Shown here in pieces: positions 1 through 64,000 of a stretch of 64,000 bases of DNA (its first letter is position 1; every line of letters begins with the position of its first letter). Under the pieces are notes generated by a model. That model worked only from the letters and a program-made list of their open reading frames with translations, made no database searches and was not told the origin of the DNA. Origin of the DNA: Leptolyngbya sp. Heron Island J (GTDB lineage Bacteria > Cyanobacteriota > Cyanobacteriia > Phormidesmidales > Phormidesmidaceae); assembly GCF_000482245.1 (NCBI RefSeq), contig NZ_AWNH01000071.1:124001-188000 (forward strand), written 5' to 3'. Made by a program: the position numbers and the translations under genes.

Positions 1-117
1 TGGGCTATTTTGTCCGTTATTGAGCCATTTCTCCATGAACGGGCTGTTTTCTTAGGTAAGGGATGGCTGTTGGCAACTGTCTGGTTCAGTGCTGGAGTCC
101 GCAGCGAATTTTCATAA
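1..117 (+). CDS. C-terminal end of a truncated membrane protein
   Basis: An open frame enters from the left edge and ends at TAA 115-117, giving 38 residues. It contains a hydrophobic stretch (GWLLATVWFSAG) and ends in a short polar tail, so it looks like the end of an integral membrane protein. The family cannot be told from this fragment. It lies in the same direction as the LCP gene, but 367 bases separate them. Confidence is modest because a 38-codon frame can be open by chance. Confidence 0.4.
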   Translation, partial: WAILSVIEPFLHERAVFLGKGWLLATVWFSAGVRSEFS

Positions 118-484
118 CTGGCCACACTCTAATTTTGGATTGTGAATAGCTTCGTCGGTAGCGGTTATTTTCCGACGAATGGATGGCTAATGCTGCGAGT
201 ATCCCAAGGAAAATATGCCAGGTTACCAGGTATCAGTCAGCTAAGTCGCCGATTGCCTGATTAGTGTTGCATTTCGAAAAGATACGTCTTTTGAGAAAAA
301 TGCTGCTACCATGCTGCTAAAAATCAGGCTGTTTATCCCTGAGGGGCAGCAGTGTAACGATTGCTTTTTATTGCTACGGCGGCTGGATTAGTTAGCCAAT
401 TGTGGCAAATAGTCGTTACACTAACGGCTACATTTCTGTTTGTATAACCCTATTCTTAATACCATCCAGGCTTGAGGTCATTCT
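118..484. other. Intergenic region upstream of the LCP gene
   Basis: No gene is seen in these 367 bases. An 8-bp inverted repeat, TTCGTCGG (151-158) and CCGACGAA (172-179), is separated by 13 bases. It has no T-run after it on the plus strand, so it is a poor intrinsic terminator but could be an operator or an mRNA-end hairpin. The promoter of the LCP gene should lie in the rest, but I could not place a convincing -10/-35 pair. Confidence 0.4.
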
Positions 485-1900
485 GTGTCCATTCCACATC
501 GCAAAAAACAACCAGCTAAGCAGCCAATAAAGAAGAAGGTGCCAGCACCTCAACAACGTCAGCGCCGTGGTTGGCTGGGAATTCCCAAGTGGGCATGGAT
601 AACCCTATCACTGGCCAGTGTAGCCACTATTTCAGCCGGTACAGGGGCGCTGCTAGCTGTTTCTATGCATAGTCAGCCGCTTTTGCAGAGTCAACTTTCC
701 CCAGAGGAGTCGGCTGTATTTAGTGAAGATGAACCGATTTTAGCCTCCAGCAGCTTACGCTTACCTAGGCTGACTCGTCCTGTTAATATCCTGGTGCTTG
801 GGGTTAAGGTTTTAACCTCTGATCTGGATACGCCTGCTGAAGGTGCGGAAGATCTGGGCTATCACGCCCTTGTGAACTCTTTTGAAGGGCTATCGGACAC
901 TATGCTCCTGCTGCGGTTTAATCCACGCACGGGGCAGCTAGTAGTGATGTCTATTCCGCGAGATACGCGAGCGCTAGTGAGTGGTGTGTTGACTAAAATC
1001 AACGAGGCCAATTTGAATGGGGGACCAGCCCTAACAGCAGAATCTATCAGTGATTTACTGGGTGGGGTGGCGATTGATCGCTATGTTCGCATCAATGTGC
1101 AAGGGGTAGAAAAGCTGATTGATGCCTTGGGTGGCGTCACGGTTAATGTGCCGCAGGACATGAAATATCAGGACGATAGTCAGCATTTGTACATTAACCT
1201 CAAGGCTGGACGCCAGCAATTAGACGGCAATCAGTCGCTGCAGTTTCTACGATTCCGCTATGACGAGAATGGTGACATTGGCCGGGTTCAGCGGCAGCAG
1301 ATGATGATGCGGGCGGTGATTGAGCAAACGTTAAACCCTGCAACTATTGCGCGATTGCCTAAGATTTTGTCGGTCATTCAATCTCATGTAGATACAAATT
1401 TGTCGGTTGAGGAATTGGTTGCCTTGGTGGGTTACGGCTCTCAGACAAGCCGATCTGATGTGCAAATGCTCATGCTGCCCGGCAACTTTAGCAGCCCCTC
1501 AGATTACAGGCTGAGCTACTGGCTGCCCAACTATGCCAGCATCGACGAAATGGTAGAGCAGTACTTTGGGCTAGAAGCTGCCCAGGTGACGGAAGCTACC
1601 AGCCCTTCATACTTGCGGGTAGTGATCCAAGACAGCACCGGAGATGACTTGGCTATCCAGACGTTGATCGATAATTTGTACGACAGCGGCTACCGTAATG
1701 TGATTGTTGGCAATGGTTTAAACGAGCTGCTGCCGGAAACGCGCATTGTGGCTCAACGGGGCGATCGCGCTAGCGCATTAACGCTAAAACAATTTTTACG
1801 GATCGGAGAGGTCCGAGTTGAAAGTACAGGCAACCTCGACTCAGATATTACAATTCAGTTGGGTGAGGATTGGCTAGGCGAACATGGAGCCGCTCTTTGA
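485..1900 (+). CDS. LytR-CpsA-Psr (LCP) family cell-wall glycopolymer ligase
   Basis: This 471-residue protein has a basic cytoplasmic N-terminus (residues 1-35), one membrane helix (about 38-62), an extracytoplasmic LCP catalytic domain (about 95-290) and a C-terminal LytR_C-like domain (about 385-465). The LCP core shows the expected elements: NILVLG, SDTMLLLRFNP, VMSIPRDTR with the phosphate-contacting arginines, and later FLRFRYDENGDIGRVQRQQ. Known family members transfer lipid-linked polymers, such as teichoic acid or capsule, onto peptidoglycan; in cyanobacteria the substrate is probably a cell-wall polysaccharide (inference). The start is GTG at 485. The stop codon shares a base with the start of the next gene, which implies translational coupling. 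Confidence 0.9.
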   Translation: MSIPHRKKQPAKQPIKKKVPAPQQRQRRGWLGIPKWAWITLSLASVATISAGTGALLAVSMHSQPLLQSQLSPEESAVFSEDEPILASSSLRLPRLTRPVNILVLGVKVLTSDLDTPAEGAEDLGYHALVNSFEGLSDTMLLLRFNPRTGQLVVMSIPRDTRALVSGVLTKINEANLNGGPALTAESISDLLGGVAIDRYVRINVQGVEKLIDALGGVTVNVPQDMKYQDDSQHLYINLKAGRQQLDGNQSLQFLRFRYDENGDIGRVQRQQMMMRAVIEQTLNPATIARLPKILSVIQSHVDTNLSVEELVALVGYGSQTSRSDVQMLMLPGNFSSPSDYRLSYWLPNYASIDEMVEQYFGLEAAQVTEATSPSYLRVVIQDSTGDDLAIQTLIDNLYDSGYRNVIVGNGLNELLPETRIVAQRGDRASALTLKQFLRIGEVRVESTGNLDSDITIQLGEDWLGEHGAAL

Positions 1901-2424
1901 TGGCCAATGATCGAATCTACCAAGTAAAGTTGACTCTGACTGATAGTGAACCGTCCATATGGCGACGATTGTTGGTGAGTGCTAATACGAGTTTGGAAGA
2001 GCTGCATCGTATTGTACAGATCGCCATGGGTTGGCAAAATCTGTCGAGCTATCACTATCGCATTGGTAAACAGCGGTCTGATACTGAGCCCTGTCTGCTG
2101 CAAATGCCCCTCAATGAGATTATTCGGGATGATCTAGTGCGGTTCTGCTATGTATATGACCTGCGTGATGGCTGGTTTCATACCATAGAGGTAGAAATGA
2201 TTTTGCCTGCCGATCCACAGGGAAATTATCCTCACTGTGTGACTGGGGAGTTGCGCTGTCCTCCAGAAGGCTGTGGGGGGATTTGGGGTTATAACGAGCT
2301 ACTGGAAATTTTGGATGACCCAGACGATCCTCAACATCTGGTTCGCTGGGATGAAGTAGGTGGTGACTTTGACCCTGAGTATTTTGATTTGGGTTTGGTG
2401 AATATGCAGCTCCATTCAGGCTAA
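1900..2424 (+). CDS. Plasmid pRiA4b ORF-3 family protein
   Basis: The 174-residue product matches the pRiA4b ORF-3-like family: YQVKLTLTDSEPSIWRRLLV near the N-terminus, then LEELHRIVQIAMGW, and an acidic C-terminal part with CPPEGCGG. The function of this family is not established; members occur in many bacteria, sometimes in mobile or defence-type contexts. I place the start at ATG 1900, where A is shared with the TGA stop of the LCP gene; an upstream TTG at 1870 would add ten residues and overlap the neighbour more. The one-base overlap suggests coupled translation with the LCP protein, although a functional link is not obvious. Confidence 0.82.
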   Translation: MANDRIYQVKLTLTDSEPSIWRRLLVSANTSLEELHRIVQIAMGWQNLSSYHYRIGKQRSDTEPCLLQMPLNEIIRDDLVRFCYVYDLRDGWFHTIEVEMILPADPQGNYPHCVTGELRCPPEGCGGIWGYNELLEILDDPDDPQHLVRWDEVGGDFDPEYFDLGLVNMQLHSG

Positions 2425-2499
2425 AGGCAACCTGGGCAATACTACGTTAGAGCAGATCGACTCTAGATCAACAGAGTCGCAGAACCAGGGTTGGACTTA

Positions 2500-2913
2500 T
2501 TATTCACTGGGCGTCGACATCTGTTGGAATCCCTGAGCAGCCTGTTGCCAACCTCGGCGGATTTGGGGGCCTTGGTAGCATGTAAACCACTGGACACGGG
2601 TAGCAAAAAGAGCTAGCTCCATTGGTAATGTGAACTGGATAAGACCTTGGCGACGCAGCGTATGGATGTAAGTATCAAATTGTTGTTTTAATTCGTTGAG
2701 CTCAGCTAAATACCAGTCCAGACTGGCATGCCGTAGGGATGCGGATTTTTTGATGCGGTTCAACTCAGTCCTAAATGTTGTCAAAGAGGCCATAAATACT
2801 TGATCACGCATCTGACCCTGCAGCATGTACTGAGTGAAAAGATGGGCATTAATTAATGACTGGTGTTGCGCTTCGGCAATTCGTTGGGATTGGCTAGAAA
2901 TATGGTGCCGCAT
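2500..2913 (-). CDS. Hypothetical helical protein following a NUDIX gene
   Basis: I do not recognise this protein of 137 residues. It is rich in Gln, Arg and Leu, has no signal peptide or membrane segment, and is predicted by eye to be mostly helical (for example LAELNELKQQFDTYIHTLR). The start at 2913 is chosen because it lies two bases after the stop of the NUDIX gene on the same strand, making a two-gene operon; a start at 2943 would overlap that gene by about 28 bases. Confidence 0.6.
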   Translation of the reverse strand: MRHHISSQSQRIAEAQHQSLINAHLFTQYMLQGQMRDQVFMASLTTFRTELNRIKKSASLRHASLDWYLAELNELKQQFDTYIHTLRRQGLIQFTLPMELALFATRVQWFTCYQGPQIRRGWQQAAQGFQQMSTPSE

Positions 2914-2915
2914 GA

Positions 2916-3476
2916 TCAGGTAACCGATTCTGTGGGTGGCCAAATCTTAGCAAATTCATTGTTAAGGCAGCGATGCAGAATGTCTTGATGGTTAAAAGCT
3001 AAATCCATCGTCAATGCTTTTTCTAGAGAAAACCAGCCCACATCCGTAACTTCACCTTGACTGACTTGAGGATTTAAAGACGGTAAGTCAACCCCCTCGT
3101 GCAGAAACAACATCAGGGGATAGTGCATGGTGATGTTTTGTGAGCGGCGGGGCTCGCTAAAGACCAGGCTGGGCTGATCAAGGGAACCCACCAGGTGATG
3201 GTTAGCCTGCAGCTCTTGGAGATCAAGGCCAAGTTCTTCCCAGACTTCACGCATAACGGCACCGCCGATGGTTTCGTCGTAGTCCAAGTAGCCGCCAGCT
3301 AAACACCACTTGCCGATCTCAGAAGGTAGGTCGGGACCGCGCTTATTTAAGGGAACATAGGCGTTACCGTTGCAAATGACTACTAAAATAGCCAGCACAG
3401 TAACACTACGACTAACCCAAATTTCCTCGCCATTCACGATGACACAGCGATTTGGAGTACTGGTGAACTTAGCCAT
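2916..3476 (-). CDS. NUDIX hydrolase
   Basis: The protein has 186 residues and one complete Nudix box, GYLDYDE followed by seven residues and REVWEELGL, matching Gx5Ex7REUxEExGU with the metal-binding glutamates. The N-terminal half has the beta-strand pattern typical of the fold. NUDIX enzymes hydrolyse nucleoside diphosphates linked to another moiety; the substrate cannot be read from sequence. Upstream of the box the protein carries NKRGPDLPSEIGKWCLAG, the usual strand before the catalytic helix. It heads a two-gene unit with the hypothetical gene at 2500-2913 and lies 21 bases after the sulfite reductase gene on the same strand, so co-transcription with that gene is possible. Confidence 0.88.
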   Translation of the reverse strand: MAKFTSTPNRCVIVNGEEIWVSRSVTVLAILVVICNGNAYVPLNKRGPDLPSEIGKWCLAGGYLDYDETIGGAVMREVWEELGLDLQELQANHHLVGSLDQPSLVFSEPRRSQNITMHYPLMLFLHEGVDLPSLNPQVSQGEVTDVGWFSLEKALTMDLAFNHQDILHRCLNNEFAKIWPPTESVT

Positions 3477-3497
3477 TGATTAACCCAGTCCAGGGCT

Positions 3498-5450
3498 TTA
3501 GTTGGTTTGGTGGTCGTTAAGATAAGCTGCGATCGCAGCTTCTGTAATCTGAGCCATGCTCATGCCCTTGGTGGCAGAGGCTTCCTTCAGTTGCTGGTAT
3601 ACTTCGCCAGAAACACCGATACGGTGTTTGCGCCGACCAGATGCTTGCTTAGCAGGCACATAGGATGCGGCAAAGGTGCGAAGTGCCTCAAAACCGACGC
3701 GATCGCAAAAGTCACCAAAACTCTCCTCTGACTGGCGACTCTTTTTAAAGAAGGCAAACATTGGCTCTAGCGTAGTTTCTAGATCGTCAATGTTCATCTT
3801 CTGCATGTAGGGCTCAGCGAGCCGGGTCTGATTAGGAGAACCCCCCAGCCACAGCTGATAAGAATTTGGAGCACTGCCCACAAACCCTAATTCAGCCATA
3901 TAAGGACGAGCACAGCCATTTGGGCAACCGGTCATCCGAATCACAAAATGCTCCTTCTTCAGCCCTAGCTTATTCAGCAATGCTTGAATCCGGTCTAGCA
4001 CCGTTGGAATGACTCTTTCTGATTCGGTAACCGCCAAGCCGCAGGTAGGCAGCGCCGGACAAGCCATCGCGTAGCGGTGAAGCAAATTAATTTGGTCTTC
4101 CGCGTCAATGCCGTTACTTTGCAAAATATGGTCAATTTCTGCCTTATCGGCTGGATCAATCTCAGTCAGCAGCAGACTTTGGTTTCCAGTCAGACGTATG
4201 GGCAGGCGATAGCGTAGCTCAATTTCTTTGAGGGCTGACTTAATCTTGAATGCGCCATTGTCATAAATGCGACCGTTCTCAATGTGAATACCAAGGAAGA
4301 GTTTGCCATCTCCTTGCTCATGCCAGCCCAGGTAGTCATAGAACTTCCATTCAGGCAAAGGCTTAAAGGGCTGGAGAGGCTTACCAAAGTATTCTTCAAC
4401 CTGGGAGCGGAATTTTTCAACACCCCAATCATTGATCAAATATTTCATCCGAGCATGACGACGCTGGACGCGGTCACCATAATCCCGCTGGGTGGCCACA
4501 ATCGCCTTCATCAGGTCATAGACATCGTCTTTATCGACGTAGCCAATTTCGTCGGCAATACGAGCAAAGGTTTCCTCTTTATTATGGGTGCGTCCCATGC
4601 CGCCACCGGCCAATACGTTAAAGCCCAGCAGCTCTTTGTGGTCATCGACAATCACCACCAGGGTGACATCCTGGGTGTAAGCATCTACGGAGTTGTCACC
4701 TGGAACGGTAACCGAGCACTTAAACTTCCGAGGCATGTAGTGAGTGCCGTAGATGGGCTCTACATTGTCATGGACGATCGTGCCATTGCCGTTACGCTGA
4801 CGAGCAGCGACCACATCGGGGTGTTCTTCACCCGTAACAGCCTTTTCACCATCCAACCAAATTTCGTAGTAGGCCGGGGTTTGAGGTGTCAGTAAATCAG
4901 CAATTCGATTAGCGTAGTCCCGTGCATATACGTACTCAGGCTTATCTTTGAAGGGAGCTGGCACGGCCATCACGTTGCGGTTAAGGTCACCGCAAGCTCC
5001 CAATGTGGACCCCATACTCTTAATAATCGAAGCCATGGTGGCCTTCAAATTTTTCTTTAAGATGCCGTGGAGTTGAAACGCCTGGCGGGTAGTTGCGCGG
5101 ATGTTGCTATAGCCATACTTATCTGACAGTTCGTCCAGGGTTAGGTATAGCTCTGGTGATACAAGTCCACCAGGATTTCGGGTCCGCAACATCATGCGGT
5201 AGTCCTTCTCCTGGCCTTTGATCCGGTTATCCCGATTATCCTGCTGATAAGATCCGTGGAATTTGAGGATCTGGATGCCATCTTCACTGAAATGGGTTGT
5301 GTCTTGAGCCAACTCAGTGGCAACCGGTTCACGAAGAAACTGACTACGCTCCTTAATGCCTTCAAGCCTAGATACCTTTTTTGTAGAACTAGCTGTAGAA
5401 ACCGATGCCTGAGCGACTTGCTTGTTAGGAGAAATCGGGGTTTGAACCAT
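3498..5450 (-). CDS. sir: Ferredoxin-dependent sulfite reductase with C-terminal ribbon-helix-helix-like tail
   Basis: This enzyme reduces sulfite to sulfide with six electrons from ferredoxin in assimilatory sulfur metabolism. The duplicated ferrodoxin-like and siroheme/4Fe-4S halves are present. The cluster/siroheme cysteines are visible as [10 protein letters not shown] (C-x5-C) and [11 protein letters not shown] (C-x3-C). I choose ATG 5450 (650 residues); an upstream start at 5513 adds 21 residues with no family resemblance. The last 45 or so residues, from about [14 protein letters not shown] to AYLNDHQTN, are an addition to the catalytic fold and resemble a CopG/ribbon-helix-helix unit. 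Plant chloroplast sulfite reductase is known to bind DNA in nucleoids by other means, so the tail is worth noting. No other sulfur gene adjoins. Confidence 0.95.
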
Positions 5451-5820
5451 GATGTAGCGGTCGATAGCAGAACAAGAAATGATACATCCGAAAAGCAATG
5501 CAAGCGTTGGCAAGAATGCCCCGCCCTGGTACGAGTGCTTCGGTCAGTGGACTAGCAAATCTAAATTTTAGTCAGGCAGCTAGCCAAATATCAGGATTAC
5601 CAGATAAATCGTTAGGTTTTAATTTCCCGGTAATCCGCTCGGGATACTGGTGTATACCCAATGGTATCATTGCGAACCATTTTGTGTATGGTTATCCTCT
5701 GGGTAAATGTTAGCTAACGCTGAAAATCCAAGTGGTTAGGTTCTAGATGGTGCCAATCTTGCCTAGCCCACCCTTTAGGATTGAGTTGATATCTAGATCT
5801 GGCTAACGGAGGCTAAATCC
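5451..5820. other. Divergent promoter region between sir and the CRR7-like gene
   Basis: No gene is supported here. Short dyads are visible: GGATTACC (5594-5601) with GGTAATCC (5629-5636); the palindrome CAATGGTATCATTG (5659-5672); and AACCAT/ATGGTT arms at about 5676-5694. Any of these could be an operator for sir, whose expression in cyanobacteria is linked to sulfur or nitrogen supply, but no consensus I know fits exactly. A good ribosome-binding sequence (GGAGG, about 5808) precedes the start at 5821. Confidence 0.4.
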
Positions 5821-6078
5821 ATGGCAGATGCCACGATGTATAGCGAAGAGATGTTTGTGTTGCTAGTGCCAGGTAACGATGAGATTTTTTTGGAGCCTGA
5901 CGAGCTACTGGCTAAGCTCAAGACTATGTTAGAGGACTATGCTGGCTTACTTCCTAGGGACTTACAAAAATTTGACTCCGTGGACCAACGGGCAAAGCAC
6001 CTGCGCGATACTGCTTGTGAATTTGAGGTGACCCCAGGCGTCTCTTGGCAGTGGTATGCCGTGCGATTGGAGAAATAG
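5821..6078 (+). CDS. CRR7-like NDH-1 assembly factor
   Basis: This 85-residue soluble protein ends in WQWYAVRLEK and contains LPRDLQKFDSVDQRAKHL, which I recognise as the chlororespiratory reduction 7 (CRR7) family. In Arabidopsis, CRR7 is needed for accumulation of the chloroplast NDH complex subcomplex A; the cyanobacterial protein presumably helps assemble NDH-1 (inference by homology). A good GGAGG ribosome-binding site lies about eight bases before ATG 5821. The length fits the family. It is 85 bases before the YaaW-like gene in the same direction. Confidence 0.8.
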   Translation: MADATMYSEEMFVLLVPGNDEIFLEPDELLAKLKTMLEDYAGLLPRDLQKFDSVDQRAKHLRDTACEFEVTPGVSWQWYAVRLEK

Positions 6079-6162
6079 GTGCCGATCTCTAAACCCCGTT
6101 TTCCTTGAGAACTATGTAAAATGAAGAGCAAATTATGCTGTCTCAAAGCGATTGGCTGATCT

Positions 6163-7029
6163 GTGGATGAACTCAGGACGGGGTTAGAGTTAGCAACCCA
6201 AGAAGAACTGGCCACCCTGGCTGAAGTGCTATTTCGACCAAAGTTTAATCCCTTAGATTATTGGTACACCCCGTCGCCGCAGATGGTGCAAAGTTGCGAT
6301 CGCACCCAGCGGATCGATCAAATAGAAGCCCGACTGCGCTATTTAGCAGCCGATGGTTTAACCGTCCTCCGCCAAGATACCCACCAGCTTAGCTATCGTC
6401 AGATTCTGCTACAGCTCAATCATCATCTCAAGCTTGAGCTATCTGCGCGCTTATCCACCCTTGATCTAGAAGCTGAAATCTTTTTACAGCTGCTCGAAAA
6501 AACCTGGCATCGGCTGACCCCGCGTCAGCAAAAACAGTTTCAAAAGCGGCTCACTAGTGAGTTGGCCCAGGTAGAGCAGTTCCGACAGCTGTCACCACAG
6601 CTACAGCAAAATCCAATGGCTCTGGTGCTAACTGGGGGGAGTGCCGTCGCCGTTAGTTCGGTGGTTCGTCCTTGGTTGCTGCAGCAAATTGCTAAACAGT
6701 TTGCCCTCCAGTTTGCCCGCTATCAAGTGGCTCAGCAAACCCTGCGGGGATCTGCTACGGTAGGGGCCAAAGTTCAGGGTAGGACAGCGATTCAACTGGC
6801 TTCCCGTGGCATGGCGATGAATGCTGCCCGCTATGGTGCTGTCCGAGGGGCGCTAGCTTGCCTGGGTCCAGCTTTGTGGACCTGGTTTATAGTCGATTTG
6901 GGCTGGCGGGCAATTGCCTCTAACTACACTCGGGTGGTGCCTGTCGTGTTTACCTTGGCTCAGATTCGGCTGGTCCGTGATCCGGGCAATGAGCTATTTC
7001 CTAAAACGACATTAGAAGCAGTAGCCTAG
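6163..7029 (+). CDS. YaaW (UPF0174) family protein
   Basis: The N-terminus (MDELRTGLELATQEELATL, then FRPKFNPLDYW) is characteristic of the YaaW/UPF0174 family, whose biochemical role is unknown. The product has 288 residues. The first 190 are soluble, Gln-rich and helical. The C-terminal third contains hydrophobic or glycine-alanine-rich stretches (about 165-180 and 225-255) that may associate with membrane. Translation starts at GTG 6163. The gene is 16 bases ahead of a J-domain protein, so it may form a small operon with 7046-7804. Confidence 0.75.
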   Translation: MDELRTGLELATQEELATLAEVLFRPKFNPLDYWYTPSPQMVQSCDRTQRIDQIEARLRYLAADGLTVLRQDTHQLSYRQILLQLNHHLKLELSARLSTLDLEAEIFLQLLEKTWHRLTPRQQKQFQKRLTSELAQVEQFRQLSPQLQQNPMALVLTGGSAVAVSSVVRPWLLQQIAKQFALQFARYQVAQQTLRGSATVGAKVQGRTAIQLASRGMAMNAARYGAVRGALACLGPALWTWFIVDLGWRAIASNYTRVVPVVFTLAQIRLVRDPGNELFPKTTLEAVA

Positions 7030-7045
7030 TCTGACAAGAAAACCT

Positions 7046-7513
7046 ATGACCAAGAGCGTCTCTGACGACAGTCCCAAAAATCACTATGAACTGCTGGGTG
7101 TCAAGCCGACTGCCTCTGCCCAGGAGATTCGTCGAGCCTATCGAGAGCTGAGTAAGCTCTATCATCCAGATACCACGGAGCTGTCGGGTGTGATCGCAAC
7201 TCGCAAATTTCAAGCCCTCAATGAAGCCTATGGCACCTTGAGCAATCCCGAGCTGCGTTTGAGCTACGACAGTAAAATTGGCTATTCTCGGTTTTATGTC
7301 AGCCAGTCTCCGCGGGATATGAGAACCGGTGATGGCCCAAACGCCCCCTTTGAATCTCGCTACACCTATCTCGATCCCACAGATCGACCGCTATCGGCGG
7401 GGGAAATTTTTGCCCTGTTTATCTTGGGACTAACCTTTGCCGCCTGCTTGGCTCTAGTATTTATCTTGGGCATCGCCGATAGCGATTTCACCCTTTATTC
7501 CTTTAAGCCTTAA
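7046..7513 (+). CDS. Membrane-anchored J-domain (DnaJ-like) protein
   Basis: Residues 12-75 form a J domain (NHYELLGVKPTASAQEIRRAY) with the essential HPD motif in LYHPDTTE. There is no Gly/Phe or zinc-finger region, so this is a class III co-chaperone expected to recruit a DnaK/Hsp70. A membrane helix near residues 122-145 (IFALFILGLTFAACLALVF) anchors it, with the J domain most likely cytoplasmic. Length is 155 residues. It is followed 18 bases later by a DUF3143 gene, an order I recognise from other cyanobacteria. Confidence 0.88.
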   Translation: MTKSVSDDSPKNHYELLGVKPTASAQEIRRAYRELSKLYHPDTTELSGVIATRKFQALNEAYGTLSNPELRLSYDSKIGYSRFYVSQSPRDMRTGDGPNAPFESRYTYLDPTDRPLSAGEIFALFILGLTFAACLALVFILGIADSDFTLYSFKP

Positions 7514-7531
7514 CGACTCCAATAATCCGCC

Positions 7532-7804
7532 ATGGCCCTTCCCTCTGCAGATACCCCTTTGTACAATCACACGTTGCCCGATATTGAGCTATGGCTGACC
7601 CAGCAAGGCTGTAAACAAGACAGTTCTGAGCTGAACCGTTGGCAAATTGCTAAAGCCGCCTGGCAGGCAGATCTGATTCTAGAAACTGATTCGCTGGTTG
7701 TACGTTATTTAAATGTGGGTGATGCTAGCGAAGATATTCAGCGTGGCTTTAAATATTCCCTGAGTCGTCAAGACTTAGAAGATGCGATTTTTGCGGGGCC
7801 CTAG
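7532..7804 (+). CDS. DUF3143 family protein
   Basis: The 90-residue protein (TPLYNHTLPDIELWLTQQGC ... RGFKYSLSRQDLEDAIF) matches the cyanobacterial DUF3143 family. Its function is unknown. It has no membrane segment. The typical pairing with a J-domain gene directly upstream (18-base gap) suggests they work together or share regulation (inference from gene order). Confidence 0.8.
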   Translation: MALPSADTPLYNHTLPDIELWLTQQGCKQDSSELNRWQIAKAAWQADLILETDSLVVRYLNVGDASEDIQRGFKYSLSRQDLEDAIFAGP

Positions 7805-7852
7805 TTTTTGCACAGCTGCTTTTCCTATCCTCTAATCGCCTTAAAGTATTGA

Positions 7853-8266
7853 TTAAAAATATTGATCACATCGGTCTGACTTACAGACGCGGTAGGTTGA
7901 TTTATAGGTGGAAGCACGACGTCCAAATAAGCGGTAGCGATTATCGCGCACAAATATATAGAGTCGATCCCCGGCGCGTTTTAACCCTGGCAAGCTGCGA
8001 TAAGCAGCGACAAACAAATCTCCTGCTGGTAATAATGCTCCGATTTCCTCGGCTGCATCGCTACCTTGCCAGCGTCGTGTGGGATTTGCCTCGTCAATTA
8101 GCAGCATGCCCAACTCACAATCGCTGGCCGTAACGTTGAATGACTGCAGTATTTCGGTGTCCTGCATAGAGACATAGCGAAATTGTTGACCTCGATCGAA
8201 GAACTCTAACCACTGCACCAGAGTGGTGCAAAGATTACAATCACCGTCATAAATCACGCAGTGCAT
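7853..8266 (-). CDS. DCC-family thiol-disulfide oxidoreductase-like protein (DUF393)
   Basis: The N-terminus MHCVIYDGDCNLCTTLVQWL carries the D-x-x-C-x-x-C motif (DGDCNLC) that names the DCC family, within a compact 137-residue domain. The two cysteines suggest thiol-disulfide redox chemistry, but the family has few characterised members. No signal peptide is visible, so the protein is probably cytoplasmic. It converges on the DUF3143 gene, with 48 bases between their stops. Confidence 0.85.
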   Translation of the reverse strand: MHCVIYDGDCNLCTTLVQWLEFFDRGQQFRYVSMQDTEILQSFNVTASDCELGMLLIDEANPTRRWQGSDAAEEIGALLPAGDLFVAAYRSLPGLKRAGDRLYIFVRDNRYRLFGRRASTYKSTYRVCKSDRCDQYF

Positions 8267-8580
8267 AGGCTTGAAATTAGATAAGACGTTATAAAACTAG
8301 ATAAGACGTTACACAGGGGATAACCGCAAGTTCTAGCGTCGATATCTACAAGTAGATTGGGATGCGATCGCAGTAAATTTTTCCCACAGGGGGCTATCGC
8401 TGTAGCCCACTCATAACCGATATTTACCCCTTAAACTATAGCCACTAAAAGTCATTCAAGCTTGGAATTTAGCTTGGTATCAGGGCACTTCGAATGTAGT
8501 CCGTTATACATTAAGAACGTTGCTAAAAGCACAAAAACACGGAGTGAAGCATGTTAGCTTAAACACATTTTCAGAATTTT
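8267..8580. other. Intergenic region upstream of the Pho box
   Basis: No gene is seen. Immediately after the DCC gene's start is a pair of 14-base direct repeats, TAGATAAGACGTTA, at 8278-8291 and 8298-8311 (20-base period). Because they lie next to the DCC start codon they may act as an operator for that leftward gene. The rest leads to the pstS promoter. Confidence 0.4.
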
Positions 8581-8599
8581 CTTAACCTGGCCTTTACCT
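8581..8599 (+). promoter_or_regulatory. Pho box (SphR/PhoB-type operator) upstream of pstS
   Basis: Two 8-base repeats, CTTAACCT (8581-8588) and CTTTACCT (8592-8599), are separated by three bases, exactly the 11-base spacing described for cyanobacterial Pho boxes. A weaker third unit (CTCGGTAG, 8603-8610) continues the register, and a CTTAAACA at 8558-8565 lies upstream. The site is 67 bases before the pstS start. I infer activation by the SphS-SphR two-component system under phosphate limitation. Confidence 0.75.
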
Positions 8600-8666
8600 T
8601 GACTCGGTAGTTTTCACCAAGAATGTCTTTAGACATTGTTGGTGAGGAGTTTAAGTCAAAGCAATC

Positions 8667-9692
8667 ATGGAATTCAAAGCACGGAAAATGCGCTACGCAT
8701 ACTCAGCGACTCTGCTTGCTCTATTAACTAGCCTAGCTGCTTGCGGCGGTGGCTCTACAACTGATACCGCTGATGCGCCTGCTGCTGGTGGTACTGAAGT
8801 TGCGTCCGGTGGTATATCTGGTGACGTCCTAATTGATGGTTCTAGTACTGTATTTCCCATTGCAGAAGCCATGAGTGAGGAATTCAGTAATGTTAACCCT
8901 GATGTCAACGTAACTGTTGGTGTTTCTGGCTCTGGTGGTGGCTTTAAAAAGTTCTGCGCCGGTGAAACAGACATTTCCAACGCTTCTCGTCCGATTAAGG
9001 ATGAAGAGATTGCCACTTGTGAGGAGGCAGGCATTGCGTTTATCGAAGTGCCTATTGCCTTTGACGGTCTGACAATTGTGACCAATCAAGCTAACGATTG
9101 GGCTCAGTGTCTGACTGTAGAACAGCTCAATACTATGTGGTCTCCTGATTCTGAAGGGACAATTACCAACTGGAATCAGGTTGATCCATCTTTTCCCGAT
9201 CAAGAGCTAGGGCTGTATGGTCCTGGTACTGACTCTGGTACGTTCGACTACTTCACTGATGAAGTCAATGGTGAAGAGGGTGCAAGCCGTGGTGATTACA
9301 CTGCTAGTGAAGACGATAACATTATCGTTAACGGTGTCACTAGTGATGAGGGTGCTCTAGGTTACTTTGGTTACGCTTACTTTGAAGAGAACTCTGGCTC
9401 TCTGAAAGCGGTTGAGATCCAAAACGAAGCTGGTGACTGTGTGGCTCCTTCCACCGAAACCATTGCTGATGGTTCCTACAACCCTATGTCTCGTCCTCTG
9501 TTCTTCTATGTGAAGCAGGAATCCTATGACACTAAGCCTCAGGTTAAGGCTTATGTTGACTTCATGCTTGGCGATAAGAATGGCGAACTTGTGGGTGATG
9601 CTGGTTACGTAGCATTACCTGATGAGATTTTGGCGGGTGCTAAGGCTCGTGTTGACGAAGCTAAGCTAGGTAGTGATCCTACTAACCTGTAA
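8667..9692 (+). CDS. pstS: Phosphate ABC transporter, periplasmic phosphate-binding lipoprotein
   Basis: The 341-residue precursor has a signal peptide with a lipobox ([11 protein letters not shown]), so the mature protein is anchored by a lipidated cysteine. The mature part carries phosphate-binding motifs of the PstS/SphX family: [39 protein letters not shown] and [12 protein letters not shown]. It captures phosphate for the PstCAB permease encoded next. A Pho box lies 67 bases upstream. A hairpin after the stop (9735-9763) probably limits read-through so that PstS is made in excess over the permease. Confidence 0.95.
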
Positions 9693-9734
9693 CGTTTTCC
9701 CACCGATCAGGATCTCCGTCTGATTGGGAATTAC

Positions 9735-9763
9735 AGCTGGGAGGGGTTGAGCTTCTCCCAGCT
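9735..9763 (+). terminator. Hairpin after pstS (partial terminator)
   Basis: AGCTGGGAG (9735-9743) pairs perfectly with CTCCCAGCT (9755-9763) across an 11-base loop, followed by CTCTTTC, a weak U-rich tail. This position, between pstS and pstC, fits an attenuating hairpin that sets a higher pstS level. Confidence 0.6.
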
Positions 9764-9992
9764 CTCTTTCATAAAAGCGTCTTGGATATCAGACTTGTGA
9801 TGTCAATTAGGGCGTTTTTTCAAAATTTTTGCAGAATTTTAAGATCACTTTTTCCTGCATCCAACGGTCTTCCTTCTCTGTAGATAGCCGTTTTTAAGCC
9901 GACTGAATCCCTGGGCACACCAGCCTTGTGCAAGGTTCAGAGTGGCTTCACTTGGATGTGGCCTATCCCAACCCGCGCTGAGGACTTTGTGC

Positions 9993-10979
9993 ATGACAGC
10001 TGAGCTTCCCCTGAACGATGATATTGCCCCTGGTGCCTGGCGTCCGAACCGTAGTCGTTCTCAAATCATTGAGTTGATCGTTAAGATCATTTGTGGAGCA
10101 TTTGCTGCGATTTCGATTTTCACCACCATTGGTATTATTGCAACGCTTATTTTCGAAACGTTTTCTTTCTTTGGAGATCTCCCAAGGGAGCTGTCGAAGG
10201 ATGGCGAGAATGTCTCCTATGTTCAAGGTGTTATTCACTTCTTAACCGCTGGACGCTGGACGCCTCTGTTTGCTAGTAAGCAGTTTGGGATTTTTGTGCT
10301 GATCAGCGCCACGCTGATGATTACCTTTATTTCTATCTTAGTGGCATTACCCTTGGGGCTGCTGGCCGCTATCTGTCTCAGTGAATATGCCAGTCCTAAG
10401 CTTCGTAGAACTCTTAAGCCTGTTCTGGAGATTCTAGCAGGGGTGCCAACGGTGGTTTATGGTTATTTCGCTCTGTTGACTGTAACCCCGTTCCTGCAAT
10501 CGTTTTTGCCTCCTGTAGAGGGGTTTAATTCACTGAGTGCAGGTGTTGTTCTGGGAATTATGATTACGCCCATGGTGGCTTCCCTGAGTGAGGATGCTAT
10601 CTATTCTGTACCTCAGTCCCTGCGTGATGGGTCCTATGCTCTGGGAGCAACGAGACGTGAAACTGTTTGGTCTGTTGTCTTGCCTGCGGCACTATCTGGA
10701 ATTGTTTCGTCGTTGATTTTGGCGATGTCACGAGCTGTGGGTGAGACCATGATTGTGACACTGGCCGCAGGTTCAAACCCAACCTTGGGCTTTAATCCCT
10801 TTGTGCCTGTCATGACTATGACGGCGTATATCGTACAGGTGACTAAGGGAGATGCACCCCATGGCACGATTGCCTATGAGACTCTGTACGCGGTAGGAAT
10901 GACACTGTTCTTAATTACCCTTGCGCTGAATATCTTTAGTTTTTGGTTTGTCCGTCGTTTTCGTCAAAAGTACGACTAA
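9993..10979 (+). CDS. pstC: Phosphate ABC transporter permease subunit PstC
   Basis: This 328-residue integral membrane protein has about six membrane helices and an ABC permease EAA loop (DGSYALGATRRETVWSVVLP) that contacts PstB. The family landmark EILAGVPTVVYGYFAL is present. ATG 9993 is preferred; the reading frame extends upstream to 9942, but those residues do not look like family sequence. It partners with PstA to form the phosphate channel in the plasma membrane. The 300 bases between pstS and this gene hold the terminator-like hairpin and possibly a second promoter, which I could not define. Confidence 0.94.
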   Translation: MTAELPLNDDIAPGAWRPNRSRSQIIELIVKIICGAFAAISIFTTIGIIATLIFETFSFFGDLPRELSKDGENVSYVQGVIHFLTAGRWTPLFASKQFGIFVLISATLMITFISILVALPLGLLAAICLSEYASPKLRRTLKPVLEILAGVPTVVYGYFALLTVTPFLQSFLPPVEGFNSLSAGVVLGIMITPMVASLSEDAIYSVPQSLRDGSYALGATRRETVWSVVLPAALSGIVSSLILAMSRAVGETMIVTLAAGSNPTLGFNPFVPVMTMTAYIVQVTKGDAPHGTIAYETLYAVGMTLFLITLALNIFSFWFVRRFRQKYD

Positions 10980-11062
10980 TGATGTTTGTGAGATTTCCGC
11001 AGACTTAGCGTGGGTCGTTTGGTCCGTGATAGAGAAATTGTGCAAGTAGGAATATTAAGGAT

Positions 11063-11971
11063 ATGACGGCTCAAGGTATTAAAGGTAAGAGTGGAACGCC
11101 TGGCAACTTCAAACAGGATTTGTCGGGTCGTTATAACTTGGATAAGGTATTTGCGATCGCGGCCTGGACTGCCACTATTGTTTCGGTTTTGGTATTGGCC
11201 TGGCTGCTGTTGACGATTTTGATAGATGGCTTAGGGACGCTGAATTTTAATTTCCTCAGCGCCTTTCCCTCCCGGAAACCTGAACAGGCCGGTATTAAAG
11301 CTGCTTTATTTGGCACGTTATGGGTCATGATGATTGTGGCAGCGGTATCGTTTCCTATCGGTGTGGGTGCCGCCATTTACCTGGAGGAATTTGCCTCTGA
11401 CAACTGGTTTACCCGTTTTGTAGAAATCAACATTGGTAATCTGGCGGGAGTACCCTCTATTATTTACGGCTTGCTTGGTCTAGCTGTTTTTGTGCGCATT
11501 TTTGAGCCCATAACAGGTGGCCGTAGCGTATTGTCAGGTGGTCTAACGCTAGCGTTGCTGATTTTGCCGGTCATTATTGTGGCAACGCGCGAAGCCCTGA
11601 GAGCGGTGCCAAACAGCATTCGACTGGCAGGCTTTGCGTTGGGTGCTAATAAGTGGCAGGTTGTTTGGAATCATGTGTTGCCCAGTGCTACTCCTGGTAT
11701 TTTGACCGGTGTGATTTTAGCCCTGTCTCGAGCCATTGGAGAAACAGCTCCTTTGCTTGCCATTGGTGCGGTTGCGTTTATTCGTTCTACACCTGACAGC
11801 TTACAAAGCCCGTTTACGGCTATGCCGATTCAAATCTATAACTGGGTTGGACGTCCCCAGGAAGAATTTCATCATATTGCAGCCTCCGGGATTATCGTGC
11901 TGATGATCATGCTGTTGCTTATGAACACGATCGCTATCTACTTACGCAATCGTTTCCAACAAACACGGTAA
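11063..11971 (+). CDS. pstA: Phosphate ABC transporter permease subunit PstA
   Basis: The 302-residue protein has six predicted membrane helices and the PstA hallmarks: GAAIYLEEFA, IGNLAGVPSIIYGLLGLAVF and an EAA loop with FALGANKWQVVWNHVLP. It pairs with PstC to form the phosphate permease. Start ATG 11063 follows pstC by 83 bases, with an AAGGA element before it. It is 49 bases before pstB in the same operon. Confidence 0.95.
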   Translation: MTAQGIKGKSGTPGNFKQDLSGRYNLDKVFAIAAWTATIVSVLVLAWLLLTILIDGLGTLNFNFLSAFPSRKPEQAGIKAALFGTLWVMMIVAAVSFPIGVGAAIYLEEFASDNWFTRFVEINIGNLAGVPSIIYGLLGLAVFVRIFEPITGGRSVLSGGLTLALLILPVIIVATREALRAVPNSIRLAGFALGANKWQVVWNHVLPSATPGILTGVILALSRAIGETAPLLAIGAVAFIRSTPDSLQSPFTAMPIQIYNWVGRPQEEFHHIAASGIIVLMIMLLLMNTIAIYLRNRFQQTR

Positions 11972-12020
11972 TTATTGCAGCTATTTTTCTAGACACTGGG
12001 TACTAGCAGGAACCTAAACT

Positions 12021-12818
12021 ATGCAAGATACACGTCCCAAAACTATGACCGATAACGCTCTGAAGGCTGAAAAGATTTCAGTTTACTACGGCTCTAATCT
12101 AGCCGTTAAAGACGTTTTTCTGGATATTCCCCGCAATCAAATTGTTGCCTTTATTGGCCCTTCTGGATGTGGTAAGAGTACGGTTCTACGATGCTTTAAT
12201 CGGATGAACGACCTGATCCCCAGTGCTCGTGTGGATGGGAATATCCTGTTTGATGGGGAAAATATCAGTCGGCTTGACCCGGTGGAACTGCGTCGTCGTG
12301 TGGGAATGGTTTTTCAGAAGCCTAACCCATTTCCCAAGTCTATCTACGAAAACATTGCTTTTGGTGCCCGCATCAATGGTTACCAAGGCGATATGGATGA
12401 GCTAGTTGAGAGTTCTCTGAAAGGGGCAGCTCTTTGGGATGAGGTGAAGGATAAGCTTAAGGAAAGTGGTCTTGGTCTGTCGGGTGGACAGCAGCAGCGT
12501 TTGTGCATCGCCCGTGCGATCGCGATCGAACCTGAAGTCATCCTGATGGACGAGCCCTGTTCTGCCCTGGACCCCATCTCCACTCTGAAAGTGGAAGAAC
12601 TGATGCATGATTTGAAGACACGCTACACCATTGTAATTGTGACCCATAACATGCAGCAGGCATCCCGCGTTTCCGATAAGACTGCCTTCTTTAATGCTCA
12701 GGCAACTGAGGCAGGTGGCAAGATGGGCTATCTAGTTGAGTATGACGAAACTCAGGTGATTTTTAGTAACCCTCGCGAAGAGTACACCCGTGACTATGTG
12801 TCTGGCCGGTTTGGTTAA
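12021..12818 (+). CDS. pstB: Phosphate ABC transporter ATP-binding protein PstB
   Basis: The ATPase of the phosphate importer has 265 residues. Walker A is GPSGCGKST, the Q-loop is [21 protein letters not shown] (a PstB signature), the ABC signature is LSGGQQQR, Walker B is [13 protein letters not shown], and the switch histidine lies in [11 protein letters not shown] 12021 is used; an internal ATG at 12045 is an alternative start. The gene ends the operon and is followed 53 bases later by a strong terminator. Confidence 0.96.
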
Positions 12819-12871
12819 TTAAGCGGTCGTTGCTCAACAGTATTATCACGATATTTCAAGATATCTCCGTA

Positions 12872-12900
12872 AGGGCTCCCCTGGTGGGTGCCCTGTTTTT
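12872..12900 (+). terminator. Rho-independent terminator of the pst operon
   Basis: AGGGCTCCC (12872-12880) and GGGTGCCCT (12886-12894) form a stem with one T-T mismatch and a five-base loop, followed by GTTTTTT. It stands just after pstB and before the convergent DUF445 gene. Confidence 0.8.
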
Positions 12901-12929
12901 TGGGGTGCCAGGTAACAAGGGTGCTGTCC

Positions 12930-14159
12930 CTACTGAAATAACAACAAACCAGCTTGCATGAGGCCGATGGTGAAACCCAAAATACCACCCAGATTAACAA
13001 TGGCTTGTAGCTCATTGCGAACAATACCTTGAATAGCCGTCTCTAGATTGCGAGGTGAGGTGGCATTGACTCGGTCCATAATCACCTGGTCAATATCTAA
13101 AATCGGAATTGCCTTAGCAACAATCGTTTCTAAGTCTTCTTCTAGATAGCGTTCTAAAATTAAGGCGAGTTCCTGGCTAGCTGTGTCTAGAGATTCAACC
13201 ACCACAGAAGATGTCTGTAAGCGCTTCAATAGCCGCTGGGCCACCTCCTGCCAATCGATTGAATCACTCAGTCCCTTCAGTAGTGGCACGCCGTCAGTTT
13301 GTAGATATTTTCGAATGGTTTGGCGCAGGGTGATCCGCAGCTGTTGAACCGTAGAGATGGGGAAATCTTGTAACGAAAAATTTTGTAACCATTCTTGAAA
13401 TCGATTCTCCACCCGAAGTTCAGTAATAAGTTCGGCAATCCGATTGTTGCATTTGGAAGGCTCATCCAGACAATAAGTACGCAGGCGGGTGAGGGCATTG
13501 CGGACGCCGAAAATGTTGGCCACTACCCAGTAGGTGCCACTCGTCTTTTCCCGTAGGGTTTCATCAATGACTTTGATATTGCGATCGGTAAGAAAATCAA
13601 TAATCAACCGTCGCAGTCGATCGGGGGGTAAAATCCCCTGGCGTACCCAGGTGGATATTTGTTGGGCCTGGCCTTCACTCAGGCGAAATTCCAGGAGGAT
13701 CTGATCAAAAATCTGGTCGATTTGATCGGCAAGAAAATTCTCATCTCTCGCCCACACCTTCAGCATTTTGGGTAACGATTGGCCCAACATATCCTGGAGA
13801 ATATTGCCGAGAATATGGGCTGTTTTATCCTGGTTAGTGGTTTGGGTTTGAGTCAGTGCCAGCTTTAAAAGCCAGCGGATAGCTCCCTCCATCCGTTCGG
13901 TTTTAAGCAGTCGTTTAGCCAGTCGTTGCAGTTCTTCTGGGGTCAGGAGCGAGCCCATGATGGTGTCGGCAATGCGTTTGGCCAGGCGACTTTGATTGCT
14001 GGGGATAAGACCTGGGGTAAACGGCAACTGCCGCCCAAATAGATAAATAGGGCGATAGGGACGAAATAGCATTTTGATGGCTAAATCGTTGGTGAAATAG
14101 CCAATAATGCCACCGGCAATAGGTGGCACGATTAATACGATCGGAGAAAACTGGCTCAT
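12930..14159 (-). CDS. DUF445 family membrane protein
   Basis: The 409-residue protein begins with a hydrophobic segment ([28 protein letters not shown]) typical of the DUF445/YheB family and ends in another ([22 protein letters not shown]). Between them is a long helical region rich in charged residues. This gives a two-helix membrane protein with a large soluble part. Its role is not established. The start overlaps the stop of the methyltransferase gene by four bases (ATGA), so the two are translated from one mRNA. Confidence 0.85.
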
Positions 14160-14863
14160 TTTTGTGCCACAAGGACACCCATCATTCCTCCAAGCAGAGG
14201 GTAATGAACAGCCTTACGAAAACCTACCTTTTTTGCGAGGGCAATTTGCTCACTGCCAATGGGGAATCGCTCTACGCTGGGGCCGATGTAAGCATATTCC
14301 TCGGTGAGACCGCAGCGCTTGGCTGTAGGGACGACAATGGTGTTGAGGTACCATTGTTGAAACTGTTGTGCTAAAGCGGAGCTGGGTTGGTGAAAGTCCA
14401 AGATAGCGGCTCTAGCACCGGGCTTTAAGACTCGCTGCAGTTCTTTAAGGCCTTGAGAGATATCAATCAGATTACGTAACCCGTAGCCCATGGTTAGGGC
14501 ATCAAACTGCTCTGCATCAAAGGGCAAACTGAGGGCATCGGCCTCAATCCAGTTAGTGCAGTTGGTGTAGCCTTTCGCTGCAGCCCGCTGGCTGGCGATC
14601 GCCAGCTGCTCTACAGCAAAGTCTGCTCCTGTTACCTGGCCTTGAGGACCTACCTGACGGGCTAACAGCAACGCCAAATCCCCACTGCCGCAACACACGT
14701 CTAGCACATTCATCCCAGGCTGGGCCCCACTCCAATCCACAGCCATTTGTTTCCAAACCTTATGCAGACCAAAGCTCAGCGCTTGGTTGAAGTCATCATA
14801 GACCGGGGCAATCCGGTCAAATAAATCACGAATATAGTTGGCGTCGGGGATAGCCTGAGCCAT
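14156..14863 (-). CDS. menG: Demethylquinone methyltransferase (MenG/UbiE)
   Basis: The 235-residue SAM-dependent enzyme has the UbiE signature [17 protein letters not shown], motif [14 protein letters not shown], and [24 protein letters not shown]. In cyanobacteria the orthologue (sll1653 type) methylates 2-phytyl-1,4-naphthoquinone in the last step of phylloquinone synthesis for photosystem I; in other bacteria it works on menaquinone or ubiquinone. The assignment rests on family membership and host. It is the first gene of a pair with DUF445 (four-base overlap). Confidence 0.92.
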
Positions 14864-14946
14864 CAGTATTTTCCTACGGACACGTTTACTCAGCCACCGT
14901 TACATATGGCAACTGAGCCCGCCTCCTATCATACTGCTGCCAGGGC

Positions 14947-15849
14947 CTATCGACAGCGGACTGCAATCAGAGCCTGGGCCATCTGATTGATGGCAATTGT
15001 GAGAATATCGCTGACGTCAGCTAAAGTGCGATAGCTATGGGACCAGTGTAAGGAAACGATAGCTAAGAGCCGATCTTGAAAAACGATGGGAGCCACTAAG
15101 TGGGCCTTTGTTGCGGTTGTTTGATAAAGAGGATCGCTGACATTACTGGCGCTAACATCGGGTAGCGTCTGCAGGGTACGGGTGGCGAGTACGGCCTGCA
15201 CAAGAGGGTTTATGGTGAGGCTCTGACCGCCCAGATTACCAAAGATTGCAGTGGGTCCATTTTCCACGCACTGAATCACACATAGCTGGGCCGATAGCGT
15301 TTGGCCCCATCCGTCAGCAATAAGTTGCAGCGCCTCGCTTTCGGATAAATCCATTTGTGATAGCTGAGCTACTCGACTCATGAGTTGAGATTGTCGGTCA
15401 GCTACATAAAGGGCATGATGGCTTTCCTTGAGCAGTTCATAGGTGTCTGCGGCTTTTTGTACCAACTGCTTGAGCTGGGTGGGTTCCCAGGGTTTTGTAA
15501 TGTAGCGATGGACTTGACCATTATTAATGGCTTGTACCAAATCCGTTACGTCGGTAAATCCTGTCAGAATGATCCGAACCGTGTCCGGAAAGTCAGGTAC
15601 TGTCTTACTCAGAAATTCGGTCCCACTCATATCAGGCATACGCTGATCGGAGATGATAACGGCAACCTCGCCATCGTCTTCTAACACTTCTAGGGCTTTG
15701 CGTCCGCTTTCAGCTCTGAGCACCTGATATTCGCGACGAAACGTGCGGTAAAGCAAGTCTAGATTGTCTGGCTCATCATCGACTACTAAAAGACGAGGCT
15801 TTTGCCTAGTCAAAACGTGTGCTGCATTCAAGGGACTGACTGTATTCAT
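14947..15849 (-). CDS. Response regulator with REC and GAF-like domains
   Basis: The 300-residue protein has an N-terminal receiver domain (about 18-135) with the acidic pair in VVDDEPDN, the phospho-acceptor aspartate in IISDQRMPDMSG, the switch Thr in ILTGF and the conserved Lys in YITKPW. A helix (about 135-160) leads to a C-terminal GAF-like domain (about 165-298) rather than a DNA-binding or cyclase domain. It therefore likely works through protein contacts or ligand sensing. No partner histidine kinase is adjacent. It is 83 bases upstream of menG on the same strand. Confidence 0.85.
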   Translation of the reverse strand: MNTVSPLNAAHVLTRQKPRLLVVDDEPDNLDLLYRTFRREYQVLRAESGRKALEVLEDDGEVAVIISDQRMPDMSGTEFLSKTVPDFPDTVRIILTGFTDVTDLVQAINNGQVHRYITKPWEPTQLKQLVQKAADTYELLKESHHALYVADRQSQLMSRVAQLSQMDLSESEALQLIADGWGQTLSAQLCVIQCVENGPTAIFGNLGGQSLTINPLVQAVLATRTLQTLPDVSASNVSDPLYQTTATKAHLVAPIVFQDRLLAIVSLHWSHSYRTLADVSDILTIAINQMAQALIAVRCR

Positions 15850-16104
15850 TTAGATTTGCAGGAATCCACAGTAAGCAATGTTTATGGATGAGCGATATCC
15901 ATGGATATCACATCAGACTGTGTTTGACTGATGCTATTAGTAAACCCAGGTGGACCAGAGTTTAACGCCGAACAGCAAGTCTCTGACTGGCGATGTAATA
16001 TCCCTGAACGCATGTGTTTGATATAGATGCAATATACCTGAATTACTAAGGTTGGTTGAACCCAGGCCCGATACAATAAGATAGCTGAGTCAAAAAAATA
16101 AGGG

Positions 16105-16464
16105 ATGTTACAGTCAGTACTTCACACTGCTATCAATGTTTCCAATTTGACGGCAGCAGAGCATTTTTATGGAGAAATCCTCGGACTGACCAAGGTCGAT
16201 CGGACCTTGAAGTTTGCAGGGGCCTGGTATCAGCTGGGCTCGTTCCAAATTCACCTAATTGTAGCTGAGCGTGATTATGCTCAGCCAGAGTCCGATGAAA
16301 AATGGGGGCGTCTGACTCATTTAGCCTTTGCGATCGCAGATCTAGAAGCCGCCAAACAAAAACTGACAGTCGCTAACGTACCCATGCAAGCGAGTTCATC
16401 GGGGCGGGCCGCCATCTTCATCCAAGATCCAGACGGTCATGTGATTGAATTAAGCCAACTCTAG
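16105..16464 (+). CDS. VOC family (glyoxalase/bleomycin-resistance-like) protein
   Basis: This single 119-residue vicinal-oxygen-chelate domain has metal-site candidates at HTAINVSNL (His near residue 7), LTHLAFAI (His near 72) and the terminal HVIELSQ (Glu near 116). Such proteins are metal-dependent lyases, dioxygenases or binding proteins; the substrate cannot be told. The pattern FYGEILGLTKVDRTLKFAGAWYQLG is typical of cyanobacterial glyoxalase-like proteins. It appears to be transcribed alone, with 250 bases upstream that hold no other supported gene. Confidence 0.85.
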   Translation: MLQSVLHTAINVSNLTAAEHFYGEILGLTKVDRTLKFAGAWYQLGSFQIHLIVAERDYAQPESDEKWGRLTHLAFAIADLEAAKQKLTVANVPMQASSSGRAAIFIQDPDGHVIELSQL

Positions 16465-16579
16465 GAATGCTGGGAGCCAGTCGATCTATACATAAACTTG
16501 GCAGCGTGTTCATACGGGGCATGGTAGCGTAAGGTTTAACGTTGACTATTGATATATTCTTTCTCGCTGGGGGCTATCC

Positions 16580-17524
16580 GTGAAAGTTGTTATTTTAGGA
16601 TTGCTTCTTTCTGTAACCGGATTTCTCTTAATAGAGCTAGCATTGAGGCTATTATTCGGGTTTGGTAATCCCCCCCTCTACATAGGGGATGATGATATTG
16701 GGTATCTGCTGGCACCTAATCAACGGGTCAGACGATTGGGGAATCTGATTACGATCAACCAGTACTCAATGCGCTCAGATGAGATTGAGAAAACTCGACC
16801 AGAAAATACTCTGCGGGTGTTTCTGATTGGCGACTCCATTGTCAATGGCAATTGGTGGACCGATCAGTCTGCAATCTTGTCGGCACTACTTAAGCAGTCC
16901 CTGGCCAGGTCCGAACAGCAGCAGGCCGTCGATGTCCTCAATGCTTCGGCGAATTCTTGGGGGCCTCGTAATGAGCTGGCTTATCTACAACGGTTTGGTA
17001 CCTTTGAATCACAAATTGTCATGTTGGTCATCAATACCGATGATTTATTTGGGGTGCAGCCCAATCCACTGCAGGTCGGTAAAGATCGCAGCTATCCCGA
17101 TAAAAAGCCACTGTTAGCTGTTTTAGAACTGGCTGGCCGGTTCAGAAAACAACCGCCCATTCCAGGACTCAAAGAGATTCAAAATGAAAAAGGCGATCGC
17201 ATCGGTAAAAATCTCACCGCGATTGCTGAGATTAAGCAATATGTCGATCATCATAATGGCATTTTGTTGTTAGCGATGACTCCTCTCAAACGAGAAGTGC
17301 TCAACGGGCCGAGAGACTACGAAATTGTTGCACGTCAGCGAGTTGATGAATTTGTTACACAACAACACATTCCCTATGTGGATTTCTTAAGACATTTTCA
17401 AGATACTGCTAATCCTGTGGGCCTCTATCGCGATCACATTCACCTCAGCCCCAGTGGCAATGCGCTAGTTACACAATCCTTAACTGAGCTAATTCTGCAG
17501 GTGCTGCCTGACTCAGAGCGATAG
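16580..17524 (+). CDS. Membrane-anchored SGNH/GDSL-type hydrolase
   Basis: The 314-residue protein has an N-terminal membrane helix (VVILGLLLSVTGFLLIELAL) and an SGNH fold. The nucleophile block is FLIGDSIVNGNWW, the Asn block is NASANSWGPRNELAY, and the catalytic Asp/His are in LYRDHIHLSPSGN (D-x-I-H). It may be an esterase or acetyltransferase-like hydrolase acting on cell-envelope polysaccharide (inference). Start is GTG 16580. The TPP riboswitch that follows belongs to the next transcription unit. Confidence 0.8.
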   Translation: MKVVILGLLLSVTGFLLIELALRLLFGFGNPPLYIGDDDIGYLLAPNQRVRRLGNLITINQYSMRSDEIEKTRPENTLRVFLIGDSIVNGNWWTDQSAILSALLKQSLARSEQQQAVDVLNASANSWGPRNELAYLQRFGTFESQIVMLVINTDDLFGVQPNPLQVGKDRSYPDKKPLLAVLELAGRFRKQPPIPGLKEIQNEKGDRIGKNLTAIAEIKQYVDHHNGILLLAMTPLKREVLNGPRDYEIVARQRVDEFVTQQHIPYVDFLRHFQDTANPVGLYRDHIHLSPSGNALVTQSLTELILQVLPDSER

Positions 17525-17612
17525 CTATGTTCTCTCGCGTCCGCTCTTCGGTATGGCTGTGTTGCCCCCGCCTGCTAACGGCTCCTTCCTGTGGTAATAT
17601 CAACAACAAAGC

Positions 17613-17693
17613 TAGGGGTGCCCGCCATGACGGGCTGAGATTATACCCTCGGAACCTGAGTCTGGGTAATGCCAGCGTAGGGAAGCAGCCGAT
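17613..17693 (+). ncRNA. TPP riboswitch (THI element)
   Basis: The conserved thi-box is clear: AGGGGTGCCC (17614-17623), GGCTGAGATTATACCC (17633-17648), GAACCTGAGTCTGGGTAATGCC (17652-17672, slightly variant) and CAGCGTAGGGAAGC (17673-17686). Thiamine pyrophosphate binding to this RNA is known to switch off thiamine genes. Here it lies 115 bases before the start of a sodium:solute symporter gene followed by thiC, so it most likely controls both. The sequence between (17694-17807) would hold the expression platform. Confidence 0.95.
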
Positions 17694-17807
17694 TTAGTGG
17701 ACTGTTACTGCCGAAAGCATCCGTGGGAAAGTCAGGGGAGAACGTCTGTAATTTGCAGACAGTGCTCATCGCTCCTAGTGATTTGCCCAACGAGATGAGG
17801 AAGGCCT

Positions 17808-19313
17808 GTGTCCATCGGAGCGATTGCGTTACTGGTAACCCTAGTAACAGCAGCGGCATTTACCTTATTTGGTGTGTTGTATGCCGGACGTCAACACATT
17901 GATTTAGAAGGCTATATGGTCAACCGCAACCAGGTGGGTGGGTGGTCAGCCTTAGCGACGGTAACAGCTTCAGCTTTAGGTGCCTGGATTTTATTTAGCC
18001 CCCAGGAGGCTGGGTCTGCATTTGGTGGAGTCTCAGCGATTCTAGGCTACTGTCTCGGCTCGGCAGGAGCCGTGGCCTTATTTTTTGTGGTGGGGCCACG
18101 ATTGCGTCACCTGATGCCTCAGGGGCATTCACTTAATGAGTACGTCAAATATCGTTTTGGTGGCCCCATGTACTGGCTGGTCGAGGCGGTCATTGTCTTC
18201 TACATGTTTATTTACCTAAGTGCAGAGCTGACGGCTATTGCTAAGGCGCTTCAACTAGTGGCCGATGTGCCATTGGGGGTAACAGCTTTGGTGGTGATTA
18301 CAGCGGTGTTTATTTACACCACAGTCGGTGGCTTGGGCACCACAATTTTGACTGACGTGGTGCAGTTTGTTGTGATTGTGCCTTTATTGTTGATCTGTGC
18401 AGGGGTGATTGTGGTTGCCCTGGGGGGGAGTGATGCCTTTGGCGCTGTTGTTGCTCAACAACCTGAGCTGTTGTCCCTGGGCAATATTAGCGGTATTCGA
18501 TTTGGGGCCACACTGATGATTGCCATTGTGGCCGCAGAAGTGTTTAACCAGGGTAACTGGCAGCGGGTCTACGCCTGTCGTGATAGTCAAACGGTCCGTC
18601 GGGCATTTTTGGGCTCGGCAGTAATTATTCTGCCACTGATCTTTATTGCTGGTTTGCTGGGAGTGTTAGCTGTGCCTTTGGCTGAGGTGCAGCCTGACAT
18701 TATTGGTGAGACAGCTTTGTTTGGGTTGTTGAATCAACTGGCTATGCCTGGCTGGGTTGTAGTGAGTGTGATTGTGCTGGCCTTAGCTCTGGTGATGAGT
18801 AGTCTTGACACCATGCTCAACGGGATTGCCAGTGTGTTTACGCTGGATCTCATACGAGTGTTGCCCGATCCGTCTGCTAATAATGTGCTGCGAGTGTCAC
18901 GGATTTTGACGGTATTGGTCGGGGTGCCTGCGATCGCAATTGCAGCTCAAGGTTACAGTGTCCTCTATCTGTTTTTTGTGGCCGATTTGATCTGCGCAGC
19001 CGTACTCTTTCCTATGCTTTATGGACTTTATAGCCGTCACCTAACCGGTGTTAACGCCTTTGTTAGTTCTGTAGTTGGTATGGTGGTGGGATTGTTGTTT
19101 TTCCAGAAGCCAGATTTTGCACCCTTGTTTTCAGCAGTGCCAGGCAGTGCCGACTTACTGCACAGTTTTACTGCAGCACTGATCACTTCAACAGTAGTCA
19201 CCCTGGTTTGGACCACATTGGCTAAACAACAAGGCACGGCTCAAGTCTTTAACTACGACGAGTTAAAGACTCAGGCGTATTCAAGCTCCACGGACGAGAG
19301 CCTGCCTGCCTAA
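17808..19313 (+). CDS. Sodium:solute symporter family transporter under TPP riboswitch control
   Basis: This 501-residue SSS-family protein has about 13 membrane helices. Family segments include GGWSALATVTASALGAWILF near the start, TTVGGLGTTILTDVVQF and ALALVMSSLDTMLNGIASVF. A TPP riboswitch 115 bases upstream and thiC 58 bases downstream make a thiamine-related substrate likely: thiamine itself, or a pyrimidine or thiazole precursor. Members of this family have been predicted as thiamine-precursor transporters (ThiV) in other bacteria on the same kind of evidence; I do not claim orthology. Start is GTG 17808 after the ribosome-binding sequence GAGGAAGG. Confidence 0.85.
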   Translation: MSIGAIALLVTLVTAAAFTLFGVLYAGRQHIDLEGYMVNRNQVGGWSALATVTASALGAWILFSPQEAGSAFGGVSAILGYCLGSAGAVALFFVVGPRLRHLMPQGHSLNEYVKYRFGGPMYWLVEAVIVFYMFIYLSAELTAIAKALQLVADVPLGVTALVVITAVFIYTTVGGLGTTILTDVVQFVVIVPLLLICAGVIVVALGGSDAFGAVVAQQPELLSLGNISGIRFGATLMIAIVAAEVFNQGNWQRVYACRDSQTVRRAFLGSAVIILPLIFIAGLLGVLAVPLAEVQPDIIGETALFGLLNQLAMPGWVVVSVIVLALALVMSSLDTMLNGIASVFTLDLIRVLPDPSANNVLRVSRILTVLVGVPAIAIAAQGYSVLYLFFVADLICAAVLFPMLYGLYSRHLTGVNAFVSSVVGMVVGLLFFQKPDFAPLFSAVPGSADLLHSFTAALITSTVVTLVWTTLAKQQGTAQVFNYDELKTQAYSSSTDESLPA

Positions 19314-19323
19314 GGTTGCCTGA

Positions 19324-20745
<1,422 letters not shown>

Positions 20746-20782
20746 ACCTGTCTATCTAGTGCCAAACCGTTTCAATATCATC

Positions 20783-20828
20783 AGCCACACGTTCAACAGA
20801 CCCATTGTGGTCGAACGTGTGGCTTTTA
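20783..20828 (+). terminator. Terminator after thiC
   Basis: AGCCACACGTTC (20783-20794) and GAACGTGTGGCT (20813-20824) form a perfect 12-bp stem with an 18-base loop, ending in a short T-run (TTTTA when the last stem T is counted). Confidence 0.75.
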
Positions 20829-20909
20829 TACGCTTCGTTGTTGAGTGTAGCCTCCGTGGAACACTGGACACCTGAGGATGCTAGATACTGCAAGAAACAG
20901 TGGTTAAGA

Positions 20910-21263
20910 CTACAGCAGTTGATTTAACAGCAATAAACTACCGACAATCAGGGCGAGCACGATTAGCCATGGCCAAGACTGCTTCAAGGTTTGAATCAGG
21001 CTGATCAGGTACCGATAAACCCTCAACAAGTCGGCATAGCGGTTTTTTCTCTTGGGTGGAGGGCAAGGTGGCGTTACTGGAGGAGAGAGAGCAGGCGGTT
21101 CTGGGCAAGAAGAGGGAGCTGACTGATAGAGAGGAGACCCATAGGGCCTCTGGGGATATCGCACAGAGGCAATGGGAGCAAACTCTCCACGATAGTTTTT
21201 AGTGGCTGCCCGCCCCCGCAGGGGCGGCTTTACCCTCAATGGCTGACGGGGTAAACGAGTCAT
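20910..21263 (-). CDS. Small tail-anchored protein coupled to the haloperoxidase gene
   Basis: The 117-residue product is not a family I recognise. It has a basic N-terminus rich in Arg and Pro, a proline-rich middle (PEPPALSPPVTPPCPPPK), and a C-terminal membrane helix (WPWLIVLALIVGSLLLLNQLL), so it should be tail-anchored with the N-terminus in the cytoplasm. Its start overlaps the stop of the vanadium haloperoxidase gene by four bases (ATGA), so the two are translated together. A role in placing the haloperoxidase at a membrane is a plausible inference only. Confidence 0.65.
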   Translation of the reverse strand: MTRLPRQPLRVKPPLRGRAATKNYRGEFAPIASVRYPQRPYGSPLYQSAPSSCPEPPALSPPVTPPCPPPKRKNRYADLLRVYRYLISLIQTLKQSWPWLIVLALIVGSLLLLNQLL

Positions 21264-23110
21264 CGGTTACCAATCCTCACAACATCGCCATCAAACGTGG
21301 GTACAGAGAGTACAAACGGATCGGTGGAGTAGGTTAATGCCTGCTCTTCAAGAATGCCCAGGGCAATCTCTTCACCCATGCGGAGACTGTCATAGTAGTC
21401 ACTAAAGTAATGGACACCTGCCATATCACGGCCGATGGAGATATTGGCTGCTAGCTTGTTTAATTCACCTTCTAAGGTGAGAAAATCACCACAAGTAGAT
21501 TCAACTAAGGCACCTTCAGGAGCCCCTTCACCCGTCGATGGATGGGACAGTGTGGGAGCACGGAAGACAACAGGAGTATCACCATCTTCTACCCGCTTGA
21601 ACGCGACTGTCCCCTCTTGAGTCTTCGCGAGTACGGTGCTGGTATCAAAGAATGCCTTGAGAATGGTCACACAGGCACCTGCCACTGTAGCATGGCCTGC
21701 ACCGTAGGCTGGGTGCATGGGGGAACCTTCAGGGAATGCCATTGGCAGGAAGTGGGTGCCTTTACCGGGGCCAATTTCGATTGCACTCAGAGTACTGGCT
21801 AATGCTGCTTTGAGGGCACCGATATCAGAGGCCAGTCGGGCAGGCACATGAGCACCGCATCGCAGTAGCTCAAGCTTGGCCGCCAGGGCTTCAGGACGCA
21901 GGCGAATGTGGTTGTTGAACTTCTGAAAACGAACTGCTTTGAGTCCTCGGGTAGCTACTTCGGTAACCAGATTGAGAATGTGTGGTCCACCATAGAGTGC
22001 AAACCCACCGGCATTACGACGAGTTTTCTGATTACCAACAAATGTAGTTCCGCCGGACAGTTGGTCAAATCCTGGGTCAAAGGGAGTGCCCATTCCCAAC
22101 AGGATGATACAGGCGTTTAGATATGCCTCATAGAGAGCGTCATAGTGAACATAGGTGGCCAGATCGCGGGGGGTGGAGATGAACCGACGGGGGGCGCGAT
22201 CCGGTGCTGAAACCGGTTCTTCTTTCTTGGCACCATAAGTTTCTCTGGAGGGTCTGATGCCACGCTGTACGTTTACGTACTCGGGCATAGTCACCATGTA
22301 GTTTCGACAAGGTTCGGCGATGGGCACTTTCTGGTCAATGTGTAGTACACCATAGGTGATTTGACCGTCTGCGATGCTACCGCCGCCATTGACGTCTGTA
22401 TTGCCAATTAGCAAAAACTGAGAAAGGTATGGCCCGACTTCAACGCCAGGAGAAGAACCGCGAAAAACTGTCTGAGGGTCAAATTCCCCTGTGGCATCGA
22501 CCTTCCGAGGTCGACCGGTTTGATTACTGACGTAGCTCAGGGAGTTCAGACGTGCGATCGCACTATCAATTTCTCCAGTAGACTGACCATTCTCGAAGGC
22601 ATTCAGCGGTTGATCCCTTAAAATAGCCAGCTCATAAACCTCAGCCATTTCCAACACCAGCTCCGGATTAACCTGGCCAGTGGCATCTAGTAACGGCGGT
22701 GCCGGAGGCATAGTGACGGCCTGTGCATCGGGCCCTTGCAATTCATAGACTACACCAGCTGTCGGCGCTTCCCACTGTCTTAAGCTCCCGATAATGTTCG
22801 GATCGGTTTCGGGTGCAACTGCACCGGTGCCGCCATCTACCTTGAACTTGGCCCCGTGACGCACTCGATCCGTAAAGGGATCGATAAACCCATCATCAAT
22901 GGCCCGACGAAATTCTACAAAATCTTGAGGATCTTGCAGCAAACCTGTATTTGGGTTGTGGGGTAAGCCTTTGGTGAATGACATAAAGTACTGGTCGCCA
23001 GCATAGCGTTGCTCATCCCCATTGGCTTCATGGGTGGGATACTCCCGGCTTCTAGCTAGCTCCGCTGCTTCTAAGCGAACAGCGTAGGACTCTTGGCGAC
23101 GATCTGACAT
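21260..23110 (-). CDS. Vanadium-dependent haloperoxidase (PAP2-type fold)
   Basis: The 616-residue protein has the vanadate-site segments of vanadium haloperoxidases: KFNNHIRLRPEAL (K-x7-RP), HPAYGAGHATVAGAC (the P-S-G-H region with the acid-base His) and ISIGRDMAGVHYFSDYYDS (Arg and the His that binds vanadium). These enzymes use H2O2 to oxidise bromide, chloride or iodide. At the position usually given as Ser in PSGH, this copy has Ala (GAGH). No signal peptide is visible. It is followed by a four-base-overlapping gene for a tail-anchored protein. Confidence 0.92.
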   Translation of the reverse strand: MSDRRQESYAVRLEAAELARSREYPTHEANGDEQRYAGDQYFMSFTKGLPHNPNTGLLQDPQDFVEFRRAIDDGFIDPFTDRVRHGAKFKVDGGTGAVAPETDPNIIGSLRQWEAPTAGVVYELQGPDAQAVTMPPAPPLLDATGQVNPELVLEMAEVYELAILRDQPLNAFENGQSTGEIDSAIARLNSLSYVSNQTGRPRKVDATGEFDPQTVFRGSSPGVEVGPYLSQFLLIGNTDVNGGGSIADGQITYGVLHIDQKVPIAEPCRNYMVTMPEYVNVQRGIRPSRETYGAKKEEPVSAPDRAPRRFISTPRDLATYVHYDALYEAYLNACIILLGMGTPFDPGFDQLSGGTTFVGNQKTRRNAGGFALYGGPHILNLVTEVATRGLKAVRFQKFNNHIRLRPEALAAKLELLRCGAHVPARLASDIGALKAALASTLSAIEIGPGKGTHFLPMAFPEGSPMHPAYGAGHATVAGACVTILKAFFDTSTVLAKTQEGTVAFKRVEDGDTPVVFRAPTLSHPSTGEGAPEGALVESTCGDFLTLEGELNKLAANISIGRDMAGVHYFSDYYDSLRMGEEIALGILEEQALTYSTDPFVLSVPTFDGDVVRIGNR

Positions 23111-23260
23111 AAGAATCTCCCTACAAAAAGAATTGGCAACCTCGTAACAGAAGTGCGTATTTCAACTGTAGGATCTGCAACTCGAATCGCCAGTACCCAT
23201 TTGGGTGCTTTTCAGCGCATTTGAAAGACTGTTGCCTGACGTAAAAATGAACAGAGATGA

Positions 23261-23863
23261 TTAAGAAGAGAGAGTTTGGAGTTCTTGCCAACGAGCTTGG
23301 ATCGCGCTGATGGTATAGACTGCCTTAAAGTCAATATTCTCATGGGCATAGTGTTCAGCTCCTCCTTGTTGCCGGTCAACTAAGGAAATAACCTGATTTA
23401 CGGCATAGCCAGCCTCCCGTAAGCGAATGATGGCTGTCATGGCAGACTGTCCAGTAGTAACAACATCTTCCAAAATCACTACATTGCTTTGGTCCGGCAA
23501 GCTGGGACCCTCGATATAAGCACGAGTTCCATGGCCTTTTGCTTCTTTGCGAACAATTAAAGGCGTGACCGATCTACCTTCGTAAGCAGCCACAACACTG
23601 ACTGCCGTAACAATTGGATCAGCACCTAATGTCAGGCCACCTACGCCAACAACGCTGTTGTCTAAATAGTCAAGCATTACCCGTCCTACCATCTGACCAC
23701 CCTGGGGGTGAAGCGTGACTAGCTTGCCGTTGATGTAATAGTTGCTGCGCTGTCCCGATGACAGGACGAAATCGCCTTCTTTATAGGCGTCGGTGCAGAT
23801 TAAATCGAGGAGCTGTTGTTTAACGGAGGTCAAGTCAGTTGAGATAGGGGGCGTGGCAACCAT
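23261..23863 (-). CDS. pyrE: Orotate phosphoribosyltransferase
   Basis: PyrE joins orotate to PRPP to give OMP in pyrimidine synthesis. The PRPP-binding motif is VVILEDVVTTGQSAM, and the N-terminal block AYKEGDFVLSSGQRSNYYINGK and IVRKEAKGHGT are typical. I place the start at 23863 (200 residues), just before the first family sequence; an in-frame ATG at 23914 would add 17 residues of no clear homology. The gene seems to be transcribed alone. Confidence 0.93.
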   Translation of the reverse strand: MVATPPISTDLTSVKQQLLDLICTDAYKEGDFVLSSGQRSNYYINGKLVTLHPQGGQMVGRVMLDYLDNSVVGVGGLTLGADPIVTAVSVVAAYEGRSVTPLIVRKEAKGHGTRAYIEGPSLPDQSNVVILEDVVTTGQSAMTAIIRLREAGYAVNQVISLVDRQQGGAEHYAHENIDFKAVYTISAIQARWQELQTLSS

Positions 23864-24107
23864 AGTGGTCAATATGAATGAATCGGTGGGCACTTTGGAA
23901 GAGGCGTTAGCCATTGGCTTGAATTATGTAGCTGAGAGACGTTGCAAAAGTTAGTAAAACAGATAAGATAGAGGCCAACTTTTGTTAGTAGCTCGGCTTT
24001 TAATTTTTGGCAGCTTTATTATTGACTGCTGGATAACGCTTAGCTAGTTTATCGATTTTTATGGACCGGGGTACTATATGCCCCAAAATGTGAGGTAGAA
24101 ATCCGTC

Positions 24108-24539
24108 ATGAAACTTAAGGGACTAGTACTCGGCACAGCGGTTGCGATCGCAACCCTCTCTGCCTTAGCGACCCGTGCTCATGCTCAAAACGCGACGTTT
24201 ACCGAGCCCACGGTACTCGAAACATTAGACGATATTGCTACTCGCCACAGCGGCACTTACTCCACGGACCGCAGCAATTTTCGTCAGTTAGCCCACTTTT
24301 TTGGTATAGGTCTCCCCGGCGGTAGTCCCTACCCTGAGCTAGAGTTGGACCGCAATAGCGATGGTCTGCTCGAAGCCTACAACGAGTTAATGTTTCTGCA
24401 GACTCGTAATACTCCCGCGATTCGAGTCCCTGATTTAACCAATCCCTACAATACATCGTTGCAAATGATGCCTGGGGCACAATCAGCTGGGCGAGCAGTG
24501 GGCACTGAACTCAATTTTGAGCCGTTGCCAAGACGTTAG
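24108..24539 (+). CDS. Secreted protein of unknown function
   Basis: A signal peptide (KGLVLGTAVAIATLSALATRAHA, cleavage after AHA near residue 26) is followed by a mature domain of about 117 residues with no cysteines. No family is recognised. The mature part begins with QNATFTEPTVLETLDDIA and has a conserved-looking block YNELMFLQTRNTPAIRVPDLTNPY. It is presumably periplasmic or outer-membrane associated. A strong bidirectional terminator follows the stop by two bases. Confidence 0.7.
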   Translation: MKLKGLVLGTAVAIATLSALATRAHAQNATFTEPTVLETLDDIATRHSGTYSTDRSNFRQLAHFFGIGLPGGSPYPELELDRNSDGLLEAYNELMFLQTRNTPAIRVPDLTNPYNTSLQMMPGAQSAGRAVGTELNFEPLPRR

Positions 24540-24541
24540 TA

Positions 24542-24578
24542 TTAAGTCCCCGGAGCCTCAAAGGCTCCGGGGACTTAA
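24542..24578. terminator. Perfect 16-bp hairpin, bidirectional terminator
   Basis: Arms 24542-24557 and 24563-24578 (TTAAGTCCCCGGAGCC and its exact complement) enclose the five-base loop TCAAA. The hairpin separates the rightward secreted-protein gene from the leftward tRNA. The arm ends TTAA rather than a long T-run, so termination depends mainly on the very stable stem. Confidence 0.75.
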
Positions 24579-24582
24579 GGAA

Positions 24583-24655
24583 TCCAGGGTGCAGGAATCG
24601 AACCTGCCTGAGGCGAATTATGAGTTCGCTGCCTAATCCGCTCGGCCAACCCTGG
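24583..24655 (-). tRNA. tRNA with CAU anticodon, probably tRNA-Ile2 (lysidine type)
   Basis: The minus strand folds as a complete 73-nt cloverleaf: acceptor CCAGGGT/ACCCTGG, D-arm GGCCGAGCGGATTAGGC, anticodon stem GCGAA/TTCGC with loop CTCATAA (anticodon CAU), and T-arm GCAGG TTCGATT CCTGC. The discriminator base is A; the CCA end is not encoded. A CAU anticodon means initiator Met, elongator Met or Ile2 (C34 modified to lysidine). The D-arm and AACTCATAATT loop resemble chloroplast trnI-CAU, so Ile2 is favoured; elongator Met is the alternative. The initiator is unlikely, because the anticodon stem lacks the three G-C pairs. Confidence 0.9.
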
Positions 24656-24826
24656 GTGTGAGCACCTGTATTAGGCCCTTTATATCACAGTCAACTACTC
24701 AAAGTAGAGACGTAATAGTTTTTGATATATTTAAGTTAGCCTTACCTTTCTAAAGGTACACTGCTTCTATTGATAGTTGTGGTAAGTCTTTGCCCGCTCA
24801 TCCTGGTAGAGTGACACCCTGACCCT

Positions 24827-25087
24827 ATGAGAGTTAATCCAGCAATTGCGTTTACACTGATACTGCTTGCGGCCATGTTTGGCTCCGGGATTGTTAGCGC
24901 CTCTTGGGGATATTCATTAGGTAGGCAGGCTCTCACCGGTATTCGTCAACCAGAAACTCGGCCCGCTAGCGCATCCACGGCTAGCCGAGGTACCACCCAA
25001 ACAAGCGACTTTGTCTTACTCAAAGAGGACGATGTCCTCAAAAACGTCAAAGCCCGCATTGAAGGTGGTTTGGATACTGCTGAGTAG
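24827..25087 (+). CDS. Small single-pass membrane protein
   Basis: The 86-residue product has one N-terminal hydrophobic segment (IAFTLILLAAMFGSGIVSASWGY) and a soluble tail ending in KEDDVLKNVKARIEGGLDTAE. No family is known to me; small proteins of this shape are common in cyanobacteria. It is 48 bases before a CNNM/CorC gene on the same strand and may be co-transcribed. Confidence 0.65.
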   Translation: MRVNPAIAFTLILLAAMFGSGIVSASWGYSLGRQALTGIRQPETRPASASTASRGTTQTSDFVLLKEDDVLKNVKARIEGGLDTAE

Positions 25088-25135
25088 TCGAATAATGCAC
25101 CAAGTACATAAACCTAACCCCTCAGGGGTCTGGCA

Positions 25136-26524
25136 ATGGCTGTGCAGGATTTAGTCAGTGATAGTGAGTTACCTATCAGTGCAGCAGGTGTCATGGTTCG
25201 TCTGTTGACGATTGGCGCGTTGATTATCCTCAACGCTTTCTTTGTAGCAGCAGAGTTCTCGATTGTATCGGTCAGACGTTCTCGGATTAATCAGCTTGCC
25301 TCTGTTGGTGATATTCAGGCGCAAACTGTGCAAAGTCTGCAACGCAGCATTGACCGGCTGCTGCCTACGACTCAAATTGGCATCACATTAGCTAGCCTGG
25401 CCTTGGGCTGGATTGGGGAAGATACCCTGGCGTTACTGCTGCACGGTTGGTTACGTCAGCTGCCCATTCCTACCAGCGTTGTTTCTCACGGCATAGCGCT
25501 AATGATCGCTTTTTGGAGTTTAGCCTATCTGCAAATTGTCCTAGGAGAACTGGTACCAAAATCCCTGGCTCTAAGTTACTCAGAGCAAACATCTCGGCTA
25601 TTGGGGCCTGTTAGTCTCACCGTAGCCCGCCTATTTTCGCCAGTTGTATGGGTTTTGAATTGTTCCACCCAAGGATTGCTCAAACTTGTAGGTTTACAAG
25701 AGCAACGTCAAGCAGATGGCCAGCTCACGTCAGACGAGCTGCAGATGATTATTAGTACACCAACAGCGGTGCTCGATCTTGATCAAGAAGAACGAGAAAT
25801 TCTCAATAATGTCTTTGAGACAAGAGATTTCACCGTGGAAGACATTATGGTTCCACGGACGCAAATTGTGGCCTTAGACGACACTGCTACCTGGCAAGAC
25901 CTGCTCAACATCGTAGTCGAGACGGGCTATTCTCAGTTCCCGTTGATTGGCGACTCTCTGGATAACATCAGTGGCATTCTCGACTTTAAATCGATGGCTC
26001 AGCCCATGGCCCAAGGTCAGCTGACGTTTACCACCCCAGTCAGTACATGGATGAAGGCGGCTCGAGTCGTGCCGACGGACTTACCGCTGAGTGATTTGCT
26101 GAGTCGGATGCAGCAGTTAAACCATTCCATGATGATTGTGGTCGATGACTATGGTGGCACGGCTGGGTTGGTGACTTGGGCGGATGTAACGGCGGAACTC
26201 ATTGGTGATGAGGATGGCATTGCACCGGGGGACATCGTCTACTTAGACGACCAATCAGTGCTGCTACCTGCCCAGATGGAAATAGACATCGTCAACAAGC
26301 AGTTTGCCCTGTCGCTCCCCACTACTGAGGATTATCAGACTCTGGCAGGATTTGTCATTCACGCCCTACAAAAAATTCCTGAAGCCGGTGAGCAGCTGCA
26401 CTATAGCGATGATCTGATGTTTACGGTCAAGACTGTCAAAGGGCCTAAACTGGAGCAGATTCAAATTACTCGCCACCATGGTCCTCTACGGCGTCGTATC
26501 CCTCGCAGACAGCCAGGAAATTGA
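25136..26524 (+). CDS. CNNM/CorC (HlyC/CorC) family membrane protein with CBS domains
   Basis: The 462-residue protein has an N-terminal CNNM/DUF21 membrane domain (about 20-190), with NAFFVAAEFSIVSVRRSRI and the typical GELVPKSLAL motif, then a pair of CBS domains (about 225-345, beginning VEDIMVPRTQIVAL) and a C-terminal CorC/HlyC domain (about 355-445). Related proteins are implicated in Mg2+/Co2+ or Na+ transport or resistance; older annotations as hemolysins are misleading. CBS domains bind adenosyl ligands and probably sense energy state. All domains are complete. Confidence 0.9.
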   Translation: MAVQDLVSDSELPISAAGVMVRLLTIGALIILNAFFVAAEFSIVSVRRSRINQLASVGDIQAQTVQSLQRSIDRLLPTTQIGITLASLALGWIGEDTLALLLHGWLRQLPIPTSVVSHGIALMIAFWSLAYLQIVLGELVPKSLALSYSEQTSRLLGPVSLTVARLFSPVVWVLNCSTQGLLKLVGLQEQRQADGQLTSDELQMIISTPTAVLDLDQEEREILNNVFETRDFTVEDIMVPRTQIVALDDTATWQDLLNIVVETGYSQFPLIGDSLDNISGILDFKSMAQPMAQGQLTFTTPVSTWMKAARVVPTDLPLSDLLSRMQQLNHSMMIVVDDYGGTAGLVTWADVTAELIGDEDGIAPGDIVYLDDQSVLLPAQMEIDIVNKQFALSLPTTEDYQTLAGFVIHALQKIPEAGEQLHYSDDLMFTVKTVKGPKLEQIQITRHHGPLRRRIPRRQPGN

Positions 26525-26705
26525 CACAGCGGTATGGTTAGTAGGGTTGAACACGGTCACAATGCTGACAGAAAAAGCTTGCAGAATTAACGCTATAAGT
26601 AGAGCATTACAGCGACATGTAACTAAAGAACTAAGGAGTGCTGTGGTAATATCTGGTTGACTTTGAGGAAAGTAAAGTCATTCTGAGAGCAATGAGCTCT
26701 CTGGT

Positions 26706-27779
26706 GTGAGGGACCCTGGCGTGCAACAACGAGATTCTAAACTTGTAAGTGACCATCACGAAGATTTGATCCGAATCGGTGTGATTGGTGTTGGCAACAT
26801 GGGTCAACATCATACTCGTGTACTCAGTCGGATCAAAGAAGTCCAGCTCGTCGGTATAGCTGATACTAATGTTGAACGTGGCTTAGCGACAGCAGGTAAG
26901 TACGGTGTCCGGTTTTTTGAAGACTACGACGAGCTGCTAAAGCACGTGGATGCTGTTTGTATCGCAGTGCCCACTCGGTTTCATCACCAGGTGGGGATGG
27001 CCTGCTTGCAGGCAGGCGTACACATGCTGATCGAAAAACCGATTGCTGCCAGTATCACTGAGGCAGAATCGCTGGTTAATGCGGCTGCAGAGGCAAATTG
27101 TATTTTACAGGTCGGCCATATTGAGCGCTTTAACCCGGCTTTTCAAGAATTACATAAGGTGCTCAAAACAGAGAAGTTGTTGGCCCTTGAAGCCAGGCGT
27201 ATGAGCCCTTATTCTCAGCGGGCGAATGATGTGTCGGTGGTATTGGATCTGATGATCCACGACATTGATCTTCTGCTGGAACTGGCAGAAGCTCCGGTAG
27301 TTAAGCTGACTGCTAGCGGTAGTCGGGCTGGGGATTCCCCCTATTTGGACTATGTGACAGCAACGCTGGGCTTTGCCAATGGTATTGTGGCTACGCTGAC
27401 TGCCAGCAAGGTCACTCATCGTAAGATTCGTAGTATTGCTGCCCACTGTCGTAATTCGCTGACGGAGGCTGATTTTCTCAATAATGAAATTTTGATTCAT
27501 CGTCAGACGACAGCTAACACCATGACCGACTATGGTCAGGTGCTATATCGACAGGATGGATTGATTGAAAAGGTCTACACTAGCAATATTGAGCCACTTC
27601 ATGCTGAGCTAGAGCACTTTGTGAACTGTGCACGAGGTGGTGGCAAACCTTCTGTCGGCGGTGAGCAGGCGCTGAAAGCTCTGCGTCTGGCTAGTCTAAT
27701 TGAGCAAATGGCTCTAGATGGTCAAGCCTGGAAGACGGATGATGAGATGGCAGGGGTGTTACAGGCGGTTACTGTATAG
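26706..27779 (+). CDS. Gfo/Idh/MocA family NAD(P)-dependent oxidoreductase
   Basis: The 357-residue protein has a Rossmann NAD(P) site (GVIGVGNMGQHH) and the EKPIA motif with the catalytic lysine, followed by the GFO/IDH/MocA C-terminal domain (from about residue 145; LMIHDIDLLLEL carries the usual histidine). Relatives oxidise or reduce sugars, inositols or UDP-sugars; the substrate is not evident. GTG at 26706 and GTG at 26721 are both possible starts; the conserved domain begins near residue 21. Its last 11 bases overlap a convergent small gene. Confidence 0.88.
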   Translation: MRDPGVQQRDSKLVSDHHEDLIRIGVIGVGNMGQHHTRVLSRIKEVQLVGIADTNVERGLATAGKYGVRFFEDYDELLKHVDAVCIAVPTRFHHQVGMACLQAGVHMLIEKPIAASITEAESLVNAAAEANCILQVGHIERFNPAFQELHKVLKTEKLLALEARRMSPYSQRANDVSVVLDLMIHDIDLLLELAEAPVVKLTASGSRAGDSPYLDYVTATLGFANGIVATLTASKVTHRKIRSIAAHCRNSLTEADFLNNEILIHRQTTANTMTDYGQVLYRQDGLIEKVYTSNIEPLHAELEHFVNCARGGGKPSVGGEQALKALRLASLIEQMALDGQAWKTDDEMAGVLQAVTV

Positions 27780-28029
27780 CTGTAATTACGGTGGGTTCAA
27801 TGGCGATCGCAACCAGTCCGTTCTCCTGGGAGGCGACGCCAAAAATAACTTCGCCCGCATGGGCAGTAAAGAAACAGTGACGGATGCCATCAACAACTCG
27901 ACACAGGGCAATGGTACCTGAGCGCACTTGCCAAGCCTGTTCAGGGACATTGAGTTCCAGGACTTCATCTTGTTGAATATGGCACGCCGTTTGAGATGTT
28001 TGCTGAGGCGGAGTGCGCAAGGTAGACAT
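27769..28029 (-). CDS. Small cupin/cNMP-binding-like domain protein, possible fragment
   Basis: The 86-residue product resembles the cupin- or cyclic-nucleotide-binding-like domain at the N-terminus of NHLM-type bacteriocin export ABC proteins (pattern WQVRSGTIALCRV ... GEVIFGVAS ... GLVAIAIEPTVI). No peptidase, transmembrane or ATPase domain is encoded nearby, so this is either a stand-alone small domain or the remnant of a larger gene. Its stop lies inside the last codons of the convergent oxidoreductase gene. The resemblance is by eye and needs a profile search. Confidence 0.5.
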   Translation of the reverse strand: MSTLRTPPQQTSQTACHIQQDEVLELNVPEQAWQVRSGTIALCRVVDGIRHCFFTAHAGEVIFGVASQENGLVAIAIEPTVITAIQ

Positions 28030-28212
28030 AGGAATATGGGAGGTAGACTAAAGCTAGTCTTCTAGCATAGACAAGCAAGCCTGCAGATTAGGGCATTTCC
28101 TTATGTATCTTAGGAATGTTGAAATAAACTTTATGGAAATCTAATAGATAAGGATGTGGTCCTTGAGGGGCTGGGATCGCGCTCACTGGCTTGCTCAACC
28201 AAATTAGCGACT

Positions 28213-28452
28213 ATGGTCAACCGCATCTGGAAACAAGCACTGTACATACTCATTTGGTTGAGTGTGAGTTGTGCAGCGGCAGCAAGCCACATCTATGGTT
28301 TTATGGTGTCTTTTGACTGTGATGATGGCATGCGTACTGGTGCAATTTGCACCTATGCCTATGGGGCATTTCTTTTAGGCGGTGTTACCTTTATTGGGCT
28401 AATACTGTTTGGTAGTTTCCAGGTGCTGTCTTGGTTGAGACAGCGGCTGTAG
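28213..28452 (+). CDS. Small two-helix membrane protein
   Basis: From ATG 28213 the frame encodes 79 residues with two hydrophobic segments (ALYILIWLSVSCAAAASHIYG and YAYGAFLLGGVTFIGLILFGSF) joined by a loop with two cysteines (FDCDDGMRTGAIC), which could form a disulfide in the periplasm. A further-upstream start at 28156 is possible. Its last 54 bases overlap the 3' end of the convergent DUF3326 gene, an unusual length of overlap. The family is not recognised. Confidence 0.5.
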   Translation: MVNRIWKQALYILIWLSVSCAAAASHIYGFMVSFDCDDGMRTGAICTYAYGAFLLGGVTFIGLILFGSFQVLSWLRQRL

Positions 28453-29490
28453 ATGAGAGATTTGAGGGTTTAATGCCGTTAGGGCAATGCCTGCTCGCTG
28501 GCTTGCGATCGCACCAACAGCCTCCAAATATGACTGCACTGTTACGACGGGCAAATTTAGGGCCATCGCATCAACGGCCAGAGCCGTAGTATTATCCTGC
28601 ACCGCAATAATTTGAGTTTTAGTCCCACTCAAACTAAGGACGGCACTGCCACCCAGGGTACTGGCTGGCATAATTAGCGCATCAACATCACTGGCGCTGA
28701 TGCTATGGGTAGTGGCCGTGGCGCTAAACTGAGGAGCTTTACTCAACCCTGCCAGGACACAGGGCAAAAATGTATAGCCAATTTCCTCAGCGGCAGACCG
28801 AGGCGAAATTGTTGGATCGAGGGGCAGCGGCTGCAGGGCTGGAGCATGGGCGCACGGCACTTGAAATTCCCGCACGACTAGATGGCTGATCACCGCTTCA
28901 GCTCCGGCTAGGGGATCGACTCCTGTGCCCTGGCGATAGTCAGTCAGAGCAGCACTTCCCAGGTCATCTGGAAAGCGAGCAATGACGGCAATGGCAGTGC
29001 ATCCTGCCTGCAGCAACTTCGCCACCGCCCGCAGCAGACTATCAGGGCGTTCTAATGTACCCCAGGTGGCTGCTTGGGCTTGTTTAAGCCGGACTCCCAA
29101 GGGAGCATCTGTTGTGACATAGCCATGGATAGTTAGACCTAGTGTGGCTCGGGCCGCATCGGCTGCTTGTAGATGTCGCCAGCGCAGCTCGTCTTCAATG
29201 GCCTGATCGAGCACGAGACCAATGGTGTTTTGGTGAACTGGCTGCAGCTGCCAGTGACCGGCAGCAAACTGATCAAGGCCATAGCCTTCGACGTAGTAGG
29301 CATTCGGGAGAGGCCAATAGAGCTGGGCCCCATTGAGTACATTTGGATGGGTGATCAAACGGTCGGTGACGGCTGCGATCGCCCGAGCAACCGGTAAGGC
29401 ATCTCCCGCATAGCCCCCAATAGCTGCCCCTACTCCCGTTGGGACAATCATCATGGTGGTATGCGGACGGGTATTTTGAAATCCACTCAT
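28399..29490 (-). CDS. DUF3326 family protein
   Basis: The 363-residue protein matches DUF3326, a family found mostly in cyanobacteria and chloroplast-bearing lineages: MMIVPTGVGAAIGGYAGDALPVARAIAAV, THPNVLNGAQLYWPLPNAYYVEGYGLD and later ADVDALIMPASTLGGSAVLSL. Its activity is not known; the repeated Gly-rich loops suggest a nucleotide or cofactor site (inference). The start at 29490 overlaps the stop of the upstream 74-residue protein by four bases, which supports the start and coupling. The 3' end overlaps a convergent gene. Confidence 0.82.
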   Translation of the reverse strand: MSGFQNTRPHTTMMIVPTGVGAAIGGYAGDALPVARAIAAVTDRLITHPNVLNGAQLYWPLPNAYYVEGYGLDQFAAGHWQLQPVHQNTIGLVLDQAIEDELRWRHLQAADAARATLGLTIHGYVTTDAPLGVRLKQAQAATWGTLERPDSLLRAVAKLLQAGCTAIAVIARFPDDLGSAALTDYRQGTGVDPLAGAEAVISHLVVREFQVPCAHAPALQPLPLDPTISPRSAAEEIGYTFLPCVLAGLSKAPQFSATATTHSISASDVDALIMPASTLGGSAVLSLSGTKTQIIAVQDNTTALAVDAMALNLPVVTVQSYLEAVGAIASQRAGIALTALNPQISHLQPLSQPRQHLETTKQY

Positions 29491-29711
29491 AGCTGAGTCA
29501 GGTCACCTACTGTTACCACAGCTTCCACTTGGGCCATGGTGCCATCCACTGAGGTGATTGCCCATCGCAGCGGCTCACCATAGAAACGCAGCTGTGTTTC
29601 TATGTGGTTTCGTAGAGCAATACCATCTGCCTGCAGCTCAATGGTCATCAAGACAAATTCTGTTGTCAGCGATGTGCTGCGATCTAATGCGTTATTGTGC
29701 AATCCCGTCAT
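29487..29711 (-). CDS. Small conserved protein coupled to DUF3326
   Basis: The 74-residue product (FVLMTIELQADGIALRNHIETQ, then GEPLRWAITSVDGTMAQVEAVVT) resembles short proteins that stand before DUF3326 genes in other cyanobacteria. It has no membrane segment or cysteine motif. It overlaps DUF3326 by four bases, so the two probably act together. Function is unknown. Confidence 0.65.
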   Translation of the reverse strand: MTGLHNNALDRSTSLTTEFVLMTIELQADGIALRNHIETQLRFYGEPLRWAITSVDGTMAQVEAVVTVGDLTQL

Positions 29712-29758
29712 GCGATTGTGGGGTGGGCAGCGCCCACCGTTGACATGTCTGCGTAGCC

Positions 29759-30079
29759 CTAATTTTGAAACTGACCGAATTGCGCTTGATAAACTTCGTC
29801 TTCTTTTTCAGTTTCCAACTTGATATCAGACGTGGGATAAGCCACACAAAGCAGAGCATAGCCCTTGTCTTGAAGCTCCTGGCTAACGCCCATGCCGTCT
29901 TCCTGGGAGACACTACCCTCGGTGATCAACGCAGCGCAGGTGGTACAGACTCCCGCACTACAGGAGGTGGGCAGATCCAACCCAGTTGCCTGGGCTGCCG
30001 CTAAGATTGTTTCCTGTTCATCTACGGTGATGGTGTGAACAGTACCTTGGTGTTTAATTTCGACAGAATATGTAGCCAT
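29759..30079 (-). CDS. Plant-type [2Fe-2S] ferredoxin
   Basis: The 106-residue protein has the ferredoxin cluster-binding cysteines in PTSCSAGVCTTC (C-x4-C-x2-C) and a fourth in LLCVAYP 30 or so residues later. The overall pattern YSVEIKHQGTVHTITVDEQETIL is like PetF-type ferredoxins, with a slightly extended acidic C-terminus (KLETEKEDEVYQAQFGQFQN). It carries one electron between photosystem I or reductases and targets. It is transcribed with the leftward genes, 47 bases before the DUF3326-coupled protein. Confidence 0.92.
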   Translation of the reverse strand: MATYSVEIKHQGTVHTITVDEQETILAAAQATGLDLPTSCSAGVCTTCAALITEGSVSQEDGMGVSQELQDKGYALLCVAYPTSDIKLETEKEDEVYQAQFGQFQN

Positions 30080-30193
30080 TTGACTGATGATTAAACAAAA
30101 AAATAAAAACGGTATTGAATGATTAGCTGCAGGGAAAACCGATTCCGGTTGTCTAATTCGGCGTTCTAGCCTGACCTATCGGTAAGGCGCAAC

Positions 30194-30376
30194 TTAGCCT
30201 TGAGATTTTTCCTTAAAGACGCGCTCAAATTCCTCTAACAAATCATCCATTTCTTCTAAGGCCTGATTGACATCAATGCGTAATGTGCCCAGGTTAGGTT
30301 GCTCTAGCAGTTGTACTAAAGAATTTCGCTTTTCCCTGATTTGTTCAATTTGAGCTTTAAGTGTCTCTAAAGGCAT
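30194..30376 (-). CDS. Small coiled-coil protein
   Basis: The 60-residue protein from ATG 30376 is almost wholly helical (LKAQIEQIREKRNSLVQLLEQ ... ALEEMDDLLEEFERVFKEK) with a heptad pattern of Leu/Ile, so it probably forms a coiled coil. It has no cysteine or membrane segment. An upstream start (30394) would add six residues. It is 114 bases upstream of the ferredoxin gene on the same strand. No family is recognised. Confidence 0.55.
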   Translation of the reverse strand: MPLETLKAQIEQIREKRNSLVQLLEQPNLGTLRIDVNQALEEMDDLLEEFERVFKEKSQG

Positions 30377-30795
30377 AGTGTTATTTGCTCTCACCGTCTA
30401 CAGACTCCAGAATAAGCAACTTTGGGTGATTAATGCTACGGGTGTGCTGGGTTCCCACAAACTGATGGAAATATCCGTAAATCCAGAGTTTACGGTCAAA
30501 TCCCTTTACTATGAGATTAGAGGCAGTGCTTAGTTTGAGCTAATTAGCGTCGATATGTAGCAAAGGACAGCAGAATGAGGCTGAAAAAACGAGAAAAATG
30601 CTTAAAGTAGCCTATTTCCAGAACTCTAAACTGCTCTAACCAGTCCTCTAGCTGCTATACCTGAGATTCACTGAGCTAACCACGTCATCCTAAACACCTC
30701 CCATCCCATAAGTATGTACGTTTTTACGTACTGCATCTTCACTATTCACCACTCGCTGTTTAAACTCACCCTCCTTTTTGATTTAACGTCTGCAT
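30377..30795. other. Intergenic region before the DUF2854 gene
   Basis: No gene is supported. Two small dyads occur: CCGTAAA (30475-30481) with TTTACGG (30489-30495), and the palindrome GTACGT-TTTT-ACGTAC (30716-30731), 65 bases before the DUF2854 start. The second could be an operator or a 5'-leader hairpin. Confidence 0.35.
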
Positions 30796-31347
30796 ATGCT
30801 ACGCAAAATTCCCCTTGGTGGTGTCCTACTATCCGTCGGTTCTATTCTGACTATTATTGGTTTTGTGGCCTATTTCAGAGATATGGCCACCTTAAACCTG
30901 GCAGGATTTTTCTATGGAATTCCAATTTTATTGGGGGGAGCCGCGCTGCGAGCTGCTGAACTAGAGCCTGTTCCCTACACCCAGCCTTCGAGCGATACTG
31001 TCATTGAGCTCCGGGACAAAACGGCGACCCAAACCCAAAACCAGGTACGTAAGGATGTGACCCGCTATCGCTATGGTCAAGAAGCTCATCTGGACCTGGC
31101 ACTAGAGCGTTTGGGGCTGAGTCCGAACGACAAGCAGCGCCCTATTCTCAGTGGCCTACGAGAAGAGCTGAGGGATGGTGCCTATGCGCTAGTTTTAGAG
31201 TTTGACTCGCCCTATATGCCGTTGGAAACCTGGCAGGAAAAACATGCCAAGATTGAAACCTTTTTTGGGCCTAATATTCGGGCTGAAATCGACGCCCTCC
31301 CTGATGATCAGCTGGAGCTAGCGTTGATTACCGCTTCAGCAGCTTAG
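30796..31347 (+). CDS. DUF2854 family membrane protein
   Basis: The 183-residue protein matches DUF2854, found in cyanobacteria and plastids. It has two N-terminal hydrophobic segments (GGVLLSVGSILTIIGFVAYF and LAGFFYGIPILLGGAAL) and a soluble domain from about residue 60 (TRYRYGQEAHLDLALERLGL ...). The function is unknown. The start at ATG 30796 has no strong ribosome-binding site before it. It converges with pgeF, with 28 bases between the stops. Confidence 0.82.
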   Translation: MLRKIPLGGVLLSVGSILTIIGFVAYFRDMATLNLAGFFYGIPILLGGAALRAAELEPVPYTQPSSDTVIELRDKTATQTQNQVRKDVTRYRYGQEAHLDLALERLGLSPNDKQRPILSGLREELRDGAYALVLEFDSPYMPLETWQEKHAKIETFFGPNIRAEIDALPDDQLELALITASAA

Positions 31348-31375
31348 TGTTGCTAGAAACTTGTTTCTAGTTTCT

Positions 31376-32188
31376 CTAGGTACTGACAATGCCAGACCAT
31401 TGCACCTGTTTGAGTTTGGTGCGTCGATATGAGAAAAATCGATCGGGCTCCTGGTAGGTGCAATGGGGGGCTGTGGCTACTTGTTCAGGGGCTAGGCCCA
31501 TTTGCTCCAGCTGTATTTCATTGATGCGGCGCACATCTAGACGGACATGGCCTGGTTTACTATCTGGCAGCAGCGGCGGCTTCTCTAGATTGAGCAAGTG
31601 AGTAATGATATCTGCCTCCCTGGCAAATTGCTTGGTATCGACCACACTCAGGCCAATTTGAGTGGCCACATCAATGCCAACTTGGTAAACTTCACCTGCG
31701 ATCGCAGGTCCTAATAGCACTCGCAGATCCTGCAGTCGAGAGCCTTGGCTTTGTAGCTTAGTAATCGCTATGGGTACAATCTGCTGAGCTGTACCACGCC
31801 AGCCAGCATGGGCAGCGGCGACTTGACCTGTGCGTTGATCGGCAATCAGAGCAGGGGTGCAGTCGGCTGTGCAAACCCAGGCGGCTTGACTAGAGTAGTT
31901 ACTAAAGCAACCATCAGCGTGGGGACGCTCGATCTCCTCTGCTGTAGGCTGACTAGCCATGCTGGTGACCAATGATTTGGTCCCGGCTTTGATTTCTTCC
32001 GGGGCGAGGACAGCATTGCCGTGGACTTGTTGGGTTCTTAAAACCTCGGCTTCTACTCCCAAGGCTGATGTCAGGGTTTCAGGTGTTTGGGGGGCAAATG
32101 CCGATGTAAAAAAACCGTGGGGTTGAGAAATCAGATCGCAAGTTAAATAGGGTTTACCCTGCCAGGTTTGCCAGGTCCAATTATGCAT
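31376..32188 (-). CDS. pgeF: Peptidoglycan editing factor PgeF (laccase domain, YfiH)
   Basis: The 270-residue protein has the laccase-domain metal ligands in QQVHGNAVL, CTADCTPALIADQ (Cys) and AAAHAGWRGTAQQIV (His). PgeF proteins remove wrongly inserted residues from peptidoglycan precursors in Escherichia coli; some relatives oxidise phenols or act on adenosine in animals. A further conserved element, GPAIAGEVYQVG, is present. It lies 31 bases downstream of cimA on the same strand, so it likely shares its mRNA. Confidence 0.9.
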   Translation of the reverse strand: MHNWTWQTWQGKPYLTCDLISQPHGFFTSAFAPQTPETLTSALGVEAEVLRTQQVHGNAVLAPEEIKAGTKSLVTSMASQPTAEEIERPHADGCFSNYSSQAAWVCTADCTPALIADQRTGQVAAAHAGWRGTAQQIVPIAITKLQSQGSRLQDLRVLLGPAIAGEVYQVGIDVATQIGLSVVDTKQFAREADIITHLLNLEKPPLLPDSKPGHVRLDVRRINEIQLEQMGLAPEQVATAPHCTYQEPDRFFSYRRTKLKQVQWSGIVST

Positions 32189-32219
32189 GGTACAGAAGAT
32201 CGATATAGGGTGAGTAGAG

Positions 32220-33875
32220 TCAAGACTGACACGCTACCAGCTTAGCTTCTACTTGCGATCGCAACTTCAGCAGACCGTATTCCAGACCTTCAACGACTGC
32301 CTGATAGGAGGCTTCTAAGATGTTGGGCGATAGCCCCACTGTCGTCCAACGGTGCTCTCCATCGCCAAATTCCACCAACACACGAGTTTTAGCCGCTGTG
32401 CCAGCCTTACTGTCAAGAATCCGTACCTTATAATCCGTCAAATAAAACCGCTCTAGTTCTGGATAAAACCGCTCTAACGCTTTACGTAGCGCATGATCGA
32501 GGGCCTCGACAGGTCCGTTACCCTCAGCAGCATGGAGCAAATTTTTACCATCCACCGACACTTTGACTGTCGCTAATGAAGAACTGCCAGCCTCAGGCGA
32601 ACAAACCATGCTGCCGACATAGGGCATACGTTCACAATGAACTTGAAACCCCTGCACTTCAAACATAGTGGGTCGTTGTCCCAGAGCCTCGCGCATCAGC
32701 AGTTCAAAACTAGCCTCTGCCGCCTCAAACTGATAGCCCTCATCCTCCAGAGTTTTCAGTTGCTGCAGCAACTGGCGGGAAGTGGGGTTAGTGCGGTCTA
32801 GCTGGAGGCCAAAGCTACGGGCCTTAGCCATAATGTTGCTCAGCCCGGCTTGATCAGAAATTACGATTCGTCGGAGATTACCAATGGCTGTTGGATCAAC
32901 ATGCTCATAGGTCTTAGGATTACGCTCCACCGCGCTGACATGAATGCCACCCTTGTGGGCAAAAGCCGATAGGCCCACATAGGGAGCATGATCGTCTGGG
33001 GCTAGATTAACTACCTCGCTGATGTATCGACTAGTTTCAGCCAGGGTGGCTAGCTTGTCAGCAGGTAAGCAGTCATACCCAAGTTTGAGCTGTAAATTGG
33101 GAATTAGCGAACAAAGATTTGCATTGCCACAGCGCTCTCCGTAGCCATTGATAGTGCCTTGAATCATGGTGGCTCCTTCCAAAGCCGCCGTCAGCGCATT
33201 CGCCACTGCCAGCTCGCCATCATTATGGGTATGAATGCCTATCTGGGGAGGATTTCCTAAATTCAACGTTGTCAACCACTGGCTGACCGTGCGTACAATC
33301 TCAGTCACCTGATGGGGCAGCATACCACCGTTGGTATCGCAAAGGACTAGCCACTCAGCCTCAGCCTGGATAGCTGCTTCCAAAGTCTGCACCGCGTAGG
33401 ATGGATTACTCAAGTAGCCATCAAACCAGTGTTCAGCATCATAAATGACTCGCCGTCCCTGCTGTCGCAGATAGGCGATGGAGTCATAGATCATCGACAG
33501 GTTTTCATCGAGATCCGTTTTGAGGCCCTCGGTAACGTGGAGATCCCAGGACTTGCCAAATAGTGTTACCCATTTAGTTCTAGCAGCTAGGGCAGCCGCC
33601 AAGGTCACATCTTCTGCCGCTGGAAGATGGGGGCGTCGAGTTGAACAAAAGGCGACTACTTCAGCCTGGCGAAGAGGCTGCATCTGTAGCTGGGTAAAAA
33701 ACTGCCCATCCTTGGGATTTGCACCGGGCCAGCCCCCTTCAATAAAGGGAACTCCTAAATCGTCTAAACGACGAGCAATATTTAGTTTGTCTTCAACGGA
33801 AAGAGATAGCCCTTCACGTTGGGCACCGTCTCGCAGGGTCGTATCGTAAATCCAAAGCTGGGTGTGGGGAGACAT
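32220..33875 (-). CDS. cimA: (R)-citramalate synthase
   Basis: CimA condenses pyruvate and acetyl-CoA to citramalate, the entry to a threonine-independent isoleucine pathway known in cyanobacteria. The 551-residue protein has the HMGL-like catalytic domain (IYDTTLRDGAQREG with the metal-binding Asp, HTHNDGELAVANAL with the two histidines) and the C-terminal LeuA dimer/allosteric domain (from about residue 415) that mediates isoleucine feedback. The long form (over 500 residues) separates it from isopropylmalate or homocitrate synthase in part; assignment is by overall pattern. ATG 33875 is preferred over 33890. Confidence 0.88.
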   Translation of the reverse strand: MSPHTQLWIYDTTLRDGAQREGLSLSVEDKLNIARRLDDLGVPFIEGGWPGANPKDGQFFTQLQMQPLRQAEVVAFCSTRRPHLPAAEDVTLAAALAARTKWVTLFGKSWDLHVTEGLKTDLDENLSMIYDSIAYLRQQGRRVIYDAEHWFDGYLSNPSYAVQTLEAAIQAEAEWLVLCDTNGGMLPHQVTEIVRTVSQWLTTLNLGNPPQIGIHTHNDGELAVANALTAALEGATMIQGTINGYGERCGNANLCSLIPNLQLKLGYDCLPADKLATLAETSRYISEVVNLAPDDHAPYVGLSAFAHKGGIHVSAVERNPKTYEHVDPTAIGNLRRIVISDQAGLSNIMAKARSFGLQLDRTNPTSRQLLQQLKTLEDEGYQFEAAEASFELLMREALGQRPTMFEVQGFQVHCERMPYVGSMVCSPEAGSSSLATVKVSVDGKNLLHAAEGNGPVEALDHALRKALERFYPELERFYLTDYKVRILDSKAGTAAKTRVLVEFGDGEHRWTTVGLSPNILEASYQAVVEGLEYGLLKLRSQVEAKLVACQS

Positions 33876-34852
33876 AGCAACAGAAAACACAACGTAGGAA
33901 GTGAAGCTGGAAAATCTGGATAGATTGAGATGCTACCTGTGGTAATTGCCTAGTCGTAAATTTTGAACTTTATTTACTTTTTGTCTTTTGGATAGACGCA
34001 ATTAATTTTTTAAAGACCCTGTGTACAGAGTTTAGACCTTTTATGAAGATTTCCACAAGCTAACATAGCAGATAAGTATGAATGAGGAAGCCCCTAACCA
34101 CAGGTGTTTGGCAGCATTTTATACGCTGATTGCATCAGATGTTCGTGACTTAATTTGAGTGTTATTGTGGCCTATCCTCTGTTGAGGCCCAGAAAACTCT
34201 ATGACATCTTTGGGATGTGGCTAGAATGCGACTGCATAAACTGAATTAACGATCCGATGTATTCGAAAAATGTCTGAAGCAAAATATTTAGGTGTTTTAC
34301 GCATTGAGGTCATATTTGATCAAACTACTCAGTCAGCCTGTACAGGCTGGTATCCCAAAAAACTTGGCTTTAGTTTGAAGTTCTTAATAAAGATGACTAC
34401 GTACCTAGCATTCACCTCAACTTTTGAGTTTGCTACATTGCAAGCTTGATTGATAGTTACAGTCATTAGCAAGTTTCAGGCTTGAACCCAGTCAGCTCAT
34501 AAAATCTCGTGCGAGGGCATGATGTCAGGGATTGAGTGGGCTCAAATCTTCTCTTTGGCTAATCTTGGCTGTTGCGATCGCAACTCTTTCTAAGCCAGTC
34601 CAAAACCTCTATCTATTAGCGGTTAAGTATCCTCCGTAGAACCCTTGAGTGGTTCGTTTAAAATGCTGAGTCTGCTGTGCAGCTGATCGCTCAAATTGTT
34701 GTTTCCTTAAAATATGGGCGTTGCTGCTCCTTCGTTTGGTGTCATCTGAAAGCTCCTGCTCTGTAGCTTCTCTATACGGATCGGTTCATTCTCTTAAGTC
34801 AGCAGCGGTAAATTAGGAGTGCCCAACCAATTATTCATTTTCCATCAGGCCC
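33876..34852. other. 977-base region without a convincing gene
   Basis: The region separates cimA from the SRPBCC gene and is AT-richer than its surroundings. The only frames are short. One of 59 codons starts at 34270 and ends at 34449 (MSEAKYLGVLRIEV ... GWYPKKLGF), whose GWYPKKLGF piece faintly recalls a VOC-type domain; it may be the debris of a decayed gene. Nothing else, such as an RNA gene or transposon end, was recognised. The cimA promoter presumably lies at its left end. Confidence 0.4.
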
Positions 34853-35272
34853 ATGAAATCATTTTCAGCAACTACAACCATTGCCCGTCCTCCAGATGCA
34901 ATTTGGTCGGTGCTGACCGATGCGGCAGGCTATGCAGAATGGGCGGTTGGGATTCATCGACTAGAAGGACAGATTACAGAGGGTGGCACCTTAAAACTTT
35001 TTACGGCCTCTCAACCTAAACAGTCTATGACGCTTAAAGTTAGCGGCTTTGATGCCCCTAAAAGCTTGACCTTCAGTGGGGGCTTGCCGTTTGGATTATT
35101 TCGGGGCGATCGCACCTTTACTCTGGCATCCCAGTCAAATGGTAAGACGCAATTTACCGTTTGCGAAGTTTTTAGCGGTCCGCTGGAGCCCTGGTTAGGA
35201 CGTATGATTCCTGACCTCACCTCATCTTTTGAAGCCTTTGCAGCTGGTCTTAAGGAAAGATGTGAACGTTAG
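34853..35272 (+). CDS. SRPBCC/polyketide-cyclase-like domain protein
   Basis: The 139-residue protein has the SRPBCC (START-like) fold: TTTIARPPDAIWSVLTDAAGYAEWAVGIHRLEG at the N-terminus is the usual first helix-strand pattern, followed by the GGLPFGLFRGDRTFTL strand hairpin. Such proteins bind hydrophobic ligands, act as stress-related or cyclase proteins, or regulate. There is no signal peptide. The ligand cannot be inferred. It is transcribed alone or with the ferredoxin gene 172 bases on. Confidence 0.85.
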   Translation: MKSFSATTTIARPPDAIWSVLTDAAGYAEWAVGIHRLEGQITEGGTLKLFTASQPKQSMTLKVSGFDAPKSLTFSGGLPFGLFRGDRTFTLASQSNGKTQFTVCEVFSGPLEPWLGRMIPDLTSSFEAFAAGLKERCER

Positions 35273-35444
35273 GGTAAGCAATTGTCTGTTGGCTACGCAT
35301 TAATTGTGGCCAGTGCTGCAATGGCTGGGCACAATTTTGGCTAACGGCTGATAGATTCTGTGCTCAGCCTTCTAACATTCATGGGGCAAAGATTTGTTAG
35401 TTGCCTGGTTTAATTAATTCAGGATTCTTAACCAAACACCTCCT

Positions 35445-35771
35445 ATGCCAAAAGTTACTGCTCAAGGAAAAACCTTTGAATGTGAGCCGGGGGCCAACCT
35501 GAGGCGGGTGCTGTTAGGCAATGATGTTGCTTTGTATAACGGCAATGCCAAGTTGATTAATTGTCGTGGAATCGGCAGCTGTGGTACCTGTGCTGTGATG
35601 ATTGAGGGTGAAGTGTCCGCTTTAAATTGGAAGGATCGAGGACGACGGTCATTGCCTCCCCATAACCCTGACCGTCCTTTAAGATTGGCCTGCCAAACCT
35701 GTGTGCTCGGGGATATCAAAGTCACCAAATACAATCAATTTTGGGGGCAGGGACAAGCATTAGTGTGGTAA
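35445..35771 (+). CDS. [2Fe-2S] ferredoxin-like protein
   Basis: The 108-residue protein has the cluster motif CRGIGSCGTCAVMI (C-x5-C-x2-C) and the fourth ligand in RLACQTCVLGDIKV; there is an extra Cys three residues later. It differs from the photosynthetic ferredoxin at 29759 by its basic surface (DRGRRSLPPH) and high-Trp C-terminus (YNQFWGQGQALVW). I place it in the cyanobacterial low-abundance ferredoxin group; its partners are unknown. The start ATG 35445 follows a CACCTCCT element that is not a standard ribosome-binding site. Confidence 0.88.
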   Translation: MPKVTAQGKTFECEPGANLRRVLLGNDVALYNGNAKLINCRGIGSCGTCAVMIEGEVSALNWKDRGRRSLPPHNPDRPLRLACQTCVLGDIKVTKYNQFWGQGQALVW

Positions 35772-35892
35772 AGCATTAACGGTTGGGGTCAAAGTTTTCA
35801 GATTTACTGTCTCTACAGTCCGAAAACGATGTCCCATTTTTCAAGAACTGGGTGATGATAAAGGGCAGTGTTAGTGAGGAGGGGATAGGGTC

Positions 35893-36333
35893 ATGAATAA
35901 GTTTATCTTGGGCAGCATCTTGGCGGCTATTTCACTGATGGCAATCTACGGTACCAGTGCTGCTAATCGGGTGGCTTCCTGGGTTGATGGCACCACGGGG
36001 CGCACCTCTAGCCAGGACAACTTTGGGACAGCTGAGAATGGGGATAGTGACATGTTAGTCGCTGTCAATGGCACCAATGATTCCATCGGTAGTATTGGGA
36101 ATCGCACGCCTTTAGAAAGGGCAGGTGAGATTCCCCAGCGCCAAACTGTTTCTCCTCAGAGTGCACCGGCGTTTGGCACCAATGTGCAGACGACGGATGA
36201 TACCGATGGTGAGGTGATTGAGCCAAGTCCCCCGGCGCAGCAGACCCCCGCTGCATCAGAACCGGGAACAACCGCAGGCACAAACCAAGCAAACCAGAAC
36301 GAAACGCAGCAGCCGATTAGAGCACTTTGGTAG
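35893..36333 (+). CDS. Secreted or membrane-anchored low-complexity protein
   Basis: The 146-residue product has an N-terminal hydrophobic segment (FILGSILAAISLMAIYGTSAA) that is a signal peptide or anchor, and a tail rich in Thr, Pro, Ala and Gln with no recognisable fold. Its charge is mildly acidic. A ribosome-binding element (GAGGAGGGG) stands about eight bases before ATG 35893. Family unknown. Confidence 0.55.
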   Translation: MNKFILGSILAAISLMAIYGTSAANRVASWVDGTTGRTSSQDNFGTAENGDSDMLVAVNGTNDSIGSIGNRTPLERAGEIPQRQTVSPQSAPAFGTNVQTTDDTDGEVIEPSPPAQQTPAASEPGTTAGTNQANQNETQQPIRALW

Positions 36334-36400
36334 GATACGCTATCATCAAGTGCCTGATATGCAGGCGTGTCTATTATTAAAGAGGTGATTGATAAAACCC

Positions 36401-38374
36401 ATGGGTCAGGCAGATGTACTGGTGGTTGGCGGTGGCATTATCGGACTTGCGATCGCAACCGAACTTCGTCAACAAGGCGCGACAGTAACCGTACTCAGCC
36501 GTGATTTTAACGCCGCTGCGGGACATGCCGCTGCTGGGATGTTAGCTCCTAGTGCTGAAGGACTTACCGGTTCATTGTGGGAATTGAGCCAGCGTAGCCT
36601 CGCTCTCTATCCAGACTGGAGCCGTAAGCTAGAAGAGCTGACAGGTGAAGATGCGGGCTTTTGGCCCTGTGGCATTCTGACTCCGCTTTTTACATTGCCA
36701 GCCGTTCCTGCGGCCAACAATCTACTCAGTCGAGAGGCGATTCATAGCTATCAGCCTGATCTCAATCCTCAGGTTGTGGGTGGTTACTGGTATCCCGACG
36801 AAGGCCAGACCGATAGCCGGGCGCTGCTCAAAACCCTACGCGTCGCTGCCCAGGAGCTGGGGGTGGAGATTCAGGAGGGGGTGAGTGCTGAGGCCTTTTT
36901 ACAGCACAATCACCGTATCACTGGTCTATTGACTACTAACGGGCAGCAGCAGGCGGGGCATTACGTATTAGCCGCTGGTGCCTGGTCCAGTGAGCTGTTA
37001 CCGCTCCCAGTGAAACCCCGCAAGGGGCAAATGGCTGCTTTACTGACGCCACCGGGCTCTCCCTACCAACTCAATCGTGTTTTGTATGGTGAGCATACTT
37101 ACATTGTGCCGCGTCGAGATGGACGGATTGTGTTGGGGGCGACCAGTGAAGACGTGGGGTTTACGCCCCATAACACGGCAGCTGGTGTCGCCCAGTTGTT
37201 AAATGAAGCGATGCGGCTATACGCCCCTTTAGCAAACTTTCCACTACAAGAATGTTGGTGGGGATATCGTCCCAAAACCACCGATGAGGCTCCCATCCTA
37301 GGACCCAGTCAGTGTGACAATCTCACGCTAGCAACCGGTCATCATCGTAATGGTGTGCTACTGGCACCGATTACGGCCAAACTGATTGCTGAATCGATTC
37401 AGGGGAAACCTGAGCCGCTGCTAGAGGCATTTCATTGGGATCGGTTTATGGGAGCATCGGCTGCGGCCTCTTCTACTTCCTCCTCCTCTATTGCGTCGGG
37501 TTTCGATGACTCAACCCGACCTACGTCTTTTCAACTTGCTACACCAATGCACACTCTTTCTGCTCCTCCGGTTACGACTGCTGAAGATTCCCTGGTTATT
37601 GCTGGACGGACTTTCTCGTCTCGGTTGATGACGGGGACGGGTAAATTTGACAACTTTGATACGATGCGGGCTAGTCTGGCCGCTAGCGGTAGCCAAATTG
37701 TGACGGTAGCTGTGCGTCGGGTGCAGACCAATGCTCCTGGACATGAAGGGCTGGCCCAGGCAATTGACTGGAACAAAATTTGGATGTTGCCCAATACGGC
37801 TGGATGTACCAGTGCCGATGAAGCAATTCGGGTAGCCCGTTTAGGCAGAGAGATGGCAAAGCTGTTGGGGCAAGAAGACAACAACTTTGTGAAATTAGAG
37901 GTGATTCCAGATTCAAAATATTTGTTGCCTGATCCCATTGGCACACTACAGGCGGCAGAACAACTTGTAAAAGAAGGGTTTGCTGTACTTCCCTATATCA
38001 ATGCCGATCCGATTTTGGCCAAGCATCTTGAGGAAGCCGGGTGTGCGACAGTGATGCCGTTGGGCTCTCCCATCGGGTCAGGTCAGGGGGTGCGCAACGC
38101 GGCTAACATTGGCATTATTGTTGAGCAAGCTAAGATACCGGTGGTGGTAGATGCAGGGATTGGGAGTCCCAGTGAAGCGGCGGAGTCTATGGAACTGGGG
38201 GCAGATGCGTTGTTGATTAATACTGCGATCGCAAAAGCTCAAGACCCTGTGAAAATGGGTCGAGCCATGGGATTGGCGACTGAGGCAGGACGCTTAGCCT
38301 ATTTAGCCGGTCGTATTCCAGTGAAAGCCTATGCCAGTGCTAGTTCTCCGATCACAGGTACGATTACGGGCTAG
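36401..38374 (+). CDS. thiO-thiG: Fused glycine oxidase ThiO and thiazole synthase ThiG
   Basis: A 657-residue bifunctional thiamine-biosynthesis enzyme. Residues 1-345 or so are ThiO, a flavoenzyme (GxGxxG motif [20 protein letters not shown]) that oxidises glycine to dehydroglycine. A Ser-rich linker (about 348-385) leads to ThiG (about 395-655), with the Schiff-base lysine in [13 protein letters not shown] and the phosphate-binding loop QGVRNAANI. The fusion is known in several cyanobacteria. ATG 36401 is preferred; the frame opens at TTG 36389. No THI element is seen upstream, so this gene may escape the TPP control seen on thiC. Confidence 0.95.
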
Positions 38375-38418
38375 GCAACTATGTTCATAGAATCAGACAA
38401 GTCTGGAATGGTTCACTC

Positions 38419-40095
38419 TCAGCTCTTCAGAATGCAATCTGCTGAAAGCAGCGTTTTCCCATGATCACTGACTACGGTACAGGTCGGTGTGAGTTGCTGT
38501 AAGGCAGAGGGTTGTTGCTGTAGTTGTTCTATGGCTGATGATAGTTCTGATTCAAACTGTTTTAGCCACTGGTGTGGCATATTATCGGGATTGAAAGAGT
38601 TCTCATCGATCAGCCAAAAGTCAATATCATAGTCAGTAATAACTGATTGGAGTTTGGATATGTCTGGGCTGTATTGGGCGGCCATCAAATCTAAAATTCG
38701 AGGTCGAATTTGGCTGTAATAGCCTTGGTGGTAGGCCAAACTATGACCTGGGCTGACAAGCACTGAACGACCTGTAAAGGCTGGAATATTCTCAGCTTCC
38801 TTTGTTAAAGAAGCGATCCGAATATCGCGGGGCTGTTGTTGTAAATACTCATAGAGTGCAGTGCGATTCGAGTTCACATACACCACATTTAGAAAACTAT
38901 TGAGTAATCCCGGATAGCCTACGGTAATTACAGTAAAGCCAACCACCAAGCTGAGGGCTACTCCCTGCCGCCATAGATGAGACTGATGCAAACGTCGGAG
39001 AGCTGCGTCTAATAGCGCTACTAATACTATGGCGGCGGCTATAGAGAAAATGATTTTAATGCTGTGGCGGCTGTAGCGGCTAGGTAAGTGCAGACGAAAT
39101 AAGAGAGCGTGGGAAACAAAAAACATGATGACTGCCGCAAGCCACAGCTGATGAAGGATAGCACCGTTGCGGGTGATTGTTTTTAGCAGGGGTAGCCGCA
39201 GTCGATAGAGCAGCGGCAATAATAATGCAGCGCAAATGGTGGTCGGAATAACGGGCGGTAGCAGACCGCTGCGGGCGGCAAATAACCAGTATTTCAGCGG
39301 GTTGTTATAGAAAAAAGCGTTACGACCACCGGGGTAAAACTCTGCCATGCCCCTGGCTTGTTCTAGGGTGACCACAGGGCCATAGGTCGACGTGCCAATG
39401 GCGTAGGGGAACAGCACAATACTAGCCACTCCCAGACCCACAACCAAAAACTTCCAAGCATCCGGTTTTCGTGGCGGCCAGATCACCTGTATCCCTAACA
39501 GCGTCAGTGAGACAAACATAGTCTGAGGGTAAAACAACCCCTGGAGACCTAGCACTATCACACAAGGGATGAGTTGTCGCCGCACTACATAAAGTAAAAA
39601 GGCCACAATCAATAAAATGTTGAAGGCCTTAGGGGTGGCGGAGGCTAGTTCATCCCACATCCACAGGGATTGATTGAGAATAATGGTGCTGGTAAATGCG
39701 ACTAGTGGCGTAGGGATAATGGCGATGGTCAGGTAAAAGGCATAGGCTGTGCCGATGACGCCCAAAACGGGAGGCAGTAGTTTACTCAATAGAAACGGAT
39801 GCAGGCCTACTTTGGCACCCACCCAATAGAGAGCCTTGTAACCACCGGGAGCGACTGATTGAAAATAGTCGGCGATAATATCGTCTGGGAATAGGCCAGG
39901 ATCAACATAACGCAGCATCCAAAATAGGTGCTGCCGACCGTCGTCTGGAATGGTGTATGGCCCCGCAAACGCAATACGCCAGAACAAAAGGCCATAAATT
40001 ATGGCAATAATCAGGCTTGCTGCTAGCCAGATGCGCTGATTTTTTGGGGTGGAACGTAGGCCGTATTGGTCAATCCAGGCCGTAAGAGTTTTCAA
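38419..40095 (-). CDS. Polytopic membrane protein, possible glycosyltransferase-like
   Basis: The 558-residue protein has about ten membrane helices and a C-terminal soluble domain (about 420-558). The first loop contains AGPYTIPDDGRQHLFWML, with acidic residues of the kind seen in GT-C lipid-linked-sugar glycosyltransferases, but the usual motif is not clear. The C-terminal domain, with YEYLQQQPRDIRIASLTKEAENIPAF, is typical of this type. I infer an envelope-polysaccharide role; the substrate is unknown. It lies 50 bases downstream of the Rieske gene on the same strand and may share its message. Confidence 0.6.
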   Translation of the reverse strand: MKTLTAWIDQYGLRSTPKNQRIWLAASLIIAIIYGLLFWRIAFAGPYTIPDDGRQHLFWMLRYVDPGLFPDDIIADYFQSVAPGGYKALYWVGAKVGLHPFLLSKLLPPVLGVIGTAYAFYLTIAIIPTPLVAFTSTIILNQSLWMWDELASATPKAFNILLIVAFLLYVVRRQLIPCVIVLGLQGLFYPQTMFVSLTLLGIQVIWPPRKPDAWKFLVVGLGVASIVLFPYAIGTSTYGPVVTLEQARGMAEFYPGGRNAFFYNNPLKYWLFAARSGLLPPVIPTTICAALLLPLLYRLRLPLLKTITRNGAILHQLWLAAVIMFFVSHALLFRLHLPSRYSRHSIKIIFSIAAAIVLVALLDAALRRLHQSHLWRQGVALSLVVGFTVITVGYPGLLNSFLNVVYVNSNRTALYEYLQQQPRDIRIASLTKEAENIPAFTGRSVLVSPGHSLAYHQGYYSQIRPRILDLMAAQYSPDISKLQSVITDYDIDFWLIDENSFNPDNMPHQWLKQFESELSSAIEQLQQQPSALQQLTPTCTVVSDHGKTLLSADCILKS

Positions 40096-40145
40096 GGCAT
40101 CACCAGAAAATCCATCAGGCCTATCTTACTAGTGTTGCGCCCAGC

Positions 40146-40610
40146 TTAGGTGGCTTTCACCAAGACCAAATCGCCATCGATAATCGCCTCATAGGAGGCT
40201 AAGGGGTCGGTAGCAGGACCAGTAGCAACGCTGCCGTCAGTGTTGAACTTTGAGCCATGACAGGGACAGGCAAACGCGTCATCTTTCCACTCGACGCTAC
40301 AGCCCTGGTGAGTGCACATGGAGTTAAGAGCGATGACGCTATCGGCAGCGGCTGGATCGCGAATGACAATCACAGGGCCAGCAATAAAGCCTTTTTTGGC
40401 TAGATAACCATCGCTGTCTAAATCGGTGACGGTACCGAGAGCGGCAAATCCATCTTCTCTCGGTGTTTCATCGATCGTGGCAGCTGGAGCATCATCAGGT
40501 TCTGGGGCTTCAGAGGTAGTTTCTGTGGGATTGCAGGCTGCGATCGCAACTGGCAAAGATGTTGCCAATAGTCCCAACCCAAACAGGTTGCCAAACTCAC
40601 GACGATTCAT
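40146..40610 (-). CDS. Tat-exported Rieske [2Fe-2S] lipoprotein
   Basis: The 154-residue protein has an N-terminal MNRREFGNLFGLGLL (twin-arginine signal) and a lipobox-like ending (VAIAACNP), so it is probably exported folded and lipid-anchored. The Rieske cluster is bound by CTHQGC (Cys, His) and CPCHGS (Cys, His); the second Cys of each block gives the disulfide found in high-potential bc/b6f-type Rieske proteins. It lacks the transmembrane tail of PetC and is short. It is the last of three leftward genes after ResB and CcsA, which suggests it serves the same electron-transfer system as the cytochromes at 44.9-49.6 kb (inference). Confidence 0.88.
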   Translation of the reverse strand: MNRREFGNLFGLGLLATSLPVAIAACNPTETTSEAPEPDDAPAATIDETPREDGFAALGTVTDLDSDGYLAKKGFIAGPVIVIRDPAAADSVIALNSMCTHQGCSVEWKDDAFACPCHGSKFNTDGSVATGPATDPLASYEAIIDGDLVLVKAT

Positions 40611-40681
40611 ATGAAAGTCCTCTCTCTTTTGTTTTTTGAAGTCTGACCTTGTACCTATGGATACCTTGAGAGATACCTTTA

Positions 40682-42364
40682 TTAGGTACTGGTCTCAGCC
40701 GCATGCAAGCCACCCAGCCAACCTTGGTGCCGAATGACAGTAATTAATACAAACAGTAAATCTAAACCGACTACCCCAGCAATCATCAACTCGGAACCAC
40801 CAGTGCCAAAACCATAGCTGTGTAGCCCAGTCCCCAAAACAAAGTTAACGCCATACCAAGCCATCAATACTGCATTAAAGGCGACTACGCTGGCGACGCT
40901 GATGCCAAAGTTGCCAATCCAACCGACCAGGCGACCATGGAGTGGAACCAGGTAGCAGAGCAAAGCAATCAACGCCCAAGTTTCTTTCGGGTCCCAGCCC
41001 CAGAAGCGACCCCAGGAGAAGTGCGCCCAGATGCCGCCCAGGATAATCCCTGCAGTTAACAACAGTACGCCCACCTGCAGCACTCGATAGTTCAGCTGGG
41101 AGAGCAGCTTAATCCGCGATTTAGCATCGGGGGTAAACAGATAGCTACCCAAGGCCACATGGCCCAGCCCTAAGGCCAGGGCAAAACTGGCATAGCTCAG
41201 GGCAATGGTAGGTACGTGAATACTTAGCCAAAAGTTGTCCCTCAGCACTGGCACCAGCGGCGAAATGCTAGGGTCTAGCACCGCTGGCAGGCTGTCTGCC
41301 AGAATCAAACACACTACAGACAAGGGAGCTGCGGCTAGCAAATAGTATTTAGAGCGATGCAAAAGCTCGAACATTAGAGCGATGGCCGCAATGCCAAAGC
41401 CAACCCAAACCACTGATTCATACATATTGGTCACAGGAGGGCGACCGGCAATTTGCATCCGAAGCCAAAAGCCGAAGCTTTGCACAGCTACACCGGCCAC
41501 AAAGGTGCCAATGGCGGTCCAGTACAGATTAAAGGGCTGTACCCACAGGGCTACAAGCATTAAGACAAAAGCAATGCCGTAGAGTTGCCAGGCCTTGGCA
41601 AAGGGATGGAAGTGGTTGAAAAATACCTCGCGTCGCATCACACCATCTGCGGGATAAACGTCAGGGCTAAGAGCGGCTAGGCCATCTTTGAGAGACTGGG
41701 TCATGGGAGCAAGCATAGGCAGATGATCGGTGCCCGACAGAATTGTCTGCTTAACAATTGCAAAGTTGGCTAGCAGTGGCGCGATTGATTCGGCGTCATA
41801 CAGGCTCTGGGCTGCGGTAATACCTACCCACTTGCCTTTGATGTCGCTGGGATGGGGGACAATTGCGATCGCATCATCATCTACCGTATTGAGCATCAAC
41901 TGCAGCCGTTCCTCAATGGTCAGAGCCTCGCGTTCGTCACGAGTCAAATCCTCTTCATCCATCTGCTTCTGATGAGCGGATCTGACCACATCCCCCAATG
42001 GCTGATTTCTCATCAGTGTTTCAAACGAGAAATGTTTTTGTTCTACATCCAAACCCGCTAGCTCTTTTAACGGACGATAGCTGACTAACACAAATGGTTC
42101 TGTATTCCAGTTGCGATTGTTTAGCCATAGAGACATAAACGTCTCCATTGCACTTTCCTGAATGCCATCGTGTTTATAAGTCGTTGCTCCATAAATCTTG
42201 GCAACAGTTTCCTGAGCCACAGTGTCCAGAGGCTTTTTACGCCCTCCCTGCTGCACAGTCATGGTCTCTAAACTGTCTAAAGCAGAGGGTTGAAACTGGC
42301 TGAAGGGCATCGCGATTAGCAATAGCCCAAGACATAAACCAATCGCAAATTTGAGAAGTTTCAT
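40682..42364 (-). CDS. ccsA: Cytochrome c biogenesis protein CcsA/ResC, N-terminally extended
   Basis: The membrane WWD motif GRFWGWDPKETWALI places it in the CcsA/ResC heme-handling family, the partner of ResB in System II cytochrome c maturation. It is 560 residues, much longer than the usual cyanobacterial CcsA of about 330-350; the N-terminal 265 or so form a large region after a signal anchor, with a periplasmic domain. Such extended forms are more familiar outside cyanobacteria, which suggests a separate origin. It is 79 bases downstream of resB and 71 bases upstream of the Rieske gene. Confidence 0.93.
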   Translation of the reverse strand: MKLLKFAIGLCLGLLLIAMPFSQFQPSALDSLETMTVQQGGRKKPLDTVAQETVAKIYGATTYKHDGIQESAMETFMSLWLNNRNWNTEPFVLVSYRPLKELAGLDVEQKHFSFETLMRNQPLGDVVRSAHQKQMDEEDLTRDEREALTIEERLQLMLNTVDDDAIAIVPHPSDIKGKWVGITAAQSLYDAESIAPLLANFAIVKQTILSGTDHLPMLAPMTQSLKDGLAALSPDVYPADGVMRREVFFNHFHPFAKAWQLYGIAFVLMLVALWVQPFNLYWTAIGTFVAGVAVQSFGFWLRMQIAGRPPVTNMYESVVWVGFGIAAIALMFELLHRSKYYLLAAAPLSVVCLILADSLPAVLDPSISPLVPVLRDNFWLSIHVPTIALSYASFALALGLGHVALGSYLFTPDAKSRIKLLSQLNYRVLQVGVLLLTAGIILGGIWAHFSWGRFWGWDPKETWALIALLCYLVPLHGRLVGWIGNFGISVASVVAFNAVLMAWYGVNFVLGTGLHSYGFGTGGSELMIAGVVGLDLLFVLITVIRHQGWLGGLHAAETST

Positions 42365-42443
42365 GGGTGTACTTTGGCTGCAGTGAATAGCAATTAGCGG
42401 AAAAGGGCAACTAAATCGATTATCTCAAAGATTCAAAACTGCC

Positions 42444-44243
42444 TCAGCGGCTAGAAAAAAAACTAAAGATGGGAATTGGGGTAACCGTCTCTTCTTCGGT
42501 AGGTTCAGCGTCAGACGAACCCAAGATGTCGCCGATGAATTTAAGCTTTTTAGCCACGGAACGACCATAAAACATGACGGCTACACCTATTGTTACCATC
42601 ATCGATCCTAACCAGGTCAATCCTGTCACCCACCAGGGCTCGCGCTTAACCTGCAAAGTCGACTGGGCCAAATCACCTGGATTCCAAGAAGCCTGAGCAA
42701 TTTTCCAACCTTGAAACCAAGTTGGATGATTCATCCATACCCGTCGTTCAGCCAGTTCTCCGGTTTGGGGTTCCATCAGGGTGACTAAACTGGTCCACAT
42801 TGCCACAGACTCACTCCCCTCGTTGCGCTCCACAATAAAATCATTGAGCTTAAGGGCAAAGGGCAACTTCATCAGCTTGGGACTAAAGGCGACATACCAG
42901 TCTCCCGTTGTTGTTGCTAGGGTTGTGGGCTCAACCCAGGGAATCCATTGGGCGTGACCATCCTTTGTCGCCACATTAAGGGCAGGCTCTCCACCGGAGC
43001 TCCCTTCAGGTAAGGGCACAACAGCTCGTTCAATCCGTGCTTTTGGCACATATTTTTCCAACGTGATTTCAAAGTCTGCCCAACCTGGTGTTACTGGCTG
43101 GCCCACGGTTAGAGGCCCAGACTTAAATCCCTGGGAGGACTTAGCGGCATAGTGCAGTTCACCAGCAGTATCGACAACAACCTTAAAGAATGCTGCTGGC
43201 TGCGTATCAGTCGAGATCTCATAGCTAATATTGACTGACAGGGGAGTCTCCCCATTTAGCTGGGAGCGGACAGGAGCAAAGTCTGGATTACTGAAAACAA
43301 ACCAGCGCTCAACCGTATCTCCCTGCGATAACTCTAGTTCCACAGCTGGATTGAGCAACTGCTGAGTGACAGTCTCTGGTTGTCCATCGCCATTGAGACG
43401 AAAATCTGGCCAGAAGTCTTTGATAGTGAGCTGAATATTTTCGAGAACAATCGGCTGATTCAAACTGGATTTCACATCTACAGTCTGGGCTTTTCCGGTG
43501 GTTTCAAGCTGTAACGTTCCCCAAACGGCAGTATTTGCTTGAACGACCTCTGTTAACACCTGCCTGAGCTCCTGTTCAGAATTCACCGTTGCAATTTGGA
43601 GTTCGGCAGGACCAATATCCATCCGATCGTAAGCGGCTGGTGCCACTGCTAACCAGCGTTCTAATGCCTGGCCCATTCGGGCACTGTGCAGAGAAAGTTT
43701 GACGGCGGGGTTGTTAACAGCCCCGCCATCTTCGAAGTGAACTGTCTTGATGGCATGGTTGGTGTAGCCGAGTAAGGACAAGTCACCTAGATGGTCAGGA
43801 ACAACGCTACCATCATCCTTAATAAATAGAGATGTTTGTTGCGTCTCCTGCCCAGGCGCAGCTATCTCTAAAAGATCACCCTGCACACGGAGTGTACTCA
43901 CAGGACCACTGTCAGTCCTCGCTAATAGCATGCCTTCAACACTCAGGTGAATAACCGCAGCTGAACCTGCAATGATCACCACTAAACCCCAGTGAGCGAT
44001 CGCAAATCCTACCTTACGGGCACCTTTCCAGGGATAACGCAGCAGTGTAGACAGGCTCAGATTAACTGCCAATAAAAACATTAAAGCGCCAAACCAAGGG
44101 CTTTTATAAATCTCCTGTTGGACAACAGAGCTGCCCACTTCTGATTCGTAAAAAGTTGCACCGATGAGGATAGAGCCGATAACCACCAGCAGAGGGACGG
44201 CCAGTCTAATGGAACCTACAAATTGAATTACTGCAGAGGTCAT
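42444..44243 (-). CDS. resB: Cytochrome c biogenesis protein ResB
   Basis: The 599-residue protein has an N-terminal group of three hydrophobic segments (AVPLLVVIGSILIGATFYES, FGALMFLLAVNLSLSTLLRYPW, GFAIAHWGLVVIIAGSAAVIHL), a long periplasmic domain (about 110-545) and a last helix (LTWLGSMMVTIGVAVMFYG), the ResB/Ccs1 layout. ResB holds apocytochrome and heme with CcsA for thioether attachment. It is the first leftward gene of the divergent cluster. Cyanobacteria need a Ccs1 for cytochromes f and c6, so this copy may be an extra, dedicated set (inference: I cannot see the rest of the genome). Confidence 0.92.
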   Translation of the reverse strand: MTSAVIQFVGSIRLAVPLLVVIGSILIGATFYESEVGSSVVQQEIYKSPWFGALMFLLAVNLSLSTLLRYPWKGARKVGFAIAHWGLVVIIAGSAAVIHLSVEGMLLARTDSGPVSTLRVQGDLLEIAAPGQETQQTSLFIKDDGSVVPDHLGDLSLLGYTNHAIKTVHFEDGGAVNNPAVKLSLHSARMGQALERWLAVAPAAYDRMDIGPAELQIATVNSEQELRQVLTEVVQANTAVWGTLQLETTGKAQTVDVKSSLNQPIVLENIQLTIKDFWPDFRLNGDGQPETVTQQLLNPAVELELSQGDTVERWFVFSNPDFAPVRSQLNGETPLSVNISYEISTDTQPAAFFKVVVDTAGELHYAAKSSQGFKSGPLTVGQPVTPGWADFEITLEKYVPKARIERAVVPLPEGSSGGEPALNVATKDGHAQWIPWVEPTTLATTTGDWYVAFSPKLMKLPFALKLNDFIVERNEGSESVAMWTSLVTLMEPQTGELAERRVWMNHPTWFQGWKIAQASWNPGDLAQSTLQVKREPWWVTGLTWLGSMMVTIGVAVMFYGRSVAKKLKFIGDILGSSDAEPTEEETVTPIPIFSFFSSR

Positions 44244-44952
44244 AGGCGAAAAATCAAAGCACTCGCTGAATGGTTGAAGCTATCAGCTAAGCAACAACAT
44301 TTGACAATCTTTACCGTGATCTGAGGTCTTTTTTGTATACATAGACACAGAAGACATCTGTATCTTAATCGTTTTGCTTGGGATTATTCAAAAAATGAAT
44401 TGATCTGTATCGATATGTGCAAGTGATTGCTAATTTATTAATTATTTAGGGTTCTGAAAATATATTGATTATCTAAATAATTCCGTGCCTGAAGTCCTTT
44501 TCAATTAGGCATTCTAGTTCTATTTTGTTGCATTCAAAAATATCCAAGAATCAATATTTCTCAGGTAAAGAAAGGTTGATTCGGTTTTTGCAAATTTTCA
44601 ATGCATGAAGTGAATATAGGCTTGTTTTTGGTATCTGAGGTCACAAAAAAATAGTGGCGATCGCAATACGGTGATATTCGTATACGTAGATACCGACCCA
44701 TCCCATGTAATTCTTTGCCACCGTCAAAGTGATTGAGCGATAGTCGGTTTTACAGTATTGTTCCGTCTCTTATTCTGTTGATGTCCTGGCAGGGATGTCG
44801 TGGATGCTGAGTTGCCAATCATCACTCAATTTGTTTCAGTGCGTCAGTTAGTTGATTGGAGTTCCCTGGGTGCTTCAGATATCTACGCACATGTTTTTGG
44901 TTTCTTGAAACAAAGCTTGTGACAAAAACTTGTTGACGTGAGACTAATAGGA
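44244..44952. promoter_or_regulatory. Divergent control region between resB and the globin gene
   Basis: These 709 bases hold no supported gene and are AT-rich. Two near-identical 14-mers stand out: GTATACATAGACAC (44335-44348), 92 bases before resB, and GTATACGTAGATAC (44680-44693), 260 bases before the globin start. They agree at 12 of 14 positions and are in the same orientation. The second fits GTA-N8-TAC of NtcA but has no TAN3T -10 box at the expected 20-24 bases, so it is not a good NtcA site. They may be operators of one regulator for both sides. Confidence 0.5.
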
Positions 44953-45951
44953 ATGTCTTTAAACGTAGAGTTGTTAGAGAAAAGTTTCGAACTCGTAAAG
45001 CCTAAGGCTGATGAGTTTGTAGGTAGCTTCTACAACAACCTTTTTACCGATTATCCGGCGGCCAAACCCCTGTTTGAACACTCAGACATGGCGAAGCAGA
45101 AGCAAATGCTCAAAGGTGCGCTGGTTATGGTTATTGATAACCTGAGAAAACCAGAGGTGCTGAGTAATGCGCTGAAAGGGTTGGGCGCTCGCCACGTAAA
45201 GTATGGAGCTTTACCAGAGCACTACCCTTTGGTGGGCAACAGTTTGATAAAAACGCTGGAGCAATATGCAGGTAATGCCTGGAGCCCTGAGCTTAAGGAG
45301 GCTTGGGCCGGTGCCTACGGAGCTATCACTGAACTAATGTTGGAAGGGGCTGACTATAGTGAGGAAGAAGTGGCGCTAGAAAGCTCTCCTGCTCCGGCAG
45401 AGGAAAGTGGTCTTAAGGTTGAACTATTAGAGCAAAGTTTTGCTCTGGTTGCTCCTCAAGCTGATGCCTTGGTGTCGACGTTTTACGACAATCTGTTCAC
45501 AGATTATCCAGATGCTCGTCCCCTGTTTGAGCACACTGACATGGTGAAGCAAAAACAGATGCTGAAGGGCGGTCTGGTAATGGTAGTTGAAAATCTACGT
45601 AAGCCAGATGTTCTAAGCAAAGCACTAAAAGGATTGGGGGCTCGTCACGTGAAGTATGGTGCTCTTCCTGCTCACTACCCTTTAGTTGGCAACAGCTTGC
45701 TTAAGACCCTTGAACAGTATGCTGGCGATGCCTGGACCGCTGACGTCAAGGATGCCTGGGTTGGTGCCTATGATGCAATCACTCAGCTGATGTTGACAGG
45801 GGCTGACTATGATCACCAAGATATTCAGTTAGATTCTCCTGCGGCGACTGTCTCAACTGAGGTGCCAGAAGGCATTGGTATGGGAACAACAGCAGGCATC
45901 ATCGGTGGTAGCGCAGCCGCGTTCATCGTTTTACTGATGGTGTTGCTCTAG
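44953..45951 (+). CDS. Tail-anchored tandem (two-domain) globin
   Basis: Two nearly identical globin domains of the flavohemoglobin/Vitreoscilla single-domain type occupy residues 3-135 and 154-286. In each, the proximal His (GARHVKYG, residues 81 and 232), the B10 Tyr (FYNNLF/FYDNLF, 27 and 178) and the E7-type Gln (49 and 200) are present. A linker then leads to one C-terminal membrane helix (TTAGIIGGSAAAFIVLLMVLL), so both globins should face the cytoplasm. B10 Tyr with E7 Gln is typical of oxygen-binding or NO-dioxygenase globins, but there is no fused reductase domain. ATG 44953 is chosen; a GTG at 44938 would add five residues. It heads the rightward cytochrome genes (22-base gap). Confidence 0.92.
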   Translation: MSLNVELLEKSFELVKPKADEFVGSFYNNLFTDYPAAKPLFEHSDMAKQKQMLKGALVMVIDNLRKPEVLSNALKGLGARHVKYGALPEHYPLVGNSLIKTLEQYAGNAWSPELKEAWAGAYGAITELMLEGADYSEEEVALESSPAPAEESGLKVELLEQSFALVAPQADALVSTFYDNLFTDYPDARPLFEHTDMVKQKQMLKGGLVMVVENLRKPDVLSKALKGLGARHVKYGALPAHYPLVGNSLLKTLEQYAGDAWTADVKDAWVGAYDAITQLMLTGADYDHQDIQLDSPAATVSTEVPEGIGMGTTAGIIGGSAAAFIVLLMVLL

Positions 45952-45973
45952 TGTTGGTTGCTTAGAGATTTTG

Positions 45974-46615
45974 ATGGTACGCTCTTTGAGGCAAAAACTA
46001 GGTAAGGTGTTCTCGCTCAAGACAGGTATCATTCTGGCTTTGGTGATTCTACTTGTGTGGGTTTCAGCGGCTTTTGCCTTAGACAAAAAGGAGGTTTTTC
46101 TACCTGGGGAAACTTCTGAGGGGCATCACTTGTTTGAAGCCTCCTGTGCCTCTTGTCATGAGGGGTTTAAACCTGTTAGTAATGACAACTGCACACGTTG
46201 TCACCAAGCTGAATTAACGGATGATTTGCATGGGGTGAAAAAATTCCGCGATCCGCGTTGGGCAGAATATCGTGAGCGTGTGGATGTCTTGACTTGTACC
46301 GCTTGTCATAATGAACACGTTCATATGTTTGGTCGAGGTGTACATCTACAGCCAGATCTGTGTATGGCTTGTCATGAAGAACTGACCCTGACCCAGCTTA
46401 AGAGCCATGAAGGGTTTGACCCCGATGGTTGCTGGACGGCTGGCTGTCACAACTACCATGACCATCGCACCATATCCACAGGATTTTTACGGCAGAACAT
46501 GGGGGCTCCGGAGATGTTGCCTGTGCAGGAGCTACCTGATCGGGTGATAACTACGTCGCTGGAAGTTGCGCCTAAACCGAATCTCCAGCAGGAGTTTTTG
46601 GGAGGTAGCTCATGA
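45974..46615 (+). CDS. Exported multiheme cytochrome c (about five hemes)
   Basis: The 213-residue protein has an N-terminal signal/anchor segment (TGIILALVILLVWVSAAFAL) and five heme-binding motifs: CASCH, CTRCH, CTACH, CMACH and CWTAGCH (a C-x4-CH of the kind found in cytochrome c3/c7). Extra histidines such as NEHVHMF and HNYHDH could be distal ligands. There is no CxxCK, so it is not a NrfA-type nitrite reductase. It must be in the periplasm or lumen, where ResB/CcsA attach heme. ATG 45974 (a TTG at 45971 is just before it). It overlaps the next cytochrome gene by four bases (ATGA). Confidence 0.9.
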   Translation: MVRSLRQKLGKVFSLKTGIILALVILLVWVSAAFALDKKEVFLPGETSEGHHLFEASCASCHEGFKPVSNDNCTRCHQAELTDDLHGVKKFRDPRWAEYRERVDVLTCTACHNEHVHMFGRGVHLQPDLCMACHEELTLTQLKSHEGFDPDGCWTAGCHNYHDHRTISTGFLRQNMGAPEMLPVQELPDRVITTSLEVAPKPNLQQEFLGGSS

Positions 46616-47424
46616 TTGGTCGTCAATTGACGGGGTGGCTACGCTCTCTTTTAGTAATTGGTTTATCTGTCTTACTGATGTTTATTGTAACTCCAATGGC
46701 GAGTGCAACTACACAGCAGGAGTTGGATGATATTACAGAGCTGTGGCAAACCAGTGCTCATGCTCTCAACGATATCAACTGTGCTAGCTGCCATCAAAAT
46801 AATGAGACCAAGGAGTTTGTTGCCGTCCCTGATCACGAAACCTGTCGGTCATGCCACGAGCAAGCTGTAGACACATTCTTATTAAGCAAACACGGTATTC
46901 GCTTGTTGGAAGGGGACTCTCCCCTGACACCAGCTATGGCCAGACTACCCATGCAACATGAGGCCATGCAGAAGCAAATGAACTGTAATGCCTGTCATAA
47001 CGTTCATTCCGCTAACACGACAGAAGCATCAGTAGATGCTTGCCTGACTTGCCACAACGATAATCACTCTTTGAATTATCAGAATTCAAGGCATGCCGAA
47101 CTGTTTGCTGCAAGTCAAGAATTGCCACGACCTGGGCCAGGGGCTGTCAGTTGTTCAACCTGTCACTTACCTCGTGTAGTTCATGGTCAAGGCGATAACG
47201 CTGTGGTCAAGGTCAATCATAACAACACCTACAACCTCAAGCCGCAAGATCGCATGGTGGGTGATGTGTGTATGAGCTGTCACGGTATTGAGTATAGCTA
47301 CAACAGTATTTTCGATCCTGAGCTGGTCGAAGCCAATTTTGACCGACCTCCTAACCTTGAGATGGAGACCTTTGAGCTTATGAAGGCTGCTGAGGCCAGG
47401 AGGACGGGCAATACCTCTGAATAG
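46612..47424 (+). CDS. Exported hexaheme cytochrome c
   Basis: The 270-residue precursor has a signal peptide (LVIGLSVLLMFIVTPMASAT) and six CxxCH motifs: CASCH, CRSCH, CNACH, CLTCH, CSTCH and CMSCH. The spacing recalls doubled-CxxCH and hydroxylamine-oxidoreductase/c554-type cytochromes, but no enzymatic subfamily is recognised and no CxxCK is present. The last part, MSCHGIEYSYNSIFDPELVEANFDRPP, looks like a conserved tail. Its start overlaps the previous cytochrome stop (ATGA), so the pair is made together in fixed ratio. Confidence 0.9.
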   Translation: MIGRQLTGWLRSLLVIGLSVLLMFIVTPMASATTQQELDDITELWQTSAHALNDINCASCHQNNETKEFVAVPDHETCRSCHEQAVDTFLLSKHGIRLLEGDSPLTPAMARLPMQHEAMQKQMNCNACHNVHSANTTEASVDACLTCHNDNHSLNYQNSRHAELFAASQELPRPGPGAVSCSTCHLPRVVHGQGDNAVVKVNHNNTYNLKPQDRMVGDVCMSCHGIEYSYNSIFDPELVEANFDRPPNLEMETFELMKAAEARRTGNTSE

Positions 47425-47559
47425 CGCACTGTTGTTATTCAGAATCCTCTGTGTGGAAAAGCTGCGTTCAGGTTGAAATCTGTAGTTTCTTCTACAGAAA
47501 AAACCAATCCTGGACGTGGACAAGATTGCAATATCCGGATGTACCAGGAGATAGTTTAA

Positions 47560-48222
47560 ATGTTGATAAGTTGGATTCAGCGTATTCGCGCTAGAACAAT
47601 AGCATTGCTAGGTTTGGCAGCTGCCGTTTGTTTTACTGCTGTTGCTTGCAGCGGTGGTGGCTCTACGGTAGCGACGGCTACAGGTCCTAGCATTTCCCCT
47701 GACCTCGTTGCTGATTACATTCATACTGTGCTAGCAGCTGACCGTACTGCTTATACTAAGCACGTTGTTAACCGTGTTAAAACTCTTGAGGGTAAGGCTA
47801 AGGACGCAGGTGTCCTTGATGTTGAGTCCACTGAGGGTTGGCAACAAACCGATGGTATTCCTCTGCCTGCGCAAATGTTTCGTCTGGGTTCTGAGATTGC
47901 CAACGAGTCTGGTTACTTTACCTACAACTTGATTTCTACCTGGTATATCAACGATAACCACGGACCCAAGAGTGACTTTGAAACAACTGCTCTAGCGGAA
48001 ATGGAAGCGAGTGGTGAGGCCTACAAGGACTATCAGGAAGTGGGTGGTCAGGCATATTTCTCTGCCATGTACCCCGACAAAGCAGTTGCTGAGGCTTGTG
48101 TGAGTTGTCATAACACTCATCCTATTCATCTTGAGCGCTATCCCGATAAGCAATTTGAGATGGGTGAAGTTATGGGTGGTGTTGTTATCAACATTCCTGT
48201 TGAAAGCATGCCTGCTGCTTAG
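47560..48222 (+). CDS. Tll0287-like (DUF3365) monoheme cytochrome lipoprotein
   Basis: The 220-residue precursor has a lipobox (CFTAVACSGGG), so it is membrane-tethered on the outer face. One CxxCH (EACVSCHNTHP) near residue 185 and the upstream pattern YIHTVLAADRTAYTKHVV ... GIPLPAQMFRLGSEIANE match the Tll0287-like/DUF3365 family, a c-type heme protein with a PAS-like fold described in Thermosynechococcus. Family members are thought to sense or carry electrons. It is 135 bases after the hexaheme gene. A strong hairpin follows it (48253-48284). Confidence 0.88.
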   Translation: MLISWIQRIRARTIALLGLAAAVCFTAVACSGGGSTVATATGPSISPDLVADYIHTVLAADRTAYTKHVVNRVKTLEGKAKDAGVLDVESTEGWQQTDGIPLPAQMFRLGSEIANESGYFTYNLISTWYINDNHGPKSDFETTALAEMEASGEAYKDYQEVGGQAYFSAMYPDKAVAEACVSCHNTHPIHLERYPDKQFEMGEVMGGVVINIPVESMPAA

Positions 48223-48252
48223 GGAGCTGGATTTTATAAGTCCAAAACTTGT

Positions 48253-48284
48253 CCGTATAGGCGTTCTATGGAACGCCTATACGG
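48253..48284. other. Perfect 14-bp hairpin between the heme lipoprotein and cytochrome b genes
   Basis: CCGTATAGGCGTTC (48253-48266) pairs fully with GAACGCCTATACGG (48271-48284) over a four-base loop (TATG). Downstream bases are CAAAAGATAAGG, with no T-run, so this is a weak intrinsic terminator; an mRNA-end or attenuating structure, or an operator, is as likely. It may limit expression of the genes from 48470 relative to the cytochromes. Confidence 0.65.
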
Positions 48285-48469
48285 CAAAAGATAAGGCCTA
48301 ATTGAATCCCCATTCCTTATGGATCTTTGGTTGCTGATGCCTTGAGCGAGCTTTGAGTAGCTGATTTCTGAGGTAATTCTTCTGATATTAGGGATAGTGT
48401 TGTTGGCTTTACCGATAGTCTATCCCTAATGCTCTAATCTTTACTGTTACTACTTGCTACCTAGGGGTA

Positions 48470-49063
48470 ATGAAGCCTAAGTTTTCTACGCTAATTTTAT
48501 TGACGCTCCTAAGTGCATTGTTGTTAGTGCCCTTTGTAGTGAGTCCAATTTATTTGGAGGCCTTGCGCAGCCGCTCGATAGAGCTACATCAGTTCATTCG
48601 TGGGGAAATCTACAAACAAGTGACAGGGTATGTGGCCCTGGTGTTTGTTGTTTTTGAAATGCTGTTATCTTTACGGAAGCGAGGTCGGAGCTGGCTCGGT
48701 AAACTTAAGCTGCCGGGTTCTGTTATTTGGTGGCGCAGTGTGCATATTTTTCTTGGTGTTGGGTTGCTAGCTATTGTCGCGGTACATACCATCGGTGCGA
48801 CTGGTCTTAACTTCAATTCTTTATTTTTGTGGGTGTTTTTTGCAGTTACCCTTTCAGCACTAGTAGGAGTAGTGGCAGAAACAGGAGTATTAGAGTCGCC
48901 GCGCAAGATTTTTGGGGTGCCGGGAAATAAGGATCTAGCTTTAACCAAGGGGCCTTTGATTCGCAATATGCGTGCTATTTGGCTACCTACACATATCTTT
49001 TTAGTCAGTGTTTTTATTCTGATGCTGGGGGTACATGTGTTTCTGGCTTATTACTATCGCTAA
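48470..49063 (+). CDS. Five-helix membrane diheme b-type cytochrome
   Basis: The 197-residue protein has about five membrane helices (about 7-27, 50-67, 90-110, 115-136, 172-194). Helices three and five each carry a histidine pair 14 residues apart: H92/H106 and H175/H189 (H-x13-H). This is the arrangement that holds two stacked hemes across a membrane in cytochrome b and ferric-reductase-type proteins. No quinol-site PEWY is seen. I infer that it moves electrons between the outer-face cytochromes and the cytoplasm or quinone pool. It ends 16 bases before the thioredoxin gene. Confidence 0.75.
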   Translation: MKPKFSTLILLTLLSALLLVPFVVSPIYLEALRSRSIELHQFIRGEIYKQVTGYVALVFVVFEMLLSLRKRGRSWLGKLKLPGSVIWWRSVHIFLGVGLLAIVAVHTIGATGLNFNSLFLWVFFAVTLSALVGVVAETGVLESPRKIFGVPGNKDLALTKGPLIRNMRAIWLPTHIFLVSVFILMLGVHVFLAYYYR

Positions 49064-49078
49064 GGGAGCTTGAGGTTG

Positions 49079-49561
49079 ATGGTTTTTACCGCTAAGGAAA
49101 GGTTGGCTAACCCGTCAGTCAAAGTGCTTGGTGCTGTAATTGCAGTTCTGATGGCTGCATTGGTGACGTTGTTGATTACTCGTCCCGCCGCAACGACGAC
49201 GAGCTTTACGCCACTGTCTGGACTGATGACGCTTAAGTCGATGGCAGCTGAGGCTGTCTCCTATGAAGATGCGATCGCATCCTCAAATCCCATACTGATA
49301 GAGTTCTACGCCGACTGGTGTACTACGTGCCAGGGTATGTCCTCCACCATGGCTGACCTGCATCAGCAATATGGCCAAACCATTAACTTCGTTATGATAG
49401 ATATTGATAACCCTCAATGGGCAACCCAGGTGGCAGATTATGGCGCGTCTGGCGTCCCTCAATTCACCTTGCTTAATGCCCAACATCATGAGGTTAAAAC
49501 GTGGGTGGGCAAAGTCCCCAGCCCCATCTTTGCAAATGTCTTCGATCAGCTGCTCGGATAG
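49079..49561 (+). CDS. Membrane-anchored thioredoxin-like protein (TxlA/HCF164/CcsX type)
   Basis: The 160-residue protein has a membrane helix (VLGAVIAVLMAALVTLLIT) and a thioredoxin fold with the active site EFYADWCTTCQGM (CTTC) and the cis-Pro in GVPQFTL. Its pattern resembles cyanobacterial TxlA and chloroplast HCF164, which keep apocytochrome cysteines reduced for System II maturation. I infer the same role here for the nearby multiheme cytochromes. ATG 49079 is preferred because AAGGGAG stands ten bases ahead; a TTG at 49070 is in frame. A small membrane-protein gene follows 14 bases later. Confidence 0.85.
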   Translation: MVFTAKERLANPSVKVLGAVIAVLMAALVTLLITRPAATTTSFTPLSGLMTLKSMAAEAVSYEDAIASSNPILIEFYADWCTTCQGMSSTMADLHQQYGQTINFVMIDIDNPQWATQVADYGASGVPQFTLLNAQHHEVKTWVGKVPSPIFANVFDQLLG

Positions 49562-49575
49562 GAGATGCTACAGCG

Positions 49576-49794
49576 ATGACACTACTCGATCGATTTCTCA
49601 GACTATTAGAATTTTTAGAATCTGCCCAAGAGGTGTTTGCGTTTCTCACAGCTCCGATCGGTCTGTCCGGGGTGCTGGCTATTTGTCTTTACTTTCCGAT
49701 TCAGACTCTAGGGTGTGACCCATCCGCAGCAGCTACCCTCGCTTGTACAGTAGCTCTCACCTTTTTCTGTTTAGTTGAAAAACCCGATTTCTAA
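49576..49794 (+). CDS. Small membrane protein ending the cytochrome operon
   Basis: ATG 49576 opens a 72-residue frame with two hydrophobic segments (FAFLTAPIGLSGVLAICLYF and AAATLACTVALTFFCLVE). The ribosome-binding sequence TAGGAGATG lies before it. It is 14 bases after the thioredoxin gene and abuts the convergent pentapeptide gene with no gap. Function is not recognised; two cysteines (LGC and LAC) lie near the second helix. Confidence 0.6.
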   Translation: MTLLDRFLRLLEFLESAQEVFAFLTAPIGLSGVLAICLYFPIQTLGCDPSAAATLACTVALTFFCLVEKPDF

Positions 49795-50640
49795 CTATCT
49801 GAACGCTGGAACTGCCACATCAGGTAGATATTCAGTAGGATCTTGACGGTTCCTGGAGATCCCTATCGCATCAGTCAACAAAGTGTTGGTGAGGGTTACA
49901 CCTTGCAGATTTGCTCCGGTTAAGTCAGCGCCTGATAACTTAGCATCCGTTAAATCTGCGCTGCGTAAATCGGCATTTTGCAGATTCGCTCGCTGTAAAC
50001 AAGCGCCCTGTAGATTAGTGGCTGTAAGGTCAGCGCTTCGAAAACACGCTTCCGTAAAGTTTCCATGGCTGAGGTTGCTGCCCTCTAAACAAGTGGCGGT
50101 AAAGTTTGCTTTTCTACCGAGAACCTGTGAGAGATTACTCCAACTGACGTCTGCCATTGTCAATTGGGTTTCTGTCAATTGAGCTGTTGCCCAGTTAGTC
50201 TGAGCTAAACAAGCACCGCTAAAATCGGCCTTAGCAGCCCAAGCTCCCCAAAGCTGAGCCTTGGCAAAATTAGCGTCCTGAGCCGATACCTCACTTAAGG
50301 TGGCACCATTCAACTTAGCTTGGGCAAAATTTGCTCGCTCTAGATTGGCCGCTGTCAAATTAGCGCAGCTCCAATCAGCTCGACTTACATCTGCTTCAGC
50401 CAAATCAGCCCAAAATCCCTGGAGCCAGATGGCAACCGTATCTTGCAAGTGGGTGCCTGTAAAAATAGCACCACTAATATCGGCCCAAATGAGACTGCTT
50501 TTAGACAGGTGACTACGCCTAAAATCTAAGCCGCTGAGGTTGGCTTGATAAAAATCAGCACTTTTAAGGTGAATACTGCAGAAACTACGTTCGGCGCTGC
50601 GATACCGTTGCCAAAATGTCTGTATATCCATTGAACTCAA
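49795..50640 (-). CDS. Pentapeptide-repeat protein
   Basis: The 281-residue protein is almost wholly tandem A(D/N)LxX repeats, such as LRSADLTDAKLSGADLTGAN, which fold as a right-handed quadrilateral beta helix. Four-residue sides are visible from about residue 20 to 260. Some members mimic DNA or inhibit gyrase; others are of unknown role, and they are numerous in cyanobacteria. No signal peptide or membrane segment is present. ATG 50640 or 50631 may be used. A second member is 51 bases upstream on the same strand. Confidence 0.9.
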   Translation of the reverse strand: MSSMDIQTFWQRYRSAERSFCSIHLKSADFYQANLSGLDFRRSHLSKSSLIWADISGAIFTGTHLQDTVAIWLQGFWADLAEADVSRADWSCANLTAANLERANFAQAKLNGATLSEVSAQDANFAKAQLWGAWAAKADFSGACLAQTNWATAQLTETQLTMADVSWSNLSQVLGRKANFTATCLEGSNLSHGNFTEACFRSADLTATNLQGACLQRANLQNADLRSADLTDAKLSGADLTGANLQGVTLTNTLLTDAIGISRNRQDPTEYLPDVAVPAFR

Positions 50641-50691
50641 GTGAGAACGGCATGTGCCCTCCTAAATGCGTCTCACTGAGAATCGGAGACC

Positions 50692-51618
50692 TTATTTAGG
50701 TAGGTTTAGAGCTCCATTTTGTTTTAGCCAAGTAATCTGAGTTGCAGTTAAGCCTTGAACGTCAGTAAAAATAGCGCCTGCGACTTGGGCATCGGTGAAG
50801 TTAACCGCTGTCAAGTTGGCATTTTCAAGGTTCGCTTGCTGCAAGTTCACACCTGCTAAATTAGCGCCAGCAAGATTAGCCCCCTCTAGCTGAGCACCCA
50901 TCATAGATGCATCAGTCCAGTCAGTTTCAATCAAACTAGCTCCATTCAATGTTGCCCAGTCAGCCTGGGCTTCCATCAATACGGCACCGTCTAGCTGTGT
51001 TTGCTCCAGAAGGGCATTGAGCAAGTTAGCTCTAGTTAAATTAGCGCCATTCAAGTTAGCTTCGCGTAACCGAGCTGCCTCCAGGTCAGCTTGTTGCAAA
51101 TTCGCACTCCGCAATGTTGCACGATGCCAGTTGCTGCGAGTCAGATTAGCGCCTTCAAAGACTGCTTCACTAAAGTCAGAATCAGTCAGCTGAGCCTTGA
51201 CTAGATTTGCCCAACTGAAGCGAGTGCGATGGCAAATGGTATTGGATAAATCGGCCTGGGTCAATGTGGCAAATGATAGGTCAGCTTCAGTGAGATGTGC
51301 TCCATGGAACTTGGCTTTAGGTGCCTGTAGTTCCCGGAAAATACCCCGTTCTAAACGAGCACGGGTCAATTCAGCCGCATCCAATCGGGCTTTATCAAAG
51401 CGAGCGTCTGCAAGTACTGCTAGAACTAGGGTGGCTTTCGAAAAGTCAGTACCTTCGCAGGACGCCCCGGTCAAATTTGCCTGCCGTAGATACGCATGGG
51501 CAAAATTCCCTCGGTCCAGTGCGGCTCCTCCTAGATCTATCTTGCTCAGCTCAGCTCGACGCAACGATTGCTGATGGCTAACCTTGGAGAGCACTTCGTT
51601 GACGGTAAGCTGAGCCAT
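50692..51618 (-). CDS. Pentapeptide-repeat protein
   Basis: The 308-residue protein has pentapeptide repeats from about residue 25 to 290 (GANLAGANLAGVNLQQANLE is a clear run near the C-terminus) and a short N-terminal part, MAQLTVNEVLSKVSHQQ. It seems to be a tandem relative of the next gene downstream (49795-50640), probably by duplication. There is no targeting signal. No role can be read from the sequence. Confidence 0.9.
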   Translation of the reverse strand: MAQLTVNEVLSKVSHQQSLRRAELSKIDLGGAALDRGNFAHAYLRQANLTGASCEGTDFSKATLVLAVLADARFDKARLDAAELTRARLERGIFRELQAPKAKFHGAHLTEADLSFATLTQADLSNTICHRTRFSWANLVKAQLTDSDFSEAVFEGANLTRSNWHRATLRSANLQQADLEAARLREANLNGANLTRANLLNALLEQTQLDGAVLMEAQADWATLNGASLIETDWTDASMMGAQLEGANLAGANLAGVNLQQANLENANLTAVNFTDAQVAGAIFTDVQGLTATQITWLKQNGALNLPK

Positions 51619-51828
51619 AATGCTAAAAATCCTTAATGTGGTATCAGAAGCAACAATTTAATCTTGATAACCGTATAATACACAACAGTTTTATCCGATT
51701 CCCTGTGAATTAAGAATTGTTAGGCCTAATTTATCTGGATTTGATAACATTGTCAGGCTATGACTGTTCTAGCTTCAATTTAATCTCACTGACTGTGTGA
51801 AGGTCACGGTGATGCGGGCATGAGCCAA

Positions 51829-52050
51829 TTAATCGTCATCTGTAGTAGGCATTCTCAAAATCATCACTGTAAAGAGGATGAGTGGCACCCAACCTAAGGG
51901 ACCAGGGATAAGAATACGAGATATCAAGCTTACGCAGAATCCTCCAACAAGGATGGGCTCTATTTTGACTGGACGATTTCTAGTGACCCAAAAACTCAGC
52001 TCGTTAGCCCCATTGAGTAGATCGTTCAACCATTCGCAAAAATCATCCAT
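51829..52050 (-). CDS. Small membrane protein downstream of a LysR regulator
   Basis: The 73-residue protein has one or two hydrophobic segments (EPILVGGFCVSLISRILIPG and GWVPLILFTVMILRM) between a polar N-terminus and an acidic tail (PTTDDD). It begins 24 bases after the stop of the LysR-type regulator gene, on the same strand, so the two are likely co-transcribed. Family unknown. Confidence 0.6.
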   Translation of the reverse strand: MDDFCEWLNDLLNGANELSFWVTRNRPVKIEPILVGGFCVSLISRILIPGPLGWVPLILFTVMILRMPTTDDD

Positions 52051-52074
52051 GGTGTGGTCTCCTCATAGTGATCC

Positions 52075-52935
52075 TTAGCTGTCCTTCATAACTTCTAAAA
52101 ACCTGGTGACAGCCGGTGATGGCGGCACGTTAGCCAAGATAGCCACGCCAATCACCCGTTCTAGGGGTACAGGTAGGGGGCAACTGTCGACGGTATCAGG
52201 AATGGGCATGGCTGCTAAACGCGGTAAGATAGCAGCTCCCAGTCCTTGGGCCACCATACTCACAATGGTGGAATCTTCTTTTACGTTGTAGGCCACTTTC
52301 AATGGCTGTTGCCAGCGTGACCAATGTTCTCTTACTGCGGTGGTGCATTCAGCGTAGTTAAGCAAAATAAAAGAACGGGTGGATAGCTCATCCCAAGTAA
52401 TAGGCTTGGCTGTAGGATGTTGGGCTTTGGGGAGGAGTACTACATACTCATCCCGAGTAATTTCCCACGTTGTAAAGTCTTCGGAGCGGGGTAAAGGCAA
52501 CAACCCCAAGTCGGCGTCGCCAGATCGTAGTGCTTGTTCGACTCCGGCTGGGTCAAATTCATCTAGACTAACTTCTACCCGTGGGTAGTTTCGTTGAAAC
52601 TCGGCAATTTTGGGCGGCAGAATGTGGGTGGCGGCGCTACGAAAAGAGGCAATACGTAAACGGCTATTGTAGAGAGCTTTTTCGAGATTTACTTCGTATT
52701 CGATCGATTCACGCAATTCTAAAATCTGTTTTGCATGGCTAACTACACTTGCGCCGATGGTGGTGAGCTTGGCACCCATGCGCCCGCGTACAAGCAAGGG
52801 GACATTGAGTTCATTTTCAAGAGATGCGATCGCACGACTCACTGCTGACTGTGACATCTCTAACTGCATAGCCGCATCCGAAAAACTGCCGCATTGGCTA
52901 ATGGTCACAAGCACCTGAAGCTGGGAAATGTTCAT
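52075..52935 (-). CDS. LysR-family transcriptional regulator
   Basis: The 286-residue protein has an N-terminal winged helix-turn-helix (MNISQLQVLVTISQCGSFSDAAMQLEMSQSAVSRAIASLE is the classic LysR signature, read in parts) and a C-terminal effector-binding domain (about 90-285). It is divergent from a cupin-like gene at 53051, the usual LysR arrangement, so the 115-base gap between them is its likely target. The inducer is unknown. No exact T-N11-A site is proposed, because several matches exist. Confidence 0.92.
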   Translation of the reverse strand: MNISQLQVLVTISQCGSFSDAAMQLEMSQSAVSRAIASLENELNVPLLVRGRMGAKLTTIGASVVSHAKQILELRESIEYEVNLEKALYNSRLRIASFRSAATHILPPKIAEFQRNYPRVEVSLDEFDPAGVEQALRSGDADLGLLPLPRSEDFTTWEITRDEYVVLLPKAQHPTAKPITWDELSTRSFILLNYAECTTAVREHWSRWQQPLKVAYNVKEDSTIVSMVAQGLGAAILPRLAAMPIPDTVDSCPLPVPLERVIGVAILANVPPSPAVTRFLEVMKDS

Positions 52936-53050
52936 AGAGAGGACTTATGCGGTTAGCGAATAAATATACCCCGCTGGGCGATTTGATCCTGCAAGTAGAC
53001 ATCGTTAGCCTAAGTTCATCATCACGATAGATCAGTCACCCTTAACTCCT

Positions 53051-53554
53051 ATGTTTGAACTATATACATTTGAAAAGTTTAGAGATACTCCTAGCGTCCA
53101 ATTTTTTGACATCACGGTTCCCGATTCCAATGCTCGCGATTTAGTCTTTCATGATGGTCCTGCCATCAGTCCCCACAGTACTAAGATGGGCGATTGGCAG
53201 TTTTATTTACATCCTCGTCAAGAAGACAATCTATTAGCACTATCTGGTGGGCGAACGTTTTATTTAGTTAACTTTAGTTGGGAATATCCGTTCCATCGGG
53301 TTCGTCTTGAGCAAAATGCGAGAATTTTGCGGATTCCGCCGGGTACATTCCATCGATCTGAGTCTGATCCCAAGGGATCTCTGGTGATCAATCAGGCGGT
53401 GCGTCAGGTCAGTGCTACTGTACATAGTGAATTCCGGGTCTATAACAGTGCTGAAATTCCTAAGTTAAAAGCACTGTTAACCTCCGGTTTGCCACCTATG
53501 GACCATGGCTTTTCGGAACCAGCAAAGATAGTCGAACCGCCAATGGCTGCATAG
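53051..53554 (+). CDS. Cupin-like protein divergent from LysR
   Basis: The 167-residue soluble protein has a cupin-type pattern in its middle (GGRTFYLVNFSWEYPFHRVRLE, RILRIPPGTFHRS), with histidines in the positions where cupins bind metal. No closer family is recognised. Its promoter faces the LysR gene, so it is a good candidate for the regulated target. A terminator follows it (53582-53610). Confidence 0.65.
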   Translation: MFELYTFEKFRDTPSVQFFDITVPDSNARDLVFHDGPAISPHSTKMGDWQFYLHPRQEDNLLALSGGRTFYLVNFSWEYPFHRVRLEQNARILRIPPGTFHRSESDPKGSLVINQAVRQVSATVHSEFRVYNSAEIPKLKALLTSGLPPMDHGFSEPAKIVEPPMAA

Positions 53555-53581
53555 TGAGCTTTCGTGAAATATAGATTGTCG

Positions 53582-53610
53582 ACGTCTACCGACCATCGGT
53601 AGACGTTTTT
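53582..53610 (+). terminator. Rho-independent terminator
   Basis: ACGTCTACCGA (53582-53592) and TCGGTAGACGT (53596-53606) form a perfect 11-bp stem with a three-base loop and a run of T residues (53606-53610). Confidence 0.85.
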
Positions 53611-53735
53611 GCGATCTGAGCTTTATATATTGGAGGTAAGCCACTGCCAATTGGTGAAGTGTGCTATGAGGATGAGGATGCGATCGCCCACCCTCTACGT
53701 TAAAAAGAGATAACCGGCCCGTGGTGGGAGCATCT

Positions 53736-54593
53736 ATGGTCAACTCAAATCTAACTAAGCTGCCTCAAATACCCTGGCCAGCCTTGGCTGGAGTGTCCTT
53801 ACTACTCCATGCGGGTGCGCTGATCGTGAGCTTGCCCGTCATGTTGCAAGTAGACGTCCCGGATAGTAGTTCGGTCAATATTCCGGTCACCCTGGTAGAT
53901 GAGACAGTTGCGCCGATTGCCCCCCCTGAGCAGCTTCCTGCCAGCGTTAGTTCTCCTGAACCAGAGCCCCCGCTGGGTGGTCAAAATCCTACGGTTGTAC
54001 CTCAAGTAAGCAATCAACCATCTACGCAGCCGCCACCCCAACCAGAAACGACGTCACAAAAGCCAGTAACCGAGCCTCCCGTTAATACAGAGACGACTGA
54101 GAAGCCAGCAACCGAACCTGACAACAGTAGCGAAACACCGAATGAAGTTGCGCCAGAAAGCCCACCACTCTCAGAAAATCAGCCTTCAGTAGAAGAGGAT
54201 GTACAAAATCCTACGAATGAAATTGGCGATGGCTCAATATCAATTAATATCGTCGGCACCCCGACGGTGCCACCTGGCACCCCTGGTGATTGGCCAGATG
54301 TCTTACCCAAGCTGCAAAGCACATCAACATTGATCGTTGCCGACCATGCTTGCAATGACGCCTTACCAGCGGGTGAAGTCACCGTCGGGCTAGTGATCGA
54401 CGCCAATGGCTCTGTCTTGCAGGTATTTCCACCCCCTGATCAAGATACGCTAGCAGCTCAAGTTGCCAGCTGTTTACTGACCCATACTCTCAGCGTGAAT
54501 CCCAACGCTATACAGTTTGCCCCAGCCTACACTGGTCAGCAGGCCATCATTACCGATCGCATGCAGCTAACCCTACAATTTTCTACGGGCTAA
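53736..54593 (+). CDS. TonB-like energy-transducing protein
   Basis: The 285-residue protein (ATG 53736; an in-frame start at 53721 adds five residues) has an N-terminal membrane helix (WPALAGVSLLLHAGALIVSLPV, with the LLHA of TonB), a long Pro/Glu/Thr-rich periplasmic spacer (about 65-170), and a C-terminal domain of about 90 residues with a TonB-like pattern (EVTVGLVIDANGSVLQVF). TonB links proton-motive force at the inner membrane to outer-membrane transporters. No ExbB/ExbD or receptor is adjacent. The weak C-terminal match leaves some doubt. Confidence 0.7.
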   Translation: MVNSNLTKLPQIPWPALAGVSLLLHAGALIVSLPVMLQVDVPDSSSVNIPVTLVDETVAPIAPPEQLPASVSSPEPEPPLGGQNPTVVPQVSNQPSTQPPPQPETTSQKPVTEPPVNTETTEKPATEPDNSSETPNEVAPESPPLSENQPSVEEDVQNPTNEIGDGSISINIVGTPTVPPGTPGDWPDVLPKLQSTSTLIVADHACNDALPAGEVTVGLVIDANGSVLQVFPPPDQDTLAAQVASCLLTHTLSVNPNAIQFAPAYTGQQAIITDRMQLTLQFSTG

Positions 54594-54644
54594 AGAAAAA
54601 ATAATCTGAGCAGGCTCCCTGGCAGCAAACTGTGCTAACCTAGC

Positions 54645-54698
54645 AAAGCTGGTCAAGCACAGGCTTGAAGTAAAGCTGGTCAATCAAAAGCTTGAACT
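54645..54698 (+). repeat. 27-base imperfect tandem repeat before tRNA-Gly
   Basis: Two copies beginning AAAGCTGGTCAA stand at 54645-54671 and 54672-54698. They share the first twelve bases exactly and most of the rest (GGCTTGAAG versus AGCTTGAAC). They may be a leader duplication or part of the tRNA promoter region. Confidence 0.6.
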
Positions 54699-54699
54699 T

Positions 54700-54770
54700 G
54701 CGGGTGTAGTTTAGTGGTAAAACCTTAGCCTTCCAAGCTAATGATGGGGGTTCGATTCCCCCCACCCGCT
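54700..54770 (+). tRNA. tRNA-Gly (anticodon UCC)
   Basis: A 71-nt cloverleaf: acceptor GCGGGTG/CACCCGC, D-arm with GTTTAGTGGTAAAAC, anticodon stem TTAGC/GCTAA with loop CTTCCAA (anticodon UCC), T-arm GGGGG TTCGATT CCCCC, discriminator T. CCA is not encoded. The UCC anticodon reads GGA and GGG. Confidence 0.96.
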
Positions 54771-54883
54771 TTGAAAACCTTTGGGCTTTTTACAAGTTTT
54801 GGGGCTTGTTCTATAGATAAGTGGCATTGGTTGCTACAGATGCACTTAATTGGAGCTGATGCTTTTATGAAAGCCCATTCCGC

Positions 54884-57800
54884 TTAAGAACCAGCGTTTG
54901 ATGCGATTTGCAAGTGCGTCTGCACCCATTGACGATCGAATACTAATTGATAAATCCGGTTATAGATCTGCAAGCTTCCTTGCTGTTTGACAACTAAGCC
55001 TGATAAGAGCAGCTCCTTTTCTTCTGGACTGTCGTCTGCAATCACGTCCTTACTTGCATTTTGTTCTAAAACCTGACTGTAGAGATTGAGTAACTGGCTG
55101 GCTGGTTGGTCGCTGTTGAGGATGCGATCGCGAATAGTTCTTAAATGCTCTGGTTCATCCTGAGATTCCCAGTTTTCAATGACCCGCTCTCGCACTAGCT
55201 TTTCAATCCATGCCGCTTCTCCATTTGTGGGAATTGAGTCGGTAGTGCTACGAACGAGTTTGCAAAGTTTTTGGGTTAAAAAGGGTTGCCCACCTGTCCA
55301 GGCTAAGATTTCTTTCAGCAATACTTGCGGGTTGCTCACCTTTTCGGCTAGCCCGCTGAGCAATGGTTGGGCTTCGTGTTCTTTAAAGCCTTCTAGGGGA
55401 ATAGCCTGACCGATATTGAAGGGAGTACGTTTGCGATCGCTAATTAAATCTGATGGCGTCACCACACCCAACAGAGCAAAGGTCAAACTTCTATAGGCTG
55501 GATTGATACTGCGCTGATTGTAGCAAGAGCGAATCAGTGCAAAAAAATCATTGACTGGAAAACTCAGACCCAAGAGATTATCAATTTCGTCCAACAGAAT
55601 TACTCTTTTTTGTAGGGATTCATCAGAGTCTTCTTCAATCAGCAAAAATTCTTCAATAAATTGACTCAGTCTGAGAACTGGTGAAACATCTTTGCGCTCA
55701 GCCCACCAGTTTTTAAGATTGACTTTACTAATCAAGTCAAAACTACGCCATAGTTCTACAACAAAACCTTTGTACCATTGTTCAGGGGTGACTGTTTCGC
55801 TACCCAAGCGAGTCATATCAATGGCAGCACAGCTGTACCCTTCCCGCTGGAGATGATGCAACATCCGTACCATCAGGCTAGATTTACCCATCTGGCGAGC
55901 ATTGAGAATATAGCAAAAATCTCCCTGTTTTAAGACCTTGTAGAGATTTCTATCGGCGGACCTTACCACATAGGTAGGGGCATCCATGGGTAAGCTACCA
56001 CCCACTTGATAATCAAAGGTAGGAGCTTGTTCAGCACTTCTGAGCAGATCGTTTTCAAAAATCAGCTCTGCCTGAGTTGCTTTGAGGACTTCCAGAGTCT
56101 GAGACAGTTCTTGGGTCCGTTCTTCTACTCGCTGCTCTAGGGTTTGATACAGTCTTGAGTTGTCAATGGAGATAGCCGCTTGGGCAGACAGTATATTTAA
56201 GAGTTCAACTCGGTCTGAGGTAAAGGCTGCCGTAGTTAAATTGTTTTCTAAATAGACAATGCCTTTTATCTGGCCTTGATTCAGCAACGGTGCACAGAGA
56301 ATGGATTTACTTTGGGCTACCTTAATATAAGGATCATTCATAAATTGCCCTACATGAACCGCCTCACTTAACACAAGAGGCTCTTGGGTGCGGGCGACAT
56401 AGTTGATAATCGATACTGGCAAAATCGGCGCAGAATTTTCAGATTCAGCAGAGTCTATGGGAATAGATGCCAAGGTGGTAATGTTGTCGCCGCCAACTGT
56501 GCCTTGGGCTTCAATCACCCAGTTATCCTGGCGTTTTAGCAGCAGGGCTCCGGTTTGGGCACCTGCATTTTCAATCATAATTCTCATTAGATTTTGCAAC
56601 AGCTTTCCTAGCTTAATCTCACCAGAAATAGCTTGGGTTGCTTTCAACACCGTGGTAAGGTCAAGACTCTCGCCGCCAGATCCTGTGGTGGAGATGGTTG
56701 TACTTAGCTGCTGGGATTTCCCTCTAGATATTATGCCTAATAAATACTGAGGGTACTCTTCCTCTAATTGCTTGACTTTAGCCTTTGCTCCCCAACGGGT
56801 ATAACAATGGTGAGCATTTCGAAGGTGCAATTGTCCAGTCTCTTCTCTACCGCGGTTCAGATAAAACTCAGCAGCTCGCTCATAGGCTAAGGCTTCTTCG
56901 TGAATAAATTCGTATTTTTTAGCGCCCTGAATTGCCTTTTCATAAAGCTCACTCGCTTCCCAATGCTTCCCTAAAATTCTTGCTTTTTCAGCTTCTACTA
57001 AATCATATTTATTTTGAAAATTGGCTGGACAATAACGAACCAACTCTCTTAACTCATTTTGATTTTGACTGACATTTTCTAATAGCCTCTGCCCATCTTC
57101 TATATCAGTTTCATAGTGAGCAAGAAATGAAAGCGAAGAATAAAAATTGAATTGTGGTGCAGGCAAATAGACTGAACAAGCTTGAATGTATTTTCCTGAT
57201 TCAACAGAAAACTCAGCAGCCTGTCGATAGTCTTTGAAGAAATAGGATGAAATTGTCTTTGTAAAGTAAGCAATGAAAAGCAACCATGCATCCTGATTAC
57301 ACATCCAAGTATTCAAATAATCATTTTCTTCTTGAGTAGTTTTTCCAATAACTAAGACCTCTTCTAAAGTAGATTCTTTAAGCAATCGCAAAATAATGCT
57401 GTGACACACCCTTATATAATTACTTGAGAACTCATGTTGTAGAGTTTTTATCTTGTTTAGGAAATTAGTATATTTAGCATCAACCTCATCTAAGAGGTCA
57501 CCTCCAAAAAAAGACATTAAACATAAGCTGATGGATGCATAACAAGCAAACTCATTATCCCCAGCATCTATACCCTTTTGGAATCCATCTAATATCTGAA
57601 GTTGTGCAGTTTTATCACGTAAGAATTCTTTCCAATGCCATATATTGCCATAATAGAGATGCATTACTAAAGCATCTAGCTTTGAAGTATTGGAATTGTC
57701 TAAAGATCTTATGGCTAGCTTGCCAAACTCATATCCTAGATTAATATTTTTATTTACTGCACATAATATAAGACCGTAATAAGCATATATGCTGGGGGCC

Positions 57801-60670
57801 TGAGGTGGACTACCGTACTTGAAACAAAGATTTAATTGGAACAATATAACTAAAATAAACAAATGAAAATCAGTAGTTATAGTTGGAGAAATCAACCTCT
57901 GCAAAATAGACAAAGTAGCTAATTTATCTTGATCTGACATTGGTTCAAGATTTTGCAAATCTTCAAGGCTATGATGCTTTAAATAAGAGTTGATCTCTAT
58001 CGTTGTTTGATCGATTTTCTTAGCTATATCCTCTGAATCCCGAGGTAAAGAGATACCTAGTTTTTTCAAAGATTGAAGACCAAAGTTTATAGCTTCTTGC
58101 TGTTGGCAATCAGAATGGTAAAACAGCATATTAACTTCATAAACTTTTATGGTATCTAATGCTTGCTTAGCTTGTTTCAAGATCACATTGGATAGGGTTT
58201 TAATTTGATTTATTTTCTGATTGAGATATGCAGCTTCTAAGGTTTCTAGATGAAGATCAAGAGATAATGCATAATTCTTATGCCAACTATCTTTTGAAAG
58301 CATTTTCAAACCCGTCTCTAAATACCTTAAGGCAGGTTGATATGCCGTAGAGGCCTTAGCTTTCTTACCAGCAAAAAGGTTTAGTTGAGCTATCTGGTCT
58401 CGCTGGGTTTGCTGCGTTACTAACGCTATGCCCTCATTCAGATGATTGACAATATCAAAGATATTTTTTTCTACTGAATCTTGTTCTGTACTTTCCAGTA
58501 GTAAATTGCCAACCTGTAAATGAACTTCTTTCTTTGTTGCTGGTGAAATTAAAGTATAGGCTGCTTGTTGGACACGGTCATGTAAAAATCTGTAGTTGAT
58601 CTGAGGTAAGGTGAGATGTAGAGGTGAAGCAGTATCTGTATTATTCGATATTTCTGCTTGGTTCCAAACCAGCGGTATTTTATAGTCATGACTCAGAGGT
58701 AGAATCAATTCCTCCTGTATTGCTATTTGCAATTCTTTAGCTGTTTCAGTTTGAGATTTGGCCCTAACCAAAGAGAGCACTTCTAAATCAAATTGATTGC
58801 CAATACAAGCAGCAAATTTAAGAATATCTTGAGTATTGTATTCTAACATCTTGATTTTTCTGGCCAGTAAGTCAACAACATTGTCGGTAATACTAATTTC
58901 GTTAATATCCTCAATGTTCCATTCCCACAACTTTTGATGAGTATCAAAGTGCAATAATTTCTCTTGGTAGAGTGACTTTAGTAACTGAGTTAAGAAAAAA
59001 GGATTGCCATGTGTTTTTTGACTGACCAGCTTTGCCAGAGAGCTTACTTCCTGGGTTGAACACCTAAGTGTATCTGCCAATAGTTGGGTGATATGCTTTA
59101 CTTGTATGGGCGGTAGCAAGATATTACTGACTACAGTGTCAGTCTGCTTAATCTGCTCCAGGGTTTGTATTAAAGGATGGGTAGTATGGACCTCATTATC
59201 TCGATACGCTCCAAGCACAAACAGATATGGATTGCCTCCATCAATCATTAATAGCTCGATTAACTTTAAAGACGGCAGATCTGCCCATTGTAAATCATCG
59301 AGAAAAAAGACGAGTGAGTGATCTTTTTGAGTAAAAATATTGATGAATTTTTTGAAAACTAAATTAAATCGATTTTGAGTCTCAGTACTTCCTAAGGCCT
59401 CAACTGGTGGTTGATGTCCAATAATCTGCTCCAATTCAGGAATCACATCAATAATTATTTGAGCATTAGGTTCTAAAGTTTCTAAAATTGTGTTTTTCCA
59501 CTTTTGTAATGCTATTTCAGATTCAGTTAGTATTTGGTGTACTAAATCTTGAAATGCTTGAGAAATAGCAGCATAGGGCAGATCACGATTAAACTGATCA
59601 AACTTTCCCTTAATAAAGTATCCACGTTGGCGGAAAATTGTGGTTTGAAGTTCTTCAACCAATGCTGATTTGCCAATGCCTGCATAGCCAGAGATCATAG
59701 TTATCTCTGAGCTGCCTTGGCAAACTCTCTTAAAGGACGCTAAAAGTTGCTTGATTTCTCGCTCACGCCCGTAGAGTTTATCAGGGATATGAAACCAACT
59801 AGAAAAATCTTGACTTCCTAAAGGAAAATCGGAGATTTCTTCCTGAGACTGCAATTGGCTGAGACAGTTTTCTAAATCTGTTTTTAGACCCCAGGCACTT
59901 TGGTATCTTTCTTCAGGGATTTTAGATAACAATTTCATGATGATCTTAGAAACTGTTAGCGGAATAGACGGGCATATCTTGTTGGGACTATCAGGTTGCT
60001 GTGCAATGTGACAGTGAACTAACTCTATTGGGTCAGTTGTTTCAAAAGGCAGTTGATTTGTTAACAGCTTGTAGAGGGTGACACCGAGTGAATAAAAGTC
60101 ACTCCGATAACCTATGCCGCGATTCATTCTCCCTGTTTGTTCAGGAGCAATATAGGCTAGAGTACCTTCCAGATGATTAGGATTTTGAACTGATTGATTT
60201 TCCCAACCTAAATGAGTTGAAATCCCAAAGTCAATGATTTTCAGTTGTCCAGTTTCTCGATTGTAGATAATATTTGAGGGATTAATATCTTTATGAATAA
60301 CATTTGCGACGTGGATAGCCGTTAAGCTCTCAGTAATTTTAATAGCAATGGAGAGAACTTCTTCTAAGCTCAGTTTAGATGTGGATAACCAAAAATTCAG
60401 TGAGTGACCACCAAAATCTTCTAAGAGAATGACCAGCGTATTTTCGTATCGTTTCAGGTCATAGGCCTTAATCACACCATCTGCATTGAGGTTATGGGTA
60501 ATTTCGTATTCGAGTTTATATCGATTGAGCTCTGAGGGAGTAGGATAGTCTTCTTTTAGGATTTTCAGAATAATTGGTTGTTTATTTGAAGTGATAATAG
60601 CTCTATAAACTAAGGAGTTATCGCTTTCATAGATTTTTTCGATAATCTGATAATCTTCTATATTTTTCAT
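54884..60670 (-). CDS. Giant multidomain signalling protein: Ser/Thr kinase, AAA ATPase, GAF and C-terminal AAA-like domain
   Basis: The 1928-residue protein has an N-terminal protein kinase (about 1-270: catalytic Lys in IILKILKED, VIHKDINPSN with HKD in place of HRD, IDFGIST, APEQTGRMN). An AAA-type ATPase follows (about 290-600: Walker A GYAGIGKSALVEE, Walker B SLVFFLDDLQWAD), then a long helical region (about 620-1290), a GAF domain (about 1345-1505), a coiled coil (about 1505-1540) and a second ATPase-like domain (about 1543-1925: NARQMGKSSLMV, RVILLDEIDN). The first part matches the known cyanobacterial HstK proteins, but those end in a histidine kinase, absent here. The base composition is more AT-rich than that of its neighbours. 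Confidence 0.9.
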   Translation of the reverse strand: MKNIEDYQIIEKIYESDNSLVYRAIITSNKQPIILKILKEDYPTPSELNRYKLEYEITHNLNADGVIKAYDLKRYENTLVILLEDFGGHSLNFWLSTSKLSLEEVLSIAIKITESLTAIHVANVIHKDINPSNIIYNRETGQLKIIDFGISTHLGWENQSVQNPNHLEGTLAYIAPEQTGRMNRGIGYRSDFYSLGVTLYKLLTNQLPFETTDPIELVHCHIAQQPDSPNKICPSIPLTVSKIIMKLLSKIPEERYQSAWGLKTDLENCLSQLQSQEEISDFPLGSQDFSSWFHIPDKLYGREREIKQLLASFKRVCQGSSEITMISGYAGIGKSALVEELQTTIFRQRGYFIKGKFDQFNRDLPYAAISQAFQDLVHQILTESEIALQKWKNTILETLEPNAQIIIDVIPELEQIIGHQPPVEALGSTETQNRFNLVFKKFINIFTQKDHSLVFFLDDLQWADLPSLKLIELLMIDGGNPYLFVLGAYRDNEVHTTHPLIQTLEQIKQTDTVVSNILLPPIQVKHITQLLADTLRCSTQEVSSLAKLVSQKTHGNPFFLTQLLKSLYQEKLLHFDTHQKLWEWNIEDINEISITDNVVDLLARKIKMLEYNTQDILKFAACIGNQFDLEVLSLVRAKSQTETAKELQIAIQEELILPLSHDYKIPLVWNQAEISNNTDTASPLHLTLPQINYRFLHDRVQQAAYTLISPATKKEVHLQVGNLLLESTEQDSVEKNIFDIVNHLNEGIALVTQQTQRDQIAQLNLFAGKKAKASTAYQPALRYLETGLKMLSKDSWHKNYALSLDLHLETLEAAYLNQKINQIKTLSNVILKQAKQALDTIKVYEVNMLFYHSDCQQQEAINFGLQSLKKLGISLPRDSEDIAKKIDQTTIEINSYLKHHSLEDLQNLEPMSDQDKLATLSILQRLISPTITTDFHLFILVILFQLNLCFKYGSPPQAPSIYAYYGLILCAVNKNINLGYEFGKLAIRSLDNSNTSKLDALVMHLYYGNIWHWKEFLRDKTAQLQILDGFQKGIDAGDNEFACYASISLCLMSFFGGDLLDEVDAKYTNFLNKIKTLQHEFSSNYIRVCHSIILRLLKESTLEEVLVIGKTTQEENDYLNTWMCNQDAWLLFIAYFTKTISSYFFKDYRQAAEFSVESGKYIQACSVYLPAPQFNFYSSLSFLAHYETDIEDGQRLLENVSQNQNELRELVRYCPANFQNKYDLVEAEKARILGKHWEASELYEKAIQGAKKYEFIHEEALAYERAAEFYLNRGREETGQLHLRNAHHCYTRWGAKAKVKQLEEEYPQYLLGIISRGKSQQLSTTISTTGSGGESLDLTTVLKATQAISGEIKLGKLLQNLMRIMIENAGAQTGALLLKRQDNWVIEAQGTVGGDNITTLASIPIDSAESENSAPILPVSIINYVARTQEPLVLSEAVHVGQFMNDPYIKVAQSKSILCAPLLNQGQIKGIVYLENNLTTAAFTSDRVELLNILSAQAAISIDNSRLYQTLEQRVEERTQELSQTLEVLKATQAELIFENDLLRSAEQAPTFDYQVGGSLPMDAPTYVVRSADRNLYKVLKQGDFCYILNARQMGKSSLMVRMLHHLQREGYSCAAIDMTRLGSETVTPEQWYKGFVVELWRSFDLISKVNLKNWWAERKDVSPVLRLSQFIEEFLLIEEDSDESLQKRVILLDEIDNLLGLSFPVNDFFALIRSCYNQRSINPAYRSLTFALLGVVTPSDLISDRKRTPFNIGQAIPLEGFKEHEAQPLLSGLAEKVSNPQVLLKEILAWTGGQPFLTQKLCKLVRSTTDSIPTNGEAAWIEKLVRERVIENWESQDEPEHLRTIRDRILNSDQPASQLLNLYSQVLEQNASKDVIADDSPEEKELLLSGLVVKQQGSLQIYNRIYQLVFDRQWVQTHLQIASNAGS

Positions 60671-60767
60671 GGATACGTCTCCTCAACAGTGATAGTGAAA
60701 GTCATAGGATCTCAAGGCATAAATTTGGTAAGTAGATAGCCGAAAGTAAACGTCCCTAACACCGCTG

Positions 60768-60864
60768 GTTTCGACTCCACTCAACCAGCTAATTTAGAGA
60801 AGGTGAGGGCTGAGACTTCAATGGTGAGACTTCGGCGTGAGCTCAGTCGAACGCTCAGCCGAAC
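60768..60864. repeat. Dispersed-type repeat region
   Basis: A stretch beginning GTTTCGACTCCACTCAACC contains TGAGACTTC twice and a tandem 12-mer, GCTCAGTCGAAC (60841-60852) and GCTCAGCCGAAC (60853-60864). TTCGACT/AGTCGAA-type sequences of this kind are repeated in many cyanobacterial genomes and often lie between genes, as here. No transposase or tRNA is associated. Copy number in this genome cannot be seen from the window. Confidence 0.55.
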
Positions 60865-60942
60865 CGCGGAGTCGTGCGCGGAGCGTTTCTTATAGAAATA
60901 GCCCAGATTGATGGATAGTTTTGTCCATTCACTTATCATCAT

Positions 60943-62292
60943 CTAAATCTTTTGATAAATCTCAGTGACATTTGTTGTTGTCCTATGAATTCCCTCCTTA
61001 ACCGATTGGAACTTAACCTGTGACATCCACATATCACATTGCTTACAAGCTGGACGGTTATCTAACTGATTAAGGATCAAATCTCGCCTTAATGCTCTAA
61101 ATAGGTCTCCAGACCAAATCTCTTGTAGCGTTTGCTTGTTATAATCCCCTAAACTTTCAATCTCTTGATCAAAGCCGAGTCGGAATAAAGTTTCAATACA
61201 GTAGTATATTCTCCCATCAGGCAAAACAGCCACTTCTGTGAAGGGATACATACAGGGCCATCTGCCTTGGGACTTTTGTCGATAATATTGAATTGAATCT
61301 TGAACAGCTTGATTTTCCTGGTTTAGGCGCATGTTGGTCTCCTGATACTGAGCGAGATTAAGCATAAATACGCCATCAACTTTTTCGAGCCAATAGTCTT
61401 GAAATGCTTGTTCCTCGTCATTGGAGTTACCCTGATTTCTCACGAATGATGTTCTTACGTTGCATGGAACACCAAGGCGATCGCGAAGTTGAATAAAATT
61501 AAGTACATTAGCTCGCACTCGATGCAGATTGCTACCTCTAATTCGTTTGTAAGTATCGACTTCAAATGCATCGATACTGATATCGATGCTGGTTAACCCT
61601 GCTGCTAATAGAGCAATGGCTTTTTCTTCATCTAGTAGTTGACCGTTGGTGGTCATGTGGATGCTAGGAACACCTTGTTGTCTGCATAATTGAATAAAAT
61701 CTACAATCTTTGGATGCAGTAATGGCTCTTCTAAGCTGCCTACCATTATGGCAATACCAGCCTGTCCACATTCTGCCGCGAGTTTAGTCATCATCTCCCA
61801 GGACATAGCCCGGTTTCCTTGAAAGAAATCCGTTGTATGGTTTGGCTTAATGAGTGGACTGTGGTACGGGCACATAACACATTTCAGGTTACAAGTGTTG
61901 CCGACAATTGCCCTAACATACTGGGGTTTGATTGCTATGCCATAGTGATCTGCAAAATAATGTAGTTTCTCGTCAAGATCTAACAGATCAATCACGGTTG
62001 GCGTCGTAGAAAGACTAGATAAGTTCTTCGCTATATACTCTTGGGGATATAAATAAGCAATTGTTGGATATTTGGGCAAGCCTAACTCTGAAGTAATAGC
62101 TAAACTTGGCTGTAATATAATTGAATTTTTATTTTTCTGAGAAGTATCATAAAATTTTTCAAGACTCTTTTTATGTACGGGAATACCGTGAGGAGGTATA
62201 TCTAATATCATCTCCTCTATGCGCCATTTATCTTCGATTGCACTAGGCAAGAGCTTTTGGGGATCTTTAAGAGTCATTTCTTGTACCTTCAA
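60943..62292 (-). CDS. Radical SAM enzyme with SPASM-type C-terminus
   Basis: The 449-residue protein has a long N-terminal region (1-120), then the radical SAM motif GNTCNLKCVMCPY (C134, C138, C141). A C-terminal SPASM-like region (about 345-425) has cysteines in WPCMYPF, YYCIETLF and PACKQCDMW, expected to hold a second iron-sulfur cluster. SPASM enzymes modify peptides or small molecules, for example in RiPP maturation. The N-terminal extension is not recognised. It is downstream of the unknown 62589 gene on the same strand, with a hairpin between (62437-62481). Confidence 0.87.
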   Translation of the reverse strand: MKVQEMTLKDPQKLLPSAIEDKWRIEEMILDIPPHGIPVHKKSLEKFYDTSQKNKNSIILQPSLAITSELGLPKYPTIAYLYPQEYIAKNLSSLSTTPTVIDLLDLDEKLHYFADHYGIAIKPQYVRAIVGNTCNLKCVMCPYHSPLIKPNHTTDFFQGNRAMSWEMMTKLAAECGQAGIAIMVGSLEEPLLHPKIVDFIQLCRQQGVPSIHMTTNGQLLDEEKAIALLAAGLTSIDISIDAFEVDTYKRIRGSNLHRVRANVLNFIQLRDRLGVPCNVRTSFVRNQGNSNDEEQAFQDYWLEKVDGVFMLNLAQYQETNMRLNQENQAVQDSIQYYRQKSQGRWPCMYPFTEVAVLPDGRIYYCIETLFRLGFDQEIESLGDYNKQTLQEIWSGDLFRALRRDLILNQLDNRPACKQCDMWMSQVKFQSVKEGIHRTTTNVTEIYQKI

Positions 62293-62436
62293 AAGCCTAA
62301 AAATAAAATGTTTCAGATCAACAAATTCAAATGCTAATAGAAGTCAGATTCATTCAGATTTCTACTTGTTTATCTCTAAATGCTTCTAAATATCCGCTTC
62401 TTTCTCTTGAATCAGTCTAAACAATTAAAACGTTTA

Positions 62437-62481
62437 AAACGACTCTTGTACCTCATAAGAAAAAAGGTATAAAAGTCGTTT
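62437..62481. other. Hairpin between the unknown gene and the radical SAM gene
   Basis: AAACGACTCTTGTACC (62437-62452) and GGTATAAAAGTCGTTT (62466-62481) pair in 14 of 16 positions over a 13-base loop. On the minus strand it lies after the stop of the 62589 gene and before the radical SAM start. It has no strong U-tract, but it could attenuate read-through so that the upstream product exceeds the enzyme. Confidence 0.5.
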
Positions 62482-62588
62482 CCTTAGGAAGAATTGAGAG
62501 TAACTATAGCTCACATTAAGTTATCAAAATATCCTAAAACTCTCAATATGTATGAGTAGACTAAGTCACAGAATCATACTCTCTCAAC

Positions 62589-63146
62589 TCAAGAACAAGT
62601 CGTAGGAATATAGGGATTTTTCGCATAATAAGGCTTCTCATCCGAAGGATCTTTGATCCATTCTTCCAAATCTCCTTTATAAATCGGCGCAATCGCTTCA
62701 CCAGGCTCATTTGGCTTATCAGAAATCTGAGGACATGGGGGGTAAGGAATCCACATGGTCAGAATTGATTTTGAGCCAGGGTCAGCGTCGGTTATCTTAC
62801 CTTCAAATTGACTATGTAAGACTTTAAACTCATAAATATCTGAATCTATCTCATCACGACTAAATATAGGGAGAGAGGGGCCTTCTTGATCTTTAAAGAC
62901 TTTTTCAAGCCATTTATACTCATTACTAGATGCATCATACGCATAAAGTAATTTTTTTAACCTCTTAGGATCCTTAAAGCAATCATCTAAGTTTTTACAT
63001 ACATCTTTATCTTCATCTAACCATGTATAAGCAATGATTTGAGAAATCTGTTTTGTTTGTCGTAATAATCTTTTTATATCAATTTCATCAGTGTGCTTTT
63101 TGTCAGGATCATGAACACTAACAAGAAAGTTTCTGGTACCAAACAT
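62589..63146 (-). CDS. Unknown 185-residue protein between an amidohydrolase and a radical SAM gene
   Basis: I do not recognise this protein. From ATG 63146 it has an N-terminal strand-like start (MFGTRNFLVSVHDPDKKH), charged helices in the middle (DIKRLLRQTKQISQIIAYTW) and a proline-rich C-terminal third (MWIPYPPCPQISDKPNEPGE) ending in TTCS. There are four cysteines, no signal peptide and no membrane helix. It could be a partner or substrate of the radical SAM enzyme (inference from position only). An earlier start at 63158 adds four residues. Confidence 0.6.
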   Translation of the reverse strand: MFGTRNFLVSVHDPDKKHTDEIDIKRLLRQTKQISQIIAYTWLDEDKDVCKNLDDCFKDPKRLKKLLYAYDASSNEYKWLEKVFKDQEGPSLPIFSRDEIDSDIYEFKVLHSQFEGKITDADPGSKSILTMWIPYPPCPQISDKPNEPGEAIAPIYKGDLEEWIKDPSDEKPYYAKNPYIPTTCS

Positions 63147-63222
63147 AATATCCTCCAAATATATGCTGTTAAGAACTCAACTACTCGCAGATATAGTCAA
63201 AATTGAACATTGAACGAGCTAG

Positions 63223-64000
63223 CTAGGATAATCCATAGAAATGACTAGGGTTATCCCAAAGTATTTGATGCAAAGCGCCTTGAGATAACTGAGGTTCTAG
63301 CTTAAGAAGTTTTTCAATTGCATCAGGTTGATGATCCATATGAGGATAATCCGAACCAAAAATGAAGTTATCAACACCGATATGCGTAATTACTTCGGCT
63401 AAATAGGGCTCAGAAGGCTCGACGGCAATAAAACACTGGCGACGAAAATAGTCTGATGGTTTTATTTTGACATTATCTTTGACCTCCCAATGTAAATTCT
63501 CATATTCTTCATCTAAACGCCAGAGCCAGTAGGATAGCCAACCACAGCCTGATTCGAGAAATCCTACTTTTAGCTTTGGATGTCGCTCTAATACTCCCCC
63601 CTCAATTAAAGCCAACAATGCCATCATCTGTTCCATGGGATGAGAACAGGCATGAAGGGCAAAACGACTATTAAATCTCTCTGCACCAACTGTGGGAAGC
63701 TGACTGTGGGTTCCTTCATGAATACTGACGGCAATTTCCAAGGCTTCACACTCAGACCAAAACGGTTCAAATGCAGGATCACTTAACAACCTGCCTTTTA
63801 CCGGATTGGGACGGAGAAACACGGCTTTGCCACCATACTTAATAATTTGGTGCAACTCTGACACCATCTTCTCTGGTTGGTGGGGGTTAACTGCGCCTAC
63901 TCCCTTCAACCGCTCCGGATCATAGCTGCAAAACTCTTCAAACAGCCAAGTGTTGTAAGCTCGCGTAAATGCTCCCGCTACCTCTGGTGCCATACTATCA
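63223..64000 (-). CDS. Amidohydrolase family protein (5' end outside the window)
   Basis: The frame is open to the right edge (two more codons, D and S, before M at 63993), so the N-terminus with the first metal-binding H-x-H lies beyond the window. At least 256 residues are seen: AVSIHEGTHSQ and LHACSHPMEQM with metal-ligand-type histidines, and FIFGSDYPHMDHQPD with the catalytic Asp, all typical of ACMSD-like amidohydrolase-2 enzymes. These decarboxylate or hydrolyse cyclic or aromatic acids. It is upstream of the unknown protein and the radical SAM gene on the same strand. Confidence 0.88.
   Translation of the reverse strand, partial: DSMAPEVAGAFTRAYNTWLFEEFCSYDPERLKGVGAVNPHQPEKMVSELHQIIKYGGKAVFLRPNPVKGRLLSDPAFEPFWSECEALEIAVSIHEGTHSQLPTVGAERFNSRFALHACSHPMEQMMALLALIEGGVLERHPKLKVGFLESGCGWLSYWLWRLDEEYENLHWEVKDNVKIKPSDYFRRQCFIAVEPSEPYLAEVITHIGVDNFIFGSDYPHMDHQPDAIEKLLKLEPQLSQGALHQILWDNPSHFYGLS

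Follow-up and report, generated by a model that had tools for sequence, protein, structure and literature searches.

A ten-gene locus combining globins, multiheme c-type cytochromes and a diheme cytochrome b in a minority of cyanobacteria: one dedicated redox system, probably under nitrogen control

All ten open reading frames of a heme-related block are present at positions 40146–49794 of the window (the whole 64,000-nt stretch of DNA analyzed), and their arrangement in two divergent sets, as claimed by the first-pass annotation, was borne out, with two of the starts adjusted. Pfam matches above the cut-off were obtained for the Rieske protein, CcsA (Cytochrom_C_asm), ResB, the globin (two stretches), both multiheme cytochromes (Cytochrom_c3_2), the Tll0287-like protein and the thioredoxin-like protein, and at E 0.1 the diheme b protein and the small membrane protein had no Pfam match. 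Eight of the ten parts are members of known families, and the assembly as a whole matches no known system; a search of the open-access literature found no description of such a globin/multiheme/b-cytochrome system, and we know of no described system wiring globins to multiheme c-type cytochromes via a membrane b cytochrome.

The forward-strand set opens with a tandem globin of 332 aa (44953–45951; PF00042 in two stretches), for which the ATG at 44953 was preferred over the GTG at 44938, and which ends in a C-terminal hydrophobic tail (residues 314–332 of the window protein). Invariant Y27/Q49/H81 and Y178/Q200/H232 (15 of 15 sequences) point to a heme pocket of the Tyr B10/Gln E7 type, which would fit tight O2 binding. 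The “tail-anchored double globin” described earlier is what the window encodes, but it is not universal: the number of globin domains among relatives is one, two or three, and the single globins of two of them (L033 and L073) are tailless, which counts against a tethered-globin reading. The PF00042 match (E 5.7e-36) identifies an FHb-type globin domain, the only strong NCBIfam match being to the globin part of the flavohemoprotein PRK13289 (6.2e-45, below the cut-off at 153.8 of 432 bits), and the PDB matches are single-domain hemoglobins and flavo-hemoglobins. The globin type is, thus, shared with flavohemoglobin (Hmp) and single-domain FHb-like globins; unlike Hmp, however, the cluster globins have no FAD/NAD(P)H reductase domain (none was found by Pfam and NCBIfam, so the protein does not classify as a flavohemoglobin), comprise one to three consecutive domains, in most cases followed by a C-terminal membrane tail, and have their genes tied to those of c- and b-type cytochromes. 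SyNOS of Synechococcus PCC 7335, an NO synthase with a globin domain according to PMC6104048, is likewise a cyanobacterial globin linked to nitrogen oxides; kinship with it was rejected, as the cluster globin shares just 24–28% identity with the globin stretches adjoining the NO synthases of two genomes (G028 and G035), a weak similarity and nothing more.

Downstream of the globin lie C5, a five-heme cytochrome c of 213 aa with an N-terminal hydrophobic segment (45974–46615, forward; PF14537, E 3e-6), and C6, a six-heme cytochrome c of 270 aa with a signal-like N-terminus (46612–47424, forward; PF14537, E 8.5e-11). The heme counts given previously were correct, as four CxxCH and one CX4CH motifs in C5 and six CxxCH motifs in C6 are invariant in the 17 and 18 aligned sequences, respectively (window included), and conserved non-motif His residues number six for the five hemes of C5 and six for the six hemes of C6 (one of these in 17/18), as would be expected of electron carriers. 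The AlphaFold2 model of C6 is of very low confidence (mean pLDDT 43); by sequence, the protein can be likened to DmsE-family decahemes (E 2.7e-14, 53 of 192 bits). Mtr-type outer-membrane conduits have a decaheme and a beta-barrel porin in one operon; Pfam found no Mtr-type porin/decaheme families among the ten genes, which differ from DmsE/MtrA-like periplasmic/outer-membrane conduits in having six plus five hemes, no porin, globins and a maturation set of their own. The scarcity of multiheme c-type cytochromes in cyanobacteria, remarked on at first reading, was borne out for the one family tested, PF14537, seen in 16 of 386 cyanobacterial genomes, and the four of these 16 that belong to the class of the window are the four that have the system.

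The Tll0287-like (sCache_heme) monoheme lipoprotein (47560–48222, forward, 220 aa; PF11845, E 1.1e-20) shares with Tll0287 proteins a PF11845 match above the cut-off together with CXXCH (20/20), and differs from them in belonging to a gene set and in the absence of any candidate axial Cys from the mature protein: besides the two motif cysteines, only the lipobox-like Cys30 (20/20) and the upstream C24 (10/20) are conserved, and no PDB match was found by which the axial position could be placed. In this respect it resembles the NO-binding protein of PMC12889525, a paper in which NO is bound by a Cache-heme domain that is coupled to signalling, whereas stand-alone Tll0287 proteins have redox, not NO, roles. 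It is followed by CytB, a diheme membrane cytochrome b of 197 aa (48470–49063, forward), whose two H-x13-H pairs (H92/H106 and H175/H189) are invariant (20/20). The 20 CytB members together gave matches to 15 Pfam families (to E 10), none of them the cytochrome b/b6 family, and comparison with the cytochrome b561/DUF4405 superfamily gave 0.21 and 0.42 for the window protein (below the cut-off) and 1.2e-3 (20/20 matching at E 10) and 3.3e-5 (19/20) for the best members. The predicted model comprises six helices (pLDDT 65), for which Foldseek returned nothing under E 0.001 and VIA-align returned a wide variety of helical bundles (Z up to 8.2), the b-type chains 1kqf_C, 6g94_B and 7zxy_A standing among unrelated ones; these results being uninformative, no fold was assigned. 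The set is completed by a membrane-anchored thioredoxin-like protein (49079–49561, forward, 160 aa from the ATG of an ORF starting at 49070; PF00085, E 1.6e-16) with a hydrophobic segment at 16–34 and a WCTTC motif whose C81 and C84 are invariant (13/13), and by a small membrane protein with hydrophobic segments (49576–49794, forward), taken as a 72-aa ORF, the form shared by 14 aligned sequences, and not as the 97-aa ORF from 49501.

On the reverse strand, a Rieske [2Fe-2S] protein of 154 aa (40146–40610; PF00355, E 1.3e-13) has a Tat-type RRxF start (M1, R3, R4, F6), a lipobox-like Cys (C26) and the full set of presumed cluster ligands (C99, H101, C115, H118), all invariant in 16 of 16 sequences, and has the b6f subunit as its nearest NCBIfam match (64 bits, below the cut-off). 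A Rieske protein beside a diheme H-x13-H b protein with multiheme c partners is reminiscent of Rieske/cytochrome b complexes (b6f, bc1 and, going by a listing, anammox R/b); unlike in b6f/bc1, however, the b protein has no Pfam cytochrome b match in its 20 members, and the Rieske protein looks like a lipoprotein. The same strand encodes, together, an extended CcsA of 560 aa (40682–42364; PF01578) and ResB/Ccs1 of 599 aa (42444–44243; PF05140), as in System II, and the two genes adjoin each other in most relatives with a long enough contig (in G107 the ResB frame is open for 468 codons, with ~128 residues missing). The Pfam domains are those of known System II (ResB/CcsA plus a thioredoxin-like partner), but here they make up an additional set next to that used for housekeeping, with an N-extended CcsA and linkage to one cytochrome system. 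The extended CcsA occurs, alongside the housekeeping CcsA, in 19 of the 21 genomes with C6 and in none of the 38 others, from which we conclude, in agreement with the earlier claim, that the system has a second maturation set dedicated to it. Its N-extension was seen in 7 of 386 genomes across the phylum, and three plasmid records cover at least 80% of the extended CcsA, from Emticicia and Parabacteroides (Bacteroidota) and from Prevotella, also of the Bacteroidota; among plasmids, C6 was matched once, weakly (Ruegeria, E 6e-3), and CytB not at all.

Among 59 genomes (the organism's own and those of relatives), 21 have the C6 gene, and wherever the contig reaches, the globin (16/16) and CytB (19/19) genes lie beside it, so the single-system view of the first-pass annotation passed its co-occurrence check. 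Phylum-wide, four of 386 genomes have the system and two have decayed remnants; the distribution is patchy, even inside genera. The gene set has been held together across families and through rearrangement, which is more than chance would provide, and the ten genes are one dedicated redox system found in a minority of cyanobacteria. A frequent partner is a pentapeptide-repeat protein of 308 aa with a conserved N-terminal cap (50692–51618, reverse), which recurs near the loci; three genomes without C6 (G011, G016 and G031) have such a gene with no cluster genes within 10–20 kb. In some lineages, a ChaN-family gene is a neighbour.

Upstream of the globin ATG by 322 bases lies a putative NtcA-type promoter, GTATCTGAGGTCAC-N22-TACGGT (44631–44672, forward). 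PMC9430850 and PMC3898017 give the canonical NtcA-activated promoter as GTAN8TAC (core GTN10AC) with TAN3T downstream. Of 20 loci, 12 have a site conforming to this definition with either TAC or CAC, GTAN8(T/C)AC-N22-TAN3T, ahead of the globin, the version in the window having CAC. Taken alone, the window has one match versus 0.53 expected, which is within chance; across the loci, no spacer from 5 to 45 besides N22 exceeds 4/20, and when these loci are cut into 2596 overlapping stretches of 900 bases, 46 contain the pattern, the promoter sites themselves included. Eight loci miss the strict site: four differ from it by a single base, the spacer being 23 in two of them, L057 combines the box and spacer with TATAAG, and no site is present in L043, in L073 or in the 286 bases of L039; L097, outside the 20 loci, has boxes, but no TAN3T at 22. 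A second, perfect GTAN8TAC palindrome (44680–44693) has no counterpart at this place in the other loci compared, and no reverse-direction site on the ResB side is conserved among the loci compared. One locus (L071) has a single NtcA-type site just upstream of ResB. Such conservation suggests nitrogen control of the operon, making the redox system one that is probably nitrogen-regulated, and lends indirect support to the nitrogen-oxide guess made at first reading.

Gene content, invariant heme motifs, linkage, co-occurrence, the second System II and promoter-like conservation, all established here, are the ground for a mechanism in which NtcA binding, electron direction and NO as the substrate are what we infer, the membrane sides being derived from hydropathy and the positive-inside rule. 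Outside the membrane, and separately from the housekeeping System II, hemes would be attached to C5, C6 and the Tll-like lipoprotein by ResB, extended CcsA and the thioredoxin-like protein. Electrons would start on the lumen/periplasm side (Rieske, Tll-like protein, C5, C6) and be carried over the membrane by the pair of b hemes in CytB, so as to re-reduce globins anchored on the inner face. With bound O2, the globins would oxidize NO to nitrate; the chain would take the place of the flavin reductase carried by flavohemoglobins, and nitrogen starvation would switch the operon on via NtcA. This chain is the one we tentatively favour, as the globins have no reductase of their own and any hemoglobin could scavenge NO provided its heme iron is re-reduced (the conclusion of PMC2323109). 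NO synthase does not co-occur with the system (2/21 genomes with C6 versus 1/38 others) and was rejected as the NO source, which counts against NO.

Rather unlikely, by our estimate, is that the system handles O2, the globins collecting it at the membrane and outer-face electrons reducing it, so that an over-reduced photosynthetic chain is relieved or O2 is lowered when nitrogen is scarce. The Tyr/Gln pocket would also be compatible with this, and globin domains in series look like a capacity device; cox2 and cox3 are, moreover, named among NtcA-related operons in Anabaena in PMC3898017. A known O2-reducing metal centre is, however, missing from the ten genes (Pfam), and there is no tie to nitrogenase: nifD is over the cut-off in 9/21 genomes with C6 versus 13/38 without (11/21 versus 14/38 if lower-scoring fragments in G022, G033 and G038 are counted), so guarding nitrogenase was rejected as a general task of the system.

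Electrons could also flow outward, from CytB to C5 and C6, reducing a nitrogen oxide or another periplasmic acceptor while the globins only bind or sense gas, and the nitrogen-type promoter would suit this. Over part of its length only, the C6 profile matches 6h5l, which is HAO-like (E 2.3e-7), as well as NrfA chains (E 5.3e-5 and 7.1e-5), and this patchy similarity makes catalysis by C6 outside the membrane possible. The nitrite reductase NrfA has a CxxCK catalytic heme and about 480 residues; C6, with its 270 residues (439–525 in the nitrite-reductase chains matched), six CxxCH and no CxxCK, is not NrfA. Its conserved His residues suffice to cap all hemes, and Pfam found in the set neither a porin nor a flavin or NAD(P)H module feeding CytB, which leaves outward flow unlikely. 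It is quite improbable that the Tll-like protein and the globins serve as sensors of NO or O2: the NO-binding Cache-heme domain is the signalling-linked one, the stand-alone domain being redox-like (PMC12889525), yet kinase, HAMP, GGDEF and regulator are all missing from the ten genes (Pfam), the sole regulator among families in at least five loci is a LysR gene (5/25), and eleven c hemes in two cytochromes exceed what a sensor needs. That two or more unrelated modules became neighbours by chance is scarcely credible, for although ResB is not beside the cytochromes in the fetched loci of Hyella and Pleurocapsales LEGE 10410, the ResB of the latter is divergent to a globin running into the stretch edge, linkage outlives relocation in L044, L055 and L073, and the extended CcsA keeps strictly to genomes with C6.

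The preferred reading, electron delivery through CytB to globins that oxidize NO, may be put in a more specific form, which we regard as rather doubtful: a nitrogen-starvation-induced NO dioxygenase whose reductase would be the photosynthetic/respiratory chain itself and not a flavoprotein, with membrane-tethered globin arrays re-reduced from the other side of the membrane via a diheme b protein fed by eleven c hemes and by Cache-heme and Rieske lipoproteins, and with NO recovered as assimilable nitrate. If true, it would name, for one group, the reductase serving a cellular hemoglobin (a need stated in PMC2323109), would connect the chemistry of NO with nitrogen control in cyanobacteria, and would exemplify a second System II retained for a single set of cytochromes.

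All ten open reading frames that the first-pass annotation had placed at 40146-49794 of the window were indeed found there: the Rieske protein, the extended CcsA and ResB on the minus strand, and, on the plus strand, a tandem globin with a hydrophobic tail, a five-heme cytochrome c (C5), a six-heme cytochrome c (C6) whose gene overlaps that of C5 by 4 bases, a Tll0287-like lipoprotein, a diheme cytochrome b (CytB), a thioredoxin-like protein and a 72-aa membrane protein. Eight of the ten proteins are backed by Pfam families, and profile searches returned no clear family for CytB and the 72-aa small protein. The source genome (8.06 Mb) is spread over 119 contigs. A perfect inverted repeat with 14-base arms (48253-48284) lies between the Tll-like gene and cytB; since it lacks a trailing T run, it might be a small repeat element and not a terminator. 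The open reading frame at 36389-38374 encodes what we take to be a glycine oxidase ThiO fused to a thiazole synthase ThiG.

A protein search of 59 genomes, the window's own among them, found a C6 relative in 21, and the window genes were mapped onto the retrieved neighbourhoods of the other 20 C6 genes. The single-system view put forward earlier, under which the globin and b-type genes should accompany these cytochromes, was supported: the globin adjoins C5 in all 16 loci (window included) whose contig reaches that far, the contig stopping short in L031, L037, L038, L045 and L046, and CytB is present in all 19 loci whose contig reaches it (it stops short in L039 and L047). Two classes of proteins with the Pfam CcsA domain could be told apart, two lesser fragments (G055, G010) not being counted: the housekeeping type (>200 bits; 51/59 genomes) and the extended one (109-120 bits), found in 19/59 genomes, every one of them among the 21 with C6, and in 0 of the 38 others. 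The two C6 genomes lacking the latter are G003, whose contig ends just beyond C5, and G033, which is 61% complete. As 17 of the 19 carry the housekeeping type too, the set does seem to bring its own System II (ResB/CcsA-type) maturation genes, as had been claimed.

The set was found in Vasconcelosia, cf. Phormidesmis LEGE 11477, a Moorena MAG, Pleurocapsales LEGE 10410 and Hyella patelloides, most of these named hosts presumably being marine and benthic, and its spread is patchy: G013 (99% complete) is without C6, yet three genomes of the same genus carry it. Most loci have the two halves in divergent orientation; in L044, L055 and L073 the ResB half is relocated or inverted, yet stays within about 12.5 kb. 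The 20.8-kb Hyella locus showed no ResB, Rieske, thioredoxin or small gene; in Hyella and LEGE 10410 ResB (54-55% identical) is encoded elsewhere, and, as the LEGE 10410 copy lies 704 bases from a divergent globin truncated at the edge of its stretch, the usual layout may there have been split by the assembly. Among frequent neighbours, a pentapeptide-repeat family is represented in 20 of 25 compared loci, the member common to these loci (about 308 residues; 50692-51618 in the window) having a conserved N-terminal cap, matches to which at E 1e-13 or better occur in 19/21 genomes with C6 versus 3/38 without. Because PF00805 pentapeptide matches are abundant in the own genome (187), it is the cap, not the repeat, that counts as evidence of partnership. 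A second pentapeptide-repeat gene (49795-50640) adjoins the small gene; counterparts of >50% identity over most of its length turned up in loci from the window's own genus alone. A ChaN-family protein (PF04187, E 3e-71), absent at the window's locus, is encoded in 10 of 29 loci, in seven of them next to the small gene.

An even draw of 386 genomes across the phylum, own included, yielded C6 in 4, CytB in 6 and the CcsA extension in 7, with all three in G000, G008, G260 and G405. The two additional genomes shared by the CytB and CcsA-extension lists represent decaying loci: G107 (L071) has a stop at CcsA codon 135, a shortened but open ResB and a split CytB, the first 26 residues of which lie 1.3 kb away from the remainder, with the globin, C5, C6 and Tll-like gene all missing in about 29 kb, and G258 (L072) retains CcsA, thioredoxin, the small gene and a CytB end with a stop. 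The seventh CcsA-extension genome, G412, is of a different class and gives a weak partial match. That multiheme c-type cytochromes are uncommon in cyanobacteria holds for the PF14537 family, seen in 16/386 genomes (the four with the set and twelve of other classes). The c3-type multihemes of those other classes, together with the weak CcsA-extension relative in G412, could represent the system's origin or a parallel to it. A faint resemblance is also borne by an Emticicia (Bacteroidota) plasmid (L076:7661-20645), where the 3087-base gene for an extended CcsA lies close to one Rieske and two cytochrome c3-family genes.

Residues expected to hold hemes are strongly conserved. In C5, the CxxCH motifs starting at C58, C73, C108 and C130 and a CX4CH motif from C153 are kept in 17/17 aligned sequences, six more His being invariant and another present in 16/17; in C6, all 18 aligned sequences have six CxxCH, five further invariant His and, in 17/18, H203, so that two His could be available per heme in both proteins. 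The two H-x13-H pairs reported for CytB (H92, H106, H175, H189) recur in 20/20 sequences, and the structure predicted with middling confidence sets each pair on a single helix (85-110 and 160-195). Conserved basic residues (R69 K70 R71, K160, R168) lie ahead of the heme helices or at a helix start; as such residues mark the cytoplasmic side of membrane proteins (the positive-inside rule), H92/H175 would lie close to the cytoplasm and H106/H189 towards the outer face. Judged by sequence, CytB appears at best a distant b561/DUF4405 relative. In the globin, Y27, Q49, H81 and Y178, Q200, H232 are invariant among 15 aligned proteins (L033 and L055 left out), triads which we take to be the Tyr B10, Gln E7 and His F8 of the flavohemoglobin pocket. 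The number of globin domains differs, with a tailed triple (507 aa) at L044:7030-8553 and single ones in L055, L033 and L073. An extra tail-less single globin (40% identical) sits between cytB and the thioredoxin gene at L035:6831-7361 and L037:11976-12503, and in L056 a 48-residue globin piece is fused to the Rieske reading frame. The only fully conserved Cys of the Tll-like protein are a lipobox-like Cys and the CXXCH pair, whereas redox-type Tll0287 proteins have a Cys as the axial heme ligand (PMC12889525).

Nine aligned globin-ResB intergenic regions share a single conserved block, GTA-N8-(T/C)AC-N22-TAN3T. When the spacer was allowed to vary from 21 to 23, this block was matched in 12/20 loci, its length being exactly 22 in all 12, and other lengths between 5 and 45 reached at most 4/20 loci. 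Two close groups, one of six loci from the window's genus and the other of L034 and L053, supply eight of the 12; all told, the 12 represent six of twelve lineages, a grouping of our own with no tree behind it, for which the binomial tail is 5e-8 at a background of 2% per 900 bases (46/2596 overlapping 900-base stretches, conserved sites included). Four further loci deviate from the pattern by one base, and in Hyella the box and spacer are followed by TATAAG; the window alone, with one match versus 0.53 expected, carries little weight by itself. The decaying G107 locus has such a promoter immediately upstream of ResB (L071:2045-2086). NtcA-activated promoters, as characterized in PMC9430850 and PMC3898017, have the same structure, GTN10AC being the best conserved core. 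The sequence pattern thus suggests an NtcA-type promoter and nitrogen control, a site for another CRP-family protein being the lesser option for the same block.

No description of such a system turned up among the open-access papers listed on cyanobacterial globins and flavohemoglobin (15 of 18 papers), multihemes, Rieske, Tll0287, or three strains bearing or near the set (15 of 33 papers), and no paper at all came up on multihemes in Leptolyngbya, tandem or anchored globins, or a second ResB/CcsA. Eight of its parts belong to known families, but the assembly lacks a defining feature of every whole system it was compared with: flavohemoglobin, the Rieske/b complex, NrfA and the Mtr conduit.

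Heme attachment and Tat/lipoprotein export place proteins on the outer face, so C5, C6, the Tll-like protein and Rieske should face outward; the globins, having a C-terminal anchor and no signal, would face inward, and CytB looks like the sole set protein able to carry electrons between the two. As a globin alone does not oxidise NAD(P)H, it is more likely the end point than the entry point of electrons. Outside-facing carriers would then feed CytB, and CytB the globins, which would carry out NO dioxygenation: this is our tentative first choice. The same globins serving as an O2 sink is an unlikely second choice, and outward reduction, with electrons leaving through the outer carriers, is a still more doubtful third; the co-occurrence test speaks against a link to either nitrogenase or NO synthase. 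NO scavenging by globins is, according to PMC2323109, limited by re-reduction, and it is this limit, along with the suggested nitrogen control and the globin as the likely end point, that favours NO dioxygenation fed from outside as what the set may do for its hosts.
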